This document shows, one piece after another, positions 1-64,000 of a DNA stretch of 64,000 nucleotides (its first letter is position 1; every line of letters starts with the position of its first letter). The stretch spans positions 1 through 64,000 of the forward strand of contig JAJZOR010000001.1 in NCBI GenBank assembly GCA_021811435.1, written 5' to 3'. The notes beneath the pieces are model-generated. The model searched no databases, was not told the origin of the DNA, and saw only the letters and a list, made by a program, of their open reading frames with translations. The translations under genes were made by a program, and so were the position numbers. This DNA comes from Microcaldota archaeon (GTDB taxonomy: Archaea > Micrarchaeota > Micrarchaeia > Micrarchaeales > Micrarchaeaceae).

Positions 1-127
1 CCAGGCTCACCTGGGCCTTGTCGATTATGTCCTTTATGTCGCTCTCGCCCTCTTGGATTGATGGCTTGGTTTCGCCCTGGGTTGGGCTTGGCGCGCCCTT
101 TTGGGCGGCTGACGCTCCAGTTTCCAT
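1..127 (-). CDS. N-terminus of an unrecognised protein (partial, runs off the window)
   Basis: The first 42 codons of a gene reading leftward out of the window. The N-terminus is Ala/Pro/Gln-rich and looks disordered (METGASAAQKGAPSPTQGE), then becomes more helical (around SDIKDIIDKAQ). The start is supported by an AT-rich TATA-like stretch (cttaaaaat on the - strand, 148-156) about 25 nt upstream of the ATG, the spacing expected for a leaderless archaeal transcript. Too little is visible to name a family. Confidence 0.6.
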   Translation of the reverse strand, partial: METGASAAQKGAPSPTQGETKPSIQEGESDIKDIIDKAQVSL

Positions 128-305
128 GATTATATTCCGCATGGATGATTTTTAAGCGTTCTTGACTGCAGGACCTGCGATGCGAGCTCTTAAATACGTT
201 CCATGCCTCAGCGCTATCAATGCAGTTGACAAGGTGTAGAAATGCAACGTGCCGCACCGGCCCGTAAGTTTATTAAACTTTTACAATCAATTATGGGTTG
301 TTACA

Positions 306-2219
306 ATGCGCGAAGGACTGTCATCTACGATTTGCAAAAAATGCACAGCTAAACAAAAACCCAACAGGGCCCAGTCATCGATGGAGTACCTTATGACCTA
401 CGGATGGGCCATACTCGTAATCGCGATCATAGTTTCTATATTGTTTGCACTCGGACTATTCGGAGGCTCTATAGGCGGCGTTTCGAACTCGTGCATACCT
501 CAGCCAGGATTCACATGCACCAATCCCGTTTACGGTCCCAACGGCATATCATTCAGCATAGGACAGAATTCGGGGCAGTACTATTTTAACGTCCGGGCAT
601 TCGTCGCATCACAGAGCGGCTCATTCAACAGCGCAGGTCTGCCGCAGAACCTCACAGGCAACATGGTCAGTATAGGGGAGCTCGCGCCTGGACAGACCGC
701 AACGGTCAACTTCAACAATCTCGGCGCGGCCGGCGCGATGTCTAGCAACGTGCCTGTCGGTTTCCCTTATTCGGGTTACATATGGATAAGTTACTGCATC
801 ACTTCAACATGCGCAAACCCCAACTACGCGAAGATCGCGGCAATAAGCGCGAAGGAGAGCGGTGCTAGCGCATTTAGCAGCAATCAGCCACAAGTTGCCA
901 ATACCGTATTCTCAGAAAGCAACTTACTCTCCGGTGTTACTTGGGGTATTACCTATAATAGTGTAACGCAAAATGCAATTGCACCTAATTCAATAACATT
1001 CGCTAACCCATTTAACTCATTGCCTCTATCATATACTGTTAATCCGGACCCTATAGTTACAGCTTCCGCATGCTATGCTCCAGCCACACCTTCAGGTACT
1101 GCGACTCCAGGTAATACTTATACGATTTCTTTCGCGCAATCTCCATGCTCCGTTCCAGCAGAAATTTCGTATTATCTTCCCGTAACATTTACAAATTCCC
1201 AGAGCAGCGATACGCTCACGCCGTTCCAGCAGATGTTCACTTTTGACAGCCAATCTTATCAGACATATGAGGCTAGCAATCTAGATAACATAGAATTCTT
1301 TTATTCGAACGGTAGTGTAGTATATTCTTGGCTGGAAAGTGGCAATTCAAACAGCGCAGGTCTCACAACATATTGGTTGAAGCTTAATAAAGTGCCAGCG
1401 CACTCTTCTATAACAATATATATGGGCTTTGCACCTACGTCGACAAGCTTGTTTAACTCCCAAACGACTGGCGAAGCGCCGCAGCTCTCCAGCACTTATG
1501 GGCAATATGATGACGGCAAGAATGTATTTTTTTACTATCAAAATTTTGCTGGCATGCAAATGCCCCCTTCTTGGATTGGCAATGCATCCGTAAATAATGG
1601 TTTAGTCGTCCCTTGGTCAAGTTGGGAAACATATGACGGCTACAATGCGTCGCAGTTTGCTACGGCACTTGGCGGCGGCTATATCACGGATTTTTATGTT
1701 AATATGCCATCAAATACCACCCCTACATTGTCGGGTGTGGGGTATTTCGCTAACACAACACATGCAGGCAGTATCCACATACCCGAACCTGGTGTAAGTT
1801 CGGCTTCACAGGCAGAGCCGACCGGCAACGGCGCCGGAATGTTTTTAGGGAACAGCGGCAATGGCAACAATGCGGGTAGTACAACCGCATATCCAGAACA
1901 CTGGGATACCGATTGTGGCTGTGGGATAAGCACCTTAAGCTCACCGACCGACACAGGAACCTTTGAATTTTCTATGGAACCGCTCAATGCGTTATTATCC
2001 ATAAACTATGTTGGCACTGCAACGAATGGCTGGCAAGCAAGTCTGGGGGGCAATAACGACCATCAACCTTGGGCGTACTTAGGTGTAGTTAACATCTATC
2101 AATCTTTCCATAACTGGGGGCAGCAAAGTACAATCACGCTATACTGGGTGGGTGTAAGGTCGGCACTTCCAAACAATATCATGCCTAGCCAAGCAACAGG
2201 ATCTATTGTGACGTCTTGA
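306..2219 (+). CDS. Large pilin-like surface protein with class III signal peptide and DUF2341-like domain
   Basis: Predicted secreted surface or pilus protein of 637 aa. Residues 1-22 are a basic leader, followed by QSSMEYLMTYGWAIL and a hydrophobic helix, which is the archaeal class III (type IV pilin-like) signal cleaved before the hydrophobic stretch. The long Thr/Ser/Asn-rich ectodomain contains, near residues 300-420, a segment resembling DUF2341 (an 'IEFFYSNG...' strand, then 'VPAHSSITIYMGF'). A GTG lies 19 codons upstream at 249, but a TATA-like box (tttattaaa, 269-277) places transcription start just before the ATG at 306, so that start is preferred. From about 870 onward codon choice becomes visibly more AT-rich than in the first 550 nt, suggesting a mosaic ectodomain. 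Confidence 0.8.
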   Translation: MREGLSSTICKKCTAKQKPNRAQSSMEYLMTYGWAILVIAIIVSILFALGLFGGSIGGVSNSCIPQPGFTCTNPVYGPNGISFSIGQNSGQYYFNVRAFVASQSGSFNSAGLPQNLTGNMVSIGELAPGQTATVNFNNLGAAGAMSSNVPVGFPYSGYIWISYCITSTCANPNYAKIAAISAKESGASAFSSNQPQVANTVFSESNLLSGVTWGITYNSVTQNAIAPNSITFANPFNSLPLSYTVNPDPIVTASACYAPATPSGTATPGNTYTISFAQSPCSVPAEISYYLPVTFTNSQSSDTLTPFQQMFTFDSQSYQTYEASNLDNIEFFYSNGSVVYSWLESGNSNSAGLTTYWLKLNKVPAHSSITIYMGFAPTSTSLFNSQTTGEAPQLSSTYGQYDDGKNVFFYYQNFAGMQMPPSWIGNASVNNGLVVPWSSWETYDGYNASQFATALGGGYITDFYVNMPSNTTPTLSGVGYFANTTHAGSIHIPEPGVSSASQAEPTGNGAGMFLGNSGNGNNAGSTTAYPEHWDTDCGCGISTLSSPTDTGTFEFSMEPLNALLSINYVGTATNGWQASLGGNNDHQPWAYLGVVNIYQSFHNWGQQSTITLYWVGVRSALPNNIMPSQATGSIVTS

Positions 2220-2263
2220 TATAATATCGGTAGTTGAACATCAGTCATAGTTTTAACTGCCAT

Positions 2264-2281
2264 TCTGAACTCGAGTTCAGA
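2264..2281. repeat. 18-bp perfect palindrome
   Basis: The sequence tctgaactcgagttcaga is its own reverse complement. It lies in the 150-bp gap between the pilin-like gene and the transposase, so it could be a transcription terminator hairpin of the former or part of the insertion sequence end. No matching copy was found at the right side. Confidence 0.45.
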
Positions 2282-2351
2282 TGAAAGTTAGCACTACATT
2301 TAATCTACGACGGTAAATAGAGCAAATAGGCACCGAAACCTTTATTAATTT

Positions 2352-2371
2352 GTTTATCTAATTAGATAAAC
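2352..2371. promoter_or_regulatory. 20-bp palindrome abutting the transposase start codon
   Basis: gtttatctaattagataaac is a perfect 20-bp palindrome whose last base touches the ATG at 2372. A TATA-like box (tttattaatt, 2341-2350) lies about 26 nt upstream of the start codon, so the palindrome spans the predicted transcription start. That is the geometry of an operator for self-repression of the transposase; this role is inferred. Confidence 0.45.
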
Positions 2372-4018
2372 ATGGCAATACTCGAAAAGAGAATAAAGGG
2401 GCACAGCTACTTTTATGAAGTCCATGGGTACAGAGGAAATGGGAAAGTAAAGCAGTCGATAGTGAGATACTTTGGTAGAGTGGATCCACGAAAGAACCCA
2501 GACGCCAAACCTGTGGTCAAAAAGGAACTTGTTTCGACTTATCGATTCGGAGATGCTGCTTTACTATACGTAGCCGCACAGCGCATCAACATGTTCGACG
2601 TGGTGAACAGGTACGTACCAAAACGACAAGGGTTGTCTTTAGGCTTAGAGTTGTTTCTCACCGTCGCACACAAATTGTTGGACGACAAACCAAGCTCCAC
2701 TAACTTGCAGCACTGGGTAAGAACAACGCATCTTCCTTTACTCCTGAACTTTTCACCAGAGTACATAACTGACAACACACAGCAATACCTGATGGGAAAA
2801 CTCTATAATGAGGAGAGAAATATCGACCACCTGTACAGGATATCCATAGAACTGTACCAGAACGCGCTGAAACTGTTCGGTAAGGAAGACGATATCTACT
2901 TCTACGACATAACCTCGACATACTTTGAGGGCAAGTGCTGCCCCATAGCTTTCTTCGGGCACAATAAGGACGGCAAACTCGATAAACTGCAGATAAACAT
3001 CACGATGATAATGAACGGAAAGTACGGCATCCCTGTCGTGAGCAAGGTCTTCGAAGGCAACGTTAACGACGCCAAGACCGTTTACGGGATGGTTTATTAC
3101 CCGAAGATGGTAATGAAGAAGGAGAAGTGCCTGTTGATAATGGACCGCGGTTTCGATTCCGAAGACAACGTGAGGCTGATGGATACGGTAGAGTACGATT
3201 ACATCATAGGTCTGCGCTCGACCCACAAATTTGTCAAGAAACTGAAGAAGGAAACTGATTTTTCATCAGGCAATTGGGAGACGATTGAAAGGGGCGGCGA
3301 CGATATAAAACTGAGGAAGACAGTGAAGAACCTCTTCGGCAAGAGGAGAATAGTCATTCTGTACTATTCCCCGAAAGTTGCGAGAGAACAGAAGGCAAGA
3401 AGGGACTTCAGGATGGAGAACGCAATCGAACGTCTCAAATCCTACGGAGAATTCGCGTCCAGGCGAAAACTCACAGTAGAGAAAGCGAAGGAGATAGTCC
3501 AGAGCGTGAAGAAGTATATCACCATAGGGCAGGATGGGGGCAAGGTCATATGGAATGTGGATAAGGTTGCAGTAAACCGTGCAGAAAGAAACGACGGAAA
3601 GTTCTGCATAATGACTAACAAGGATATCATTCCGAAGGAGGTATTCGCTCTCTACTTCTCTAAGGATAAGATAGAGAAGGGCTTCAGGCACATGAAGCAG
3701 GATGCGAATCTGCGGCCTATATACAAGAGGCTTGCAGATCACGTCGTCGTGGACGTGTTCCTCTGCCATGTTGCGTACCTTCTCATGCGAGTGGTGGAGC
3801 ACCTTGCGCAGCAGGAAAAAATCGACAAATTTTGGAATGTCTTGTCGTCAGAGGCGCATGTAGTAAGCCTCGTTGAACTGCGGGATAGGCGTACAAGTAA
3901 TACCGAATTCCAAGTCGTAACAAACAACCAGATTCAGAAGGATATCGTCGACAAGATAGGTTTACAGAGGCAAATACCAGTTAGCACAACAAACGCCAAG
4001 ATGAGTTCAAAAACATAG
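2372..4018 (+). CDS. IS1634/IS4-type DDE transposase
   Basis: A 548-aa transposase of the IS4 superfamily, close to the IS1634 group in length and N-terminus (MAILEKRIKGHSYFYEV, then 'QSIVRYFGRVDP'). Catalytic acidic residues are visible in order: Asp near 178 (FYDITSTYFEG), Asp near 258 (LIMDRGFDS) and Glu near 434 in IEKGFRHMKQD. The frame is intact over the expected length, so the enzyme may be active. Terminal inverted repeats could not be delimited by eye. It lies directly before a broken surface-protein gene, which it may have disrupted. Confidence 0.88.
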   Translation: MAILEKRIKGHSYFYEVHGYRGNGKVKQSIVRYFGRVDPRKNPDAKPVVKKELVSTYRFGDAALLYVAAQRINMFDVVNRYVPKRQGLSLGLELFLTVAHKLLDDKPSSTNLQHWVRTTHLPLLLNFSPEYITDNTQQYLMGKLYNEERNIDHLYRISIELYQNALKLFGKEDDIYFYDITSTYFEGKCCPIAFFGHNKDGKLDKLQINITMIMNGKYGIPVVSKVFEGNVNDAKTVYGMVYYPKMVMKKEKCLLIMDRGFDSEDNVRLMDTVEYDYIIGLRSTHKFVKKLKKETDFSSGNWETIERGGDDIKLRKTVKNLFGKRRIVILYYSPKVAREQKARRDFRMENAIERLKSYGEFASRRKLTVEKAKEIVQSVKKYITIGQDGGKVIWNVDKVAVNRAERNDGKFCIMTNKDIIPKEVFALYFSKDKIEKGFRHMKQDANLRPIYKRLADHVVVDVFLCHVAYLLMRVVEHLAQQEKIDKFWNVLSSEAHVVSLVELRDRRTSNTEFQVVTNNQIQKDIVDKIGLQRQIPVSTTNAKMSSKT

Positions 4019-4060
4019 GTTACCAGGTTTCCATTATTACAATGGTGACGACCATGGTAA

Positions 4061-4347
4061 GACGGCTTACAGTATACGGGAAACGAAAGTATGAAGATGA
4101 TATGGATTGGAAAGGATCAACTCGCTGCACTAGCCACCAACAGTAGCCCCGAAGGAATCACATCTGTATTGGATGGCAACTACGTATACGTTTTAAATTC
4201 AGGCGCTAATAAAAGCGTACAATTATATCGACGCCAACACATATTTCTACAGGCATCCCTTTACCATATATAATTGCCATTGCAATTCTGGTTGCATTAA
4301 TATCTGCAACCTACTACTTCGGCGCAAGAAAAAAACAAGGGCATTGA
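4061..4347 (+). pseudogene. C-terminal remnant of a YVTN beta-propeller surface protein, frameshifted
   Basis: Frame 2 reads one propeller blade (GITSVLDGNYVYVLNSGANK), then loses register at about 4219. The next frame continues with TIISTPTHIS and a C-terminal membrane anchor (PYIIAIAILVALISATYYFG), Arg/Lys-rich tail and stop at 4345-4347. Restoring one base (GTA ACA instead of GTACA) would join both halves. The N-terminal blades are absent and the transposase gene ends 42 bp upstream, so the gene is truncated as well as frameshifted. The beta-propeller assignment rests on the YVYVLNSG signature. Confidence 0.6.
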
Positions 4348-4353
4348 GGAATG

Positions 4354-5319
4354 CTACAGTTGGCGCGCAATTGTCTCGGCGTGGTATGTTATGATTAGAT
4401 CCGCGCCTGCCCTTTTTATTGAGAGGAGTACCTCCAGTGCAGCCTTGTCGCCGTCAATCCACCCGTTCGCCGCCGCGGACTTCAGCATGGCATACTCGCC
4501 GCTCACGTTGTAGGCCGCGATGGGGACGTTGAACCTCCTCCTTGCCTCTGAAATGACGTCAAGATAGGCCAGCGCCGGTTTTATCATCACGATGTCAGCG
4601 CCTTCCTTGATGTCCAGCTCTATCTCCTTCATCGCTTCCCTTGCATTTGCCGGGTCCATCTGGTACGCCTTCCTGTTCCCGAACTGCGGGGTCGACCCGG
4701 CAGCCGACCTGAATGGCCCGTAGAACTCCGAAGCGTATTTCGCGGAATAGCCCATTATTACAGTGTCCTTGTAACCTGCAGCGTCAAGCCCTCCCCTGAT
4801 CGCAGCGACCTGTCCGTCCATCATGGCGCTTGGAGCCACCACGTCTGCTCCGGCCCTCGCGTACGCTACTGCGGCCTTGGATAGAAGCGGAAGCGTCATG
4901 TCGTTGTCGACGCCTGTGCCCCTGATTACGCCGCAATGGCCGTGGTCTGTATATTCGCAGAGGCAGACGTCGGCCATCACCACGGTGGAGGGCACTGCGT
5001 CCTTTATGGCGGATACCGCTTTGGGTATGATCCCTTCATCCGAATACGCCGCGGTGCCTAACCTGTCCTTATGCCTGGGTATGCCGAACAGAAGCACGGA
5101 TTTTATCCCGATTTCAGCAAGAGCAGAAACGTAATCGCCCACCTTGTCCGCAGAATAGCGGTTTATGCCAGGCATGGATGCTATCGGCTCTACAATCCCC
5201 TTTCCGTATCTGACGAATATTGGAGCGACCAGCTCTCCTGCGCTGAGTTTGGTCTCGCTCATTAGGCTCCTCAGTCCCTCGCTGCCCCTTAGCCTCCTTG
5301 ATCTTGACTTGATTTCCAT
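4354..5319 (-). CDS. hemB: Delta-aminolevulinic acid dehydratase (porphobilinogen synthase)
   Basis: Condenses two 5-aminolevulinate molecules to porphobilinogen. The 321-aa length is typical. The Cys-rich active-site metal motif DVCLCEYTDHGHCG (near 117-128) marks the zinc-dependent type. The two Schiff-base lysines are in GYSAKYASEFYG and VMIKPALAYLD, with the PFRSAAGSTPQFG substrate segment between them. Last gene of the heme operon, 34 bp after hemL. Confidence 0.96.
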   Translation of the reverse strand: MEIKSRSRRLRGSEGLRSLMSETKLSAGELVAPIFVRYGKGIVEPIASMPGINRYSADKVGDYVSALAEIGIKSVLLFGIPRHKDRLGTAAYSDEGIIPKAVSAIKDAVPSTVVMADVCLCEYTDHGHCGVIRGTGVDNDMTLPLLSKAAVAYARAGADVVAPSAMMDGQVAAIRGGLDAAGYKDTVIMGYSAKYASEFYGPFRSAAGSTPQFGNRKAYQMDPANAREAMKEIELDIKEGADIVMIKPALAYLDVISEARRRFNVPIAAYNVSGEYAMLKSAAANGWIDGDKAALEVLLSIKRAGADLIITYHAETIARQL

Positions 5320-5353
5320 TTAATCATCCGGTAAGCGAAATTACTTTGACATT

Positions 5354-6634
5354 CTAGAGCCCTTTAAATGCGTCTGCAGCTGCTTCGATTGTTTTTCTGA
5401 CGTCATCTTCTGAATGCGCAGACGAAACGAACCATGATTCCAATCCCGAAGGCGGCAGGTACACGCCGCAGTTTATCATGCCCCAGAAAAACCGCCTGAA
5501 ACTGGACTGGTCGGCCGCCTTGGCCTCGGAGAAGTTGGTCACGCCGTTCCCGGTGAAGAACATGCTCAGCATAGACCCGACTCTGTTGACCCTTACCTGC
5601 ACGCCGGCGCTTCCAGCGGCGTCGGTTAGCCCTTGTTCCAGCATAGCCGACACCCTTTCGAGCTTCCTGTATGTGGCGGCGTTCAGACGCGAGAGCACGG
5701 CCAGGCCGGCTGCCATGGCGACTGGGTTGCCGGAAAGCGTGCCTGCCTGATAGACCGGGCCCTCAGGCGACACGAGCCCCATTATTTCCTTGCGGGCTCC
5801 GTATGCCCCCACGGGGAAACCGCCGCCGATTATCTTGCCCAAGCATGTGATATCAGGCTTTATGCCATAGAGCTTCTGTGCACCGCCCACGCCCACCCTG
5901 AAGCCAGTGATCACCTCATCGAAAATCAACAGGGCACCGTTTTCCTTGCACAAGCCATGCACCTCGTTAAGAAATCCGCGATTCGGGGGCACGACGCCCA
6001 TGTTGCCGACCACGGGTTCTATTATGACCGCTGCAACCTCCCCGCCGTTGCTCTTGAATGCGCTTTCCAGGGAACGCGCATCGTTATAGGGGACGGTTAC
6101 TGTATCATTGGTCGTGCTTTGCAGCACTCCGCGCGATGCCGGTATGCCTAAGGTCGCCAGACCTGAGCCCGCGCCCGCAAGGAAAGCGTCGGCGTGCCCA
6201 TGATAGCAGCCTTCGAATTTTATTATCTTTCTGCGCTTTGTATAAGCTCTGGATAGGCGCAGCGCTGACATAGTAGCCTCGGTGCCTGAATTCACGAAGC
6301 GCACTTTTTCTATCGACCTTATGCGCTCGCATATTTTTTCTGCCAGCATCAGCTCTGGGACATTCGGGGCGCCGAAGCTGGAACCGGACTTTACCGCCTT
6401 GACCGCTTCCGCAACGACGCAGGGATTTGCGTGCCCGAGAATCAGGGCACCCCAGGAACAGACATAATCCAGAAGGCGATTGCCGTCAGCATCCCATATC
6501 CACTGCCCGCTGCCCCTTCTGATGAAGAGCGGATCGCCTCCGACGGCCTTGAACGCTCTTACAGGGCTGCTCACCCCCCCTGCCATTGCGCGTGCCGCCC
6601 TGGAGTACAATTTTTTGGATTTTGAAAATCTCAT
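5354..6634 (-). CDS. hemL: Glutamate-1-semialdehyde 2,1-aminomutase
   Basis: PLP enzyme that converts glutamate-1-semialdehyde to 5-aminolevulinate in the C5 route. The PLP lysine lies in TCLGKIIGGGFPVGAYG, preceded by the cofactor-binding FDEVITGFR. The N-terminus KLYSRAARAMAGGVSSPVRAF is characteristic. An ATG at 6664 lies inside the upstream gene; the ATG at 6634 gives a normal 426-aa protein 13 bp after that gene's stop. It works with HemA in the same operon. Confidence 0.95.
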   Translation of the reverse strand: MRFSKSKKLYSRAARAMAGGVSSPVRAFKAVGGDPLFIRRGSGQWIWDADGNRLLDYVCSWGALILGHANPCVVAEAVKAVKSGSSFGAPNVPELMLAEKICERIRSIEKVRFVNSGTEATMSALRLSRAYTKRRKIIKFEGCYHGHADAFLAGAGSGLATLGIPASRGVLQSTTNDTVTVPYNDARSLESAFKSNGGEVAAVIIEPVVGNMGVVPPNRGFLNEVHGLCKENGALLIFDEVITGFRVGVGGAQKLYGIKPDITCLGKIIGGGFPVGAYGARKEIMGLVSPEGPVYQAGTLSGNPVAMAAGLAVLSRLNAATYRKLERVSAMLEQGLTDAAGSAGVQVRVNRVGSMLSMFFTGNGVTNFSEAKAADQSSFRRFFWGMINCGVYLPPSGLESWFVSSAHSEDDVRKTIEAAADAFKGL

Positions 6635-6647
6635 AGCTCTAACACCG

Positions 6648-7793
6648 CTACGGCGCCAGCCCAATCTCGCCGGCGCATATCCTCGGGTAAATGCACGCTG
6701 GGTCGGATGCGGTCGGGCTGTGTTCGGAATAGTACGCCCTTGACCTGCTGCCGCCGCAGATCCCCTTGAACTCGCATTTGCCGCAATAGCCGTCGAGTTC
6801 CCTTGCGCGTATGCCTTTCATCACAGTACTGCCCCTATAGACTTCGACAATGTCGTCGGTCCTGACATTGCCGAGCTTTATCGGCAGGAAGCCGCCGGGG
6901 GATATGGTGCCGTCGTTTGCCACGAACAGTATGCCGTCCCCGTCCAGGGTGCCGCGCGGGGCGATGGTGGACTCGTATCGCGGCGTGCCCTCGAGCTCCA
7001 CCAGTTCTGAATGCAGATGTGAGTAAAACCCATCTTTCCAATAAGCGCCTCTTTCGGCCCTCATCTTGGCCACCCTCCTTTCGAACGGAGCCTCTACCGT
7101 CCTTATCACCACGCCGTAACGCGATGCATCATAAAGGAAATTGCATACGCCCTCGTACTCAGCTGGGCTTATGTCTTCGATTTCCGCTCCGCGGCCCACC
7201 TTTATCAGGAAGAATACCTCCCACACTTTGACGCCGAGACCTTTTATAAGGTTGAATATCCTGGGAAGCTCCCGGACGTTGCTCTTCATAACTGTAGTAT
7301 TCACCTGTATGCCCAAACCTATATCTACGGCATTCCTGATCGCCTGCAGCGTGGCATCGAAGGTCCCGTCAACGGTCCTTATGCCATCGTGTGTCTCCCT
7401 GACCGCACCGTCGAGGCTCACGGATATGGAGGCGGCACCGGAATCACGGAGCTTCACCATGGCTTCGCGGGTCAACCTGTCAGTTACTGCCGGGGATACG
7501 GCGAACTTCACGCCTCTCTTGTTCGCATGCCCCATCAGCTGGAATATGTCATCCCGCATCAATGGATCCCCGCCGGTGAGCACCATCACAGGATAAGGAG
7601 CTCCGAATCCAGTCATCCTGTCTATGAGCGCTATGCCTTCATCCGTAGTCAACTCTCCCGGCAGCGCGGTGTGTATCGCCGATGCCCTGCAATGCCTGCA
7701 CGCGAGCATGCATGCTTTCGTTGTCTCCCAAAATACAAGTATGGGCTTTTGCGCAAACGTCGGCGTCCGCGCGGTTTTCGTTTCTCCATCCAT
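6648..7793 (-). CDS. Radical SAM/SPASM protein of the heme operon (AhbD-like or TIGR04053-like)
   Basis: A 381-aa radical SAM enzyme. The SAM-cluster motif is CMLACRHC (CX3CX2C) near the N-terminus and LTGGDPLMRDD is the GGD motif. A C-terminal SPASM-type cluster region reads YCGKCEFKGICGGSRSRAYY, followed by one more Cys (DPACIY). AhbD, the heme synthase that decarboxylates Fe-coproporphyrin III, has a very similar C-terminus but with CGGC where this protein has CGGS, a variant I associate with the TIGR04053 family. It sits between hemY and hemL in a nine-gene hem operon that has no hemF, hemN or hemQ, so it most likely performs the propionate decarboxylation step. The exact substrate is inferred. 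The ATG at 7793 follows the hemY stop by 11 bp. Confidence 0.85.
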   Translation of the reverse strand: MDGETKTARTPTFAQKPILVFWETTKACMLACRHCRASAIHTALPGELTTDEGIALIDRMTGFGAPYPVMVLTGGDPLMRDDIFQLMGHANKRGVKFAVSPAVTDRLTREAMVKLRDSGAASISVSLDGAVRETHDGIRTVDGTFDATLQAIRNAVDIGLGIQVNTTVMKSNVRELPRIFNLIKGLGVKVWEVFFLIKVGRGAEIEDISPAEYEGVCNFLYDASRYGVVIRTVEAPFERRVAKMRAERGAYWKDGFYSHLHSELVELEGTPRYESTIAPRGTLDGDGILFVANDGTISPGGFLPIKLGNVRTDDIVEVYRGSTVMKGIRARELDGYCGKCEFKGICGGSRSRAYYSEHSPTASDPACIYPRICAGEIGLAP

Positions 7794-7804
7794 CAAAAGA
7801 CCAT

Positions 7805-9208
7805 TTAAATGCCGCTTATATAGCTGATCACTTTCTGCGCGACTGCCTCCGAATTGCTTATGCAGCTCGCTATGCCTACGCCGTTGCTCCACGCCCCTGT
7901 CATGAATATGCCGCTATATCCTTCTAGGCGCCTGCGCAGGTCGTCGAGCCTTTCCCTGTGCCCGACCGTGTATTGCGGCATTCCCATGTCCCAGCGGTGC
8001 ACTACGCCGAACAGAGGCTTCCCCGTTATGAGCGCGGCTTCCTTCAGCTCCACCTGGGCCGCGGATATCAACGCGTCGTCGTCGAGAGCGAATGCGTCGT
8101 TAGAATAAGCCCCGTTGAAGTAACACCGCACCAGATCGTAGCCTTCCGGCGCCCTGCGATTCCATTTTGACGAACTCCACGTGACGGCGCTAAGCAGCCG
8201 GCCCTCCCTATGCGGCACAAGGAATCCTGAGCCTGTCATTTTGTCGGATACGCCGGCGCTCCTATAGGCAAGCGATACTGTAATCAGCGGCACGTACTTG
8301 ATGCCCCCAAGCAGCGCGGCTACGCCCTTATCGAAAGCCTCGATTATCTTGCCGGCCTCGTACGCTTGGGTTGCGAAGACCACTGCATCCGCCAAAACAG
8401 GCGCATCGCCGTCTATTTCGACCAGATACTTCGGCATGGAGGTTTCCGCGCGCGCTATCCTGCGGACATTCTTGCCTAGGCGTATGTTTTCCAGGCCTAC
8501 TGCAGCGGAAAGCGCGCTTGTCAATTCCGCCATGCCGTTTGCAAAAGACTCGAAGCGGACATCCTTTTTGTGCGCGGCGGTTTCTTTGGCGCGCGATGCG
8601 AGTATTAGGCTGCGGTGCTTGCGCTCGATTTCCTCCAACACGGGGAACGCGCATCTGAGGCTCGTATGCCCCGGGTCGCCCGCATGGATACCTGCCAGTA
8701 GCGGCTCTGCCATACGGTCGTATACCTCCCTGCCGAACCGCCTGCACACGAAGCTGGCTGCGTCCTCGTCGCTGTCGCCGCTTTTTTTCGGGACAAGCAC
8801 CTCCATTGCGGCCCTCGCCTTGCCCAATGGCGATATCATGCCGGTGGAGAGCAGGGGCGCCAGCTTGGCCGGCAGCATCAACCTCATGCCATCCGGTAAT
8901 CTCTCAAGCTTGCCATCGAGCAAAACGGATACGCCTTCGCTGCCTGCCTTCGGTTCGATGAGGTCGCGCCCGATGCCGAGTTCTCCGCAGAACTCCTCAA
9001 ACTTCTGCCTTTCTGCGACAACGGAATCGGGGCCGGCATCTATAACGAATCCGTTCACCTTATCTGTCACTATTTTGCCGCCCGCAGTCGCACCCCTCTC
9101 GAAAACAATCAGGCTTATCTCCGCTCCCCGCTCCCTAGCCAATTTTTTGATGTGGTAGGCAGCTGCCAATCCGGAAATTCCTGCGCCTATGACCGCCACA
9201 GTTCTCAT
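7805..9208 (-). CDS. hemY: HemY-type protoporphyrinogen/coproporphyrinogen oxidase
   Basis: FAD-dependent oxidase of 467 aa that aromatises a porphyrinogen ring. The N-terminal dinucleotide motif is VAVIGAGISGLAAAYHI, followed by the PPOX-family AGGKIVTDKVNGFVIDAGPDS segment. The C-terminal FAD motif is GIFMTGAWSNGVGIASCI. It overlaps the hemA start by 4 bp (translationally coupled). Because the operon lacks a classical coproporphyrinogen decarboxylase, this enzyme may act on coproporphyrinogen III (a CgoX role) rather than protoporphyrinogen; the sequence alone does not settle it. Confidence 0.9.
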   Translation of the reverse strand: MRTVAVIGAGISGLAAAYHIKKLARERGAEISLIVFERGATAGGKIVTDKVNGFVIDAGPDSVVAERQKFEEFCGELGIGRDLIEPKAGSEGVSVLLDGKLERLPDGMRLMLPAKLAPLLSTGMISPLGKARAAMEVLVPKKSGDSDEDAASFVCRRFGREVYDRMAEPLLAGIHAGDPGHTSLRCAFPVLEEIERKHRSLILASRAKETAAHKKDVRFESFANGMAELTSALSAAVGLENIRLGKNVRRIARAETSMPKYLVEIDGDAPVLADAVVFATQAYEAGKIIEAFDKGVAALLGGIKYVPLITVSLAYRSAGVSDKMTGSGFLVPHREGRLLSAVTWSSSKWNRRAPEGYDLVRCYFNGAYSNDAFALDDDALISAAQVELKEAALITGKPLFGVVHRWDMGMPQYTVGHRERLDDLRRRLEGYSGIFMTGAWSNGVGIASCISNSEAVAQKVISYISGI

Positions 9209-10392
9209 TCGCGCACCTCATTTGCGTTTACGCCGTAGATCTCCTTCAGCATCGCTATCCTTTCCGGATCGCCTTCGTCTATGATTCTCTTTATCCTCCC
9301 CACGTGCCCGGCGAGGATGTTGTTCGCCAAGGATCTGGTAAGGTCGTCCACCGTGCCGCTGTGGGCGCCGCCAATGATTTTTATCGCCTTGTCGCGCTCG
9401 GCCTTCCTCGCCGACTCGGCGCTGACGTAGATGCGCGATATTACATCCTCTGCATCCATGAATCTCAGCTTCTTGACTGCGTAGCCCAGGTGCTCGTCTA
9501 TTATGCGGTTGGCCTGGGATATGTCCTTTTCCCTAAGCTCTACGTTCCTGCATATGTAACCCTTGAGCTGCTCCATGCCTATGTAATCCGCTACGCCGCG
9601 AGCGTCCACGTTCCTGGGGTTCCCGAGGTCGATCACTATCTTTGGGCGGGCGGCGGGCCTAGCCATCCGCAATACGGGCTTCGGCGATGACACCGCGGTG
9701 ACTATGGACTCGAACGCGGCTGGATCCAGCTTCGACAGCTCGATGTAGCTCGCGGAAAAGAGGTCAGCCAGCGCCTTGGTCCTGCGCGCGTCCCTGCCGG
9801 ACACCGTCACCTCGAGCTTGGAGCCTTTCAGGCATTCCAATACGCCGCGCGCCATGCGCCCCGTCCCCAAAACGCATACGTTCTTTACGTCCTCCCTTGC
9901 AACCAGTATCTTTGCTGCAGCCTGCGGCATTGATGCTATGCCCTTTGCCACCCTTGTCTTCTCCCGCACGCTCTTGCTGGCGCTAAGCGCCTTCATGAAT
10001 ACGTAGTTCAGCGTCTTGCCGCATGTCCCGGCCTTCTGCGCGGCGCCGAAGGCTTCCTTCACCTGCCTCTGTATCTCCTGCTCACCGACGACCATTGAAT
10101 CCAGGCCGGCGCAGACCCGCATGAGGTGCCGTATAGAATCCTTGCCGTCCAGGAAGAACACCCCGTGCGCGCCTATGGACGCGGCCAGGGCCGAGAAACC
10201 CAGCTTCGCAGATTCTGCGGATGCCACTGCCGCGTATACCTCCAGCCTATTGCACGTCTTCAGCACCACGTACTCGCTGACCCCTATGCTTTCCATGCGC
10301 TTGGCCAGGAATCCGGAATCAAGGCGGGTCCAGCGCTCCAGCTCCGCCAGCTCCATTTTTTTGTAGGTCGCATGCACGCTAACAATCTCCAT
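9205..10392 (-). CDS. hemA: Glutamyl-tRNA reductase
   Basis: Reduces glutamyl-tRNA(Glu) to glutamate-1-semialdehyde, the first committed step of the C5 heme route. The catalytic Cys47 lies in VVLKTCNRLEVY. The VVGEQEIQRQVKEAF segment and the NADPH-binding VCVLGTGRMARGV motif are present. Of two in-frame starts (10407 and 10392) the ATG at 10392 is preferred: it gives the standard N-terminus MEIVSVHATYK and a TATA-like box (gcggataaaaac) lies about 21 nt upstream, hinting at an internal promoter in the 58-bp gap after hemD. Confidence 0.94.
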   Translation of the reverse strand: MEIVSVHATYKKMELAELERWTRLDSGFLAKRMESIGVSEYVVLKTCNRLEVYAAVASAESAKLGFSALAASIGAHGVFFLDGKDSIRHLMRVCAGLDSMVVGEQEIQRQVKEAFGAAQKAGTCGKTLNYVFMKALSASKSVREKTRVAKGIASMPQAAAKILVAREDVKNVCVLGTGRMARGVLECLKGSKLEVTVSGRDARRTKALADLFSASYIELSKLDPAAFESIVTAVSSPKPVLRMARPAARPKIVIDLGNPRNVDARGVADYIGMEQLKGYICRNVELREKDISQANRIIDEHLGYAVKKLRFMDAEDVISRIYVSAESARKAERDKAIKIIGGAHSGTVDDLTRSLANNILAGHVGRIKRIIDEGDPERIAMLKEIYGVNANEVRE

Positions 10393-10450
10393 CCAACCAT
10401 CTACCATGTTTTTATCCGCTCAACTGACTGCATCACCGCACTGCATGACA

Positions 10451-11245
10451 TCATAAACGCCTCTCCAGCCCGTCGAGCATGTCTTTGAACGTGTAAGTTT
10501 CGGGCACGACGTCTGCCCTCAGGCCCAGCCCTTCCAGGCGCTTCGCCGTCGTAGGGCCTATCGCTGCGATGACCGCCTTGGAGAGCATTTCCCTCGTTTT
10601 CTGCGCCCCTATCTGCCCCTCCAATATCTTGAACATGTTCTCCGCGGCCAGCGGGCTGCCGAAAGTCAGGGCATCCACTCCGCCGCACGACATCTTCTTT
10701 ATGAAAAGCCGCGCCCTTTCCGGTTCGCGCGGCACGCGCGTGCAGTATGTAGGTATCTCCGTCACTTCCGCGCCCAGTAGCGCCAGCCTTGATTTCAAGT
10801 CGCTTTTAGCGGACTTGTTCCTGACCAGCGCGATCCTCTTCCCGACAATGCCGGACTTGCCCAGGAGCTCCGCGATGCCGTCAGAGCTGTACCTCTGCGC
10901 CACGGCATCTACGCTCAGCCCGGCCGAAGCCAGCTTCTGCGCGGTTTGGGAGCCTATGGCTACAATACTTGCTTTGCCCAAATTGCGCCGCACGTCCTTG
11001 AAGCCCAACCCGAGCGCTATCTTCGAAAGGTATACGAAAGCGTTCCAGCTCATGAACACTATGATGTCTATTTTGCCGCTGCCGGATTCATCCATTAGCA
11101 GCGACACGGCCGTTTCGCTGCGCGCTTTCCTGAACCTCACCGTAGGGAAATAGAGCGGTATGCCCCCCCTGCTGCGTATCATGCCCGCGGTCTCCCCCTG
11201 CGATTCTTCGGCTCTCGTAACCGCTATCACCTTGCCATCCATCAT
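10451..11245 (-). CDS. hemD: Uroporphyrinogen-III synthase
   Basis: A 264-aa protein that cyclises hydroxymethylbilane with inversion of ring D. The family is poorly conserved, but the two-domain pattern is visible: MDGKVIAVTRAEES start, FMSWNAFVYLSK, then IVAIGSQTAQKLASAGL and the C-terminal repeat VIAAIGPTTAKRLEGLGL. The start ATG (11245) overlaps the hemC stop as TAATG, so the two are translationally coupled. A longer open frame extends upstream inside hemC and is not coding. Confidence 0.9.
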   Translation of the reverse strand: MMDGKVIAVTRAEESQGETAGMIRSRGGIPLYFPTVRFRKARSETAVSLLMDESGSGKIDIIVFMSWNAFVYLSKIALGLGFKDVRRNLGKASIVAIGSQTAQKLASAGLSVDAVAQRYSSDGIAELLGKSGIVGKRIALVRNKSAKSDLKSRLALLGAEVTEIPTYCTRVPREPERARLFIKKMSCGGVDALTFGSPLAAENMFKILEGQIGAQKTREMLSKAVIAAIGPTTAKRLEGLGLRADVVPETYTFKDMLDGLERRL

Positions 11246-12183
11246 TATACCGCCTCGGCTTTCCTGGCACCCCATCCGGCTATCCAGCCCATCGCGCCGC
11301 GATCCATAAGGGTCTTGCCTACCCGCTTGGCCAGTTCCTCGGCCGTTGCGGCTGCGCCGGCAGCCGAATATGACATTGCGCCAGTGCCTTTTGGCGAGAA
11401 TACCGTGCAACTGAGCGCAAGCCTTCCCCTGCTTGCGCGGCCCAGCACCCCGACAGCGGCTTCGCATCCGACGCCCAGAAGTGATGCAAGCTTCCGTTCT
11501 GCGGAAACCTCATATCGCGATTCCGTGTGGTCGATCTTTTTCAGGGAGCCGAGTATGTCGGCCCTGTCTGCCGACGCGACCACGGCCAGCGCGCCCTGTC
11601 CGGCTACTGGCATGAACTCGTCCAGCCCCAGCACCTGCGCGACCTTATCCTGCAGGCCGAGCCTGTTGACCCCTGCCTCGGCCAGTATCAGCGCGTCGTA
11701 TTCGCCGCGCTCCATTTTTTTTATGCGCGTTTCCACGTTTCCCCTTATGGCTTTCGCCCTCAGGTCCGCCCTGGACCGCTTCAGTTCGGCGATCCTTATT
11801 ATGCTGCTCGTCCCTACAATCGCGCCGGGCTGGAGGTCGTCAAGGCCCACAGAGCCTCTTGATATCAGGACGTCGCTGGGCGATTCCCTCATGGGCACAG
11901 CCGCTATTACGAGGCGCCTGTCAATCGCCGTCGGTAGGTCCTTCATGCTGTGGACCGCGAAGTCGACTTTGCCGTCTATGACGGCCTCGTTTATCTCTTT
12001 GCCGAAAATGCCGTCGCCGGCCATTTCAAAAATCGGGCTTTTCTGGTTCAGGTCGCCGCTCGTCTTTATGACTTTAGGCTCTAACGCGATGCCAGGCTCG
12101 GCCCTGCTAAGCAGATCAGACACTATGGCGGTCTGCATCAGCGCCAACCTGCTTCCCCTAGTTCCGATTAAAAGTTTGCCCAA
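11245..12183 (-). CDS. hemC: Porphobilinogen deaminase (hydroxymethylbilane synthase)
   Basis: Polymerises four porphobilinogens into hydroxymethylbilane. The N-terminus LLIGTRGSRLALMQT, the central DALILAEAGVNRLGL and the dipyrromethane-cofactor cysteine in LLGVGCEAAVGVLG are all present. The 312-aa length is typical. It starts 3 bp after the hemH stop. Confidence 0.96.
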   Translation of the reverse strand: MGKLLIGTRGSRLALMQTAIVSDLLSRAEPGIALEPKVIKTSGDLNQKSPIFEMAGDGIFGKEINEAVIDGKVDFAVHSMKDLPTAIDRRLVIAAVPMRESPSDVLISRGSVGLDDLQPGAIVGTSSIIRIAELKRSRADLRAKAIRGNVETRIKKMERGEYDALILAEAGVNRLGLQDKVAQVLGLDEFMPVAGQGALAVVASADRADILGSLKKIDHTESRYEVSAERKLASLLGVGCEAAVGVLGRASRGRLALSCTVFSPKGTGAMSYSAAGAAATAEELAKRVGKTLMDRGAMGWIAGWGARKAEAV

Positions 12184-12186
12184 GCG

Positions 12187-13131
12187 TCACACCCCGTTGT
12201 CCTGCGCGGACTCCAACCCTTCGATCACGATAGAAGCCAGAGCGTTGATGAAAGAGGCGGACGCATTAGGAGTGCCGACGCGGTGGATATCGGCGCCGCG
12301 CTGCCTGAGCGCGGATACGCATTCTATGTCTATGTCGTACAGCGTCTCGAGATTCTCTGTTACAAAGCCTATCGGCGCTATGATTATGCGCGTGCCGCGT
12401 TCTGCGGCCAAGTCCGCCGCCCGCTCGCCCACACTCGGTCCGAGCCAGCCCTTGCCGCTGGCGCTCTGGAAGGCTAGCGACCAGCGCTGCAGCCCCATAC
12501 TTGCTGCTATAGCCTCGCACAGTTCCCTGAACTGCGTCGGGTATGCGTCGCCGTGCTCGAGAATAGACGCCGGCAGGCTGTGCGCCGTGAACAGTATGTG
12601 TGTGTCGTCGGTTGTTGCTCCTATGCTTTTCATCTTGGCACCTATCGCATCCGCCCAGACGCCCACAAATGCCGGGTCCAGGTGCCACTGGCCCGCGAAA
12701 TGCACTGCTGGCTTGCCGCCGGCGGCCGCGGTCGCGGCCAGGGCGGACCTGTAGCCTCCGATGCTCGTCTGCGAATAGAAAGGCGTCATGGGCAGCGCAA
12801 GTATGCCATTGACTTCATCGCGGGACAGGTTTTCTGCCGCAGAGGCTATGGTCGGCTCCCAGTGCAGCATGCCAATATGTACTGTGACATCGGCGCCCCT
12901 GGATTGCAGCGAGCCCTGCAGGGCGCTGGCCTGCTGGGCGGTTATGCCGTTGAACGGCGAGGTGCCGCCTATCGCCGCGTATCTTTTCCTGAGCCGCTCT
13001 GTCTCCTCCGGGGTCGGCCTTGCGGCGGAGCCCGGCCGTGCGTGGCCGGCCTTTATGTTACATAGGTAGCGCTCGATGCCTTCGGGCGAGTCCGGCGATC
13101 CGTATCCCATTAGCAATACTCCGGTTGTCAT
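12187..13131 (-). CDS. hemH: Ferrochelatase
   Basis: Inserts ferrous iron into a porphyrin. The N-terminus TGVLLMGYGSPDSPEGIERYL is diagnostic; the metal-binding His is in ILFTAHSLPASI and the conserved Glu in IGFVTENLETLYDID. The 314-aa length, without an extra C-terminal domain, suggests a soluble enzyme. It could use protoporphyrin IX or, if the operon works through coproporphyrin, coproporphyrin III (a CpfC role). It is followed by hemC after 3 bp. Confidence 0.94.
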   Translation of the reverse strand: MTTGVLLMGYGSPDSPEGIERYLCNIKAGHARPGSAARPTPEETERLRKRYAAIGGTSPFNGITAQQASALQGSLQSRGADVTVHIGMLHWEPTIASAAENLSRDEVNGILALPMTPFYSQTSIGGYRSALAATAAAGGKPAVHFAGQWHLDPAFVGVWADAIGAKMKSIGATTDDTHILFTAHSLPASILEHGDAYPTQFRELCEAIAASMGLQRWSLAFQSASGKGWLGPSVGERAADLAAERGTRIIIAPIGFVTENLETLYDIDIECVSALRQRGADIHRVGTPNASASFINALASIVIEGLESAQDNGV

Positions 13132-13135
13132 GCGA

Positions 13136-14167
13136 TCACGTCTCGGTGGTTTCGTGCACCATCTTGACCAGCCTGGCTGCGTTGCCTATCGGCGTGTTAG
13201 GGAGCATCCCGTGCCCCAGGTTGAATATGTGGCCCGGCCTGCCGGCCGCGCCGTCGAGTATGCCGAGCGCGCGCTTCCTGATGACCTGGAAATCGCAAAG
13301 CATTAGCGTGGGGTCCAGGTTGCCCTGCACGGAAACCCTTCCTAGGCGCGCCCAGGCATCCGCTATGCCGATGCGCCAGTCGACGCTTATAGTATCGGCT
13401 CCGACCTCCTTGAGCATCTCGAGCATCCCTGACGTGCCGGTGCTGAAGTATATCGTAGCGGCGCCGGTCTTGCGGAGTTCTGCAAAGAGGCGCTTCAGGT
13501 ACGGAAGCGCGTATTCGTCGTAATCCTCCGGGCCCAGGACGCCTGCCCAGCTGTCGAATATCTGTATGGCTTCTGCTCCGCTCTCGACCTGTGCCCTGGC
13601 GTAGGAGGATATCGACCTGACCAGCGTGGCCATGAGTCCCGGCCAGAGCTCCTGCTCGGAGTGCATGAAGCCCTTGAGCCGCACGAGGTCCCTGGTGAGG
13701 CTCCCCTCGATCATGTAGCTGGCCAGTGTGAACGGGGCGCCTGCGAACCCTACTATGGCTGCCGCATCGCCGATGGATTTCTTCGAACGCCTTATCGTCT
13801 CCATGACGTAGCCCGTATCCCTGTACGGGTCTATCTGCCTTAGCGCATCTAGGCCCGCCTTGTCCTTGATCGGGTTATTTACTACCGGACCGCCGTGGCC
13901 CAGAGTGAACGAGACGCCCATTGCCTCCAGGGGGGTCATTATGTCTGCAAATACTATGGCGGCGTCCACGCCAAGGAGCTTGACCGGCAGCGTGGTTATG
14001 GCGGAGCTCAGGGAGGGGCTCTTGTATATGGCGGCGATGCTGCGGCCGCGCCTCAGCGCCCTGTACTGCGGCAGGTACCTGCCGGCCTGGCGCATGAACC
14101 AGACCGGCGTGCGCTCGGTCTTCCTTCCCTTTGCCGCCCTCACCAATATGCTTTCTTTCTTTGCCAT
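13136..14167 (-). CDS. hemE: Uroporphyrinogen decarboxylase
   Basis: Decarboxylates uroporphyrinogen III to coproporphyrinogen III. The signature PVWFMRQAGRYLPQYRALR lies near the N-terminus, and GFAGAPFTLASYMIEG and the C-terminal FNLGHGMLP motif follow. The ATG at 14167 gives a normal 343-aa protein; an ATG at 14266 would add an Ala/Arg-rich extension with no family counterpart. It is the first gene of the heme operon, whose promoter must lie in the divergent region to its right. Confidence 0.95.
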   Translation of the reverse strand: MAKKESILVRAAKGRKTERTPVWFMRQAGRYLPQYRALRRGRSIAAIYKSPSLSSAITTLPVKLLGVDAAIVFADIMTPLEAMGVSFTLGHGGPVVNNPIKDKAGLDALRQIDPYRDTGYVMETIRRSKKSIGDAAAIVGFAGAPFTLASYMIEGSLTRDLVRLKGFMHSEQELWPGLMATLVRSISSYARAQVESGAEAIQIFDSWAGVLGPEDYDEYALPYLKRLFAELRKTGAATIYFSTGTSGMLEMLKEVGADTISVDWRIGIADAWARLGRVSVQGNLDPTLMLCDFQVIRKRALGILDGAAGRPGHIFNLGHGMLPNTPIGNAARLVKMVHETTET

Positions 14168-14496
14168 TGATTGTGCACCTGATGCACCTATTGCCTTTGA
14201 CGCATCGCGGTTTGCGCGTGCATCATGCAGTATAGCGCCTCTTCGCCCAGTGACAGCGCGTGCCATCTCAAATCCAGGGCATGGTTATTTGATCTGGCGC
14301 GGCTGAAAGCGTGCGGAAGCGCCATCTCAGTTGACAGCATCCGAAGAAGTTTAGGGTTGAAACACCATAATACGGTTAGTATGAAACTAGTTTCACTATG
14401 CATCCGCATCTGTCTGGGCCATGCAACTGCCATGCAGGCAGGGTTGACAGACACTTATAAGAGTTTAACGACAAAATACCGTATGGAGGTGGTGCG
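14168..14496. promoter_or_regulatory. Divergent regulatory region between the heme operon and the ABM gene
   Basis: A 329-bp gene-free stretch. On the + strand an acttataag TATA-like box (about 14452-14460) and a strong ribosome site GGAGGTG (14484-14490) serve the ABM gene. A 14-bp perfect palindrome tgaaactagtttca (14382-14395) is flanked by partly matching arms (tagt/acta), and a related ttgaaac half-site lies about 20 bp to its left. I could not pick out a clear TATA box for hemE. The palindrome is a candidate operator for a regulator controlling both transcripts. Confidence 0.45.
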
Positions 14497-14784
14497 ATGA
14501 TAAACGTTGGCTTGTATTATTCTGTCAAGCGGGGGCACGAAAAGGAGTTCGAGGGGTATTTCGCTAAGGCTATCGAAGCGCTTAAGGCCGCCGGCGGCGG
14601 GTTTTTGTCCGGGAAGTTATATAAGGAAGTCTCCAACGAGAGCGAGTATATGATTTATACCGAGTGGGAGAGCATCGGCGCATTCGAGTCTTTCATAGCC
14701 AGCCGCGATTTCCATGAAGCCACGGAATTCGGCAAAACGATACTCGAGGGCAGGCCAAGGCACAGGATATTCACTAGCGCCTGA
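14497..14784 (+). CDS. ABM-domain protein, possible heme monooxygenase (HmoA/IsdG-like)
   Basis: A 95-aa antibiotic-biosynthesis-monooxygenase fold protein: the first strand INVGLYYSVKRGHEKEFEGYF and the second repeat YMIYTEWESIGAFESFIASRDFHEA are typical. Members of this superfamily degrade heme or oxidise quinones. The divergent position next to the heme operon favours a heme-related role (heme oxygenase-like turnover or heme handling). A strong ribosome site GGAGGTG precedes the ATG by 6 nt. The catalytic assignment is inferred from context. Confidence 0.75.
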   Translation: MINVGLYYSVKRGHEKEFEGYFAKAIEALKAAGGGFLSGKLYKEVSNESEYMIYTEWESIGAFESFIASRDFHEATEFGKTILEGRPRHRIFTSA

Positions 14785-14820
14785 GGCAACTGGGGCAGGG
14801 ACGGCGTAAAAGGTAATTAG

Positions 14821-15492
14821 ATGAGGATGGCGAAGTTAACGACCACAACGCGCTTTTCGCTGATCGGGGGCGCGTTCATATTGGCTGGAGGCGTGCTCAG
14901 CCTTCTAGGCTTGCCATCCGCGCTGGACATCGCAGGCGGCTATCTTACGGTCGCATCACTTGGAGGCATGAGCTACTACAGCGGTGCCATAGGGGTCCTG
15001 AGCGGGATGGCTCTTATACTCGCATCGCTCTTCATAGACATGCGCACGCTCAACAGGATACAGACCCTGGCTATAATAATACTGACATTCTCGATAACAA
15101 GCCTGATAGACGGGGGCGGGTTCTTGATAGGATTCGTGCTGTCGTTCGCCGGTGCGCTGGATGCGGGGTTTGCTTATTACCTAGTCGCCAAGGGCGCTCT
15201 GCACAGCGCGCAGAATGGGGGAGTCGCCGGCGCGAATCAGGGCAGGAAGGCGGCTCCGGCGACGCGGGATGCCCAGCCAAAAGCGCGATCCGGCCTTAAT
15301 GCGGACGAGCGCAGGCTCTACGACTTGATAGTGCAGGCAGAGGGCTCAATGTTCCAGGCGGAGCTCGTGGAGAAGAGCGGCTTTTCCAAGGTAAAGGTGA
15401 GCAGGATCCTGGACAGGCTTGAGGGCCTGGGGCTTGTCGAAAGGAGGCGCCGCGGCATGACCAACATGGTAATATTGAAGGGCGGAGCTTGA
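14821..15492 (+). CDS. Membrane-anchored winged-helix protein
   Basis: A 223-aa protein with about four predicted membrane helices in residues 10-125, an Ala/Gly-rich linker, and a C-terminal winged helix (about 158-223) whose recognition region reads ELVEKSGFSKVKVSRILDRL followed by GLGLVERRRRGMTNMV. The architecture suggests a membrane-bound transcription regulator or sensor. It lies 36 bp after the ABM gene on the same strand and may be cotranscribed, making it a candidate regulator of the nearby heme genes. No ligand domain is recognised. Confidence 0.75.
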   Translation: MRMAKLTTTTRFSLIGGAFILAGGVLSLLGLPSALDIAGGYLTVASLGGMSYYSGAIGVLSGMALILASLFIDMRTLNRIQTLAIIILTFSITSLIDGGGFLIGFVLSFAGALDAGFAYYLVAKGALHSAQNGGVAGANQGRKAAPATRDAQPKARSGLNADERRLYDLIVQAEGSMFQAELVEKSGFSKVKVSRILDRLEGLGLVERRRRGMTNMVILKGGA

Positions 15493-15690
15493 GCTAAGGC
15501 ACGCCGCATAATAGCACGCTATGCACAGACGCGGTCTTGCTCTATTATATTGTATAATGAATGCGGGTGCTGGCCGTGCAATGCGCGGCACGCAGCGTTT
15601 ACACGGCAGATTTTTTGAAGGAAAACGCTGCATGGCGGTTTTTTGGAAAGGATTAAATATGTACCAAGTCGATAAGATAAAAGCGGTTTG

Positions 15691-15921
15691 ATGGAGCTTG
15701 GGAAAGCACCTGCAAAAATGACTAAGGACACGGTAGAGCAACTGTACGAGCTTGGGGTCAAGGCAACCTCCGATATGGAGGCCGTTACGGAATATTATCA
15801 GGATACGGAAGCTACACCGCAGTTGGTCATGGACCTTCAGATGGCGCAGGCGCCCATAGCTTTGGGAGGGTTTTTGGGTAACGAAGGAGGGAATGGAAAC
15901 AGCGGAACAGCGCCGGGATAA
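15691..15921 (+). CDS. Small unrecognised acidic protein
   Basis: A 76-aa protein (MELGKAPAKMTKDTVEQLYE start) ending in a flexible Gly/Asn tail. No family is recognised. A TATA-like box (attaaatat, about 15653-15661) lies in the correct position for a start near the ATG at 15691, which supports it being real. A TTG three bases upstream is also in frame. Confidence 0.5.
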   Translation: MELGKAPAKMTKDTVEQLYELGVKATSDMEAVTEYYQDTEATPQLVMDLQMAQAPIALGGFLGNEGGNGNSGTAPG

Positions 15922-16061
15922 TGGCGGCATTGCGGATGCGATGATGCGGTTTCCGTGGCGCATCGCATTCGAATCGGATGGGCCCGCGATCCGTGCGCTG
16001 CAATGGCTTCGACGTCATCCGATGCAATTTTTGAAGCAAGGTAAACGGTAAAAAGGAAAAC

Positions 16062-16069
16062 TTTAAATA
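16062..16069 (+). promoter_or_regulatory. TATA box of the Tes-like operon
   Basis: tttaaata preceded by purines (aaggaaaac), an archaeal BRE/TATA pair. It predicts transcription start near 16090, leaving a short leader with a GGTG ribosome site (16105-16108) before the ATG at 16115. Confidence 0.6.
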
Positions 16070-16114
16070 CATTAAAACCAGCTTAATTAGTTTAATAAAA
16101 TTAAGGTGTAGCGA

Positions 16115-18028
16115 ATGGCAATAGATGATAGTCATAACACAAATGCTGTACAGATGCTGATGGAGGAACAGTCGAACATTGTCCTTGCGCCTTATCACAG
16201 GACAATTGAGGAGATAGAGAAACTGCCAGTCATAGAGACGACGAAGACCGTCTGTCCCGAGTGCAAGCTGATAGTTGACGGGACAATCTACAAGGACGCG
16301 GACAACGTGATGATAAGGAAGTACTGCCCAGAGCACCAGTGGACCATAGAGAAGTACTGGGAGGACTACGACATGTACATGAAGATGAGGCGTTACAATT
16401 ACTTCGGGAGGGGATTCGACAACCCGAACTACATCACCGAGACGAAAGGGGCGAACTGCCCATTCGACTGCGGGATGTGCGAGAGGCACAAGTCGCACAC
16501 GGGCCTGGCCAACGTAGTGGTCACGAACAGGTGCCACCTCAGCTGCTGGTACTGCTTCTTCTACGCCAAGGAGGGGGAGCCTATATACGAGCCGAGCCTG
16601 GACGAGCTGAAGCACATATTCCACAATCTTAGGAGCCAGAAGCCCATACCGGCAAACGCAATCCAGATAACCGGGGGCGAGCCCACGATGCATCCGCGCA
16701 TAGTAGAGATAATACAGGCCGCGAAGGAGGCTGGTTTCGACCAGATACAGTTGAACACCACCGGCATAAACATAGGGCTCAACCCGGAGCTAGCCTACAA
16801 GGTCAGGCATGCCGGGACAAGCACGCTCTACATGAGTTTCGACGGCGTCAGCAAGCGAGCCAACCCGAAGAACCACTGGGAGGTGCCGCTCACGCTGCAG
16901 GCGCTCAGGAAGGCAGGGCTCAGCGCAGTGCTGGTGCCCACTGTGATAAGGACGATAAACGACCACGAGCTCGGCGCCATGATAAACTTCGCGCTAAACA
17001 ACACCGACGTCATAAGGGCCGTAAACTTCCAGCCGGTGTCGCTCGTAGGCAGGATGCCGACCCGTCTCAGGGAGAAGCAGAGGATAACAATACCAGGCGC
17101 GATAAAGCTCATAGAGGAGCAGACCGGCGGAGTGATAAGGAAGGACGACTGGTTCTCAGTGCCTTACGTCGGCGGGATAAACAAGTTCATAGAGGCGCTC
17201 AGCGGGGAGTACAAGTACGACCTGTCGATCCACTTCGCGTGCGGCGCTGGCACCTACATATTCCTGGACAGCGATAACAAGGTCATACCGATAACGCGTT
17301 TCGTGGACGTGAACGGGCTGGTCGAGCACTTGCAGAGAGCGGTCAACGAGATGGAGGGGAAGAGCAAGGTCTCCAGGAAGGCGATCGCAATCAAGACGCT
17401 CGCCGAATTCAAGAAGTTCGTCGACGCAGAGCACCAGCCCAAGAGCGTGAACTTCGCCAAGATGATGATGTCTGTGCTGCTCAAGCGCGACTTCGCGTCC
17501 ATGGGCAGGTTCCAGATGAAGACGCTCTTCCTTGGCATGATGCACTTCCAGGACGAGTACACCTACGACATACACAGGGTAGAGAAGTGCGATATACACT
17601 ACGCGATGCCGGACGGCGAGGTGCTGCCGTTCTGCACGTTCAATGTCTTCCCGGAAGTTTACAGGGACAAGGTGCAGAAGCAGTACAGCATACCGGCCAA
17701 GGAGTGGCAGGACAACCATGCCTCATGGGACTATGGTAAGGACAAGTACATAAGGGACGTCAAGCAGCTTGAGGCATCGGCCGTTTACAGGAAGACTTAC
17801 GGAACGCTTGTGGACTATTTCGGCATGCCTGTCAACGGAGGCAAGGGCGTTAAGAATTTCGCTAACGAGGCATTTGCACAGGAAGCAGCGGCGCAGGCCA
17901 AGAGCCCTGTCACGGAAGTACATGTGGATGAAGGGGACTCATGCGGATGTGGAAGCGGCGGCGGAGCATGCGGGTGCGGCAAGGAAGAGGCGCCTGCGGG
18001 CGACTCTTGCGGGTGCGGCGGGCAGTGA
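16115..18028 (+). CDS. tes: Tetraether-lipid synthase-like radical SAM protein with Cys-rich tail
   Basis: A 637-aa radical SAM protein matching the Tes (GDGT/macrocyclic archaeol synthase; MJ0619-like) architecture. In order: an N-terminal Cys pair (TVCPECKLIVDG) and CPEH; a second cluster motif CPFDCGMC; the SAM-cluster motif CHLSCWYC; ITGGEPTMHP; and a long C-terminal region. Tes enzymes couple two archaeol chains between their terminal methyl carbons to make membrane-spanning tetraethers. The last 30 or so residues carry three CGCG motifs spaced by Gly/Glu/Pro, which I do not know as a standard part of the family. Heavy cluster load implies dependence on the SUF genes of this window. Confidence 0.85.
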   Translation: MAIDDSHNTNAVQMLMEEQSNIVLAPYHRTIEEIEKLPVIETTKTVCPECKLIVDGTIYKDADNVMIRKYCPEHQWTIEKYWEDYDMYMKMRRYNYFGRGFDNPNYITETKGANCPFDCGMCERHKSHTGLANVVVTNRCHLSCWYCFFYAKEGEPIYEPSLDELKHIFHNLRSQKPIPANAIQITGGEPTMHPRIVEIIQAAKEAGFDQIQLNTTGINIGLNPELAYKVRHAGTSTLYMSFDGVSKRANPKNHWEVPLTLQALRKAGLSAVLVPTVIRTINDHELGAMINFALNNTDVIRAVNFQPVSLVGRMPTRLREKQRITIPGAIKLIEEQTGGVIRKDDWFSVPYVGGINKFIEALSGEYKYDLSIHFACGAGTYIFLDSDNKVIPITRFVDVNGLVEHLQRAVNEMEGKSKVSRKAIAIKTLAEFKKFVDAEHQPKSVNFAKMMMSVLLKRDFASMGRFQMKTLFLGMMHFQDEYTYDIHRVEKCDIHYAMPDGEVLPFCTFNVFPEVYRDKVQKQYSIPAKEWQDNHASWDYGKDKYIRDVKQLEASAVYRKTYGTLVDYFGMPVNGGKGVKNFANEAFAQEAAAQAKSPVTEVHVDEGDSCGCGSGGGACGCGKEEAPAGDSCGCGGQ

Positions 18029-18060
18029 GCGTTACCGATTAGGCATGCGGGTGCGTTTTT

Positions 18061-18753
18061 ATGGACCATGGCAATTTCACGGCTTCAGTGGGACAGGAAC
18101 AGGTGCAGAGCACAGACTTCGACCAGTACGTAGAGGAGAACGGGAAGAAGTATAGGGTGCCGTACAGGATCATAAAGAAGGCGGTATTCAACGACGTAAG
18201 CAGGAAGGAGCTCGTAGACATACCTCACGCCGCAAGGCTCCAGTACAGGCTCATGCTTCTCGACCCTATACTAAAGGCGAGGGTGGATTTCACAAAGGGC
18301 AGGATAATAGTGCTGTACAACCCAAAGACAGCCAATAACAACAAGGAGAAGATGGGCTTGGACGATTTGATAGACGTCCTTTCGGCGCAGGGGATACATC
18401 CAGACAGGAACAGCATAGAGGACACGGACTACGATTACTACCATGATTTCTATTCTTACGCATACCAGCCAGCCAGCATAAGGGAGCATCCGCCGTACGC
18501 CTACACCGAGGATGAGTGGAAGCGGATGAAGCCGGAATGGGAGGCAGGTATGAAGGAGAATGAGGCTAAAAAGATCGAGAAGTTCCACGCCTACCAGCAG
18601 CAGTACCTCATAGACCATCCCGATGTAGCAGGCAAGATAGTGGAAGGCTGGACGCCTCCGCCAGAGCAGAAGAACAAGTCAACCTTCGGCAGGCTCTTCG
18701 GCTCCAAGAAGAAGCCGAATGGGGAGAAGGGGTTCTGGTTCCACGGCATATGA
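18061..18753 (+). CDS. Unrecognised 230-aa protein cotranscribed with the Tes-like gene
   Basis: It starts 32 bp after the Tes-like gene and is probably cotranscribed. Residues 60-125 (DPILKARVDFTKGRIIVLYN, then LDDLIDVLSAQGIHPD) have an alternating strand/helix pattern reminiscent of a small ferredoxin-like fold such as an HMA domain, but without its Cys pair. The second half is rich in Tyr, Trp, Glu and Lys, and the C-terminus is basic (FGSKKKPNGEKGFWFHGI). No function is recognised; context suggests a role with tetraether synthesis. Confidence 0.7.
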   Translation: MDHGNFTASVGQEQVQSTDFDQYVEENGKKYRVPYRIIKKAVFNDVSRKELVDIPHAARLQYRLMLLDPILKARVDFTKGRIIVLYNPKTANNNKEKMGLDDLIDVLSAQGIHPDRNSIEDTDYDYYHDFYSYAYQPASIREHPPYAYTEDEWKRMKPEWEAGMKENEAKKIEKFHAYQQQYLIDHPDVAGKIVEGWTPPPEQKNKSTFGRLFGSKKKPNGEKGFWFHGI

Positions 18754-18812
18754 AGGCTGCAGCCTTGCATACCGAGGGTGTGCGCTTGCGCCTTTCGCAG
18801 TAACGTGTTGAC

Positions 18813-19496
18813 ATGCCCAAAGGAGTCGTTTTATTTGACGTCCTTAACACCCTTGTAAAGGAGGCCAAGGACGAATCTGGCTTCCTGGCAGAGGCCATAA
18901 GGGGCATATACGGCTTTTCCGTTGATGTCAAGGAGAGCGACTACGACGGGGTGGCGATGCAGGAGGCCATCGAGGCGATCCTGCTGCGCAACGGCGCCGA
19001 GAAGGATTACATAGAGGGCGGGCTGCGCAGGATAATGGAAGAGCTGCCATATTCATACTACAATGTGGCGGGCCATGACAGGATTATTGCCGAAAATGGC
19101 GCAAAAGAGGTTCTTAACGGGCTGCGGAGGGACGGGTTCGATCTGGGCATAGCGACCGGCGCCGCAAAGGGCATGGTGGCCAACATGTTCGCGCGCGCGG
19201 AAGTCGACTTCAGCATGTTCAAATTCGGGGTGTATGGCGACGCAGGCAAGACCATGGGGGACATAATGAAAGTCGCAGCTGAGACCGTGCCAAAAGACGC
19301 AGGAGTGAGCATAGACAGGGTATTCGTCGTAAGCAGCGCGCCAGCAGTTGTTGCAGCGGCGAAGGCCGCTGGGCTAACGCCGATAGGCGTGCACCTTGGT
19401 AAATCCACGGAGGCTGAGCTGTCTGGGGCGGGGGCCAAGGCCGTAGCGAGAGACTTCTCCGACAGGAAGACGATTAGGAAGGTGCTGGAAGGCTGA
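18813..19496 (+). CDS. HAD-superfamily protein with altered motif I
   Basis: A 227-aa HAD-like protein. Motif I reads LFDVLNTL: the nucleophile Asp9 is present, but the usual second Asp (D-x-D) is Leu11. Motif II (GIATGAAKG) and the late motif (VFVVSSAPAVVAAAKAAGL) are recognisable. Loss of the general acid/base Asp argues against an ordinary phosphatase; HAD dehalogenases and phosphonatases also deviate at this position, but the activity here is unknown. It is 59 bp downstream of the unknown Tes-linked gene. Confidence 0.7.
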   Translation: MPKGVVLFDVLNTLVKEAKDESGFLAEAIRGIYGFSVDVKESDYDGVAMQEAIEAILLRNGAEKDYIEGGLRRIMEELPYSYYNVAGHDRIIAENGAKEVLNGLRRDGFDLGIATGAAKGMVANMFARAEVDFSMFKFGVYGDAGKTMGDIMKVAAETVPKDAGVSIDRVFVVSSAPAVVAAAKAAGLTPIGVHLGKSTEAELSGAGAKAVARDFSDRKTIRKVLEG

Positions 19497-19567
19497 TTTT
19501 AGGTATTGCACGCTACTACGCCGCCAGTTGCACCGCAGCACCAATTAATCGGTTTATGCCTTGCAGC

Positions 19568-21229
19568 TCAGATGTTGTATTCGATTTTGTCTATTAGCGT
19601 GATCTCCGCGCTTATGACCGGCTCCTCGAGGCCGAAGTTGGACAGAACGGCGGGGTGCAGCTCACCGAAGACCGCGACCTGCTTGCCTTGCGCTATCACC
19701 TGCGCGCACCTGCCTTCTATGAATGCAGGGTCACTGAACGCCTTTATCTCGTAATTTTCTATGCCGAGATGCCCGAGCATGGATATCACCGCCCCCTTCG
19801 CCTCGGAGAAATACGCCTTGGAATGCTCGCTCACGAAGGCCAGGTGGCTGGACTCTATGAGCCTGGACTTGTCCATCCTGAACACGCTGCCGGACTCGAA
19901 AAGCCTCTGGGGCATGCGCTCGTGCGCGGAATAGCCCAGGCTCTTCAGCAGGCCTGGCAGTATAGACGTCCTCAGCATCGTTATGTTCTCAGTCTTGGAG
20001 TACGCTATGCCCACTACATCATCTTTCCTGTACGGCCTCAGCATGTTATCGAAATTCACCCTCTCGTTCGTCAGGTACGTGTTCAGTGCCTCGGAGAAAC
20101 CTATGCCGAGCATGTGCAAGGCTGCGCTGTCGGTGAATTCCCTGAGGTCCTCGGCCAGCCCGTCCGAGAACCCCACGACCGGGACCGGGGATATGTTCTC
20201 ATACCCGTATGAAATTGCCAGGTCCTCTATGACGTCCTGGTCGTTCAGCACGTCCAGCCTGTATGGCGGTACGTAAACTAGGATGGAATCGCCGTACTTA
20301 GCCGAGAAGTACCCTGCCCTGTTCGCCAGCGATATTGCCTGGTTGCCGTCTATTGAAACGCCTAGGGTCTTCGATATGCGAATGCCCCTTATCTTGATCT
20401 CCCTGGGCGCCAGCTCTGGCGACACGACCTCCGCGTCGCGGTACTTTATCCTGCACGGGTAAACGTCCGCGCCGGAGTCGACCATGGAGCATGCGATGAG
20501 GTTGGCTACCTGCATGACAGTATTGCGCGATGTGCCGGTTATGTCGATGAAGATGTTCCTTGTTTCCGTGGTAGCCTTCGTGGACTCCGAATTCGTTATC
20601 GGTATCAGCGCCAGTATCTTTTCGCCGTCAGACAGGAATGGCATCATGGCGCGGCGCGCGCGGTCGCGGCTTATCGCGCCGCCGTACGCCACCCCCTTCG
20701 GATGCCTTTCCACTATCTCGGAAAAGCTCATCTCACCGCTTAGGCCTAGCGGGACGAACCTTCCGTCGGCCGACGCGTCGTATGTCAGCCTCCCCTTTAT
20801 CGAGTCGAGGTCATAGACGCCCATCGAGAACTTGGCCCTCCTCCTGCCGTAGGTATCGCCGAGCTTCTCGGTGAAGTTGATCAGGTACTTCAGCCTCTCG
20901 CCCGACAGGTCTATGCCCTTGGCAGCCAGACCGGCTATGTAGGGCCTGATCTTCGCCACGTTCTTGGTGACCGTTATCTCTATTTCAGGCTCGTGCTGCA
21001 GCACGTACTCCTTGTCCTTCGGCGCAGTCTTGCCGGAGAACAGCTTCAGAGCACGCACCAGCCCGGTGAAATCGAGCAGATCGGGCCTGTTGGGCGTTAT
21101 GTCGATTGCAATCTCCTCGCCGGACAGGGCCTCCACCTCCATCCCTATCCTGGGTATTGCGTCGACCAGGGAATCCTTGCTTATGCCATTTGCCGCGAAA
21201 TCCTTCAGCGAGAAAGTAACGACTGCCAT
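19568..21229 (-). CDS. pheT: Phenylalanyl-tRNA synthetase beta subunit
   Basis: A 553-aa archaeal-type PheT without the bacterial EMAP/tRNA-binding extension. N-terminus VVTFSLKDFAANGISKD, the B1/B3-type editing region ending near VANLIACSMVDSG, then the B5 domain and catalytic-like core (MLRTSILPGLLKSLGYSAHE). It forms the alpha2beta2 enzyme with PheS, whose gene ends 12 bp upstream. Confidence 0.94.
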   Translation of the reverse strand: MAVVTFSLKDFAANGISKDSLVDAIPRIGMEVEALSGEEIAIDITPNRPDLLDFTGLVRALKLFSGKTAPKDKEYVLQHEPEIEITVTKNVAKIRPYIAGLAAKGIDLSGERLKYLINFTEKLGDTYGRRRAKFSMGVYDLDSIKGRLTYDASADGRFVPLGLSGEMSFSEIVERHPKGVAYGGAISRDRARRAMMPFLSDGEKILALIPITNSESTKATTETRNIFIDITGTSRNTVMQVANLIACSMVDSGADVYPCRIKYRDAEVVSPELAPREIKIRGIRISKTLGVSIDGNQAISLANRAGYFSAKYGDSILVYVPPYRLDVLNDQDVIEDLAISYGYENISPVPVVGFSDGLAEDLREFTDSAALHMLGIGFSEALNTYLTNERVNFDNMLRPYRKDDVVGIAYSKTENITMLRTSILPGLLKSLGYSAHERMPQRLFESGSVFRMDKSRLIESSHLAFVSEHSKAYFSEAKGAVISMLGHLGIENYEIKAFSDPAFIEGRCAQVIAQGKQVAVFGELHPAVLSNFGLEEPVISAEITLIDKIEYNI

Positions 21230-21241
21230 TTTACCACATTC

Positions 21242-22717
21242 CTATATCTTGAGCTCAGCCCTCTTCCTGAGCCAGTCGACCTCGTTCTTGTACATGTCTA
21301 TGAGCGAGTTGAGCTCCAGGAAGTTGAACATCAGCCTGTCCACGCCTATCCCCCACGCGAGTATGCTCTTAGATGTGCCCATCGCCTTTGCTATCTCCTT
21401 GCGTATTATGCCGCCGCCTGCCAGCTCTATGAAGGACTTGTGCTGCTCGTCGTAGTAGTACGCCTCGAGCCCGGGCTCCACGAACGGGAAGTACGAGGGC
21501 TTGAACAGCGGCTTCAGGCCCAGCTTCGAGTAGAACCTGGTCAGCACGTCCTTGAGGTTGGCCAGAGTGAGGTTGTTGCCTATTATTATGCCATCGGTCT
21601 GGTAGAGCTCCGCCACGTGCTTGTAGTCTATGCTCTCGTTCCTGAAGACCTTGCCGACCGAGAATATCTTTATCGGATAGCTGCTCTCCAGCTCGTTGGA
21701 CAGCTTCTTTATGTAGTGCGCCGACACAGAGGTGGTATGGGTCCTGAGCAGCGCCTTCTTGGCCAGCCCTTCCCTCCAGGGCTCGCCCCATCCCTTCCTG
21801 TGCATCGAGCGCACCCTGCCAAGCAGCGCTATGTCCCCTATGTCTATCTGCGAAGGGTTTGAAAGGAAGAACGTGTCGTGCATGTCCCTGGTCGGATGGT
21901 CCTGCGGGGAGAACAGCGCGTCGAAGTTCCAGAAGGCGGATTCTATTATCGGGCCGGAAACCTCTATGAAGCCCATGTTGAGCCATACGCTGCGCACATG
22001 GTTGATGAGCTCGTGCATCGGGTGGAGGCGCGCCGGATAGACGGGCTCCGACGCCTCGTTCGGATCGTAGGCCTTGAACTTCTGGGTTTCCCACTTCCTC
22101 CCAATTATCACTTCGCGGCTCATAGAGCTTATGAGCCCATCGTCCTGCGGCGCCGAGCCCAGCATCCTGATTCCTGTGTCGGTTATCGAAATTCCGCTTA
22201 TTGCCTGCCTCTCCCTCAGCGTTATAAGCTTCCTCCTTATGAGGCTGTCGAACTGCTGGTCATGCGACGTGACGTAGCCGGCTACGGCGCCTGCGCCTGA
22301 TGCGATTTGCTTCAGCGTCTCCTTCAGCGCGTATGGCTTGGACCCGCTTGCAGCGGACTCCCCCTCCTTCGTAAGCGCTGCGGAATCCCCTGAAACGGTA
22401 ACCCAGCCGTTCTTCTTGGCCCACATCAGGCCGATCCCGTCCTTGATCGATTTTATATCGGCCTTCCTGCCCGACTTGAGCAGCGACGCGGCCAGCTCCT
22501 CCTCGGGGAATCCGGAGAGGTCCCTAGAACCCTCATCCGTGAGGGAGACCGCGTACTCCTTGCGCTTGTCTATCTTTATCGCGCCCTGCTTCGACAGATT
22601 CTCCATCGCCCACAGTATCGAGTCCCTGCCTATGCCCAGCGACCTTTCCAGTTCCTCGAGGGAGCCCGCGCTGCCGCCTTTTAGGGCCCCGAGCAGTTTA
22701 GCCTCGTAGATATGCAA
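21242..22717 (-). CDS. pheS: Phenylalanyl-tRNA synthetase alpha subunit
   Basis: A 491-aa class II catalytic subunit. An N-terminal set of winged-helix repeats (ALKGGSAGSLEELERSLGIG at the start) is followed by the catalytic core: motif 1 around HPMHELINHVRSVWLNMGF, motif 2 (KIFSVGKVFRNESIDYKH) and motif 3 (AWGIGVDRLMF). It lies in a probable operon with the secreted-protein gene upstream and pheT downstream. Confidence 0.95.
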   Translation of the reverse strand: MHIYEAKLLGALKGGSAGSLEELERSLGIGRDSILWAMENLSKQGAIKIDKRKEYAVSLTDEGSRDLSGFPEEELAASLLKSGRKADIKSIKDGIGLMWAKKNGWVTVSGDSAALTKEGESAASGSKPYALKETLKQIASGAGAVAGYVTSHDQQFDSLIRRKLITLRERQAISGISITDTGIRMLGSAPQDDGLISSMSREVIIGRKWETQKFKAYDPNEASEPVYPARLHPMHELINHVRSVWLNMGFIEVSGPIIESAFWNFDALFSPQDHPTRDMHDTFFLSNPSQIDIGDIALLGRVRSMHRKGWGEPWREGLAKKALLRTHTTSVSAHYIKKLSNELESSYPIKIFSVGKVFRNESIDYKHVAELYQTDGIIIGNNLTLANLKDVLTRFYSKLGLKPLFKPSYFPFVEPGLEAYYYDEQHKSFIELAGGGIIRKEIAKAMGTSKSILAWGIGVDRLMFNFLELNSLIDMYKNEVDWLRKRAELKI

Positions 22718-22729
22718 GCAAGCACCGGT

Positions 22730-23488
22730 TTAGGACCTGAAATAGGTGTACAGCACGAAGAACGCTATTGCCAGGGCTATCAAGACGTAAGTGAAGATGC
22801 CGAGCGCGTCGTATATGGAAGCGAAGAAGTTCGTGACCTCGGCCTGCAGGCTTTCGTTTATCGTATAGTCGAGCACGAACTTGGAGAGCGGCTCCTGCTG
22901 GGACCATGAGAGCTCTGTCGCGTTCGCGTAGTTGTCTGTGAAGCCGGATGACGGGCTGTCAGGCACTGGATATACGCTCGTTACGGCGAAACCCGGCGGC
23001 GGCACGATGTTCAGCGTGGTGTTTTGGGTAAGGACCTCGCCGCTTATACCGTGCTCGAAGTTGAAAACCTCCGGATTGAATGAGTAGGAAAATTCCCGCG
23101 GCCCGGTCTGGTTTACGGAAGTCACGTTAAGGACGGAGTAGGACATTAGTATGTAGGCCACGCCGCCTGAGCCGTACCTGGTGACCGAGCTGGGCAGCAG
23201 CTTGAAGTCGTAAACCCCGCTCTTGGTATTCAGTATGTGCTGCACAAGAAGCGGGCCTATCAGCGACTCCCATTCGCTCAGCGTGAGGTTCAGCGCAAGC
23301 CTGTCGCTGGAGTACTGGCCCAGGGAGACGTTTGATATGTAGACAGTGAGCAGCTCAGTGACCCGCGCGCTGGTGTTAGCGTTCAGGTTCACAGTCACGT
23401 TCAGATTCGTGACCGTATAGCTGGCGGACGAAAGTGGCGCAAGCAGGGCGATGGAGAAGAGCGCGATTGCAAAGATTGTTGTCCTCAT
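22730..23488 (-). CDS. Secreted, C-terminally anchored protein of unknown function
   Basis: A 252-aa protein. Residues 1-23 are a Sec signal (MRTTIFAIALFSIALLAPLS), followed by an Asn/Thr/Ser-rich beta-type ectodomain with several N-x-S/T sequons and a single C-terminal membrane helix (IFTYVLIALAIAFFVLYTYF). The ATG at 23488 is preferred over one 36 nt upstream because it starts the signal peptide, and a TATA-like ctttataag box (near 23529) lies at suitable distance. It precedes pheS by 12 bp, presumably sharing its transcript. Confidence 0.75.
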   Translation of the reverse strand: MRTTIFAIALFSIALLAPLSSASYTVTNLNVTVNLNANTSARVTELLTVYISNVSLGQYSSDRLALNLTLSEWESLIGPLLVQHILNTKSGVYDFKLLPSSVTRYGSGGVAYILMSYSVLNVTSVNQTGPREFSYSFNPEVFNFEHGISGEVLTQNTTLNIVPPPGFAVTSVYPVPDSPSSGFTDNYANATELSWSQQEPLSKFVLDYTINESLQAEVTNFFASIYDALGIFTYVLIALAIAFFVLYTYFRS

Positions 23489-23627
23489 CGGGTCGCCGCT
23501 ATTGACACTAATATTGCTCCGCACGCTTATAAAGTTATTGTTGGGACTAACGGGAAAATGAAGGGAGTAGTCGCACCGTTCAAGGCAGGTTTAAATACTT
23601 TATTAACGAATAAAAAAGAGTGATTGT

Positions 23628-24056
23628 ATGATAACTGGCATCACGATATCAAAAGTCGAGGGCAGGATAGACTCCGTGGAGACGCTGTCAAAGCAGAGGT
23701 TCCCTAGGCTCAACATCAATATAGATGACGTGTCGGGCAATAACGAAAAAGTGAATGTCAACTACACCTTCGTGGCGGATTACTTCGACGGGACAGGCAA
23801 GGACGCGAAGAGCGTCGGGCAGATAAAGCTCGGGGGCACCATAGAAGTCAGCGACAGCAAGGAGGCCACCAGCGCGGTGATGAAGAAGTGGAACGACAAC
23901 CGCTCGCTTCCGGTGGAGCTCGCCGAAGAGATAATAAACGACCTGAATTTCAGGTGCAGCGCCACGGGCACACTGGTCGCGTATTCGCTGGGGCTGATCC
24001 CGCCTCTCATGATAAGCACCACGAAAATAACGGAGAAGAAGGCCGAAAAGGGTTGA
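23628..24056 (+). CDS. Conserved hypothetical protein, possibly SecB-like
   Basis: A 142-aa soluble protein: an alternating strand pattern (RLNINIDDVSG, VNVNYTFVADYFDG, IKLGGTIEVSDS) followed by a helix (VELAEEIINDLNFRC) and a Pro-rich end. This resembles archaeal proteins related to the SecB fold (MJ0357-like), but the match is by pattern only. A clear TATA box gtttaaatac (23589-23598) and a GTGAT ribosome site precede the ATG. Confidence 0.65.
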   Translation: MITGITISKVEGRIDSVETLSKQRFPRLNINIDDVSGNNEKVNVNYTFVADYFDGTGKDAKSVGQIKLGGTIEVSDSKEATSAVMKKWNDNRSLPVELAEEIINDLNFRCSATGTLVAYSLGLIPPLMISTTKITEKKAEKG

Positions 24057-24157
24057 AGGCGCATAGGCGCGCGCATAATTGGCAGATTGGCGCATAGCAG
24101 GCGCCAGAAACCTGCGTCGGCACTCGCCTCCGATTCCAAAATGCTTGCAAGTGAGGT

Positions 24158-24937
24158 ATGATGAACAGGATTAGCAAACTCATGAGGGACGGCAGGTCGC
24201 TGATTCTCGCATACGACCAGGGGCTTGAGCACGGCCCGACCGATTTCGACGGCAGGAACGTAGACCCCTCTTACGTGGTCAAGATAGCCAGGGAGGGTGG
24301 ATTCGATGCATTCGTCGCGCAGAAGGGCGTAGCGGAGAACTACTACATGGGCGAGAAGGTCCCGCTGCTGCTCAAGCTTAACGGCAAGACAGCCATATAC
24401 GGCAAGGACCCAGTAGCCAGGCAGAACTGCTCGGTGGAGTATGCGGCAAAGCTGGGAGCCACTGCGGTGGGATACACGATTTACATAGGCAGCGCTTACG
24501 AGGGCGAGATGATGGCCGAGTTCGGCAGGATACAGGAGCAGGCCCACGAGCGGGGGATGCCGGCAGTGCTGTGGATATACCCGAGAGGCGAATTCGTGAA
24601 GAATGACGTTACCAGGGAGATGGTGGCTTATGCGGCCAGGGCCGGGATGGAGCTCGGGGCCGACGCTGTCAAGATAAAATATTCTGGGGATGCTGAAAGC
24701 TTCGCGTGGGCGGTGAAGTCCGCGGGAAAGACCCCGGTATACATGGCCGGGGGACCGAAGGCGTCGACAGAGGAGGAGTTCCTGAGGCACGTAAGCGACT
24801 GCATAAGGGCAGGCGCGGCAGGAGTGGCAGTAGGCAGAAACGCATGGCAGAGCGACGACCCGATGAGGACGGCGAGGAGGCTGAACGCGATAGTCATAGG
24901 CCGGAAACCGCTTGAGGAGGCGCTCGGGATAGCGTGA
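24158..24937 (+). CDS. fba: Fructose-bisphosphate aldolase, archaeal class I
   Basis: A 259-aa DhnA-type aldolase that interconverts fructose-1,6-bisphosphate with dihydroxyacetone phosphate and glyceraldehyde-3-phosphate. Signatures: SLILAYDQGLEHGPTDF at the N-terminus, the Schiff-base lysine in ADAVKIKYSGD, and phosphate-binding VYMAGGPK and GVAVGRNAWQ. Two adjacent ATGs (24158, 24161) follow a GAGGT ribosome site. The phosphofructokinase frame begins 4 bp after its stop, so the two form an operon. Confidence 0.93.
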   Translation: MMNRISKLMRDGRSLILAYDQGLEHGPTDFDGRNVDPSYVVKIAREGGFDAFVAQKGVAENYYMGEKVPLLLKLNGKTAIYGKDPVARQNCSVEYAAKLGATAVGYTIYIGSAYEGEMMAEFGRIQEQAHERGMPAVLWIYPRGEFVKNDVTREMVAYAARAGMELGADAVKIKYSGDAESFAWAVKSAGKTPVYMAGGPKASTEEEFLRHVSDCIRAGAAGVAVGRNAWQSDDPMRTARRLNAIVIGRKPLEEALGIA

Positions 24938-24941
24938 TTTC

Positions 24942-25967
24942 ACGAGGGTCGGCATACTGAACGGTGGCGGGGACTGCGCTGGGCTGAACGCCGTGACCCG
25001 CGCGGTGCTCAGGGCAGCTGATATCAACGGCGACTCCGTGACCGGCATACTGGCCGGATGGGCTGGGCTGCTCGAGGGGCGCTTCAGGGAGATAAAGTTC
25101 GCTGATTTTGAGGATGCTATAGGGAGCGGAGGCACTATGCTGACCACCTCCAGGACCAACCCGCTCAAGAAGGAGCGCGGGCTCGAGATTATAGAGGCCA
25201 ACATGGAGAAGGCCGGCATTGACGCCCTCATAGCGGTCGGCGGCGACGACACGCTCGGGGTGGCGGCCAAGCTTGCGGAGCGCGGCGTCAAGGTTATAGG
25301 GATACCAAAGACCATAGACAACGACCTGGCGGGCACAGACTACTCGTTCGGGTTCTTCACCGCGGTGGACGAGGCAACGAAGCTCATCGAGAGCCTGGCC
25401 ACTACGGGGAGGTCGCACGAGCGCGTCATGGTCGTGGAGGTCATGGGCAGGGACGCGGGCTGGATAGCGTCGTTCGCCGGGCTGGCCGCGGGGGCCAACA
25501 TGGTGATCGTGCCGGAGTTCAAGACGGGGCTAGATGAGGTAGTAGCGCTCGTCATGGCGAGGCAGAAGGCGGGCAGGAAGAGCGCCGTGATAGTCGTGGC
25601 CGAGGGCGTAGACCTCGGATACAAGGGCGACATAGAGAAGGACGAGTTCGGCCATGCGCTGGTGGCAAAGGCGGAGGGGGAGAGCAATGCATCATTCCTC
25701 GCGCGCTACATAGAGCGCAAGACAGGGGCAGAGACTAGGGCCACAGTGCTGGGCCACACGATAAGGGGCACGCAGCCAAATTCCTATGACAGGGTGATGG
25801 CAACCAAGCTGGGGTTCAGCGCGATGGAGGCCGCGCATGCGGGCAGACACGGCATGATGGTGGCAGTACGCGGCACCCAGATAGTCGAGGTCCCGCTCGC
25901 AGAAGGGTCCAGGAAGAAGTTCCTCGACAAAGAGACTTGGAGGGTGGCAAAGAGCTTCTTTGCGTAA
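24942..25967 (+). CDS. pfp: 6-phosphofructokinase, PPi-type, with apparent ACG start
   Basis: PfkA-superfamily enzyme for fructose-6-phosphate/fructose-1,6-bisphosphate. The first nucleotide loop GILNGGGDCAGLNAV lies upstream of the first canonical in-frame start (GTG at 24993), and no ATG, GTG or TTG exists between that loop and the upstream in-frame stop at 24930-24932. The codon in the expected initiator position is ACG at 24942, giving 341 aa. IAVGGDDTLG and IPKTIDND carry the Asp and Lys that mark pyrophosphate-dependent enzymes (ATP-dependent ones have Gly at both). Coupled to fba, it could run glycolysis and gluconeogenesis reversibly. Confidence 0.85.
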   Translation, partial: TRVGILNGGGDCAGLNAVTRAVLRAADINGDSVTGILAGWAGLLEGRFREIKFADFEDAIGSGGTMLTTSRTNPLKKERGLEIIEANMEKAGIDALIAVGGDDTLGVAAKLAERGVKVIGIPKTIDNDLAGTDYSFGFFTAVDEATKLIESLATTGRSHERVMVVEVMGRDAGWIASFAGLAAGANMVIVPEFKTGLDEVVALVMARQKAGRKSAVIVVAEGVDLGYKGDIEKDEFGHALVAKAEGESNASFLARYIERKTGAETRATVLGHTIRGTQPNSYDRVMATKLGFSAMEAAHAGRHGMMVAVRGTQIVEVPLAEGSRKKFLDKETWRVAKSFFA

Positions 25968-26180
25968 CCGTTAACAAAGTGAGCGGGAAACTCGCACCGT
26001 TTATGGGTAAGGATGAGAGCGAACCGCAAAACAATGGCAAGAGTTTAAAATTTTAACCTAATGCAGAGCAGAAAGCCCACCTTCTTTAAAGGTGGGATGA
26101 ATGCCGGTGCACCAATGCGAGGCATTTATTTTAATTGATAATCAAGAATGCATAGAACGGCAATTGGATAAGGCATAAAC

Positions 26181-26972
26181 ATGCGCTTGACACAAGTAGC
26201 AGGGATAAATCCGAATGGAATGGCAGGCGCAGCCCTGACCAATCTTGCGAAAATTTCCAAAGGCCCCTACAACACTGCGTCGTATGCAAATACGCAAAAG
26301 TATAATTCAGAAAAGAAATTCATCTTCTATGGAGAAATGTACGATACGTTAAAGGGAAACGAACTTTATGGCCTCCTCGCCTCGCAATCGGCGCAGGCGG
26401 TGCTCCAGAAAGTCGAGGGCAGGATCAGGTCGTCCCTCAAACTAAGGGGCAACGGATACAAGGAAGCTAGGTTCCCGCGCTTTCACAAGAAGGACACCGA
26501 ATGGGTACTTCCTTATAGATCGCAGCAGATAGCAATCAAAGGGAACAGGATAACGCTGCCAATGTCGCGTGAATACATGGAACAGACGTGCTTGTTATAC
26601 ATAATTGCACAATCAATCCATAACGCCTCATGGAACAGGTTCATCCGAATGCTTTCATACAATGCTAGGAGTGCCGGTATGAAGGTAATAGAGGTAGATG
26701 CGAGAGGCACAACCCAGGAATGCGGCAACTGCCATCACATAAAAACAGGCAGGGAACGGCTCGGACTGGAAGGCAGAGCGCATCATTGCAGTGTCTGCGG
26801 TCTTATCATAGGCAGGGACATAAACGCATCGATAAACATACTCGACAGAGCTGCCCTCGGACAGAGGGGAAGTCACGCTCAGGGAGAGAGTGTAAGACCT
26901 CAAATTGGGGCAGTCCTCGCTGAACTGAGGACCGATAAAGCAAATCCCTTGCGGGGTGCAGTGATTGCATGA
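26181..26972 (+). CDS. tnpB: Internally deleted TnpB (RuvC-I and RuvC-II lost)
   Basis: A 263-aa TnpB-like protein. The N-terminal half (LASQSAQAVLQKVEGRIRSS through LPYRSQQIAIKGNRITL) is the normal guide/target-binding region, but it then jumps to AQSIHNASWNRFIRMLSYNA, which normally follows RuvC-II. The GxDxG aspartate and the RuvC-II glutamate are therefore missing. The zinc ribbon (CGNC, CSVC) and RuvC-III (GRDINASINILDR) remain. The frame stays open, so a nuclease-dead protein could be made; simple decay is the alternative. Confidence 0.7.
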   Translation: MRLTQVAGINPNGMAGAALTNLAKISKGPYNTASYANTQKYNSEKKFIFYGEMYDTLKGNELYGLLASQSAQAVLQKVEGRIRSSLKLRGNGYKEARFPRFHKKDTEWVLPYRSQQIAIKGNRITLPMSREYMEQTCLLYIIAQSIHNASWNRFIRMLSYNARSAGMKVIEVDARGTTQECGNCHHIKTGRERLGLEGRAHHCSVCGLIIGRDINASINILDRAALGQRGSHAQGESVRPQIGAVLAELRTDKANPLRGAVIA

Positions 26973-26985
26973 ACGCGGAGGAAGC

Positions 26986-27005
26986 CCCAGCCGCTTGCGG
27001 GTGGG
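26986..27005 (+). repeat. Right-end stem-loop of the TnpB element
   Basis: CCCAGCCGC and GCGGGTGGG pair with one mismatch around a TT turn, just inside the element's right end. In IS605-family elements this region forms the transposon end and the 3' part of the TnpB guide (omega) RNA. Confidence 0.55.
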
Positions 27006-27108
27006 AGGATGTCGCATTCGTTTTCTGGCAGAATCATATGCGGTGGCGCCTAATCGGCGCACTGGAATCTTCTGCAACCCATAAATCCATCCAACAAGAG
27101 TGATTGCT

Positions 27109-27789
27109 ATGGCAACCCAGAATGCGGGCGGCGGCTTCGTCCTCATTGTGCTAGCGATAGTTATAGCGGCCGCAGTGCTGGCGGACTTCCTTCTGCAGGC
27201 AGCGCCAGCAGTGCCGGTGACGGCCAACACCGTAAAGCTGCCGTCCAACACCGTGATACTCGACGCGCCGACCCTGGTGCTGGACTGCGCGCAGCCGCTG
27301 TCGCGCATAAGCTATGCCGTATCGAATTCTTTGGGCTTCGGGCTCTACCCGATAACGAGCAATCTTTACCAGAATTTCGAGAACAATGATTACGTTATCG
27401 AGCCCGGCAGGGCAGGCACGCTATATTACAACGTGACCAGGCCGATAGCCACCTACGTGGTCGGGAGCGGGGCCAGGAGCTTCAACGTCACGATAAACAA
27501 CCCGGTCAACATATCTAACTATCCTGGCATATACAGCCTGCAGCAGGGCAACGGGACGCAGACCACCGGAGGCGCGGGCATAAGCGTGTACGTCACGCCG
27601 ATATCAGAGGTCACGATGCCAAATAACACATACCCGGTGAGGATAAGCATAGCCGCGGCGAGCAACGCCGCAAGGGCGAGCTACCTCGTGCAGCTGGGCG
27701 CGACGTGCTTCTCGCCGGTATTCCTATTGACAGTGGGCGATAAGCCGTACAACAGGACATTCCCCAACAATCCGCTTGACCTTAACTGA
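27109..27789 (+). CDS. Secreted or membrane-anchored protein of unknown function
   Basis: A 226-aa protein with an N-terminal hydrophobic anchor (GGGFVLIVLAIVIAAAVLADF) and an extracellular Asn/Thr/Pro-rich beta domain with several N-x-S/T sequons. No family is recognised. A GTG nine bases upstream is also in frame; the ATG is preferred. It precedes polB by about 70 bp. Confidence 0.65.
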   Translation: MATQNAGGGFVLIVLAIVIAAAVLADFLLQAAPAVPVTANTVKLPSNTVILDAPTLVLDCAQPLSRISYAVSNSLGFGLYPITSNLYQNFENNDYVIEPGRAGTLYYNVTRPIATYVVGSGARSFNVTINNPVNISNYPGIYSLQQGNGTQTTGGAGISVYVTPISEVTMPNNTYPVRISIAAASNAARASYLVQLGATCFSPVFLLTVGDKPYNRTFPNNPLDLN

Positions 27790-27860
27790 GCGCGACTTCC
27801 AGCTATGCTTTATAGGGATTGGCTCTGAAATTATTTAACCTGTGCAAAAGGTGGGAAGCG

Positions 27861-30296
27861 GTGGACGATCATAAAACGCTGGAAATTGACGGCGAGGTCA
27901 TAGACGCTGACTACCTTATATACGGAACCGAGGCCTGCATAAGGCTGACGGTGAAGGACAGCGCCGGGAAAGTGCACGAGGTGTTCGACCCGGATTTCAA
28001 GCCGTATTTTTATCTTGCCCCGAAAGCAGATATGGGGCCGGAGGAGGCTATGCAGATAAGCGCGTTCGACATGGGGGAAAGCATAAGGCCGGTAAGGGTA
28101 CAGACGGAAACGAAGAGCATATTCGGGAAGGAGACGACGCTGCTCAAGATATTCGCAAAGACGCCGGCGCACGTCCCTAAGCTAAGCGGCGCTGCGGCCA
28201 GGTACGGCACGTGCTACGAGAACGACATACCGTTCGCAAAGAGGTACGTGATAGACAAGTCGGTCGACCAGCTGAAGGCGTATAGGATAAAGGCGAGGGA
28301 GGAAGGCGGCAGGCTGGTGCTTGAGGAACTCGGGGAAGGCGGGAGCAAGGCGGCCGACCTGAACGTCCTGTGCTTCGACATAGAGACTTACAACCCGCTC
28401 GGGGTGCCCAGATACGGGAAGGACCCTATAATAATGATAAGCTATTCCTATAAGGCGGACGGGAAGCAGGGGAAGGGGGTGCTGACCTTCAAGAAGATAG
28501 ACCTGCCGTTCGTCGAGGTGCTCGGCAGCGAGGTGGAGATGCTTGAGAGGTTCGCCGCTCTGATGAACGAGCTCAACATAGACGTCGTCTCGGGCTACAA
28601 CTCCGCCAACTTCGACATAAAGTACATGCTCGACAGGGCAGGGGCGCTCAAGTGCGATTTCAACCTGAGCAGGTTTGAGGGAGGCACGAGGCTCGAGAGG
28701 CACGGCCTGGTCGACAGGGTGAAGATGGCAGGCAGGGTGCACGTGGACATGTACCAGGTGGTCAAATTCATATCGGTCGTCGGCGCCGCGGAGAGGATCC
28801 TGAAGCTGAACAGCTACACGCTCAAGAACGTGTACGAGGCCATAAGCGACAGCAAGAAGATAACCGTTGAGAAGAGGGACATATACAAGCTCTGGGACGG
28901 GACTGAGGCCGACGTGAAGCTGCTGGCCGAGTACAACATGAACGACTCGGAGGCGCTGCATACCGTATTCGACACGCTGACCCCCATAATCATAGAGCTT
29001 TCTAGGACCACGGGCGACACGCTGAGCGACGTGGCCGTATCGACAACGGGGCAGTTGGTGGAATTCGTGCTGATGAGATATGCCCACGCGTTCAATGAGA
29101 TTATACCGAACAAGCCGGACGATCACGAGATAAAGAGCAGGCTCATGAACCCGATAGAGGGGGCTTATGTCAAGACGCCGCAGCCGGGCATATACAACAA
29201 CCTAGCAATCTTGGATTTCAGGGGGTTGTACCCGTCTATAATAGTCTCGCACAACATAGACCCGTCGTCGATATGCGGCACATGCACTGAATATTACGAA
29301 TCGCCTAGCGGTATAAAATTTGACAAGAACAGGAAAAGTATAACTCCGACCATACTCGGACACTTTATAGAGCAGAGGGCCGTGGTAAAAAAGCAGTACA
29401 AGCTGGACCCGGACAACATATTCCTAGGGTCGAGGTCGCAGGCGCTCAAGATAGTTGCGAATTCTTTCTACGGCTATCTGGGCTATGCAAGATCGCGCTG
29501 GTATTCTAGGGAATGCGCATCTAGCGTGACAGCTTATGGAAGGCAGTACATAAAAGAGACCATAGACAACGCCGAGAAAGCAGGGTTCACGGTGCTATAC
29601 GCGGATACGGACAGCGTGTTCCTCATCATGGGAGATAGAAGCAAGGACGATGTTATGGCATTTCTCAAAGGGCTGAACGCATCACTGCCTAACACCATGG
29701 AGCTGGATCTTGAAGACTTTTACTCAAGAGGCGTTTTTGTCGGCAAGAAATCAGAGAAAGGGGATTCAGGAGCGAAGAAGAAATACGCGTTGATATCGCA
29801 GAACGGAAGGATAAAGGTCAGGGGGTTTGAGCTCGTAAGGAGGGACTGGTCCAAGATAGCAAAGGAGACGCAGATGAAAGTGCTGGAAGCGATATTGAAG
29901 GAGGGCAGCGCGGAGAAAGCCGCGGAGATAGTCACCAGCGTGGTTGAGAGGCTTAGAAGCGGGGCTGTGCCTTTGAAGGAGCTTGTCATAAACACTCAGC
30001 TCAGGAAGGGCATAGACAGCTATGACTCCAAATCGCCGGAGCTCGGGGCCGCAATGAAGGCAGTAGAGGGGGGCATAAAGAAGAGGGACGAGATAGAGCA
30101 CTCTGTGATAGGTTATATCATAACAAAGCACGGATCTTCAGTGTCAGACAAGGCGATGCTGGAGGAGATGGCTACGGACTACGACCCGGACTACTACATA
30201 GACCACCAAGTGCTGCCTGCCACGATGCGCATACTGAAAGAATTAAATTATAACGAGGATGAATTAAGGAAGGGGGGCAAGCAAAAGAAGCTCTAA
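27861..30296 (+). CDS. polB: Family B DNA polymerase
   Basis: Archaeal replicative or repair DNA polymerase, about 811 aa. The 3'-5' exonuclease motifs are present (LCFDIETYNP; VVSGYNSANFDIKYM), as are polymerase motifs A (LDFRGLYPSIIVSHNIDP), B (KIVANSFYGYLGYARSRWYS) and C (VLYADTDSVFL). A TTG at 27819 would give 14 more residues, but a TATA-like ttatttaa (27831-27838) sits about 26 nt before the GTG at 27861, favouring that as a leaderless start. map follows 18 bp downstream. Confidence 0.93.
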   Translation: MDDHKTLEIDGEVIDADYLIYGTEACIRLTVKDSAGKVHEVFDPDFKPYFYLAPKADMGPEEAMQISAFDMGESIRPVRVQTETKSIFGKETTLLKIFAKTPAHVPKLSGAAARYGTCYENDIPFAKRYVIDKSVDQLKAYRIKAREEGGRLVLEELGEGGSKAADLNVLCFDIETYNPLGVPRYGKDPIIMISYSYKADGKQGKGVLTFKKIDLPFVEVLGSEVEMLERFAALMNELNIDVVSGYNSANFDIKYMLDRAGALKCDFNLSRFEGGTRLERHGLVDRVKMAGRVHVDMYQVVKFISVVGAAERILKLNSYTLKNVYEAISDSKKITVEKRDIYKLWDGTEADVKLLAEYNMNDSEALHTVFDTLTPIIIELSRTTGDTLSDVAVSTTGQLVEFVLMRYAHAFNEIIPNKPDDHEIKSRLMNPIEGAYVKTPQPGIYNNLAILDFRGLYPSIIVSHNIDPSSICGTCTEYYESPSGIKFDKNRKSITPTILGHFIEQRAVVKKQYKLDPDNIFLGSRSQALKIVANSFYGYLGYARSRWYSRECASSVTAYGRQYIKETIDNAEKAGFTVLYADTDSVFLIMGDRSKDDVMAFLKGLNASLPNTMELDLEDFYSRGVFVGKKSEKGDSGAKKKYALISQNGRIKVRGFELVRRDWSKIAKETQMKVLEAILKEGSAEKAAEIVTSVVERLRSGAVPLKELVINTQLRKGIDSYDSKSPELGAAMKAVEGGIKKRDEIEHSVIGYIITKHGSSVSDKAMLEEMATDYDPDYYIDHQVLPATMRILKELNYNEDELRKGGKQKKL

Positions 30297-30314
30297 TCAT
30301 AATGGGTGATTTGG

Positions 30315-31253
30315 ATGAATGGAAAAGATGCCAAGCAAGCTGTTGAGTCGAAAGAAGGGGCGGATGAACACGATGCGATCGCAGCGGATGTGGGCCGGGT
30401 CTCTTACGACGCGCTGAAGAAGGCGGCAGAGATGGTAAGGCCGGGCAGGAAGCTGCTTGAAGTGGCGGAATTCGCAGAGGGCCTGATAAGGAAGCAGGGC
30501 TATGAGTTGGCGTTCCCGCTCAACATATCCATAAACGAGCAGGCTGCGCACTACACCCCATCGCTGGGCGACGACAATGCATTCGGCGAGGCGGACATCG
30601 TGAAACTGGATATAGGCGCAGCGAAGGACGGCATACTGGGGGACTGCGCGCTCACCGTAGATCTGTCGCACAAGAACCAGGAACTGCTGGATGCATCGCA
30701 AAACGCCCTGAACGACGCCATAAGCGCGGTCAGGGCCGGGGTGAAGGTGGGCGAGATAGGCAGGGCGATAGAAAGGGCGATATCCGCGAAGGGCTTCAGG
30801 CCCATAAAGAACCTTGGCGGGCACGGGGTAACGGAGCACAACCTGCATGCCGATATATTCATACCGAATTTCGAAAACGGTGACGAGACAGAGCTGGAGG
30901 AGGGGATGGTGTGCGCCATAGAGCCGTTCGCGACCGATGGGAGGGGCATGGTGTCGGATGGCGACTCGTACGAGATATACGATTATATAGGCAGGCAGGC
31001 GGTAAGGTCTGCGAATGCGAGGAACCTGCTCGCGGAGATAGAGGCCAAGTATCCGCATGAGCCGTTCGCCGTGAGGTGGCTGGCAGACACGGCAATCTCC
31101 AAGTTCGGCCTGTACTCTGCGGTAAGGGAGCTGTTCTCTGCTGGGGCGATCAACGCGTACCCGGTGCTGGTTGAGCTAGGCAACGGGATGGTATCGCAGT
31201 TCGAGGCGGAAGTTCTCGTCGAAAAGGATGGATGCAAGGTCCTTACCAGATGA
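30315..31253 (+). CDS. map: Methionine aminopeptidase, type II
   Basis: Removes N-terminal Met from nascent proteins. Five metal ligands can be placed: two Asp in IVKLDIGAAKDGILGDCALTV, His in GGHGVTEHNLH, Glu in MVCAIEPFATDGRG and Glu in VSQFEAEVLVEKDG. The archaeal/eukaryotic type II insert is present. The ATG at 30315 has a GGTGAT ribosome site; a GTG at 30306 is in frame. It is relevant here because two predicted hydrolases in this window need Met removal to expose Thr1. Confidence 0.93.
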   Translation: MNGKDAKQAVESKEGADEHDAIAADVGRVSYDALKKAAEMVRPGRKLLEVAEFAEGLIRKQGYELAFPLNISINEQAAHYTPSLGDDNAFGEADIVKLDIGAAKDGILGDCALTVDLSHKNQELLDASQNALNDAISAVRAGVKVGEIGRAIERAISAKGFRPIKNLGGHGVTEHNLHADIFIPNFENGDETELEEGMVCAIEPFATDGRGMVSDGDSYEIYDYIGRQAVRSANARNLLAEIEAKYPHEPFAVRWLADTAISKFGLYSAVRELFSAGAINAYPVLVELGNGMVSQFEAEVLVEKDGCKVLTR

Positions 31254-31263
31254 GCGCCATCAT

Positions 31264-31336
31264 GCGGATAATCGAACCCTAGCTAAAGGCCAATAACTGC
31301 GCAAGCAGAACGGCGTTGGGCCAGGTTATTATCCGC
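31264..31336 (+). ncRNA. Possible structured RNA or 3' element after map
   Basis: Outer stem GCGGATAAT (31264-31272) with ATTATCCGC (31328-31336); nested stem GGCCAA (31288-31293) with TTGGGCC (31316-31322, one bulged G); innermost TGC-GCAA-GCA (31298-31307). It begins 10 bp after the map stop. It could be a structured 3' end or a small RNA; no family is recognised. Confidence 0.3.
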
Positions 31337-31377
31337 CTTTACTCGACATGAATTTTGAGGCCATGTTGAGTGACACT

Positions 31378-31541
31378 TCGACGTAAGTTCAAAAGGTGTC
31401 ATTTTTTGTCGTCATAACGACTCCCCATTGATTTCAGGTAGTTTCCATGTGGAGTAAGCCCGAAACTAAACATGGGTTTGTAGGTCATCGCTAGTAAGCT
31501 CTCGACGTAAGTTGAAAAACCATCATTTTTGTAGTCAGGAA
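31378..31541. repeat. Two-copy imperfect direct repeat
   Basis: Copies begin at 31378 and 31502, 124 bp apart, sharing TCGACGTAAGTT, then AAAA, TCATTTTT and GTCA at the same spacing over about 40 bp. Two copies with a long non-identical spacer is not a CRISPR pattern. Confidence 0.5.
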
Positions 31542-31630
31542 ACTAGCTATTAATTTATGCTGTTTCAGTTGCAGAGCCAGAATTTAGCTAGCTAGGAGTG
31601 CACCCCAGATGGATAGAGCGATAGCACATC

Positions 31631-32095
31631 TCATAGGGTATTGACCCTGAGCACCGTGGCGTCGCAGTCCGTGCAGAACTCCTTCTTCAGCTCGGCCCAG
31701 GCGCGTTTGCAGAAATTGAACTGCGACTTGTCGACGTTGAAGAATAGCCATTCTGAGAAGACGGTATCGGATATCTTCATGCCGGCGACCTCCTTTATGT
31801 CGAAGGGCGTTATGTCCTTCCACTTGCCGGTTATGGCGCGCCTGAATTCCTCCTTGACTTCCGGGCTCTCGAGGCGCTGCGTTTCTGAAATCAGATACTT
31901 GTGGGTCTGCCAGGAGTGCCCCGAGGAGAATGAGGCTATGAGCACCGCCTTGAAGACCAGGACGTTGTCCTCATCGTCGAAGCTTTTCGGCTGCGCGCCG
32001 ATGGCCCTTGCGGAAAGCTTGTGTACTTCGGAATTCAGCGTGTCGTATTTGGTAAGATTGTACTTTAGAGGCATTGGAACACTCCAGTTTAGCAT
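31631..32095 (-). CDS. Unrecognised 154-aa protein
   Basis: A soluble protein with no recognised family. It is rich in Lys, Phe and Trp, with a C-terminal CTDC Cys pair near 141-144 (KEFCTDCDATVLRV) that could bind metal. An alternative ATG seven codons in (32074, MPLKYNLTKYDTLN) is equally possible. Confidence 0.6.
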   Translation of the reverse strand: MLNWSVPMPLKYNLTKYDTLNSEVHKLSARAIGAQPKSFDDEDNVLVFKAVLIASFSSGHSWQTHKYLISETQRLESPEVKEEFRRAITGKWKDITPFDIKEVAGMKISDTVFSEWLFFNVDKSQFNFCKRAWAELKKEFCTDCDATVLRVNTL

Positions 32096-32224
32096 GAATT
32101 ATGCAGGACAGACTGACCAGTAGCTCTAAATTTCGATTCTCCGCGTAAAACTTCTTATAAATGCTTGGAAGTATAAAAATTTAAATACTACCTTTGAATA
32201 AATTTTTAATCATACGATGGTTCT

Positions 32225-32638
32225 ATGGGCATATTCAATATTTTCGGAAAGAAGGACGTCAGCGCAGAGCTTGTACAGGCTTCGCCTTACAGGATAAGCA
32301 CCGAGTGGGTGCCGTACAGGCTATACGCTAACAGGCAGAACTCTGTGTCGCTGATGGTGAAGGTAAAGAACATGACAAGCGAGGTGCTGCTAACATCAGT
32401 AGTCGCGGAGCTTCCCAAGCAGTTGGGCTTCGACGAGATGCGAGTCGCGAAAGAGAGGGAGCTCAGGCTGGGCAAGATGGCGCCTAATGAGGAGAGGGAG
32501 GTAAGATTCGAGGTGTTCAGCGACATAAACTCCGATGCCGGGGAGTACACCGTGACTGTAACCTCGATAGCGCACTATCTGGATTACGGGCACGTGATAA
32601 ACGCGGTCAAGAAGAGGACCACTGTAGGCGTGGTGTGA
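32225..32638 (+). CDS. Small Ig-like/CARDB-like protein, unknown function
   Basis: A 137-aa protein predicted as a single beta-sandwich: strands such as QNSVSLMVKVKNMTSEVLLTSV, ERELRLGKMAPNEEREVRFEV and GEYTVTVTSIAHYLD follow the CARDB/NEW3-type pattern. It lacks a signal peptide, so it is probably cytoplasmic. A TATA box tttaaatac (about 32180-32188) precedes it. It converges on the winged-helix gene, with stops only 6 bp apart. Confidence 0.65.
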   Translation: MGIFNIFGKKDVSAELVQASPYRISTEWVPYRLYANRQNSVSLMVKVKNMTSEVLLTSVVAELPKQLGFDEMRVAKERELRLGKMAPNEEREVRFEVFSDINSDAGEYTVTVTSIAHYLDYGHVINAVKKRTTVGVV

Positions 32639-32644
32639 CGCTCT

Positions 32645-33007
32645 TCAGCGCGGTTGTCCTGGCGCGGCGACCGGCTTTTGAGGCTGTGGCGGAACCGGCG
32701 GCGGCTGCTTCTGCGCGTTCTGCTGGCTTGAGATTTCGCTGCAGATGCTGGCTATCATGTCCGCCACCTTGGCGCCCCTCTCGGTAAGCTTTATTATCTT
32801 CTCCTTGCCATGCTTCTCGCTCGTTATGAAGCCTATGGCCTCGCAGGATTCCACGAAGTTGCAGGTGTGCACGTAAGTCGCGCCGGCCGCCTTCGCGAGG
32901 CTGGCCAGATACCATGACTGAGAGCCGTCCCTAAGCGCAATCAGTATCCTGGCATGCTTGTACTTGAAAATCAGGTTGTCCATGCGCTCCGGCTTACTTA
33001 TAGACAT
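32645..33007 (-). CDS. Winged-helix transcriptional regulator
   Basis: A 120-aa MarR/ArsR-like winged-helix protein. Helices ARILIALRDGSQSWYLASLAKAAG and the recognition region YVHTCNFVESCEAIGFI are followed by the wing SEKHGKEKIIKLTERG. The C-terminus is a disordered Gln/Pro tail. A 14-bp palindrome lies just upstream of the start, suggesting autoregulation. Confidence 0.8.
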   Translation of the reverse strand: MSISKPERMDNLIFKYKHARILIALRDGSQSWYLASLAKAAGATYVHTCNFVESCEAIGFITSEKHGKEKIIKLTERGAKVADMIASICSEISSQQNAQKQPPPVPPQPQKPVAAPGQPR

Positions 33008-33010
33008 GAT

Positions 33011-33024
33011 AAGTTTATAAACTT
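33011..33024. promoter_or_regulatory. 14-bp palindrome upstream of the winged-helix regulator
   Basis: aagtttataaactt is a perfect palindrome located 4 bp upstream of the regulator's start codon, between a TATA-like attaaaaa (about 33026-33034 on the - strand) and the ATG. That placement would block transcription if bound by a dimeric regulator; binding is inferred. Confidence 0.4.
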
Positions 33025-33152
33025 TTTTAATCGAAACGGCGGTGGACGCGTCCTGGAGGACGGTGCGATCCGATTAACTCCCCTATTGAGAAAAAAACTA
33101 TAGGTATTAATTAGTTTCTGCCCAATAAATATGGACGACTTAGGTGTATCGA

Positions 33153-33404
33153 ATGGTAAAATATATAATTGCTAAGCAGTTGGTCGGCAAGACTGTAATC
33201 TCCACTGACGGTTATAGAATCGGAAGATTCGTTGACGCTGAGATAAACGAGGTCACTGGAAAGATAAACGAACTCGTCATAGAGCCCGACATGGACAGCT
33301 CTGTCGCTTCGAAGATGAAGGCTGACAGCGGACAGCTCAAGATAGCCTATGCGGCAGTGAGCGCAGTCAATGACTACATAATGGTAGACAGGAAGAATAT
33401 CTGA
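33153..33404 (+). CDS. PRC-barrel domain protein
   Basis: An 83-aa single PRC-barrel: ISTDGYRIGRFVDAEINEVTGKINELVIEPD is the typical core. Such small archaeal PRC proteins are found near RNA-processing and cell-division genes, but their role is unclear. The ATG at 33153 follows a GGTG ribosome site; a GTG at 33144 is in frame. It is 19 bp upstream of rnhB and likely cotranscribed. Confidence 0.8.
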   Translation: MVKYIIAKQLVGKTVISTDGYRIGRFVDAEINEVTGKINELVIEPDMDSSVASKMKADSGQLKIAYAAVSAVNDYIMVDRKNI

Positions 33405-33423
33405 TCCTTTTCGATGGCTCCCG

Positions 33424-34131
33424 GTGGTACGTATCATACTGTGCGGCGGGGATGAAGCCGGGAGGGGCGCGCTGCTCGGTCCGCTTGTTATATCTTTAGT
33501 CGCAGCCGGGAGGGGCGCCGTAGGCAAGTTCTCGAAGATAGGCGTCAGGGACTCCAAGCTCCTCTCCAGAAGGCGCAGGGAGATGCTCTACGAGGCCATA
33601 CGCGACATAGCGAGCGAGGTCAAAGTCGACATGATAAGCCCGCAGGAGATAAACGACGCAATGAAGAACAGCATATCGCTGAACGAGCTCGAAGCGATCC
33701 GGTTCGCGCGGCTTTACGACAGCGTTGGCGTCGATGTGGACACGCTTTACCTGGACTCCCCGGACGTGATAGCCGACAAATTCGGCATAAGGGTCAACAT
33801 GGCCAGCAGCAAGCCGACCAGGCCGGCAGGGGTCAAGCAGCTGCAGAAGGGCGACGGCATAAGGTATGCCAGGATAATAGCAGAGCACAAGGCGGACTCC
33901 AAGTACCCAGTGGTCTCGGCTGCCAGCATAGTGGCTAAGGTGACCAGGGACAGGGCCATGGACGCCATAAGCAAGGAGCTCGGGATGGACCTCGGCTCAG
34001 GCTACCCCTCGGATGACGTGACAATAGAAGCGGTGAAGAGGAACCTGGACAGCGCGGAGCTGCTCAGGCACATAAGGGACCGATGGGCCACCATGCAGAA
34101 CATAAAACAGACGCGGCTGGCGAGCTTCTGA
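33424..34131 (+). CDS. rnhB: Ribonuclease HII
   Basis: Cleaves the RNA strand of RNA-DNA hybrids and incised single ribonucleotides. N-terminal IILCGGDEAGRGALLGPLVIS holds the first catalytic Asp and Glu. VDTLYLDSPDVIAD supplies another Asp, and the VVSAASIVAKVTRDRAM segment is typical of archaeal RNase HII. The GTG start at 33424 places the catalytic Asp near residue 10, as usual. The 235-aa length is normal. Confidence 0.93.
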   Translation: MVRIILCGGDEAGRGALLGPLVISLVAAGRGAVGKFSKIGVRDSKLLSRRRREMLYEAIRDIASEVKVDMISPQEINDAMKNSISLNELEAIRFARLYDSVGVDVDTLYLDSPDVIADKFGIRVNMASSKPTRPAGVKQLQKGDGIRYARIIAEHKADSKYPVVSAASIVAKVTRDRAMDAISKELGMDLGSGYPSDDVTIEAVKRNLDSAELLRHIRDRWATMQNIKQTRLASF

Positions 34132-34172
34132 AGCTAGCTCACTCTATTAATTTTTGCTTCCAATACCTATCA

Positions 34173-34263
34173 GGATCTGTGGCGTAACTTGGATAGCGCG
34201 CCGGGCTTCGGACCCGGATGTTGCGGGTTCAAAATATCGTGTATGAAAATCCCGCCAGATCCG
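34173..34263 (+). tRNA. tRNA-Arg (anticodon TCG) with a 16-nt intron in the T-loop
   Basis: Acceptor GGATCTG/CAGATCC, D-stem GCGT/GCGC, anticodon arm CCGGG-CTTCGGA-CCCGG (anticodon TCG). The T-arm is interrupted: GCGGG, TTCAAA, then 16 nt (34234-34249), then T, CCCGC. Removing the 16 nt restores a standard T-arm (GCGGG TTCAAAT CCCGC). TTCA (34228-34231) pairs with TGAA (34244-34247), and 3-nt bulges AAA and AAT flank this 4-bp helix, exactly the bulge-helix-bulge needed by archaeal splicing endonuclease. The discriminator is G and no CCA is encoded. Confidence 0.88.
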
Positions 34264-34318
34264 ATAGGCTGCAGGGCTGCTCGGATGCTGCCCTGCGGCG
34301 ATACTCCATCCGGTTTGG

Positions 34319-34711
34319 TTAAAACGCGATCATGTCGCCCACCTTTAGCCCGTGGTCCTTCAAAAAGCCGCTGCGCAGCTCGAGCACGTATCTTGAGGGC
34401 GACGCGGGCTTGTAAACCTCGCAGAGGAACGCGCGGCATGGCTGCGCAGAGTGCACTGCATGGACTATCTTTTTACCGTCGTCCAGCCATGCGATGTCAA
34501 TAGGGAACCGCATGTTCTTCATCCATATGCCATAACGGCCCGTGGCGCCGAAAACGAATAGCATGCCGCCGCCTCTCTGCAGTTCCTTGCGGTACATCAG
34601 CCCGACCAGCCGCTTTAGCCGCGAGTCGGCGAGCTGCGCGCTTATCCGCGTGTTCTTAATGCGTATCTCCCTGCTCTCGTATTTAAGGTACCGCGCTATG
34701 ATGCTGAGCAT
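34319..34711 (-). CDS. DUF192 family protein
   Basis: A 130-aa DUF192 protein: the core SRLKRLVGLMYRKELQRGGGMLFVF, then GIWMKNMRFPIDIAWLDDGKKIV and the C-terminal YVLELRSGFLKDHGLKVGD match the family. No biochemical role is established for these proteins. No signal peptide is visible. It lies head-on to the tRNA-Arg gene and shares a direction with the P5C dehydrogenase gene to its right. Confidence 0.85.
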   Translation of the reverse strand: MLSIIARYLKYESREIRIKNTRISAQLADSRLKRLVGLMYRKELQRGGGMLFVFGATGRYGIWMKNMRFPIDIAWLDDGKKIVHAVHSAQPCRAFLCEVYKPASPSRYVLELRSGFLKDHGLKVGDMIAF

Positions 34712-34734
34712 GCGAACGCCGGTATGCCTTCAGC

Positions 34735-36357
34735 TCACTTGGTAAGGGACACGCTCTGCTCGCGCATAAACTGCTGCAGATAGAACCTGCTGCCGGTGCC
34801 CTTGCCTGTCAGGCCGCTTCCCTTCCAGCCAACGAAAGTGTGCATGCCCACTATGGCACCAGTGGTAGCGCTTATCGCCCTGTTTATGTAGACCACCCCG
34901 GCTTCAATGCTGTCGGAGAACTCCTTTATCTCGCGTCTGTTCTCGCTGTACAGACCTGCGGTGAGCCCGTATTCTGTGTCGTTCGCCATCCTTAGCGCGT
35001 CCGGGAATTCCTTGAAGCTGTCCACTGCGAGTATCGGCGCGAAGAGCTCCCTGTGGAAAAGCTCGTGGTCGTGCCTCAGCTCTATTATGGCAGGCTCGAC
35101 GTAATAGCCGCTCATCCCGGTATCGACCTTGTTGCCGCCATAGAGTATCCTGCCGGACGCCTTGGCCTTCTCTATCGCATCGGCATATCTCTTGAATGCG
35201 CTCTCGCTTATGAGCGGGCCTATGTAGACGCCCTTCTGCAGAGGGTTGCCGACATTGAAGGTGCGCACCTTCTCTATCAGCTTGCTTATGAAAAGCTCCT
35301 TTATCGACTCGTGCACGTAAACCCTAGAAAGAGCGCTGCACTTCTGCCCTGCATAGCCGAATGCGGCGCTGGCGCACCCGGATACCGCCGCGTCTATGTC
35401 AGCATACTTGGACACTATGGCGGGGTTCTTGCCGCCCATCTCCACGACGTAGATCTTCTGCTGACCCGCGTTGTACGCCCTTGCTATCATGCCCATGCCG
35501 GTGGATTTCGAGCCTGTGAACGCAATGCCGGAAACGGCCGTGTTCACGTTCAGCTCGTCCCCGATCTCTGAACCTGGGCCGGTCACGTAATTGAAAACGC
35601 CGGCTGGCAGGCCGGCCTCTGCGAATATCCTGTATATCTCCAGGCCGGTTAGCATGGACATGTTGTCCGTGGATGACGGCTTGAAAACCACGGTATTGCC
35701 AGTTATCATTGCGCCGACGCTCATGCCCACCGATATCGAGATAGGGAAGTTGAAAGGCGATATCACGCCGAAAACTCCGTAGGGTTTCATTGATATGGTA
35801 ACCTTCTCTGCGCTGCCCGGCGCGCCCTGGAAGCCGGCGTTCACCTTTGCGGTGCTTGCCTGGAGCGAAGTCTTCCTTACAAAGCCATTGTTGGACAGCA
35901 TCTCGCTTGCATAATAATGTATGAAGTCTATGGCCTCATCTACCTCACCCACGGACTCGTACCTAGACTTGCCGTTCTCGTTGCTCAGCACTGCAGCGAC
36001 CTGGAATTTCCTCTTTGAGAAGATATCGGCTGCCTTCATGAAAATGGCTACGCGGTCCCTATAATCCATGCTGTGCCATTGCATGAATGCCTGCTTGGCC
36101 GAACTTATCGCGGCCTTCGCATGCTCGCGCATGCCCTTCTGGAACTTCCCTATCACGACTCCATCGATTGGTGAGCGCTCCACCAGCTGCTCCTGCGCAT
36201 ATGCCTCCTTGCCCCCTATGAACATAGGATGCGTGGCGCCGAACGACGCCCGGGCGGCATTCGCCGCGCCGTCAAACAGTGCATCGAACTCCGCCTCTTT
36301 GCCGCTTTCCAACGCCTTCGCGTAAGTAGACTCGTTGCCAAAGCTATTTTTAGCCAT
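34735..36357 (-). CDS. Delta-1-pyrroline-5-carboxylate dehydrogenase
   Basis: Aldehyde-dehydrogenase-superfamily enzyme (540 aa) that oxidises glutamate semialdehyde/P5C to glutamate, the second step of proline degradation. The N-terminal region (HPMFIGGKEAYAQEQLVERSP), catalytic Glu in VVEMGGKNPAIV and catalytic Cys in GYAGQKCSALSRVYV match the P5CDH group. ATG 36357 is chosen over 36384 because it starts a soluble MAKNSFGNE N-terminus. Its partner proline dehydrogenase is about 20 kb away (56640-57494). Confidence 0.88.
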   Translation of the reverse strand: MAKNSFGNESTYAKALESGKEAEFDALFDGAANAARASFGATHPMFIGGKEAYAQEQLVERSPIDGVVIGKFQKGMREHAKAAISSAKQAFMQWHSMDYRDRVAIFMKAADIFSKRKFQVAAVLSNENGKSRYESVGEVDEAIDFIHYYASEMLSNNGFVRKTSLQASTAKVNAGFQGAPGSAEKVTISMKPYGVFGVISPFNFPISISVGMSVGAMITGNTVVFKPSSTDNMSMLTGLEIYRIFAEAGLPAGVFNYVTGPGSEIGDELNVNTAVSGIAFTGSKSTGMGMIARAYNAGQQKIYVVEMGGKNPAIVSKYADIDAAVSGCASAAFGYAGQKCSALSRVYVHESIKELFISKLIEKVRTFNVGNPLQKGVYIGPLISESAFKRYADAIEKAKASGRILYGGNKVDTGMSGYYVEPAIIELRHDHELFHRELFAPILAVDSFKEFPDALRMANDTEYGLTAGLYSENRREIKEFSDSIEAGVVYINRAISATTGAIVGMHTFVGWKGSGLTGKGTGSRFYLQQFMREQSVSLTK

Positions 36358-36409
36358 TAAATCCCCCAGAACAGAAAGAACCATGGATAGTATTTATATC
36401 TGACATCCT

Positions 36410-36430
36410 CCCACGAATAAATTCTGTGGG
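36410..36430 (-). repeat. Right-end hairpin of the IS605 element
   Basis: CCCAC (36410-36414) pairs with GTGGG (36426-36430) around an 11-nt AT-rich loop. On the - strand it is followed by AGGATGTC, matching the right end of the 26-27 kb element. Likely also the scaffold part of the TnpB guide RNA. Confidence 0.6.
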
Positions 36431-36469
36431 GTTCCTCTGCAATTGCAGATGGTTTGACGTTTCTATCAT

Positions 36470-37489
36470 TCATAGACTATCGCCTCTGGGCGTATCAGTG
36501 CTGCCCTTGAACACATCCCTGTCTGTGTTCAATTGACCTATGTTGCTGTTTATTGGTTGACGCAAAGCGATATTGAATGATGCATTTGCGTCTGCATGGT
36601 CAACGTGTCCACACGAATGGCACACGAATTTCTTTGAATCCCTAATCCCTATGTTTCCGCACCTTGAACACTCTTGCGATGTGTTTTTAGGCTCTACATA
36701 GGTTAGTGGTATTCCGCATAATTTAGCTTTGTATTCCATGAAATTCTGCAACTGATAAAATGACCAGCTGTACAGACTGTAGTTGAATTTCCTTGTATGT
36801 TTCTTGTTATTCCTAATTCCGTCAAGTTGTTCGAGTTTGATTCCTGCGTTGTTCACGATTGCAATGTTGACTATCTCCTTCGCGATCTTGTGGTTGAGGT
36901 CTCTAATTATTCTTGATTCCCTGTGCTTTATTTTCTTGACGAGTCGCAGTTTGCCCTTCTTTTGCAAGTCTTTCCTAATGTTTTTGTATTTATTATGGAT
37001 GTGAAGTGCCTCCTTTCCAAGTTTCCATACCTTTCCTGTTGAAGGATTACCTGCAACCGCAATGTGTCCTTTCGTGTTCCTGTCAACCCCAATCCATGCC
37101 TTTGGCGTTATCTGAGGTTGTTCTTTTATGTTGACTGAAATGTATGCGTATTCGTTGTCAAGTTCTATCTGGTTTATCTTTTCGTAGCCATTCCTGAAAT
37201 TGTATTGTGTCTTGAACTTCAGGCACGGAATCTCTATTACTCTTTTCTCTTTATCCACATTGATAGATCGGGAAGGGACGGTGAGCTTTACTCTATTGAC
37301 GTTCTTAATCGTTTTGTTGTTTCCGTATTTTCTTAGAATCTGATTGGCAATTGCAGACTTCAAGCCGAATTGTTTAACGTCTTTTGATGAACGAGTCTTA
37401 TGGGTTAATACATATTTGGCAATCATCTTTGCTTTATCTAACTCTGAGGAGAAATTCCTATTGTGTTTTATTTTGAAAGTTAGAATCAT
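36470..37489 (-). CDS. tnpB: TnpB RNA-guided nuclease, intact
   Basis: A compact 339-aa TnpB. RuvC-I is AWIGVDRNTKGHIAVAG (Asp), RuvC-II is AGIKLEQLDGIRN (Glu), the zinc ribbon is CSRCGNIG with CHSCGH, and RuvC-III is DHADANASFNIALRQP (Asp). All three catalytic acids are present, unlike the two other TnpB copies in this window. Its start overlaps the PH-like gene's stop (ATGA), so translation is coupled. Confidence 0.88.
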   Translation of the reverse strand: MILTFKIKHNRNFSSELDKAKMIAKYVLTHKTRSSKDVKQFGLKSAIANQILRKYGNNKTIKNVNRVKLTVPSRSINVDKEKRVIEIPCLKFKTQYNFRNGYEKINQIELDNEYAYISVNIKEQPQITPKAWIGVDRNTKGHIAVAGNPSTGKVWKLGKEALHIHNKYKNIRKDLQKKGKLRLVKKIKHRESRIIRDLNHKIAKEIVNIAIVNNAGIKLEQLDGIRNNKKHTRKFNYSLYSWSFYQLQNFMEYKAKLCGIPLTYVEPKNTSQECSRCGNIGIRDSKKFVCHSCGHVDHADANASFNIALRQPINSNIGQLNTDRDVFKGSTDTPRGDSL

Positions 37490-37851
37490 AGAGTCACCTT
37501 GTGTTTTGTTATTTCTTTGTTTATCTGGGAGATTATACTTGCATTATCATCAAGCTCGAGGACTATGACATTGTAGGGTTCGTCTTTTAAATGTATTGCG
37601 AATGCTTTATCCTTGTCTTTCATCACATAGAAACCTTTTCCTTCGTTAGTGAGAAACCTGCCATAATCATAGCGCCTATGCCCCAAAGCGGTTCCGCCGA
37701 CCCTTAAATAAGCTTTTACTTTTTCTGCGTTGCCATCTACATTAATTATGTGCCTATACGGTATGAATAATCGGTTTTTAATTGCAAGAATTTTCTCGAT
37801 TCCTTCCAAATCTATCTCTATGCCGCTGTCCTTAAAATTTAATTTTACCAT
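37486..37851 (-). CDS. PH-like domain protein carried inside the IS605 element
   Basis: A 121-aa protein lying between tnpA and tnpB. LEKILAIKNRLFIPYRHIINV, then YLRVGGTALGHRRYDYGRF, GKGFYVMKDKDKAFAIHLKD and YNVIVLELDDNASI match a bacterial PH-like family whose members read IPxSxI..GTxxPG....GTF...FW....KAxVIxLxxxxxDxLVVEVxDP. These proteins occur as free-standing cytosolic genes of unknown role; as IS605 cargo it is unusual. It starts 28 bp downstream of the tnpA stop. Confidence 0.7.
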   Translation of the reverse strand: MVKLNFKDSGIEIDLEGIEKILAIKNRLFIPYRHIINVDGNAEKVKAYLRVGGTALGHRRYDYGRFLTNEGKGFYVMKDKDKAFAIHLKDEPYNVIVLELDDNASIISQINKEITKHKVTL

Positions 37852-37879
37852 ATGATCACTATATACATACTGTTTTTAT

Positions 37880-38272
37880 TCATACCTTATCCCACTGTTG
37901 TTCTATATATTTCTTTATTACTGCCGCACTTACGTTTCCTGCGGTTGAAATGAAGTATGAACGAGTCCAGAGAGTAGGCATCTTTAGAAGTTCTGGAAAC
38001 TCATTTCTTAGATACCTCGAACTTCTGCCCTTGAATCTCTTGACTACTATCTCAGGTCGTGTTCTTGTATCAGCACCTACAAAAAGATGCACATGATCTG
38101 GCATCACTTCTCTTGAGATTATTTCCCAACCATTTTCAAGTGCAACGTCTCTGATTATCTCCTCAAGTCGCACCTTTATCTTGCCTACCAATAACTTTCT
38201 TCTGTATTTAGGACAGAATACAATATGATAATTAACCATCGAAACAGATGTGTTTTTGTGTTTGTATTCCAT
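37880..38272 (-). CDS. tnpA: IS200/IS605 Y1 transposase
   Basis: A 130-aa single-strand DNA transposase. The HUH metal motif is HVHLFVGAD in MPDHVHLF, the catalytic Tyr lies in VIKKYIEQQWDKV, and the N-terminal YHIVFCPKYRRKLL and RSSRYLRNEFPEL segments are standard. The length is slightly under the typical 130-155 aa but all motifs are present. Confidence 0.92.
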   Translation of the reverse strand: MEYKHKNTSVSMVNYHIVFCPKYRRKLLVGKIKVRLEEIIRDVALENGWEIISREVMPDHVHLFVGADTRTRPEIVVKRFKGRSSRYLRNEFPELLKMPTLWTRSYFISTAGNVSAAVIKKYIEQQWDKV

Positions 38273-38351
38273 GATTATTCCTTTAGATATATTATACTGT
38301 ATCTAATTTATATGCCTATCTGTCTATCAAACTGCAACGCATCGCATTCAT

Positions 38352-38372
38352 CCCACCTTTAAAAGAGGTGGG
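38352..38372 (-). repeat. Left-end hairpin of the IS605 element
   Basis: CCCACCT (38352-38358) pairs with AGGTGGG (38366-38372) around a 7-nt loop. The flanking sequence (AATGCATAGCAGAAAG on the - strand) also recurs at the left end of the 26-kb element with one change. Confidence 0.7.
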
Positions 38373-38533
38373 CTTTCTGCTATGCATTCTGTAAGCCAAA
38401 GGCTTAATGTGTACCGTTAATTTTGGTTACCCGCGCAATGCTCCATGCCTTATGTGCGTGCCAGCCTAGAATCAGACATTGGCACGTTTTGCCGTATGAT
38501 GCCGTTGACGTGCCGGGCATCAAAATGTGGAAG

Positions 38534-38926
38534 CTATACGCCGTACTTATCTAGCTCTTTGTGCACCTTCCGGCCCAGTATGCGTGACGCTATGACCATC
38601 ATGGCAGTCCCGATGAGCAGTGGAGCTCCGCCTACGGCAAGCAGCACCACAGGCACTGCGCTTGAAGTTATGAAGCTGCCCACAAAGCCTACCGCGTATA
38701 TAGGTATGCCTACCGCCCTGAGGAATTTGCCTGCCGTGTTTATCCAGGCCAGAATGCCGTCCGCCTTGCTTTCGCTCTCGGCGCTCGGCGCTTCGGACTT
38801 AGCCTGCAATGCGCTTTTATCGGCTCTCTTGTCGCGCCTCAACTGACACAGCGCATTCGTTGCTGCTTCGGCGTTTTGCTCTGTCGGGCCCTCGTACGCC
38901 TCCTTGCAAACGCGCTTGGTTTTCAT
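38534..38926 (-). CDS. Small membrane protein of unknown function
   Basis: About 130 aa. A charged, Ala/Glu-rich N-terminal half (KTKRVCKEAYEGPTEQNAEA) is followed by two predicted membrane helices (GIPIYAVGFVGSFITSSAVP; VVLLAVGGAPLLIGTAMMVI) and a basic tail (RILGRKVHKELDKYGV). No family is recognised. It lies downstream of the Ntn-hydrolase gene on the same strand with a 27-bp gap and may be cotranscribed. Two near-identical starts (38932, 38926) exist. Confidence 0.6.
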   Translation of the reverse strand: MKTKRVCKEAYEGPTEQNAEAATNALCQLRRDKRADKSALQAKSEAPSAESESKADGILAWINTAGKFLRAVGIPIYAVGFVGSFITSSAVPVVLLAVGGAPLLIGTAMMVIASRILGRKVHKELDKYGV

Positions 38927-38953
38927 TGCCATCTAAATCATTATTTTGTTGCG

Positions 38954-39784
38954 CTATGACACGCTGGCGCTCTTGCTTTTGTGCGCCGAGGCGGACGGTT
39001 CAGTGCGCAGCAATTCCTTGAATCCCTGCCGCGCCGCTATCTTCTCCGCAAAGTACGCCCTCAATTCCTCGTAGGACCTGCCCTCCAGTCGCTCCCTTTC
39101 CGCCTTGCTAATCACAATGCTGATGTCGTTGGATTTTTCGAAATCCATCGCGTGAGCTTTTATCGCGCCTCCAACGCCGTGCACCCTTGCTAGCCTGTAA
39201 GTGATCGTGTAATTCTTCTCCATGTACCTGTCCTCAAGCATGAACCCTACCGCCAATGCGTCAGCTAGCTCTATTTTGCTTTTCAGGTAGTACTTGTCCG
39301 CCAGAGCGTCGAGGTAATCCTGCACCGTTCCGTCCAATCCGTCTGCTATCAGGCCGCCGTCCGGGATTTGGTAGAGCTTCGTCTTTGGCTTGCTAACAGG
39401 CAGCTTTGCAGGGTTTATGTCAGCATAAACGGTCTTTATGGTGCCGTCGTCAAGCCTCACGGTCATCAGCAAAGCGGACGAGGCATTGCCCATGCACCAC
39501 CTTGTGATTTTGGATATCCTTGCTTCCAGCTCCTTCTCCGTCTGGCTGTCATTGTCTTTGAGGTATTGCTTCAATAGGGGTTCGGAATTGAACATTGCGT
39601 AAGTAGCCGCAACGATTATGTCGGCCCCGCCCGACCCCGCGATTGTAAGGTCGCCGTCTTTTGAAACGAACGTCTTCTTCATTCTGTTTTTGTATAGTGC
39701 TACAAATGGCAACGCTATTGTGCCCCTGCTGTCTGATATCGTCAGGACCCCGTCCTTGTATGGTATTAGAGCGATAATTGTCAT
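38954..39784 (-). CDS. Proteasome-beta/HslV-like Ntn hydrolase paralog 1
   Basis: Starting at the ATG at 39784 the protein begins Met-Thr-Ile-Ile-Ala-Leu-Ile-Pro-Tyr-Lys-Asp-Gly. After Met removal Thr would be residue 1 and the Asp of ISDSRGT falls at exactly position 17, as in proteasome beta subunits (Thr1/Asp17/Lys33); Lys31 or Lys35 (YKNRMKKTF) could be the active-site lysine. DGDLTIAGSGGADIIVAA fits the next beta-hairpin and helix. At 276 aa it is longer than a beta subunit. There is no propeptide. A second copy lies at 46894-47874. The fold and nucleophile are inferred from the pattern. Confidence 0.6.
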   Translation of the reverse strand: MTIIALIPYKDGVLTISDSRGTIALPFVALYKNRMKKTFVSKDGDLTIAGSGGADIIVAATYAMFNSEPLLKQYLKDNDSQTEKELEARISKITRWCMGNASSALLMTVRLDDGTIKTVYADINPAKLPVSKPKTKLYQIPDGGLIADGLDGTVQDYLDALADKYYLKSKIELADALAVGFMLEDRYMEKNYTITYRLARVHGVGGAIKAHAMDFEKSNDISIVISKAERERLEGRSYEELRAYFAEKIAARQGFKELLRTEPSASAHKSKSASVS

Positions 39785-39812
39785 AAGTTCAGCCATTGCA
39801 TTGTATAGTGCG

Positions 39813-40547
39813 TCAGTTGTCTCCCCTGAGCAGGAAGCTCAGGCCCTTCTTCTCATGCTCGCGCAGGAAGTACTGGCTTAGCACCGCGACAGTCCTGAAG
39901 TCCGTTATCTTGTTCTGCTTGAGGAGCACCTCGACAAGATCCTCCGGGAACACGCACACCTTTATCGGCTGCTCCTCGTACTCGAGATGCCTGTAACCCT
40001 CGGTCAATCCTGTAGCTATATAGACGTCCTCCCTCTGCTCAAACCTTGATGGCATGAAATGCATGTCATGCATGAATAATTCGAGGTTGGTTGCCTTGTA
40101 TCCCGTCTCCTCCTCCAATTCCCTCCTTGCCGTTGTCTCGCTATCTTCCCCCTTGTCCTTGCCACCAGCAGGCAACTCAAGCTCCCACCTGCCGATTGAA
40201 GGCTCGGGCTTATACTCAAGAACTATGTATTTCTTGCCCCCTCTCTCTACTATAGGCAGGATTGTAGCGCCATCGCCGCTTTTTATTACCTGCCATTCGC
40301 TATGGACGGTTTCTACGTCATACTCCCTGTTTGAAGTCTTTATGTGGCCCACTTTCTGCCAGTCATCCTCGCCTAGCGTTATGGGTGGTGCGCCGGCACC
40401 CCCGTTGTTCAGGATCTTAAGTATTTCTTCGCCCTCCTTTATGCCATTCTCTACCGACGCCTTCTCTCCGGTCTTATTGCTCGCACTGGATTCGTCTGGC
40501 TTTTTGACATCCTCAGCTGGCGCCTTATTGTAGAGTGCAGCCTCCAT
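39813..40547 (-). CDS. Nudix hydrolase, ADP-ribose pyrophosphatase-like
   Basis: A 244-aa protein with a perfect Nudix box: G-x5-E-x7-REL-EEETGY, spanning GGKDKGEDSETTARRELEEETGY. The preceding WELELPAGG and following VYIATGLTEG match the ADP-ribose pyrophosphatase group. An N-terminal extension of about 70 residues is Lys/Glu-rich and likely disordered. It sits 28 bp upstream of the Ntn-hydrolase paralog 1 on the same strand. Confidence 0.85.
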   Translation of the reverse strand: MEAALYNKAPAEDVKKPDESSASNKTGEKASVENGIKEGEEILKILNNGGAGAPPITLGEDDWQKVGHIKTSNREYDVETVHSEWQVIKSGDGATILPIVERGGKKYIVLEYKPEPSIGRWELELPAGGKDKGEDSETTARRELEEETGYKATNLELFMHDMHFMPSRFEQREDVYIATGLTEGYRHLEYEEQPIKVCVFPEDLVEVLLKQNKITDFRTVAVLSQYFLREHEKKGLSFLLRGDN

Positions 40548-40660
40548 TTGACCACGTTGTTCGTATTACATCCTTTGCATATTTAAGAGTTTTTATGTGG
40601 CTGAGTCTAGGTCGAATACTATAAGTTTTACATTGTCGATTTGAGGAAATTGGTTTTGAG

Positions 40661-40801
40661 ATGTATGATCGATTTAAAACATATGCTGGATTATTATATA
40701 GGAGTTCTAGTGTTCTTAGGCGCATTGGCTGTCAGATTGCTAAAGTGTGGTTCAGCATGCCGCAGAACCGGATTAAGCGACATATTTGTGCGAAGATTTA
40801 A
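40661..40801 (+). CDS. Doubtful 46-aa basic ORF before the SUF operon
   Basis: The ATG at 40661 opens 46 codons ending TAA inside the suf TATA box. The product is Arg/Lys-rich (YRSSSVLRRIGCQIAKVWFS). A ctataagtt box about 37 nt upstream could promote it. No homology is recognised and the codon use is not distinctive, so it may be chance. Confidence 0.2.
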   Translation: MYDRFKTYAGLLYRSSSVLRRIGCQIAKVWFSMPQNRIKRHICAKI

Positions 40802-40812
40802 ATAGGGTAAAT

Positions 40813-40826
40813 GGTTAATTATAACC
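40813..40826. promoter_or_regulatory. Candidate SUF operator, GGTTA-N4-TAACC
   Basis: A 5-bp inverted repeat with a 4-bp spacer between the two TATA-like boxes upstream of sufB. The HTH gene inside this operon is the obvious candidate to bind it; binding is inferred. Confidence 0.35.
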
Positions 40827-40871
40827 GAGTTATATAATTCATATTATGGGCCGCGAGGCTCTGTTGATAGC

Positions 40872-42296
40872 ATGACTACTCAACGACAAGAAGAGCGCGA
40901 GGTTGCGCAGAACGATGCTGAGTACCTTGAGAAGTACGGCTTCAAGGTAGACGCAAAGCCAGAATTCCAGACAAAGAAGGGGCTTTCGGAAGATGTAGTC
41001 AGGGAGATATCGGCGCACAAGCATGAACCTGACTGGATGCTGAAGATAAGGCTAACCGCGCTTAAAGTGTTCAACAGCAAACCACTGCCGATGTGGGGCA
41101 TAGATCTTAGCAAGATAGATTTCGATGACATTTACTATTACATAAAGCCGGGCGGCAAGAAGAGCGACAATTGGAACGACGTCCCAGAAGGCATAAAGAA
41201 GACGTTCGACAAGCTCGGCATACCCGAAGCGGAGAGGAAGTTCTTCGCTGGCGCGGAGGCCCAGTTTGACTCTGAGGTGGTCTACAGCCACGTAAAAAAG
41301 GAGTTGGAAAAGGATGGAGTTGTATTTATAGACACTGACACTGCTATAAAGAAGCACCCAGATTTAGTCAAGAAGTACTTCGGCACACTCATACCGCCTA
41401 CTGACAACAAGTTCGCCGCTTTGAACACTGCTTTTTGGAGCGGTGGCTCGTTCATATATGTACCCAAGGGCGTTAAAGTATCGATGCCTCTGCAGGCATA
41501 TTTCAGGATAAACGCAGACAAGGCAGGGCAGTTTGAAAGGACTCTGATAATAGCAGATGAAGGTTCCGACGTTACGTATATCGAAGGCTGCACTGCACCG
41601 ATATACATAGGCTCTTCGCTGCACGCCGCGAATGTCGAGATAATAGCGCACAAAGATGCACACGTCAGATACGTGACCATACAAAACTGGTCGAAGAATG
41701 TGTACAATCTTGTCACACAGAGGGCTTTCGCTTATGAGAATGCGTACGTTGAATGGATTGACGCAAATATAGGAAGCAAAGCGAATATGAAATATCCGAG
41801 TGTATACCTAAAGGGTAGGGGCTCGAAAGGCGAAATACTTTCAATCGCAGTTGCCGGAAACAATCAGATACAGGACACTGGAGGCAAAGTATTGCATCTT
41901 GCCCCAGATACGTCCTCTAAGATAATATCCAAGAGCGTGTCCATAGGTTCCGGAGTGACCACCTTCAGGGGCCTTATCCATGTCGGCAAGAACTCCGACG
42001 GGTCAAAGTCGGCAGTAAGATGCGATGCGCTGCTGTTGGACAAGGAGTCTAAGACTAACACGTACCCAAAGATGGAAATCCTCAGGGACGATGCTGACAT
42101 AACGCATGAGGCTACAGTTGGAAGGATAGGCGAAGATGAGGTATTCTACCTGATGTCAAGGGGACTGTCGGAGGAGGATGCAATAACAACTATAGTGCTT
42201 GGCTTCATCCAGGACCTAACCAAGGTGCTTCCACTAGAATACTCAATCGAACTCAGGAGGCTAATAAAGCTCGATATGACAAACTCCGTGGGTTGA
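40872..42296 (+). CDS. sufB: Fe-S assembly scaffold SufB
   Basis: A 474-aa SufB. The Cys in VTYIEGCTAPIYIGSSLHAA corresponds to the SufB sulfur-relay cysteine, and the C-terminal region (SAVRCDALLLDKESKTNTYP; DITHEATVGRIGEDEVFYLM) carries the conserved Cys and His at the SufB-SufD interface. It forms the SufBCD scaffold with the next genes. It is the first gene of a six-gene operon. Confidence 0.95.
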   Translation: MTTQRQEEREVAQNDAEYLEKYGFKVDAKPEFQTKKGLSEDVVREISAHKHEPDWMLKIRLTALKVFNSKPLPMWGIDLSKIDFDDIYYYIKPGGKKSDNWNDVPEGIKKTFDKLGIPEAERKFFAGAEAQFDSEVVYSHVKKELEKDGVVFIDTDTAIKKHPDLVKKYFGTLIPPTDNKFAALNTAFWSGGSFIYVPKGVKVSMPLQAYFRINADKAGQFERTLIIADEGSDVTYIEGCTAPIYIGSSLHAANVEIIAHKDAHVRYVTIQNWSKNVYNLVTQRAFAYENAYVEWIDANIGSKANMKYPSVYLKGRGSKGEILSIAVAGNNQIQDTGGKVLHLAPDTSSKIISKSVSIGSGVTTFRGLIHVGKNSDGSKSAVRCDALLLDKESKTNTYPKMEILRDDADITHEATVGRIGEDEVFYLMSRGLSEEDAITTIVLGFIQDLTKVLPLEYSIELRRLIKLDMTNSVG

Positions 42297-42323
42297 TAAA
42301 ATAAGGCTTCCAGGTAGATTACA

Positions 42324-43637
42324 TTGACTGATTATAATGAGATAAAAAGTGTGGCGCAGGAGCAGTATGCGAAGATGCCGGACGAGGCAAATCTGCTATA
42401 CATAAGGAACCACGTACTGATGCAGGTGCAGCAGGAACTCACGCGCGACGGGGGCGCAGAGGACGAGACAAGGCATTTCAGGTCTGCATATGACAGCCTT
42501 AGCAAGGAACTTGAATTGATAGAGAGTAGGCGGTTCGACGCTGTGATAGGCAGCGCAGATAAAGTGATAAGCGCAGCCGGCCACATAGGCGTAATCCCAG
42601 TAGAGGAATTGCCGGACGCGATCATAAAGAGCAAACTGCATGACAACTACGAAGACAAATTTGTTGCCATGATACATGCTTATTCCAAGTATGCGGTTGT
42701 TATAGATGTACCGGATAACGCTAAGATGAACATAAACCTGCTTTTCATAAACACGGATGCGCCTCTAATAACACAGGTTCTGACTAGAGTCGGCAACAAT
42801 TCAAAGCTGGGACTGACAGAAATCTTCCAGTCCAAGACAACAGGAAGCTCCGTGCTCGGTGCCATGAACGAGGTAAGCGTGGCGGATAGCTCGAGTGTTG
42901 AGGTCAACATGCTCCACAATGAGGACAAGGACACTAAGGTCCTGAACTTCTGCAAGGGAAGGGCAGGCAGTTCATCCAAGCTCAATGTGAATTTCGTTTA
43001 CAACGGCGGGTCGCTTACGCGTTCCAAGAACAGCGTCAAGGCGATCGGCAGCCAGAGCCAGGTTGACGTAAGGGAGTTGATATTCGGGGAGGGCGACCAG
43101 AAGTTTGATGTTAACACCGTCATAGAGAATGACGGCATTGAGACAAATTCCATACTCGAATCTAAGGCGGCCGTGAAGGGCAGGTCAATTGCCTGGTTAA
43201 AGGGATTTGCAAAGATAGACTACGGGTCCGTGGGCGCAAAGTCGTTCGTAAGCGAGCGGGGGCTGATCGTTGACAGGGGCGCTAAGATAGAGTCGCTGCC
43301 TTCAATGGCGATAGATGAAAGCGAGGTAAGGGCGACGCACTCATCAGCCACTGCGCCTATAGACGAGGATTCGCTGTTTTACATAGGGTCGAGGGGCATA
43401 ACAGAGGCGATGGCGAGGAGGCTCATGCTTACAGGGTTCTTCGCTGACACCCTGTACAAGGTAAACGACAGGCTGATAAAGGTAATAGCTCTGGCGCTCA
43501 TAAGGGAGAAGATCAGTGGGAGGGGATTCGGGCACGTGCCCCGGATTGACAATGACGATATAGTGTTCGCGGGGTTCGCGGGCAAGGAGGAGGAGGCCCA
43601 ACTCGGGCAGCACTACAAGTACAGGACGCAGAAATGA
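42324..43637 (+). CDS. sufD: SufD-like scaffold subunit
   Basis: A 437-aa beta-helix protein paralogous to SufB, with an N-terminal helical part and the C-terminal signature ATHSSATAPIDEDSLFYIGSRGITEAMARRLMLTGF. The start codon at 42324 is TTG (ttgactgattataat). It pairs with SufB and SufC in the SufBC2D scaffold complex. It overlaps the following HTH gene by 4 bp (ATGA). Confidence 0.9.
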   Translation: MTDYNEIKSVAQEQYAKMPDEANLLYIRNHVLMQVQQELTRDGGAEDETRHFRSAYDSLSKELELIESRRFDAVIGSADKVISAAGHIGVIPVEELPDAIIKSKLHDNYEDKFVAMIHAYSKYAVVIDVPDNAKMNINLLFINTDAPLITQVLTRVGNNSKLGLTEIFQSKTTGSSVLGAMNEVSVADSSSVEVNMLHNEDKDTKVLNFCKGRAGSSSKLNVNFVYNGGSLTRSKNSVKAIGSQSQVDVRELIFGEGDQKFDVNTVIENDGIETNSILESKAAVKGRSIAWLKGFAKIDYGSVGAKSFVSERGLIVDRGAKIESLPSMAIDESEVRATHSSATAPIDEDSLFYIGSRGITEAMARRLMLTGFFADTLYKVNDRLIKVIALALIREKISGRGFGHVPRIDNDDIVFAGFAGKEEEAQLGQHYKYRTQK

Positions 43638-43984
43638 CACGCGTTAGGTTTGGAACAAAGGCGATAATTTTGGCATCGACTGAATACGAACGCACATTTA
43701 GGGAGGTTATGCCGATGATAAAGGCATCCGCAGCAGTGATGATGGTAAATGAATACAAGCTCAAGCAGCAACGCGTAGCAGAACTGCTAGGTATAACGCA
43801 GGCAGCTGTGAGCAAGTACATTAACGGCTATGTGGCAGTCTCCGGCAAGAAGTTGGATGCAGATTTAGTCAGGGGCTTCGTGAGCAACCTCGTAGGTGGC
43901 GACAAGATTGGTGCACAGAGGTACAAGTGCATGCTCTGCCAGGCGTATGATAAGAATTTCGATTGCGGGCTGATGGTTAAATAG
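43634..43984 (+). CDS. HTH regulator with Cys cluster inside the SUF operon
   Basis: A 116-aa predicted regulator, similar in layout to the COG2522 group. The HTH reads LKQQRVAELLGITQAAVSKYINGYVAV. The C-terminus has CMLCQAYDKNFDC (CX2CX8C), which could bind an Fe-S cluster or zinc. Its place between sufD and sufC, overlapping sufD, suggests it senses Fe-S status and controls the operon; bacterial SufR and IscR do this but are different families. Function is inferred from context. Confidence 0.75.
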   Translation: MTRVRFGTKAIILASTEYERTFREVMPMIKASAAVMMVNEYKLKQQRVAELLGITQAAVSKYINGYVAVSGKKLDADLVRGFVSNLVGGDKIGAQRYKCMLCQAYDKNFDCGLMVK

Positions 43985-43994
43985 CGGTGATTTA

Positions 43995-44738
43995 TTGACT
44001 TTGGAAATAATTGATCTGCATGTAGAGGCTGCAGACAAGGAGATAATAAAGGGCGTGAACCTGAAGATTAACGGCGGGGAGTTCCATGTTGTAATGGGGC
44101 CCAACGGCTCCGGAAAGACGACGCTCGCGAAGGTTATAATGGGCTACCCGAAGTATAGGATTACGAAGGGCGACATCCAGGTAGACGGCAAAAGTATACT
44201 CCAGATGAGCACGGACAAACGCGCGAAGCTCGGGCTTTTCATATTGTTCCAAAACCCTATCGAGATAGACGGAGTGAACTTCATAAACTTTCTGCGCAAC
44301 GCAAGGACGGCCCTGGCCGAGGAGCAGACCAGCGTCAAGCAACTCATGGACGACATAAAGAGCAACATGAAGGAGCTCAAGATGAGCGACGAGATAATAA
44401 ATAGGTCGCTGAACCAGGGCTTCTCCGGTGGCGAAAAGAAGAAGTCGGAGATATTGCAGCTCTCTGTGCTCAAGGATGTGGTTAAACTTGCGATACTTGA
44501 CGAGCCCGATTCGGGGCTGGACGTCGATGCGCTAAGGATCGTGGCGGAGAGCATAAATAGGATAGCAGCACAGAATAAGATGGGCATACTGCTGATTACA
44601 CACTATAAGAGGATATTGGACACAATGAATCCACAGTTCGTACATGTCATGATGAACGGGAAGATAGTGGCAGAAGGCGGCAATGAAATCATAGACAGGG
44701 TTGAGAAAGGGGGGTATGACTCATTTTCAAACGCATAG
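43995..44738 (+). CDS. sufC: SufC ATPase
   Basis: A 247-aa ABC ATPase of the SUF system. Walker A is GPNGSGKTTL, the Q-loop region is LFILFQNPIEIDGVNF, the signature is NQGFSGGEKKKSEILQL and Walker B is LAILDEPDSGLDVDAL. The start is TTG at 43995 with a GGTGA ribosome site about 6 nt upstream. It ends in a TAGTG overlap with sufS. Confidence 0.95.
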   Translation: MTLEIIDLHVEAADKEIIKGVNLKINGGEFHVVMGPNGSGKTTLAKVIMGYPKYRITKGDIQVDGKSILQMSTDKRAKLGLFILFQNPIEIDGVNFINFLRNARTALAEEQTSVKQLMDDIKSNMKELKMSDEIINRSLNQGFSGGEKKKSEILQLSVLKDVVKLAILDEPDSGLDVDALRIVAESINRIAAQNKMGILLITHYKRILDTMNPQFVHVMMNGKIVAEGGNEIIDRVEKGGYDSFSNA

Positions 44739-45994
44739 TGCATGGGGATGAATTGTTAGATTTCGATATCATAAAGGAGGATTTCCCGATACTCGGAATA
44801 AAATCCCATGGCAAGCCATTCGTATATCTCGACAGCGCAGCCACCTCGCAAAAGCCAAAGCAGGTTATCAATGCAATCTCTGATTATTACTCCACATACA
44901 ATGCGAATATAAATCGCGGTGTTTACGAAATATCCGAAAGGGCTACGGATGCGTACATCAACTCTAAGATGAAGGTGGCGGGTTTTATAAACGCGAAGGG
45001 AATTGAGGAGATAGTGTACGTGAGGAACGCGACTGAGGCCATAAACCTCGTCGCGCTTACTTGGGGGGATCAGAACATAAAAAGCGGCGACCATATACTG
45101 ATAAGCGAGATGGAGCACCATAGCAACATAGTGCCGTGGCAGCTTCTGGCAAAGAGGAAGGGCGCGGTTCTGGACTACGTCAAGCTAAGCAATGATAGGG
45201 CTACACTTGACATGGCGAGCCTGAAGGAAAACCTTGAAAACAGGCCAAAACTCGTCTCTATAACGCACGTATCCAACGTATTGGGCACCATAAACGACGT
45301 TAAGCGCATAACAAGGATGGCGCACAAGAATGGCGCTGCAGTATTGATTGACGGCGCGCAGTCTGCCCCCCATATGAAGGTCGACGTAAGTGACATTGAC
45401 TGCGAATTCTTTGCTTTTTCAGGGCATAAGATGCTTGGACCGACCGGCATAGGAGTATTGTATGGGAAAGAGGCCGCCTTAGATTCCATGCCGCCGCTGT
45501 TCGGGGGCGGAGACATGATAAAGGCCGTAGACAAGCAATCGGCCACATGGAACGACCTCCCTTGGAAATTCGAGGCTGGAACATCCAACATAGAGGGGGG
45601 CATAGGGCTGGGAGTCGCAGTGGACTACCTAAACTCAATCGGCATGGACAGGATAGAAGCGCACGAATCCGAGCTGACCGAATATGCGCTACGGGAATTA
45701 AGCGATTTCGATGGAATAAACGTATTCGGGCCAGGAGTAAAAGACTTACGGGTCAAAACAGGGGTCATCTCATTCGCGATAAAGGGCGTCCACCCACACG
45801 ACATCGCCACGATATTCGATAACGAAGGGGTCGCCATAAGGGCTGGGCACCATTGCGCCATGCCATTGGTGGTAAGCCTGGCGCCTGAAAAGGCCGTTTC
45901 AAGGATGAGCTTCTATATTTATAATGGTAAAACGGATATAGACAGGGCGATTGGCGCAATAAAGACTGTAAGGAGGATTTTCAAGCTTGATTGA
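44738..45994 (+). CDS. sufS: Cysteine desulfurase SufS
   Basis: A 418-aa PLP enzyme that mobilises sulfur from cysteine. N-terminus YLDSAATSQKPKQVINAI, the PLP lysine in FFAFSGHKMLGPTGIGVLYG and the active-site Cys in AIRAGHHCAMPLV. GTG start at 44738 overlapping the sufC stop. Group II desulfurases hand sulfur to SufE or SufU; a SufU-like gene follows. Confidence 0.95.
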   Translation: MHGDELLDFDIIKEDFPILGIKSHGKPFVYLDSAATSQKPKQVINAISDYYSTYNANINRGVYEISERATDAYINSKMKVAGFINAKGIEEIVYVRNATEAINLVALTWGDQNIKSGDHILISEMEHHSNIVPWQLLAKRKGAVLDYVKLSNDRATLDMASLKENLENRPKLVSITHVSNVLGTINDVKRITRMAHKNGAAVLIDGAQSAPHMKVDVSDIDCEFFAFSGHKMLGPTGIGVLYGKEAALDSMPPLFGGGDMIKAVDKQSATWNDLPWKFEAGTSNIEGGIGLGVAVDYLNSIGMDRIEAHESELTEYALRELSDFDGINVFGPGVKDLRVKTGVISFAIKGVHPHDIATIFDNEGVAIRAGHHCAMPLVVSLAPEKAVSRMSFYIYNGKTDIDRAIGAIKTVRRIFKLD

Positions 45995-46008
45995 TACGGT
46001 TAGATCTT

Positions 46009-46413
46009 ATGGATTCAGACATATATGCTGATGAACTGATAGAGCAGTACGAGCATCCCCACAACAAGGGCACTATAGATAAGCCTGACGGAGAGATGCA
46101 CAGGGACAACCCGCTCTGTGGGGATGACATAACAGTATACTTCTTGTCTGACGGCGATGTCATAAGGGACGTGAAGTTCTCCGGGTCTGGATGCGTTATA
46201 AGCATGAGCACGGCAAGCAAGTTGACTGATTTTGTGAAAGGCAAGGCGCTGGGCGAGATAGAGGGCATGGGCGTAAAGGACGTTATAGGCCTTATAGGGC
46301 TGGACCCGGGTCCGGCGAGGCTAAAATGCGCAACGCTATCATTGAGGGCGCTGAAGGAGGCGGTTTTTGTATACGAGCACAAAGTGGTTGACGCGGAAAC
46401 AAAGAAACTTTAG
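46009..46413 (+). CDS. sufU: SufU/IscU-type sulfur-transfer or scaffold protein
   Basis: About 134 aa with three conserved cysteines: NPLCGDDITVYF, GSGCVISMSTASKL and RLKCATLSLRAL, the SufU/IscU pattern. N-terminus YADELIEQYEHPHNKGTID is typical. An in-frame TTG at 45991 overlaps the sufS stop and is an alternative start; ATG 46009 is preferred. It either accepts sulfur from SufS or acts as a scaffold. Confidence 0.9.
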   Translation: MDSDIYADELIEQYEHPHNKGTIDKPDGEMHRDNPLCGDDITVYFLSDGDVIRDVKFSGSGCVISMSTASKLTDFVKGKALGEIEGMGVKDVIGLIGLDPGPARLKCATLSLRALKEAVFVYEHKVVDAETKKL

Positions 46414-46414
46414 T

Positions 46415-46885
46415 TCACTTCGACCCTTTCATCATGCGGGATACGTCCTTTATATGGGGGGGCTCCTTGCCTGGCTGCAATTCTGCCACTAATTGGATCG
46501 CCTTGAGATCTTTTATGTATGACACCCTGCCTATTTTGCCGTATGCCTCGCTTGCGTATCTCAGATATTTTTCGGCATCGCTTTGTACGATACCCTTGTT
46601 CAAGACTACGCGTATCGCATTGAAGTCGTAATCGGCGTAATAGTCGTACGATGCTGGTTTTATGTCGCCTATACGCAAGTCGCCAAGTGCTGGGCTGCCC
46701 GAGACTATGAGTATGGTGCCCAAAAACTCGGCAAAGCTTGAAACCCCGTGCGCGCAGTTTTGCAGCAGCTTTATGACCCTCTCCGGTTCGGCGTCGTGGT
46801 CCAGATGGAACGCCTTGTCGCTAACCCCGAAACCGTTCGGATTGCCGAAATAGATGTTTCCCGTCGCAGCCATAAAAACCGCCAT
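46415..46885 (-). CDS. Unrecognised 156-aa protein paired with Ntn paralog 2
   Basis: A soluble protein with no recognised family (MAVFMAATGNIYFGNPNGFG at the start). It begins 8 bp after the stop of the Ntn-hydrolase paralog 2 and is surely cotranscribed with it. It has a compact alpha/beta pattern with two internal helical stretches (EPERVIKLLQNCAHGVSSFA; AEKYLRYASEAYGKIG). Possible substrate, adaptor or inhibitor of its neighbour; this is inference. Confidence 0.65.
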   Translation of the reverse strand: MAVFMAATGNIYFGNPNGFGVSDKAFHLDHDAEPERVIKLLQNCAHGVSSFAEFLGTILIVSGSPALGDLRIGDIKPASYDYYADYDFNAIRVVLNKGIVQSDAEKYLRYASEAYGKIGRVSYIKDLKAIQLVAELQPGKEPPHIKDVSRMMKGSK

Positions 46886-46893
46886 TTATGCTA

Positions 46894-47874
46894 TTATATC
46901 GGACCGCTATCGCTGCCCTTCGCTTTTTGCTTTTTATTTGGATTCCCCTCTTTTTCAGTGGTTTTTATATAAAGTTCGCGTATGACGCTGAGCGCCTTAT
47001 CCTCGTCCTTGGCAACCATGTTGAGCAGCATTTCGAATTCGGACCTCTTGCTCTGTGCTATCGCGTCCAGTACGCTGAACTCCTTTGCGTGGTTTTCAGC
47101 GAACTCTGCAAGCGCACCCAATTTTTCAGGGTATAGATTGGCGAGCTTTGCTACTGACTTTATGAGGTTTTCCCTTTTGTCATCCACCTTCAGACTGTCA
47201 TCTATGTAATCCCATTTGCTGCGCTCCTGCGTTACGTCCCTGCCATCGACTTCATGGTCCATCCAGAAAGCGTTTGTTGAGTTGCTGCCTATGGCGCACA
47301 TTTCCAATGGATCTCCTACATACAGGCCGAATGCCGGGTTTGCTTCCTGCAATTTTACTAATATGTAGCCGATCACCTCTGCCTCCAACTCTGATGCCTG
47401 GTTCGGATTGTACCTGTAGTTATAGACCAGGCTGTCCAGCATGCGCTGCGAGCCGTCTATGCCGTTTGCCCAGCACTCGCCCTTCTGAACTCTCCCTGCC
47501 GCTATGACATTCAATGCAGGCTGCACGTCGACCAGGAATGGTTCTACATTGCCGGAATCGCGGCGCGAGGCGCCGAATATTATAGCGCCGAAACCTCTTT
47601 CGATCAAGAATTCCTTGAGATTTGGTTCCGCCTTCATCAGCGCTTCTATGTCGGCTGTCACTTTTCCAAAGTCTGAGTTTGATATCTCGGCCGAATCCTT
47701 TGTTAGTATCTTGTTGAGGCACTCTACGAGATCGACTGACCCTTCGGCTGCGCCTATCACATTTTCGGAGCTGACTATTATCTTTTGCCTATACGGGACA
47801 CGGCCGTTGGTAACCCTGCTGTCTGACACGAGCAGTAGCCCGTCCTTGTATGGTATCCTAGCTATTACCGTCAT
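46894..47874 (-). CDS. Proteasome-beta/HslV-like Ntn hydrolase paralog 2
   Basis: A 326-aa paralog of the 39-kb protein. It starts Met-Thr-Val-Ile-Ala-Arg-Ile-Pro-Tyr-Lys-Asp-Gly, so Thr becomes residue 1 after Met removal; the Asp of VSDSRVT is again at position 17 and Lys30 (PYRQKIIVSS) is near the expected Lys33. The following NVIGAAEGSVDLVECL fits the fold. The start is fixed by an AGGAG ribosome site (taggagaactgc) and TATA-like aatataata upstream. The C-terminal half is helical with a Lys/Gly/Asn-rich tail. Substrate unknown. Confidence 0.6.
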   Translation of the reverse strand: MTVIARIPYKDGLLLVSDSRVTNGRVPYRQKIIVSSENVIGAAEGSVDLVECLNKILTKDSAEISNSDFGKVTADIEALMKAEPNLKEFLIERGFGAIIFGASRRDSGNVEPFLVDVQPALNVIAAGRVQKGECWANGIDGSQRMLDSLVYNYRYNPNQASELEAEVIGYILVKLQEANPAFGLYVGDPLEMCAIGSNSTNAFWMDHEVDGRDVTQERSKWDYIDDSLKVDDKRENLIKSVAKLANLYPEKLGALAEFAENHAKEFSVLDAIAQSKRSEFEMLLNMVAKDEDKALSVIRELYIKTTEKEGNPNKKQKAKGSDSGPI

Positions 47875-47991
47875 GCAGTTCTCCTATATTATATTGCACG
47901 CACTGCGTATAAACCTTTTGCACTGCGCATCCGCTGCGCCTGGTGGGGCCCGCGAGGCAGCCCAAAATTGGGCAGGTTTCCGATACCACAG

Positions 47992-49068
47992 TTATACCTT
48001 GTCTGGGATGTAGCTGCCGCCCGACGCGTTTATGAATATTGTATGCGTAGCTGCTAGGAACGAGGATTTGGGGTTTGTAGCCGTTGAGTTCAACAATATC
48101 ATTATTGTGTACTCGCCTGGTCCATATTTCCTTATTAGATTGCTCATGTTGAAGGACACTGCAAAATTATCCCCTTGCACCACGTATTCAGTGGCATTTA
48201 GGGTTGTTATGTTGCCGTACGTATAACTGTATCTGTAGCCTCCCGATTCCCTGGTGTAACCTATACCGGCAATGGTTGTGCCGTAGCCATATGAGGCGTT
48301 GTACGGAGGGTGCTTCAGCTGGAATGGGGTAATTGATGAAATAGGAGGGTCAAATGTCACTAGAACCTCGTTTAACGCGTAGTTGCTGCCATAACTCCCG
48401 TTAAGCCTCACTATGCCATTGTTGATTGACGGGGTGCCGTAGAACCAGTTTATGTAGTCGTTGATGAAATCCTCGGTAAAGTATACCGTGGTAGCGTTAT
48501 AGGCAACCCCTATGCTGACATAATTGTGCTGCGGCGTTAGTATATTATCCCTATGGCCGTTGTTGCAGCACTTGGAGTCGTTGTACATCATGTCGTATTC
48601 CATCTGCGATATCGCATTAGTTAAGTTTACCCCGCTGCTGTTGTATATGAAGGCTATATTCTCATCTACGCTCTGGTTGCCGCCAAGCAAAGAGTATCGC
48701 ATGTAGGGCTTCATCCCGTATATGTCCCAGTGGCTGAAATAATCGTTTTGGAGCATGTTTTCGGAATGCTGCTGGGCGGAGGCGATGCTTGAGTAGGACA
48801 CCGCTGATAGGTTATATGCCAGCCTGTCCTTGTTTATGACAGATAGCGCATACGCAATCAGGGCATTTTGCGGGACGTAGTTCTCCTTTATTGTAGTGGT
48901 TGGATAGTAAAGGTTGCCTACCGTTGTGAGGTTTGGATTTAAGGTGCTGAAGTTGAAACCATCATTGATGAACCTGACCAAGTGGGTAGGCACGCTAGGG
49001 AACAAGACGAATATCAGGGTTATTAGAAGAAGCGCCATCAAAATCGATATGAACGAATTTCCAGGCAT
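47992..49068 (-). CDS. Secreted CAP-domain protein
   Basis: A 358-aa protein with an N-terminal membrane anchor or signal (FISILMALLLITLIFVLF). The CAP (SCP/PR1-like) domain covers about residues 70-215: INKDRLAYNLSAVSYSSIAS, HSENMLQNDYFSHWDIYG, DENIAFIY, GHRDNILTPQHNYVSIGVAY. The C-terminal half is beta-rich and Asn/Thr/Tyr-rich. The start has a GGAAGGTG ribosome site. CAP proteins are extracellular with varied roles. Confidence 0.85.
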   Translation of the reverse strand: MPGNSFISILMALLLITLIFVLFPSVPTHLVRFINDGFNFSTLNPNLTTVGNLYYPTTTIKENYVPQNALIAYALSVINKDRLAYNLSAVSYSSIASAQQHSENMLQNDYFSHWDIYGMKPYMRYSLLGGNQSVDENIAFIYNSSGVNLTNAISQMEYDMMYNDSKCCNNGHRDNILTPQHNYVSIGVAYNATTVYFTEDFINDYINWFYGTPSINNGIVRLNGSYGSNYALNEVLVTFDPPISSITPFQLKHPPYNASYGYGTTIAGIGYTRESGGYRYSYTYGNITTLNATEYVVQGDNFAVSFNMSNLIRKYGPGEYTIMILLNSTATNPKSSFLAATHTIFINASGGSYIPDKV

Positions 49069-49139
49069 TGTTGCACCTTCCGATTGCGATTTATGAAGTG
49101 CGGGCGGTTAAATTGCATTTCGGCATAGCAATATAATTT

Positions 49140-49153
49140 ATTTACTAGTAAAT
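49140..49153. repeat. 14-bp perfect palindrome in an intergenic region
   Basis: atttactagtaaat lies 72 bp upstream of the CAP gene start and 170 bp upstream of the next gene, in an AT-rich 254-bp gap otherwise without genes. It could be a regulator site for either gene. Confidence 0.3.
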
Positions 49154-49322
49154 CAGAGACTCTCTTTTTCATCACGCATCAGAAATACCTCGTCTCATCA
49201 CTAATACGTAAGTTTGTAGTATAGAACTAATAAGGCTGCAGATTGAAATGCGCCTGCCAGGTCGAATTCCTTAGTCATGAAGGTTTTAAGATATATGCTT
49301 CCATAATAGAACCGGTAATAAG

Positions 49323-49634
49323 ATGCCAGATCCGAAGATGAGTGTATTAAAAAGCATAGGAGTGATGTCGTATGCGAAGATTATGGCCTTTATCTATGCC
49401 ATAATAGGCTTTATTTATGGGCTTTTCGTGGCGCTCATCCTTTTGGTGGTAGGCTCGGTAGCCAGCCTTGGGGGCGCTGCGGGCGGCGGAATCGGCATAA
49501 TAGGCGCGATAGCCTTTATAATATTAGGACCTATACTCGGAGCCATAGCGGGCTTTATATTGGGCGCGATATCCGCAGTAATCTATAACTTTGCTGCCTC
49601 TAAATTGGGGGGGATTGAAATAGAGCTTAAATAA
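49323..49634 (+). CDS. Small two-helix membrane protein
   Basis: A 103-aa protein with two long hydrophobic segments separated by a Gly-rich turn (IIGFIYGLFVALILLVVGSV; GIGIIGAIAFIILGPILGAI), then a short tail. It resembles DUF3566-type archaeal membrane proteins. The start is ATG at 49323. Confidence 0.65.
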   Translation: MPDPKMSVLKSIGVMSYAKIMAFIYAIIGFIYGLFVALILLVVGSVASLGGAAGGGIGIIGAIAFIILGPILGAIAGFILGAISAVIYNFAASKLGGIEIELK

Positions 49635-49783
49635 AGCGGATTTGCCCTTGATTTCAGTATAGTCCTTACATCCATCACTTCCGGAATTCCGGAGGATTTG
49701 AGTATTTTGATAGGTTCAGGAGCGTGCGCGTCGAATGCCCTATCGTAAATATGCCTGTATCGACCTTTGTTCTTCGCATGCAC
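49583..49783 (-). CDS. Doubtful 66-aa ORF
   Basis: It fills the gap between two genes and overlaps the end of the two-helix membrane gene. The product (KNKGRYRHIYDRAFDAHAPE, then IKILKSSGIPEVMDV) has a credible composition, but no family or promoter is recognised. It may be noncoding. Confidence 0.2.
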   Translation of the reverse strand: MHAKNKGRYRHIYDRAFDAHAPEPIKILKSSGIPEVMDVRTILKSRANPLYLSSISIPPNLEAAKL

Positions 49784-49801
49784 AGCGACCTTAATAATTT
49801 C

Positions 49802-50242
49802 CTAGATTTTGTACCGCTTGCTTACCTCAACAATAGAAGCCAATGCTTCGTTCTTAGCTTTCTCATCAAGCGTATCGTCCAACCATGAATAAAAGCTGTC
49901 GTCCTCCATCTTTTCATGTGCGGACATTACTGCAAAAAGGTCGTCATTGAATATTTTTGCATTGCTGCCAGCCTTTAATGCTTGCTGTATCTTCGATAGT
50001 AGCTCTTTTATGCGATCATGTTGCAGCCTTAGCTCTCCGGTTAGCATGTTGTCCTTCCCGGCTACATCATCTGCTATTTTGAAAAGCACTTCCTCCTCAC
50101 AAGCTATATGCCTTTCAAGGCGGTTTCTGAATTGCGCGAAAATGCCGTATGCCGCAGAGCCGTCCGCGTGGCGCTCTAAATACACATCAAATAGCTTGCC
50201 GATTTCGATATGGTCCGTGTCCATAAATTCCGTGATTTTCAT
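49802..50242 (-). CDS. Hemerythrin-like HHE-domain protein
   Basis: A 146-aa four-helix protein with diiron-type ligands in MDTDHIEIGKLF, NRLERHIACEEEVLF, LRLQHDRIKELL and MSAHEKMEDDSFYSWLD. Such proteins bind O2 or NO or repair iron centres. The ATG at 50242 has a GAGGTG ribosome site; a longer frame extends into the upstream gene. It is 10 bp downstream of the four-helix membrane gene and probably works with it. Confidence 0.8.
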   Translation of the reverse strand: MKITEFMDTDHIEIGKLFDVYLERHADGSAAYGIFAQFRNRLERHIACEEEVLFKIADDVAGKDNMLTGELRLQHDRIKELLSKIQQALKAGSNAKIFNDDLFAVMSAHEKMEDDSFYSWLDDTLDEKAKNEALASIVEVSKRYKI

Positions 50243-50252
50243 CCTGCGCACC

Positions 50253-50663
50253 TCAAGGATGGTTTGTTTTCTTTGGCAGGGCAATGCTCCAGATATTCGC
50301 TGCATGGATAAGTACACTCAGAATCAGCGCGGCTGCGCCTATCACTGCTAGGCCCCTGTATCCGGCCAACAGCATTGACGAAACGAGCACTATCAATCCT
50401 ATATTAAGAAGTGCGTATTCCACTACTGCACTTTTATAACTAGCGAATTTCGTATGCGATACGCCTGGTACAAAAATGTAAGACACGCCAAATATGAGCT
50501 GCGCCACGAAGCCGTAAAGTGCCAATATAAAGATTGGGTCATTTTCTACCGCTATTATGCCATTTAAGTTAAGGGCCAACAGTACCGTAGCCGTAACGAA
50601 ATAAACGAATCCTGTGGCTACGAAGATTCTTACTATTAGGTTAGTCGCTGCAAGATTGTCCAT
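50253..50663 (-). CDS. Four-helix membrane protein next to hemerythrin
   Basis: About 136 aa with four predicted membrane helices (FVATGFVYFVTATVLLALNL; FILALYGFVAQLIFGVSYIF; VVEYALLNIGLIVLVSSMLL; AVIGAAALILSVLIHAANIW). It contains His in the last helix and after GVS, faintly resembling heme-binding NnrS or oxidase-like membrane proteins, but no family is assigned. It is coupled to the hemerythrin-like gene. Confidence 0.6.
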   Translation of the reverse strand: MDNLAATNLIVRIFVATGFVYFVTATVLLALNLNGIIAVENDPIFILALYGFVAQLIFGVSYIFVPGVSHTKFASYKSAVVEYALLNIGLIVLVSSMLLAGYRGLAVIGAAALILSVLIHAANIWSIALPKKTNHP

Positions 50664-51052
50664 TAACAACACCAGATTATATTATTGCCGCATTCTTTAT
50701 AAGAACTTCTTGGAGAGACTCTTTATGAATTCAGGTGATATTGGTATGGTTACGAACGTTGGTCAAAAAAGAACAAGTATGGGTTTCGGTGGCCCGCTAC
50801 CGAAGGGATATTTAGCGCCATGAAACGGGTGTTTGGCGAACAACTTGCAGCGACAAGCGAACCTGGCATGTTGCAGGAGGCGTCATGCAAACTGTAGGCG
50901 TACCAAAGCCCCAAACACCGCGGCGAATCCAAATAGTGATCATTGTGTCATAACAGGGGGATTAAAGGGTTATGCAACACAGCATGTACAGGTATTAAAT
51001 TTTTCCGAGGTGCTTCTTCCAACCATTTACCTAATCCTACCTGAACTATGTA
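50664..51052. other. Gene-poor region with chained micro-ORFs
   Basis: No conventional gene. The only signals are the leaderless-type promoter at about 50699, three chained micro-ORFs (32, 25 and 22 codons) and a strong AGGAGG at 50875-50880. The rest up to tRNA-Gln shows nothing recognisable. Confidence 0.4.
50725..50823 (+). CDS. Possible 32-aa leaderless microprotein
   Basis: A TATA box (tctttataaga, centre about 50699) lies exactly 26 nt before the ATG, the classic leaderless arrangement. The product is Gly/Met-rich (MNSGDIGMVTNVGQKRTSMG). Two further short ORFs follow: 50820-50897, overlapping as ATGA, and 50885-50953, preceded by AGGAGG. No homology is recognised. Confidence 0.35.
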   Translation: MNSGDIGMVTNVGQKRTSMGFGGPLPKGYLAP

Positions 51053-51125
51053 TAGCCCCGACCGGATTCGAACCGATGTTCGCGGGTCCAAAGCCCGCTG
51101 TCCTTGGCCACTAGACGACGGGGCT
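51053..51125 (-). tRNA. tRNA-Gln (anticodon TTG)
   Basis: Acceptor AGCCCCG/CGGGGCT with discriminator A, anticodon arm GCGGG-CTTTGGA-CCCGC (anticodon TTG), T-arm ATCGG-TTCGAAT-CCGGT. 73 nt, no intron, no encoded CCA. Confidence 0.93.
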
Positions 51126-51189
51126 ACTCCAGTTTTTCGCTTTATTGCATGTACAATTAATTTACTGGTAAAGTATTATAATAGAATTT

Positions 51190-51903
51190 TTATCTTATGA
51201 TTTCGTAGTTTTCCTCTGGTTTCTTGGTGATATCGTATCTTACGGTGTTTACAATGCGGAACAATATGTAGCTTATAACACCCCATTTTACTACCCTTCT
51301 TATGCTGGTCTTTACTACCGCATCGTTTATGTAAATGAACTTGCCGTAGTTTTTTAGCCTATCGGACAAATCATAACCTTCATACGTGGCATACTCATTT
51401 TTGAATCCGTGGACTTTGTAAAATACAGTCTTTCTTACAGCAAAGTTACAAGCGCTGATTTTCGGCCTTCTGAAAAAGAATGATAGTTTCTTGAGGTATA
51501 CCGAATCAAGCGCATAGAAGAGCCTTATGATGCGTGTTGTTTTTTCAAGGGGAGCTAGCGGACCCGTTGCAGCTACAACATTAGGGTCCTTAAATGCATT
51601 GTTATACAATGCGAGCAAATCTTTTGAAGGTTCTGTGTCTGCATCTAGAAAGAGCAATACCTCCCCTTTTGATATTTTAGCACCTGAATTTCTAGCTATC
51701 GACATTCCTTTCTTTTTCTGTATAATAACCGTTGCGCCCCTTTTCGCTATGTCTCTTGTCTTGTCTTTGCTGTTGCCATCTACGACTATGGTCTCGAAAC
51801 CTTTAAACGACTGATTTTTAAGACCATTTATAGTATATGGGATATATTTCTCCTCGTTTAGGGCTGGTATTATTACACTTAATCTGATATTTTTGTATGG
51901 CAT
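51190..51903 (-). CDS. Family 2 glycosyltransferase
   Basis: A 237-aa GT-A enzyme: LSVIIPALNEEKYIPYTING start, TIVVDGNSKDKTRDIAKRG, and the DxD motif in VLLFLDADTEPSKDL. KKGMSIARNSGAKISKGE matches typical donor-binding segments. No membrane helices are evident, but the C-terminal YILFRIVNTVRYD may be membrane-associated. It probably modifies surface glycans or glycolipids, with the GT-C-like gene nearby. It is AT-richer than the flanking core genes. Confidence 0.88.
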   Translation of the reverse strand: MPYKNIRLSVIIPALNEEKYIPYTINGLKNQSFKGFETIVVDGNSKDKTRDIAKRGATVIIQKKKGMSIARNSGAKISKGEVLLFLDADTEPSKDLLALYNNAFKDPNVVAATGPLAPLEKTTRIIRLFYALDSVYLKKLSFFFRRPKISACNFAVRKTVFYKVHGFKNEYATYEGYDLSDRLKNYGKFIYINDAVVKTSIRRVVKWGVISYILFRIVNTVRYDITKKPEENYEIIR

Positions 51904-52024
51904 TCTTAAAACCTAGATATTCCATGATTATGTACTTGCTCCACATATGTAATAGTGCAGTATTGCAAAATCGAATGCATTAAAAGTTTATAACATTATG
52001 GTTTAAAGATAAATGGAGTATTTG

Positions 52025-54283
52025 ATGTCTGTTCGCAATTTTCTTGTGGGCTTCGGCCACGCGCATAAGCTGATCATATCAGGTACGGCTTATCTTCTAA
52101 TAGCACTTGTATTGTTTTTGCCGCTTATAGGGAATGTCAGGACTACTACACTGGGTTATACAGGGGATATATACCAAAACTTGTGGGATCTATGGTGGAC
52201 AAAATACGCCTTGCTTAATGCGCATGTAGGGATTTTTTCTACAACAACGATGTTATTCTGGCCTGTCGGAGCTAATTTGGTATACCAGACACTGGAACCT
52301 ATAGACGGTCTAATTTCTATACCGCTGCAGTCGTTAGGCTTAACATTTGCTTATAATACACTGCTCTTCTTAGGCTTTATCATTAGCGGATTAGGGGCAT
52401 TTGTGCTTGCAGAATATATAACACACGATTTTTATGCGGCTTTTTTTGGGGGTTTGGCGTTCTCTTTTAGCGCGTTTCACATAGCGGAGATATACCATGC
52501 TATGGCTTTCTTTGCGATTGGATGGACTGCACTTTTCCTATATTTTATCCTGAGAATGATTGAGGATGGAAAAATCGTATATTCTATCGGGGCAGGAATT
52601 GCGTTTGTGCTAGTTTTTTTCATGGATGGCGGCGTAGAAGAGGGGCTTATGGACGTGTTAGCGGTTTTTTTAATAATCGCTTTTTACATGTCTACCAAAG
52701 AGCTAAGGAACCGAGTGACTAACCTAAGGTTTCTCAGAGGGTTGGGCGTAATCGCCATTATTTTTGTCGTATTTGGGTCATTTTGGTTAGTGCCTTTATA
52801 CGCCACCATTATGCAGGGCGGCGGTTTATCGGCAGCGTATTTCCAAGACGACCTAATGCATAACATGTATTGGAGCGATAATATACTTTCATTCTTTATG
52901 CCGAGCTTTTTCAATGGAATTTTTCACAATATTTCACTTTCTTATTACGGTATTTACGCTGCTGCAGGGCCACAGGAGACCACGTCTTATATCGGATACA
53001 CTGTACTGGCATTGAGTATATACGGGATAAGTAAAAACTTTAAAAAAGCAAGGCTTTGGATTTTGTTACTTGTAATCTTCGGATTGCTGACTTTGGGCCC
53101 GTACCCACAATTGGGATCTTATGTAATGCCGGTGCCAGGGTTGTACCTATTTTACCATAGCTTGCCTATTTTCAACGTTATAAGGGAACCCGGTAGATTT
53201 GACCTGATTGTATCCCTAAGCTTTGCGATACTATCTGCTATCGGCGTTAAAACTGTCCTAGAACTGTTAAATGAGAAAAACTTGGGTAAAAAGAAGGTTT
53301 TTGCGCTTTCAATCATATCGATAATTTTTATTTTGGAGGCCGCCGGGATTCCAGGTACGGGGTTATCAACGCAGATAACTACAAGCCCTTCCGCTTATGC
53401 ACCTGATTTCTTAGGTCAGATTGCGAACACTACTGGCAATTTCTCTTTCTTGGTTTTGCCAGCGTTGCCTCAACCTACAGCGAAACCGGCGTTCTATATG
53501 GGCTTGGCTAATTTTTATGTGACAATATTGCATAGGCCACTCGTAGGTGGCGACATTACCAGGGCTACCTCAATAAGCGAGTTGACGCTTTATAGCATAC
53601 CACTTGTGGTTTCTTCATCCAACTTGGAAACCAGCGGCAACTTTACCTTTATATCACCGATAACCGAGAATTACACGTTAGAGACTCTAAAGACATTTAG
53701 CGATTATGGAACGGCGTTCATAATAGTTGAAGATAATGCGTATTCCCAATACGATTTCGATTACATATATAGCTATTTATATAAGGTATTCGGTAAGCCG
53801 ATTTACGCTGGGGACAATATAACAGTATTTTATACAAAAAATTCTTTAGACATGAACTTCTATAAGAATCAATTTATAAGTTTTTACGAACCGTATCATT
53901 GGAGCTCTATTGTAACAACTTTAGATAGTAAAAATTACACTTGGTGGACGCCGATAGACAATTACGGCGTGATTATAACTTATGCGCCTTATGAAAATGT
54001 CAGTGAGAATGGAACGAACAGCTATGTAAACGCTACCATTAGCTTTGAGGCCGTCGCACCTATACGGCAGACACTCACTATACAGAATTATTATCCAGGG
54101 ATTAGAAATTCATCGCATTTTGATTACAATATAACTGTAGGCGCAGCACCAAAAATTTATACTGCAAGGATTAGATTGGCCAGCGGACCGGGTGGGAATG
54201 TGATTGGATTTTTTGATGGCTACTTAGAAACCGGGAATAAATCTTATATGGTCTTTATAGACAATATAACCATAAGCGGATGA
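52025..54283 (+). CDS. Large multi-pass membrane protein, GT-C glycosyltransferase-like
   Basis: About 752 aa. Roughly a dozen membrane helices in the first 470 residues (LIISGTAYLLIALVLFLPLI first), with an early acidic loop (YTGDIYQNLWDLWWTKYA) typical of lipid-linked-sugar GT-C enzymes, then a C-terminal extracellular beta domain. An ATG at 52013 lies upstream, but a TATA box (gtttataac, centre 51990) puts transcription start near 52015, so ATG 52025, with GGAG 6 nt upstream, is preferred. The gene is strikingly AT-rich. Confidence 0.7.
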   Translation: MSVRNFLVGFGHAHKLIISGTAYLLIALVLFLPLIGNVRTTTLGYTGDIYQNLWDLWWTKYALLNAHVGIFSTTTMLFWPVGANLVYQTLEPIDGLISIPLQSLGLTFAYNTLLFLGFIISGLGAFVLAEYITHDFYAAFFGGLAFSFSAFHIAEIYHAMAFFAIGWTALFLYFILRMIEDGKIVYSIGAGIAFVLVFFMDGGVEEGLMDVLAVFLIIAFYMSTKELRNRVTNLRFLRGLGVIAIIFVVFGSFWLVPLYATIMQGGGLSAAYFQDDLMHNMYWSDNILSFFMPSFFNGIFHNISLSYYGIYAAAGPQETTSYIGYTVLALSIYGISKNFKKARLWILLLVIFGLLTLGPYPQLGSYVMPVPGLYLFYHSLPIFNVIREPGRFDLIVSLSFAILSAIGVKTVLELLNEKNLGKKKVFALSIISIIFILEAAGIPGTGLSTQITTSPSAYAPDFLGQIANTTGNFSFLVLPALPQPTAKPAFYMGLANFYVTILHRPLVGGDITRATSISELTLYSIPLVVSSSNLETSGNFTFISPITENYTLETLKTFSDYGTAFIIVEDNAYSQYDFDYIYSYLYKVFGKPIYAGDNITVFYTKNSLDMNFYKNQFISFYEPYHWSSIVTTLDSKNYTWWTPIDNYGVIITYAPYENVSENGTNSYVNATISFEAVAPIRQTLTIQNYYPGIRNSSHFDYNITVGAAPKIYTARIRLASGPGGNVIGFFDGYLETGNKSYMVFIDNITISG

Positions 54284-54309
54284 ATTTCTTGAGCTGGACG
54301 AGGGCTTTT

Positions 54310-55776
54310 TCAGTAGGATTTGGCGAAATTTACAATGTATTTGGCCCCATTAATACAATAGACACATTTTTTGCCCTGGACCTTATCTTGCGCGTCGAAT
54401 GGCATGTTTGTGCTCTTCAGACCCGTCTCTTCCTTTATCTTTGCCTCGCATGAGTCCGATCCGCACCATGGTGCCTGTATAAAGCCGCCCTTGTCGGCGC
54501 GCGCCTTCATTTCTGCGTAGGTGTCGACCTTGAATATGTTTGAATTGAGATATGACTGGGCCTTCGCGTACAGATTGTAGTGCATATCCTCTAACATCGC
54601 GCTTATTTTGGATTTTATATCGGCAGCAGCTACGAGCTCTTTCGCCCCGGTGTCCCTCCTTGTCAACGTTGCCTTCTGCGCCTCCACTTCCTTCCTGCCG
54701 ACCTCTATGCGCATTGGTATACCCTTGAGCTCGTATTCGTTGAATTTCCAGCCTGGAGAGTAGGCGTCGTCGTCGTCCAAAAATACCCGGAATTCGTCGC
54801 GTATTTGGCTCATTATTTCCCTCGCATAGCCTAGCACCGCCTCTTTGTTATCGTTGGTATATATAGGCACTATCACGACCTGCATCCTCGCTACTTTTGG
54901 AGGTATCACTAGACCCTTGTTATCGCTGTGGATCGCTATCATCACGCCTATCTCCCTGGTTGATATTGCGAAGGTGTTTTGGTACACGTATTCCTTGGCA
55001 CCCTCCCTATTCAAGAACATTATATCGAATGCTTTCGAGAAATTCTGCCCGTCGCTGTGCCAGTCTGGGCCCTGGATGGCCTTGCCGTTTGGCAGCAGAT
55101 GTTCTAGGCTGAAAGACGCCAGCCCGCCGGCGAATTTTTCGCTGTCGGTCTTCCTCCCCTTTACGTACGGCACGGCCAGGTAGTCCTTGAGGACATGCTC
55201 GTATATCGCCAGTATAGTGTCGCGCTCCGCGTCCGCCTCTTCCTTTGTAGCGAATGCCGTGTGGCCTTCGTTCCATAGGAACTCTCTGGTGCGGAAGAAC
55301 GGCACAGGATGTTTGAATTCCCATCTCACCACGTTATTCCATTGATTCAGGCGGATTGGCAAGTCGCGCCATGAACGCACCCACCTTGACAAGGACGCGT
55401 ACATTATGGTCTCAGATGTGGGCCTGACCGCCAACCTCTCATCGAGCTTGGAGCTGCCGGCCTCGGTGACCCAGGCTACCTCCGCAGAGAAGCCCTTTAT
55501 GTGCGCCGCCTCCTTGCTCAAAAGCCTTTCCGGTATGAAAAGTGGGAAGTACGCGTTCTGCACACCGTACTTCTTGAAGAGTGGGTCAACGACCTTTTGT
55601 ATGGCTTCCCATACGAAATAGCTGTCCGGCTTGAAAACTATTGCACCGGATACGTCGCTGTAGTCTATGAACCCAGAATTTATCAGCACTTGGACGTACC
55701 ATTCGGAGAAGTCCGACTCCTTTTTGGACGTAATCCCAACTTTCTTTTCCTCATTGCCAGAGGTAGTTTTAGACAT
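54310..55776 (-). CDS. proS: Prolyl-tRNA synthetase, archaeal type
   Basis: About 488 aa, class IIa, archaeal/eukaryotic-type ProRS. Motif 2 region NNVVRWEFKHPVPFFRTREFLWNEGHTAF, motif 3-like FAISTREIGVMIAIHSDNKG, the anticodon-binding domain and the zinc-binding C-terminus (APWCGSDSCEAK; KKCVYCINGAKYIV) are visible. Its neighbours proC and proline dehydrogenase make this a proline-themed cluster. Confidence 0.94.
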   Translation of the reverse strand: MSKTTSGNEEKKVGITSKKESDFSEWYVQVLINSGFIDYSDVSGAIVFKPDSYFVWEAIQKVVDPLFKKYGVQNAYFPLFIPERLLSKEAAHIKGFSAEVAWVTEAGSSKLDERLAVRPTSETIMYASLSRWVRSWRDLPIRLNQWNNVVRWEFKHPVPFFRTREFLWNEGHTAFATKEEADAERDTILAIYEHVLKDYLAVPYVKGRKTDSEKFAGGLASFSLEHLLPNGKAIQGPDWHSDGQNFSKAFDIMFLNREGAKEYVYQNTFAISTREIGVMIAIHSDNKGLVIPPKVARMQVVIVPIYTNDNKEAVLGYAREIMSQIRDEFRVFLDDDDAYSPGWKFNEYELKGIPMRIEVGRKEVEAQKATLTRRDTGAKELVAAADIKSKISAMLEDMHYNLYAKAQSYLNSNIFKVDTYAEMKARADKGGFIQAPWCGSDSCEAKIKEETGLKSTNMPFDAQDKVQGKKCVYCINGAKYIVNFAKSY

Positions 55777-55840
55777 CAAACCACTTTAACGTATTTTAGG
55801 CCTTCATACTTATTATCTGGCATATTTTTATTATGCAATG

Positions 55841-56626
55841 CTAGGATTGCTCTGCGATGGCGCTTAGCGCCATGCCTCTCCTGAGCGCGGCCACGTACGC
55901 CCTGTCCACCAGACCGTAAAGGTCGCCTTCCATAAGCACATCCAGGCCCGCTGCCGTCATACCTCCTTTCGTACTGACCTGACGTATCAACTCTTCGAAC
56001 GTTTCCGAACCTGACGCCTTTTCGAGCGTGGCGCGCATCGTATTCATTATTATCCACTTTGCCAATTTTGGATTAAAGCCGAGCGTCTTTGAAGCAGACA
56101 CGTTGACGCTGTTCAGAAGCATTGAGTAGAATGCCATTGCGCAGCTATCCAGCACTGTGAACGAGTCCATCAGTCCTTCCTCGAGCTCCATCACCTTGCC
56201 TCCTGTGCTGAGTACCGCTTTTATGGCCGCCTTGTCGTGCGGCGACACTTTATTGTTGCAGCAGAAGGCGGAGATCGCCTCGCCATCGCTGAACGCTATA
56301 TTGGTCATCGCGCGCGCCACCCTGTTTGCGCCCAGGATGCGCTCCACCTGGCTTATGCTGACTCCGGCCATGAGCGTTATCGTAAGTTTGTCCCCCAGAT
56401 AGGGCCGTATACGCCAACCCAATTCATTTACGTCCTTCTGTTTTGTAGCAAGCAATATTACGTCGGAGTTCCTGATCAGCAGCCTGTTGTCGGTTGTCGT
56501 ACGCATGCCTTTGAACTTGAACGCGGTCCTCCTGCTGCCGAAGACCTTATAGCCTCTGCTTATGAGCCTCTTGGCGATTATGGAGCCTATCGTGCCCACG
56601 CCTATTATGCCTACCCTAGCTTTCAT
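55841..56626 (-). CDS. proC: Pyrroline-5-carboxylate reductase
   Basis: A 261-aa NAD(P)H enzyme converting P5C to proline. N-terminal Rossmann motif RVGIIGVGTIGSIIAKRLIS, DVILLATKQKDVNELG, and the C-terminal signature VSTKGGMTAAGLDVLMEGDLYGLV. ATG 56626 is preferred over one 9 nt upstream. It lies 13 bp after the proline dehydrogenase gene. Confidence 0.9.
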   Translation of the reverse strand: MKARVGIIGVGTIGSIIAKRLISRGYKVFGSRRTAFKFKGMRTTTDNRLLIRNSDVILLATKQKDVNELGWRIRPYLGDKLTITLMAGVSISQVERILGANRVARAMTNIAFSDGEAISAFCCNNKVSPHDKAAIKAVLSTGGKVMELEEGLMDSFTVLDSCAMAFYSMLLNSVNVSASKTLGFNPKLAKWIIMNTMRATLEKASGSETFEELIRQVSTKGGMTAAGLDVLMEGDLYGLVDRAYVAALRRGMALSAIAEQS

Positions 56627-56639
56627 TGCGACCACATTC

Positions 56640-57494
56640 TCAGCCTCCGCCCAGGACCGACCTGAGCACTAAAGAAAGATTACTCGCTTCTTTAAGCCTT
56701 CTGTATGAATAACTGAGCCATCTTGTGCCGAACGGTACGTATATCTCAACGTGATTGCCTTCCCTCGCCAGTTTTATGGCCCTCTTGTTGCTTATGCCAT
56801 TGAGCATGGCGTACCCCACATGCTTGCGATGCGCTGCGTTGAGACGCTGCGCCATTGACACCATGCCAGGATCGTGCGTGGCTATTACAAATTCCTTGGC
56901 ATGGGAAAACAGATATTTCATGAGCCTGGCATAGTTGGCTGTAGTCTCTAGCCTGCTTTGGTATGCGAGCCGACGCGTGGAGGAATAAGCGCCCTTGACG
57001 AGCCGTATCACGGCCCCGCTCTTCGAAAGGCTCCTTATGTCAGAACCGCTTCGCTTCAGGTACGACTGTATGCATATCCCCACCCCATCGCCACTTTTTA
57101 ATTGGGCCGTATACGCGGATATCGTGGCATCGACGTCGGCGGCGGATTCCATGTCTAGCCAGACGAACACATTGTTCCTGCGGGCTTCGGCTACTATGCG
57201 GGAATAGTTGCCCATGAACATGCCCTCGCTTATGCGCAGCCCTAACTGGGATGCCTTTAGGGAGATGTCAGCCTTTATCCTTGACTTGCGGATTTCCGAA
57301 ATGAGCTTTATGTATGTTGCGACTGCGTCGTTTACATCAGTTTCACTGGAGAATTCCTCTCCTAGATAGTTGATGATCGGCCTTATGCCCAGAGAATTGA
57401 TTCGTTTTGACCTCGTTATGGCATCGGCGATGAACGGTCCCGCTATCCATCTGCCAGCTACCAGCCTTTCCAATATGCCGCTGCAGACCATCAT
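56640..57494 (-). CDS. Proline dehydrogenase
   Basis: A 284-aa FAD-dependent (PutA/ProDH family) barrel enzyme oxidising proline to P5C. N-terminus VAGRWIAGPFIADAITRSKR, ISLKASQLGLRIS, FVWLDMESAADVD, VIRLVKGAYS, FVIATHDPGM and C-terminal IYVPFGTRWLSYSYRRL follow the family order. Two adjacent ATGs exist. With P5C dehydrogenase (34735-36357) it completes proline-to-glutamate degradation. Confidence 0.87.
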   Translation of the reverse strand: MMVCSGILERLVAGRWIAGPFIADAITRSKRINSLGIRPIINYLGEEFSSETDVNDAVATYIKLISEIRKSRIKADISLKASQLGLRISEGMFMGNYSRIVAEARRNNVFVWLDMESAADVDATISAYTAQLKSGDGVGICIQSYLKRSGSDIRSLSKSGAVIRLVKGAYSSTRRLAYQSRLETTANYARLMKYLFSHAKEFVIATHDPGMVSMAQRLNAAHRKHVGYAMLNGISNKRAIKLAREGNHVEIYVPFGTRWLSYSYRRLKEASNLSLVLRSVLGGG

Positions 57495-57510
57495 AAAGAC
57501 CGCTTGCCTG

Positions 57511-58107
57511 TCAGGCGCTTACGCCAAGCGATTTGAGCTCACGGACAAGCTGTCTGTGGTTCTCGAATTTTATGCTTCTTATGCCTATCCTACGGGCTCC
57601 ACGCACGTTTTCAGCCATGTTGTCTATGAAAACCGCTCCGTGGGGGCTTGAGCGCATCATCCTGAGCACGTGGTGGAATATGCATGCGTCTGGCTTCTTC
57701 ATGCCAAGGTAGCAGGAGGCGAACCTGCCATCGAACAGCCCCTTGTTTATGAACCTGTTAAGCGCATAAACGTACCTGCTCCTGCAGGTGTTTGTCAGCA
57801 TCGCTATTTTGTACCTCTTAGACAGCCTCTCTATAAGTGCAATCATTTCCTTGTCGACCCTGGCTATGCTCTTGTATGTGTCGTTCCATGCCATGTCCCT
57901 TTTGCTGATGCCGAAATTTTTATGCAGGGCCTTCTCCAAGTCCTTCAGCGTGGCCTTGCCTATGTCCATCTTGACCAGCAGCGGATCCGTTATGGTCGAC
58001 AGCTCCTTGTAGCTTATCTTGAACTTCTTTGAAAGCATGCGCTTGTATATATCGTCGTTGAAATGAAGGATGACTCCACCTACATCGAATATTATTAATT
58101 TTATCAT
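57511..58107 (-). CDS. HAD-superfamily hydrolase
   Basis: A 198-aa HAD protein. Motif I is LIIFDVGGVILHF, motif II is KIAMLTNTCRSR, the motif III Lys is in LGMKKPDACIFHHVL, and motif IV is AVFIDNMAENVRGARRIGI. It looks like a YihX-type phosphatase. The ATG at 58107 fits motif I position; a longer frame upstream overlaps the divergent carbamate kinase gene. Substrate unknown. Confidence 0.85.
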   Translation of the reverse strand: MIKLIIFDVGGVILHFNDDIYKRMLSKKFKISYKELSTITDPLLVKMDIGKATLKDLEKALHKNFGISKRDMAWNDTYKSIARVDKEMIALIERLSKRYKIAMLTNTCRSRYVYALNRFINKGLFDGRFASCYLGMKKPDACIFHHVLRMMRSSPHGAVFIDNMAENVRGARRIGIRSIKFENHRQLVRELKSLGVSA

Positions 58108-58182
58108 GAAAATGATTCTTGCCCGCAATACTTTATAGCCTACTGCGCATAGAATATACCTGTTTGTAGCTATAGTGGTAGG

Positions 58183-59109
58183 ATGGACACGGTCTTGATA
58201 GCACTTGGCGGTAACGCGATACTCAAGCGTGGTGAGGATGCTACATTCCCCACGCAGTACAAGAACGTGAAGAACGCGGCTAAAAGCATGGTGAACCTTC
58301 TGTCTAAGGAGGACATAAAGCTCGTGATAACACACGGAAACGGGCCGCAGGTGGGCGGCGAGCTGCTAAGGAACGAATACGCCGAGCGCCAGATACCGCA
58401 GCTGCCATTGTACGTATTGACGGCTGAGACGCAGGCCTTCATAGGGAGCATGCTAGAAGCCGCAATGCTGAATGAGATGCACAGGAAAACAGTCGATAAG
58501 CGGATAAGCGCTGTTCTTACGCACGTTTTGGTAGACAGGCACGACAAGGCGTTCGGCAGGCCGACAAAGCCGATAGGGCCGCACTATTCGAAGAAGGAGC
58601 TTGAGAGGCGGCTTAGGTGCGGCAGGTTCGATTTTGTGGAGACCGGCGGTGCGTACAGGCGAGTAGTGCCATCGCCCGAGCCGCTTGAGGTGATAGAGCT
58701 TGAATCGATAAGGCGCATGCTGGACAGCGGACACATAGTCATCGCCGGCGGCGGCGGAGGGATACCAATGGCGGAATCAAAAGGCGCGATAACCGGGGTT
58801 GATGCTGTCATAGACAAGGATGCAACCAGCCAGCTTTTGGCAAGCGAGCTTAAAGCTGACAAACTCATAATATTGACAGATGCGGAGTGCCTCTACATGG
58901 AATACGGCAACGAGAGCTCCGGTATCATTGACATCAACGCGGGGGATTTGAAAAAGATGCTAGGCTCTTTCCAGGGCGGGACCATAAAGCCTAAGGTCGA
59001 GGCCTGCATCAAGTTCGTCGAGAATGGAGGCAAAGAGGCGTATATAGGCAACCTTTTCAAACTCACTGAACTTTTGGACAGGAAGTCCGGCACTAGGATA
59101 ACGCGATAA
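58183..59109 (+). CDS. arcC: Carbamate kinase
   Basis: A 308-aa amino-acid-kinase-family enzyme: LIALGGNAILKRGEDATF start, VITHGNGPQVGGELLRNEYA, VIAGGGGGIPMAES and AVIDKDATSQLLASELKADKLIILTDA. It interconverts carbamate/ATP and carbamoyl phosphate, giving ATP when run catabolically. No arginine deiminase or ornithine transcarbamylase gene lies nearby, so its partner route is not visible here. Confidence 0.9.
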   Translation: MDTVLIALGGNAILKRGEDATFPTQYKNVKNAAKSMVNLLSKEDIKLVITHGNGPQVGGELLRNEYAERQIPQLPLYVLTAETQAFIGSMLEAAMLNEMHRKTVDKRISAVLTHVLVDRHDKAFGRPTKPIGPHYSKKELERRLRCGRFDFVETGGAYRRVVPSPEPLEVIELESIRRMLDSGHIVIAGGGGGIPMAESKGAITGVDAVIDKDATSQLLASELKADKLIILTDAECLYMEYGNESSGIIDINAGDLKKMLGSFQGGTIKPKVEACIKFVENGGKEAYIGNLFKLTELLDRKSGTRITR

Positions 59110-59113
59110 CTAC

Positions 59114-60172
59114 TCACTGCCTTTCGTTTTCCGCAAGCAGCTCTTTTGTTATAAGGCAGTCCTCGGATTTCCTAGGACCGGAACCGATACCGGACGTTAT
59201 GATGCTCTTTATGCCGACTGCTTTAGAAAGGCGCTCCGTCACCTCGGCCTCGTACTTGCGCAGCGTTATTATATGGCCATTGGGCCCAGCATCGAACGTG
59301 TAGGCCGCCATGTTTTCGCCGTGAGATTGGTTGATTTCGTGTATCGCGCCGATTATCCCTTTAGACGCGTCGTTTAGGTATATTATAGGTGGCCAGGAAT
59401 CCAGCATGGTGGCGTGCATGTCGTTGCTGTCGCGCATTATAAGCTCGGCGAGAGAATTGAAATCCTTCTCGTGCACAGCTTCTATGACCTTGGCGACCCC
59501 GGCCTCTGCGAATGGGGGTCTTGCCCTGTAGAGCGCGCTGGTCCTCACTGTGACTTTATGCCCCTCACTGGAGGAGACCTTCTTCTTGGACTCGCTCACG
59601 ATGGCTATTATGTCTACGAGATCCGGCCAGTAGTCTGCCGGTACCACCTGCTCCGCGAATGAATCCGAGCCGTCGCTCCTCGAGCCCTTGTTCCACTTCA
59701 CTATCCCGCCGAAGATGCTCCTGCATGCGCTGCCGCTTATCTGCCTGGCTACGATGGAGAGCTCCTTTTGCTGCATTTTGAGGCCGAGCGCCTCGTTGAG
59801 CGCATAGACCATAGTGGCCGCGCCCGACGCGCTGGAAGCCAGCCCTGCATCCGAGGGGAAGGAGTTCTTTGAAACCGCCAGGAGGCGGGCATTTGTTTTT
59901 GCTGCCTCCCTCATGTATTCTATGGCCTTGAGCATGAAGCCTGACTTTTCATCGTTTGCAGCCTTGTAATCCTGACGCTTGCCGTTTATGTAGACCGCGT
60001 CCTCCTTTATCCTGTCTGAGAACATTACGCTTGTAGTTGTGGTCAGCCCGTCCCCAAGCGTCATGCTGATTGAAGAGTTGTTCGGTAGGTTAAGCAGGTC
60101 GTCCCTCCTGCCCCAGTACTTTATAAGCGCTATGTTTGGTGAGCCCGATGCCGTATATATCTCGTCTGACAT
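59114..60172 (-). CDS. mvaD: Diphosphomevalonate decarboxylase family protein
   Basis: A 352-aa GHMP-family decarboxylase. SPNIALIKYWGRRDDLLNLP is the hallmark N-terminus, SDAGLASSASGAATMVYALN the phosphate-binding loop and YTFDAGPNGHII the catalytic Asp segment. It makes isopentenyl diphosphate, or isopentenyl phosphate if it is a phosphomevalonate decarboxylase. ATG 60172 has its own TATA-like cataaattt about 36 nt upstream. The gene is separated from mevalonate kinase by a TnpB relic. Confidence 0.9.
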   Translation of the reverse strand: MSDEIYTASGSPNIALIKYWGRRDDLLNLPNNSSISMTLGDGLTTTTSVMFSDRIKEDAVYINGKRQDYKAANDEKSGFMLKAIEYMREAAKTNARLLAVSKNSFPSDAGLASSASGAATMVYALNEALGLKMQQKELSIVARQISGSACRSIFGGIVKWNKGSRSDGSDSFAEQVVPADYWPDLVDIIAIVSESKKKVSSSEGHKVTVRTSALYRARPPFAEAGVAKVIEAVHEKDFNSLAELIMRDSNDMHATMLDSWPPIIYLNDASKGIIGAIHEINQSHGENMAAYTFDAGPNGHIITLRKYEAEVTERLSKAVGIKSIITSGIGSGPRKSEDCLITKELLAENERQ

Positions 60173-60218
60173 TAAACCACTACTTCGTCGCAGCACTGTT
60201 AATCAAATTTATGCAGGT

Positions 60219-61215
60219 GGCATCCTCTCCTAACTAAAAGCTATGGGCTACCCAAGCATCTATAATTTTATCTGAGTATGCTCTAAGTTCAACGAGGGCT
60301 GTCCCCTGTTGAAGTATTACGCTCTCCACCTGGGCGTGACTTCCCCCATGTCCGAGAGTAGCTCTATCGAGTATGTTTATGGATGCGTTCATGTCACTGC
60401 CCAATTGCATGCCACATCTGTTGCAGTGATGAATCCTGTCTTCCAGGTTCCGCCTCTCCTCCCATTTCTTTATGCAATGGCGGTCGCTACTCTCCTGCGC
60501 CGTGGTGAGGATTGCGTAGTAGTCCCTGCCTTCCTTTGCGATTGTGAGTGTCTTTATCCTGCCTTCGACGCCCCTGTACACCTTCATCCTCATCGTGCCT
60601 ATCCTTGCGACGCGCAGCCTGATGAACCCTCCTATGCGCCCTATTTGAAAAGAGCCGTCGTCCTGCGGATAGGTTATTGACCCGTATTTGTCGTGCGATT
60701 TGAACTTCGGGAATCCATTTTTGCCCGATTTATCCTTGCATCTCCTGAAGAAATTTTGGTATGCCCTCGTTACCCTTATCCGTATGTCCTGCCGTGTCTG
60801 GGAATATAGAAGTTTGAAGTGTTTGTCCCCTTCTGCTATGTCATCAGCGTATCCGTCCTGCGCCCGCATCGAAACTCTGCGTTCTCTTATTGACCTTTCG
60901 AGTATCCTATTGTAGAAATTGCGGGCAAGGTTCATGCTTTCATCTATCGTTTCCTGGCGTTTGGCGTTAGGGTATAGCCTGAACTTGTATGCCCTCGTCC
61001 CCATGAATTTCATCTTGTGTAACAGTTCAAGAATCTTACGGCTTTAATTACAAGGTTTTCGTGTGTTTTGTAGTTCTATGGTGATTGTCGTCGAATGACA
61101 AAATCTTTCCGTAACAATCTTAAACTCTTACCATCTTGTTATGCACTTTCATATACCTTTGCTTCTGCATCCGCTTTCATCTCCTATCCGAAGGGTGGGA
61201 TTTTCACGCTATGAA
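60219..61215 (-). mobile_element. Degenerate TnpB element between mvaD and mvk
   Basis: On the - strand a degenerate left end (GAAAATCCCACCCTTCGG, about 61183-61203) resembles the left end of the other elements, and a right end GGAGAGGATGCC (about 60219-60230) resembles GTGGGAGGATGTC. Between them lies one deleted tnpB. There is no tnpA. Borders are approximate. Confidence 0.55.
60234..61013 (-). CDS. tnpB: Internally deleted TnpB (RuvC-I and RuvC-II lost)
   Basis: A 259-aa TnpB-like protein with a full N-terminal half (MGTRAYKFRLYPNAKRQETI through KSGKNGFPKFKSHDK and IKTLTIAKEGRDYYAILTTA), which then jumps to HHCNRCGMQLGSDMNASINI. RuvC-I, RuvC-II and the first zinc knuckle are gone; RuvC-III remains. 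The deletion end-points differ from those of the 26-kb copy, so the two arose separately. The frame is open. Nuclease activity should be absent. Confidence 0.7.
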   Translation of the reverse strand: MKFMGTRAYKFRLYPNAKRQETIDESMNLARNFYNRILERSIRERRVSMRAQDGYADDIAEGDKHFKLLYSQTRQDIRIRVTRAYQNFFRRCKDKSGKNGFPKFKSHDKYGSITYPQDDGSFQIGRIGGFIRLRVARIGTMRMKVYRGVEGRIKTLTIAKEGRDYYAILTTAQESSDRHCIKKWEERRNLEDRIHHCNRCGMQLGSDMNASINILDRATLGHGGSHAQVESVILQQGTALVELRAYSDKIIDAWVAHSF

Positions 61216-62235
61216 TTTATAAAAGCTTTTGGCACCTTCTAGGGACGCGGTTATCGCGCGCGCATCGAAGCCTGCCTTGTGCAATGCTGCTCCCATCTTT
61301 GCAGCGTCCGCGCACAGCCCTATCGCCGCGCCGCCCCCTCCGCCGCCGCTGAGCTTAGCGCCGTAGAATCCGTTCCTCCTAGCGAATTCGACGAACTCGT
61401 CCAATCCGCTGCTGGAAACGCCGAGCCTGGCCAGCAGCGCGTGGTCAGCGAACATGGAACGGCCCAGCCCCTCGATGTCATTGGATTTCAGGGCATCTAT
61501 GCCGCTTCTTGAACAGTCCTCGATTTGATCTAGAATCTCAACAGTGCGCGTCTTATCGTTCTTGTACAATTCCGAAACGTGGCCCACCATCTCTGCCGTG
61601 CTCCTTTTAGGCCCCGTATCCACAAGCAGCAGTTCGATTTCTGTGTCTATTTTTTCCCTCTTGGCTCCGGCAGAGGCGCTGTAGCTCACATACCCCCCAT
61701 AGTACGAGGTGCTGACATCTATCGAGCCCGCGCCGTCGTTCTTGTGTATGACCCTGTCCCCTTCCCTTGCTATGTCTATTACTGTTTCATCGGGAAGCGG
61801 TATTTTCGACGCGTTGAGCAGGGCGACCGTGAAAGCAGCAGAGCACGCTGCGCTGCTGGCAAAGCCCTTCTGCAACGGGATCTCGGAATTTATGCATACA
61901 TCCAGGCCCGCTGGCCTTAGGCGGTGCTCTGCTACCAGCCTGGCCGCTATAGTGGCGTAAGGCAGCACTGGTTCGCCGATCCCACGATGGTCGTCTGCGT
62001 AGCCCCTTATGCTTTGCCTGCCTTTGAAGCCGCTGAAAAGCTCCCGCAGCTCTGTTTCGGTGAACGAATAGTCGTAGCCGCTGACGTCCGGAAGCCTTAT
62101 AACTAGGCTTTTGCCCTCCGTTTCGTTTACGGACGCCTTTGCATACACGCTTATGGCGACTGCGACAGCTAGTTTGCCGTAAACTACAGCGTGCTCGCCG
62201 AGGAGCTTCACTACACCAGGCGCCCTTACCTCCAT
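61204..62235 (-). CDS. mvk: Mevalonate kinase
   Basis: A 343-aa GHMP kinase phosphorylating mevalonate. EVRAPGVVKLLGEHAVVYGKLAVA is the N-terminal signature, LQKGFASSAACSAAFTVALL the phosphate loop and YGAKLSGGGGGGAAIGLC the C-terminal motif. ATG 62235 gives the standard start. The last codons (KFIA and stop) lie in sequence that resembles the left end of the adjacent TnpB element. Confidence 0.93.
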   Translation of the reverse strand: MEVRAPGVVKLLGEHAVVYGKLAVAVAISVYAKASVNETEGKSLVIRLPDVSGYDYSFTETELRELFSGFKGRQSIRGYADDHRGIGEPVLPYATIAARLVAEHRLRPAGLDVCINSEIPLQKGFASSAACSAAFTVALLNASKIPLPDETVIDIAREGDRVIHKNDGAGSIDVSTSYYGGYVSYSASAGAKREKIDTEIELLLVDTGPKRSTAEMVGHVSELYKNDKTRTVEILDQIEDCSRSGIDALKSNDIEGLGRSMFADHALLARLGVSSSGLDEFVEFARRNGFYGAKLSGGGGGGAAIGLCADAAKMGAALHKAGFDARAITASLEGAKSFYKFIA

Positions 62236-62318
62236 GCTTACCAATTTGCAGTCAAAATATTATTATTTCCTGGCGGAATTCGCCCATCAACGAATCGCAT
62301 TGAACGCTGAGCCAGGAT

Positions 62319-62573
62319 TCACCTATATTTAAATTTCAATATAAGCAGCCAGATTGTTATAATGATGAGTATCACGTTGAAGAATATTACGGGGAACGAC
62401 GAGATGAAGTATCCGTACGCTATCCAGAAGACCAAGCCCAAAGTCAGGGCAGCGAGCCAGTATACAGAAAGATCCCGAGTGGACTTCGTCTTTAGCGCCT
62501 TTAGCAATTGTGGCAGGTAAGAAAAGGTAGTCAGTGACCCTGCTATGAGCCCTGATATTATCACGTAATCCAT
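62319..62573 (-). CDS. SemiSWEET/PQ-loop transporter
   Basis: An 84-aa three-helix protein with the PQ motif in LTTFSYLPQLLKALKTKSTRDLS. SemiSWEETs work as dimers and carry sugars or related small molecules. No partner gene is evident. Confidence 0.85.
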   Translation of the reverse strand: MDYVIISGLIAGSLTTFSYLPQLLKALKTKSTRDLSVYWLAALTLGLVFWIAYGYFISSFPVIFFNVILIIITIWLLILKFKYR

Positions 62574-62664
62574 TTTGTCACCTGAAAGCCTCCCATCCGG
62601 CTGGACCAGACAAACAGCTTAATATTACTTGAGATGCTAATATTTAAGTTTAGGGCGATTCCGG

Positions 62665-62898
62665 ATGGCGAAGGGCGGCAAGGACGTCATAATACAGGTA
62701 TTCGGACAGGACTCGCAGCCCAAGAGGGTCCACGAGTGCTACCTCTGCAAGATATACAAGTACGAGATGCGGAAGGGCAATAAGGACGCCTATGGTTGCT
62801 ACCTCAAGCACCTGAATTATCTGGTAAAGAGGCAGGGAGGGCTCTCGATAAAAGTCAACTCGATGGACAATGCAGTAGCGCTGCAGGGTGGCTTATAA
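62665..62898 (+). CDS. Small Cys-containing hypothetical protein
   Basis: A 77-aa basic protein. Cys residues in HECYLCKIYKYEMRKGNKDA and YGCYLKHL could bind zinc. A TATA-like atatttaag (62639-62647) about 22 nt upstream of the ATG marks a leaderless start. It converges on tpiA, overlapping its stop by 6 bp. Confidence 0.65.
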   Translation: MAKGGKDVIIQVFGQDSQPKRVHECYLCKIYKYEMRKGNKDAYGCYLKHLNYLVKRQGGLSIKVNSMDNAVALQGGL

Positions 62899-63681
62899 TT
62901 TGCCCAGCATCTCGATTATCTTCGCCTTGTTGGTGCTCATGCCGCCTATGAGAACGCCGTCTATGCTGCTTTGGCCAGTGTAGCCCGATACGTTTGAGCA
63001 GTCTACGCTCCCTCCGTAAAGGAACTTGACGCAGCGCGCCGCCGGGGCGCCGAACTCTGAGAACAACAGCTTTTTGAGCTTGGCTACTGTCTCGTTGATT
63101 TCTCTTGGATCCGGTATGCGGGATGGGCCATTAGAGCTTATCGCCCATACTGGCTCATAAGCTATAAGTACGTTGCCGGCCTTGGCATTGGTGCCGCGCA
63201 TCGCATCCAAACCGGTAAGCATTTGACGCCTTAGAACGTCCAATGCGAGTCCCGAATCCCTTTCCTTAGAAGTTTCGCCTATGCAGAGGATCGGGTTGAT
63301 ATTCGCATTGATGCACATCCTGAATTTATCCGATATCAATTGGTCGGTCTCTGCAATGCCGAGCGATTTGCCGGACCTCACCTCTGAATGGCCCAGTATG
63401 GCGTTTTTGCACCCTATTTCTTTCATTGCTTCCAGCGACAGAGCCCCGGTAAACGGGCCGTTCGCCTCGACGTTTACATTTTGGGCGCACAGCTCGACCT
63501 GCGTGCCCTCGAGCTGCCTCCCGACCTGATAAAGCGCCGCATGGGACGGCGCTACTATGACGCGCTGCTTCAATTCTGCTTTCCCTGCGTATTCGGATAG
63601 CGCCCTGGCGAGCGAGATTGACTCGGCTATGCCGAGATACGCCTTCCAATTGCACGCCACTACTATTTTGTCCCGCTGCAA
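62893..63681 (-). CDS. tpiA: Triosephosphate isomerase, bacterial-type
   Basis: A 262-aa TIM: VVACNWKAYLGIAESISLA (catalytic Lys), AILGHSEVRSGKSLGI (His), IAYEPVWAIS (Glu) and VKFLYGGSVDCSNVSGY. Archaeal TIMs are usually about 225 aa; the length and helix layout here match bacterial/eukaryotic TIMs. It interconverts the aldolase products made by the fba gene of this window. Confidence 0.92.
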   Translation of the reverse strand: MQRDKIVVACNWKAYLGIAESISLARALSEYAGKAELKQRVIVAPSHAALYQVGRQLEGTQVELCAQNVNVEANGPFTGALSLEAMKEIGCKNAILGHSEVRSGKSLGIAETDQLISDKFRMCINANINPILCIGETSKERDSGLALDVLRRQMLTGLDAMRGTNAKAGNVLIAYEPVWAISSNGPSRIPDPREINETVAKLKKLLFSEFGAPAARCVKFLYGGSVDCSNVSGYTGQSSIDGVLIGGMSTNKAKIIEMLGKL

Positions 63682-63688
63682 GGCATCA

Positions 63689-64000
63689 TTATTGTTGGTT
63701 TAGTATTATTTTCAGCGCTTCGTCCTTAGTGTTGGGGTTGGTCTCGAATAATCCCCGTATGGCGCTGGTTACAGTCTCGACGCCGTGTGATTTGGCGCCG
63801 CGCATCTCCATGCACATGTGCCTGGCCTTTATCATTACAAGGACGCCCTTCGCCTCAAGCTTATCATTGAAGTAGTCTGCGATGTCTTTGGTGAATTCCT
63901 CCTGCACCTGCGGCCTGGACGCGAAATGCTTGACTATGCGCGGTATTTTTGACAGGCCGACTATCTTCTTGTCCGGTATGTAAGCTACGGATACGTATCC
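63689..64000 (-). CDS. folE: GTP cyclohydrolase I, C-terminal part (runs off the window)
   Basis: The last 103 codons of a FolE-type GTP cyclohydrolase I. VSVAYIPDKKIVGLSKIPRI, RPQVQEEFTKDIADYFND, the metal/active-site ARHMCMEMRGAKSHGVETVT and SAIRGLFETN are diagnostic. The start lies beyond the right edge. It provides dihydroneopterin triphosphate for pterin or archaeosine-type pathways. Confidence 0.92.
   Translation of the reverse strand, partial: GYVSVAYIPDKKIVGLSKIPRIVKHFASRPQVQEEFTKDIADYFNDKLEAKGVLVMIKARHMCMEMRGAKSHGVETVTSAIRGLFETNPNTKDEALKIILNQQ

Follow-up and report, generated by a model that had tools for sequence, protein, structure and literature searches.

Members of the proteasome-like family are built on a beta-sheet core with helices H1-H4 and share a Thr1 or Ser1 nucleophile together with Asp17, Lys33 and Gly47; 22 subfamilies of these proteins have been listed as uncharacterised, and no genomic context or co-occurrence was found that pointed to their function (Fuchs, Alva and Lupas 2021, PMC8665760). 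According to the same work, 20S beta subunits acquire activity only once assembled, and connectase, a proteasome homolog that lacks a propeptide, is a monomer using the same Thr1 chemistry.

The window analysed here, i.e. the whole stretch of 64,000 nucleotides presented above, contains on its minus strand (39784..38954) a gene whose 276-aa product is annotated, from its reading frame, the profile searches and a structural model, as a putative propeptide-free proteasome-like Thr Ntn hydrolase (orthogroup OG1 of the family described below). The frame extends from a start codon at 39784-39782 to a stop at 38954 (276 codons), and the plus strand across the same coordinates is interrupted by 8 stops; the protein reads MTIIALIPYKDGVLTISDSRGTI...KNRMKKTF...LTIAGSGGAD. 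The start codon lies directly before the codon for Thr (39779..39784, minus strand); since 30/32 members of the family begin exactly in this way, 39784 is the likely start, and an alternative ATG is found four codons upstream, at 39796. The two members lacking this start codon both belong to the related genome G003, which has GGG and ATA at this position. In G003_a (L121:7590-8402 region), where the codon is GGG, an upstream GTG may give rise to a five-residue leader ending in Gly, similar to a minimal proteasome propeptide, or the GGG may be a sequencing error.

The Met-Thr start and the Asp at mature position 17, on which the preliminary description had relied, are indeed both present: Thr2 is found in the minus-strand frame and Asp18 (39731..39733, minus strand) lies in an SDSR-GT context, followed by an invariant Ser and a near-invariant Arg. 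The Lys-rich segment, which had been compared with that of the proteasome, also exists, but mature position 33 is occupied by Arg; the equivalent of proteasome Lys33, as aligned to 20S beta with hhalign, is Lys37 (39674..39676, minus strand), i.e. mature position 36, as the S3/S4 loop exceeds that of 20S beta by three residues, and it is still longer in other members. The IAGSGGAD segment was correctly noticed, and its Gly52 (39629..39631, minus strand) aligns with the oxyanion-hole Gly47. In the 24 members that were aligned, T2, Y9, G12, D18, S19, K37 and G52 are invariant, so that the equivalents of Thr1, Asp17, Lys33 and Gly47, the last two assigned by alignment to 20S beta, are conserved in 24/24 sequences with a mean column identity of about 28%. 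At the other end of the protein, the tail after the C-terminal helix carries an [LMF]LR motif (39005..39013, minus strand), found in about half of the members. This tripeptide occurs in the tails of 16/30 of them, in most cases 17-36 residues before the C-terminus and frequently with a basic stretch after it; it is a possible linear motif.

The AlphaFold model of the target, built from an eight-sequence alignment (pLDDT 82.9, pTM 0.82), shows the alpha-beta-beta-alpha fold, with the beta-sheet core and the helices H1-H4 of the proteasome-like family and a long C-terminal helix (238-261), which in the model resembles the coiled-coil helix of Anbu-type homologs. The best PDB matches of this model in Foldseek were 20S beta subunits and Anbu (E 6e-9 to 2e-8, prob 1.00; TM about 0.6-0.7 by target length). 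At the level of sequence, the family profile matched the yeast 20S beta1 subunit in PDB (E 5e-5) and the 20S beta subunits of Micrarchaeota (E 8e-9, hhalign), while no match in any sensible region was obtained with 20S alpha; the best match, extending over the whole domain, was with a group of propeptide-free homologs of other Micrarchaeota, here called A8 (E 1e-12). These data, together with the invariant catalytic equivalents, bear out the initial assignment as a proteasome-like Ntn hydrolase without propeptide, and the protein is best placed, on profile and model evidence, in the proteasome-like branch of the Ntn hydrolases. Neither a predicted structure devoid of the Ntn sandwich nor homologs without Thr2 and Asp18, both named beforehand as counter-evidence, were encountered, the latter among the 24 aligned members. 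The statement that no established family was recognised also stands, as the target has no meaningful match in Pfam, NCBIfam, PHROGs or PADLOC, and PF00227 itself does not match it.

Orthologous pairs display dN/dS values of about 0.06-0.35 where computable, with dS near saturation, which is indicative of purifying selection. The invariant residues, the dN/dS well below 1 and the profile match to 20S beta1 indicate that the features of the target are more than chance resemblance. The presumed specificity pocket behaves differently from the catalytic centre: positions 20, 31, 35, 45, 49, 52 and 53, which we take from general knowledge of the 20S to form the S1 pocket, belong to the most variable columns in the N-terminal part, position 45 being unlike between most orthogroups. 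Their mean entropy is 2.84 versus 1.97 bits, a value reached by 540/100,000 random column sets, for positions transferred from 20S by alignment with an uncertain register near 31 and 35, where the S3/S4 loop varies. Since loops vary too, and given this register, the hypervariability of the pocket is suggestive only.

The preliminary description had counted two such proteins in the window, the second being a 326-aa member of orthogroup OG8 (46894..47874, minus strand), identified by the family search and the tree; this count is right for the window, but the host genome (1.10 Mb, 25 contigs) holds seven more. The nine family loci comprise seven full-length genes of the short form, one of a long form (370 aa) and a truncated one (149 aa), which lies between the c22 and c23 genes; a full gene occupies the same site in the sister genomes G003, G002 and G004, so the truncated copy has probably decayed from such a gene. 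The genome also has canonical 20S alpha and beta genes, separate from these nine loci. The other four genomes of the same genus, three of which are the Candidatus Micrarchaeota MAGs FK3.bin83, clean615 and YP2.bin58, have 3 to 7 copies each, to which a further, more divergent G004 member is added; all five genomes retain the long form. Canonical 20S beta is likewise found in all five and alpha in 4/5, no alpha gene having been found in the fifth, which is only 60% complete. A tree of 30 members gave about 12 orthogroups, most of them strongly supported and unevenly spread between species, which become about 13 in the five genomes when the extra G004 member is counted. The paralogs are divergent (20-45% identity) and patchy between species, and for most orthogroups synteny is conserved between species, next to housekeeping genes; the ortholog of the target is G001_b (support 99/98, 47% identity).

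Among the 301 Micrarchaeota genomes searched, the family was absent from the 296 outside these five. A long-form match in another genus (G031) was discarded, as its whole 3.6-kb contig is 99.8% identical to the host genome and the fragment is thus probably misbinned, and three other matches in the phylum outside the genus turned out to be canonical beta subunits or a WPH-like gene. When 84,980 species genomes were scanned with a single N-terminal pattern, which is a narrow test, relatives came up in this genus only. A viral or plasmid origin was considered and rejected, no relatives having been found in IMG/VR, phages and plasmids; weak structural matches in phages resemble known phage proteasome homologs. 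No paper mentioning such proteins was found in the Micrarchaeota literature, and both the size of the expansion and its confinement to one genus had escaped the preliminary description. The genus consists of tiny archaea from acid mines. Elsewhere in the window, positions 4354-14266 of this reduced archaeal genome hold a series of genes resembling those of heme biosynthesis (hemB, hemL, hemA, hemC, hemE and others, as judged from translations); heme pathways have been reported in some Micrarchaeota orders (PMC12892359).

The target is located between a Nudix hydrolase gene, 28 bp upstream (39813..40547, minus strand; PF00293, E 5e-13), and a gene for a 132-aa protein with a hydrophobic segment, 21 bp downstream (38534..38932, minus strand). 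Both had been given as its setting and both are there, but they do not appear to be equivalent: the Nudix gene adjoins an aldehyde dehydrogenase (ALDH) gene without the hydrolase in the two sister species G004 and G003, hence it is probably a bystander and was rejected as functional partner, whereas the small membrane protein is, from gene arrangement, the likelier partner. The ortholog G001_b, which lies at an unrelated site, has a small membrane-protein gene 17 bp downstream; homology between the two OG1 membrane proteins is not significant (89/1000 shuffles score as high). The segment absent between the ALDH and Nudix genes of the sister species measures 3.4 kb (36400..39822) and contains an IS200/IS605 TnpB-TnpA pair with a 121-aa ORF between its genes (36470-38272, minus strand), the 132-aa membrane-protein gene and the target. 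The difference between the sites may reflect an insertion here or parallel loss elsewhere; no target site duplications were seen on inspection.

The partner link is firmer for other members of the family than for the membrane protein of the target, in a survey whose neighbourhood statistics cover the fetched regions. A gene of about 152 aa with no known domain, named A10, is found directly downstream of members in 6/6 of its copies in the genus; these follow members of three related orthogroups forming one clade, and none occurs elsewhere in the genus. One copy (46415..46873, minus strand; 152 aa) accompanies the second member of the window, and the others are at L110:9150-9614, L117:7523-7981, L126:9116-9580, L133:8235-8687 and L134:8812-9522. 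Judging from this arrangement, A10 is a dedicated partner gene; its model is of moderate quality (pLDDT 71) and gave no significant PDB match; its resemblance to the structures of type III secretion chaperones is weak and not significant. A membrane protein, c79, is present in two copies, confined to the two genomes with OG2, which it adjoins or from which it is separated by one gene, at different genomic sites. OG3 adjoins a trio of genes resembling TrkA-N/potassium-channel proteins, and in two genomes OG5 is followed downstream by a J-domain gene. Ankyrin-repeat genes (L122:10141-10824, L124:9249-9950, L113:8625-9800) adjoin the long form, G003_b and G003_d, a post hoc observation concerning genes of which there are only a handful per genome. 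The partner types are thus heterogeneous across the family, and a single common mechanism cannot be assumed.

The constant catalytic centre, the variable pocket and the private neighbours together favour partner-guided, specialised proteolysis. The explanation that we prefer, with a confidence somewhat above even, is that the target is a self-standing, propeptide-free threonine protease, one of several specialised paralogs guided by dedicated partners, while the canonical 20S does the bulk degradation. Met aminopeptidase normally removes a Met that precedes Thr; in the target it would remove Met1 and expose Thr1, which, activated by Lys and Asp, would attack the peptide bond in the manner of the proteasome, Gly stabilising the oxyanion and water resolving the acyl-enzyme. 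Each paralog would act on a small range of clients that its partner delivers, and limited proteolysis at, or of, a membrane-associated client would be the likeliest role of the target, the 20S of the same cell performing the bulk degradation.

Counterpoints to an active self-standing protease are that 20S beta subunits depend on assembly for their activity (PMC8665760) and that Asp166 and Ser169, which assist catalysis in the 20S, are without equivalents in the family, where, in the hhalign register, Val or Ala is found at 169 and position 166 is variable; the propeptide-free homologs of other Micrarchaeota also lack this pair. This absence could mean that the members, though descended from proteasome subunits, are without catalytic activity and serve for binding or as scaffolds, and the 20S alpha subunits are a precedent for this fold losing activity; the four invariant catalytic equivalents, in sequences otherwise so divergent, and the conserved position of the start codon before Thr make this very improbable. 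If Thr1 is active, its acyl-enzyme might react with the amine of another protein rather than with water, thus joining two proteins as connectase-type ligases/transpeptidases do; the absence of a propeptide and the Thr1 chemistry shared with the monomeric connectase (PMC8665760), as well as the longer S3/S4 loop of several members, at the site of the connectase specificity insertion, are consistent with this. The target model, however, has H1/H2 and no two-helix insertion between S3 and S4, and connectase was retrieved neither in Pfam (PF09894) nor in the PDB profile searches, and we regard ligation as improbable.

A small chance is also given to a ring assembly like 20S or HslV, by which the paralogs would be additional general proteases, perhaps sharing unfoldases or chaperones: the predicted H1-H4 elements and the J-domain gene next to one orthogroup agree with it, but no AAA+ unfoldase was noticed beside any family copy, the paralogs are too divergent and too patchy for obligatory mixed rings, and a canonical 20S is already available. 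A slimmer chance still is left for mobile or selfish two-gene modules, e.g. pairs serving conflict or defence, the protease switching a membrane effector on or holding it in check. Such modules would account for the presence and absence at the ALDH-Nudix site between sister species, beside an IS200/IS605 element, for the placement of the OG1 and OG2 orthologs, whose sites do not correspond although their neighbours are similar, and for the fast divergence and patchy distribution; against them are the lack of a meaningful PADLOC match and of viral, phage or plasmid relatives, the synteny of most orthogroups and the retention of the long form in all five genomes.

Beyond the single gene, the family hints at a proteasome fold turned into a set of specialised enzymes, and it is surprising that a reduced 1.1 Mb genome spends up to nine loci on them beside a full 20S. 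A bolder proposal, which we consider unlikely, is that one genus made this fold into about 13 partner-wired solo threonine enzymes, some of them mobile, for site-specific protein processing or joining; if true, this would be a role that no proteasome homolog other than connectase is known to have. The genomic context is informative here, as it includes partner genes confined to the immediate vicinity of family members (6/6 copies for A10) and a gene unit that this species has and two sister species lack, beside a catalytic centre that stays constant while the pocket varies; it provides concrete pairs with which to test how solo proteasome-fold enzymes gain specificity.

Compared with the known systems, the target shares with 20S beta (PF00227) the fold and the Thr1/Asp17/Lys33/Gly47 equivalents (hhalign E 8e-9, Foldseek E 6e-9), but it differs by the absence of the propeptide that most beta subunits carry and of a D166/S169 equivalent and by a longer C-terminus, and the family differs by its many divergent paralogs. 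Anbu, a bacterial family with a split-ring assembly (PMC8665760, Table 1), has a proteasome-like fold with a long C-terminal helix (Foldseek E 2e-8) and was not recovered by the sequence-profile searches of the family. Connectase (DUF2121, PF09894) has in common with the target an archaeal origin, the lack of a propeptide and a single chain, and is a Thr1 enzyme, as the target would be; it is devoid of H1/H2 and has two helices inserted between S3 and S4, whereas the target model has helices at 54-66, 68-77 and 80-94 and a short S3/S4 loop. The WPH/ACC-like homologs, as represented by the A8 genes of other Micrarchaeota, have in common with the family the Met-Thr start without propeptide, D17, K33, G47, the C-terminal helix and a VG[GE]PI segment replacing the D166..S169 region of 20S. 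Unlike these homologs, which are usually single-copy and in most cases about 230-260 aa long, the family members measure 262-391 aa, are multicopy, and have tails and dedicated neighbours.
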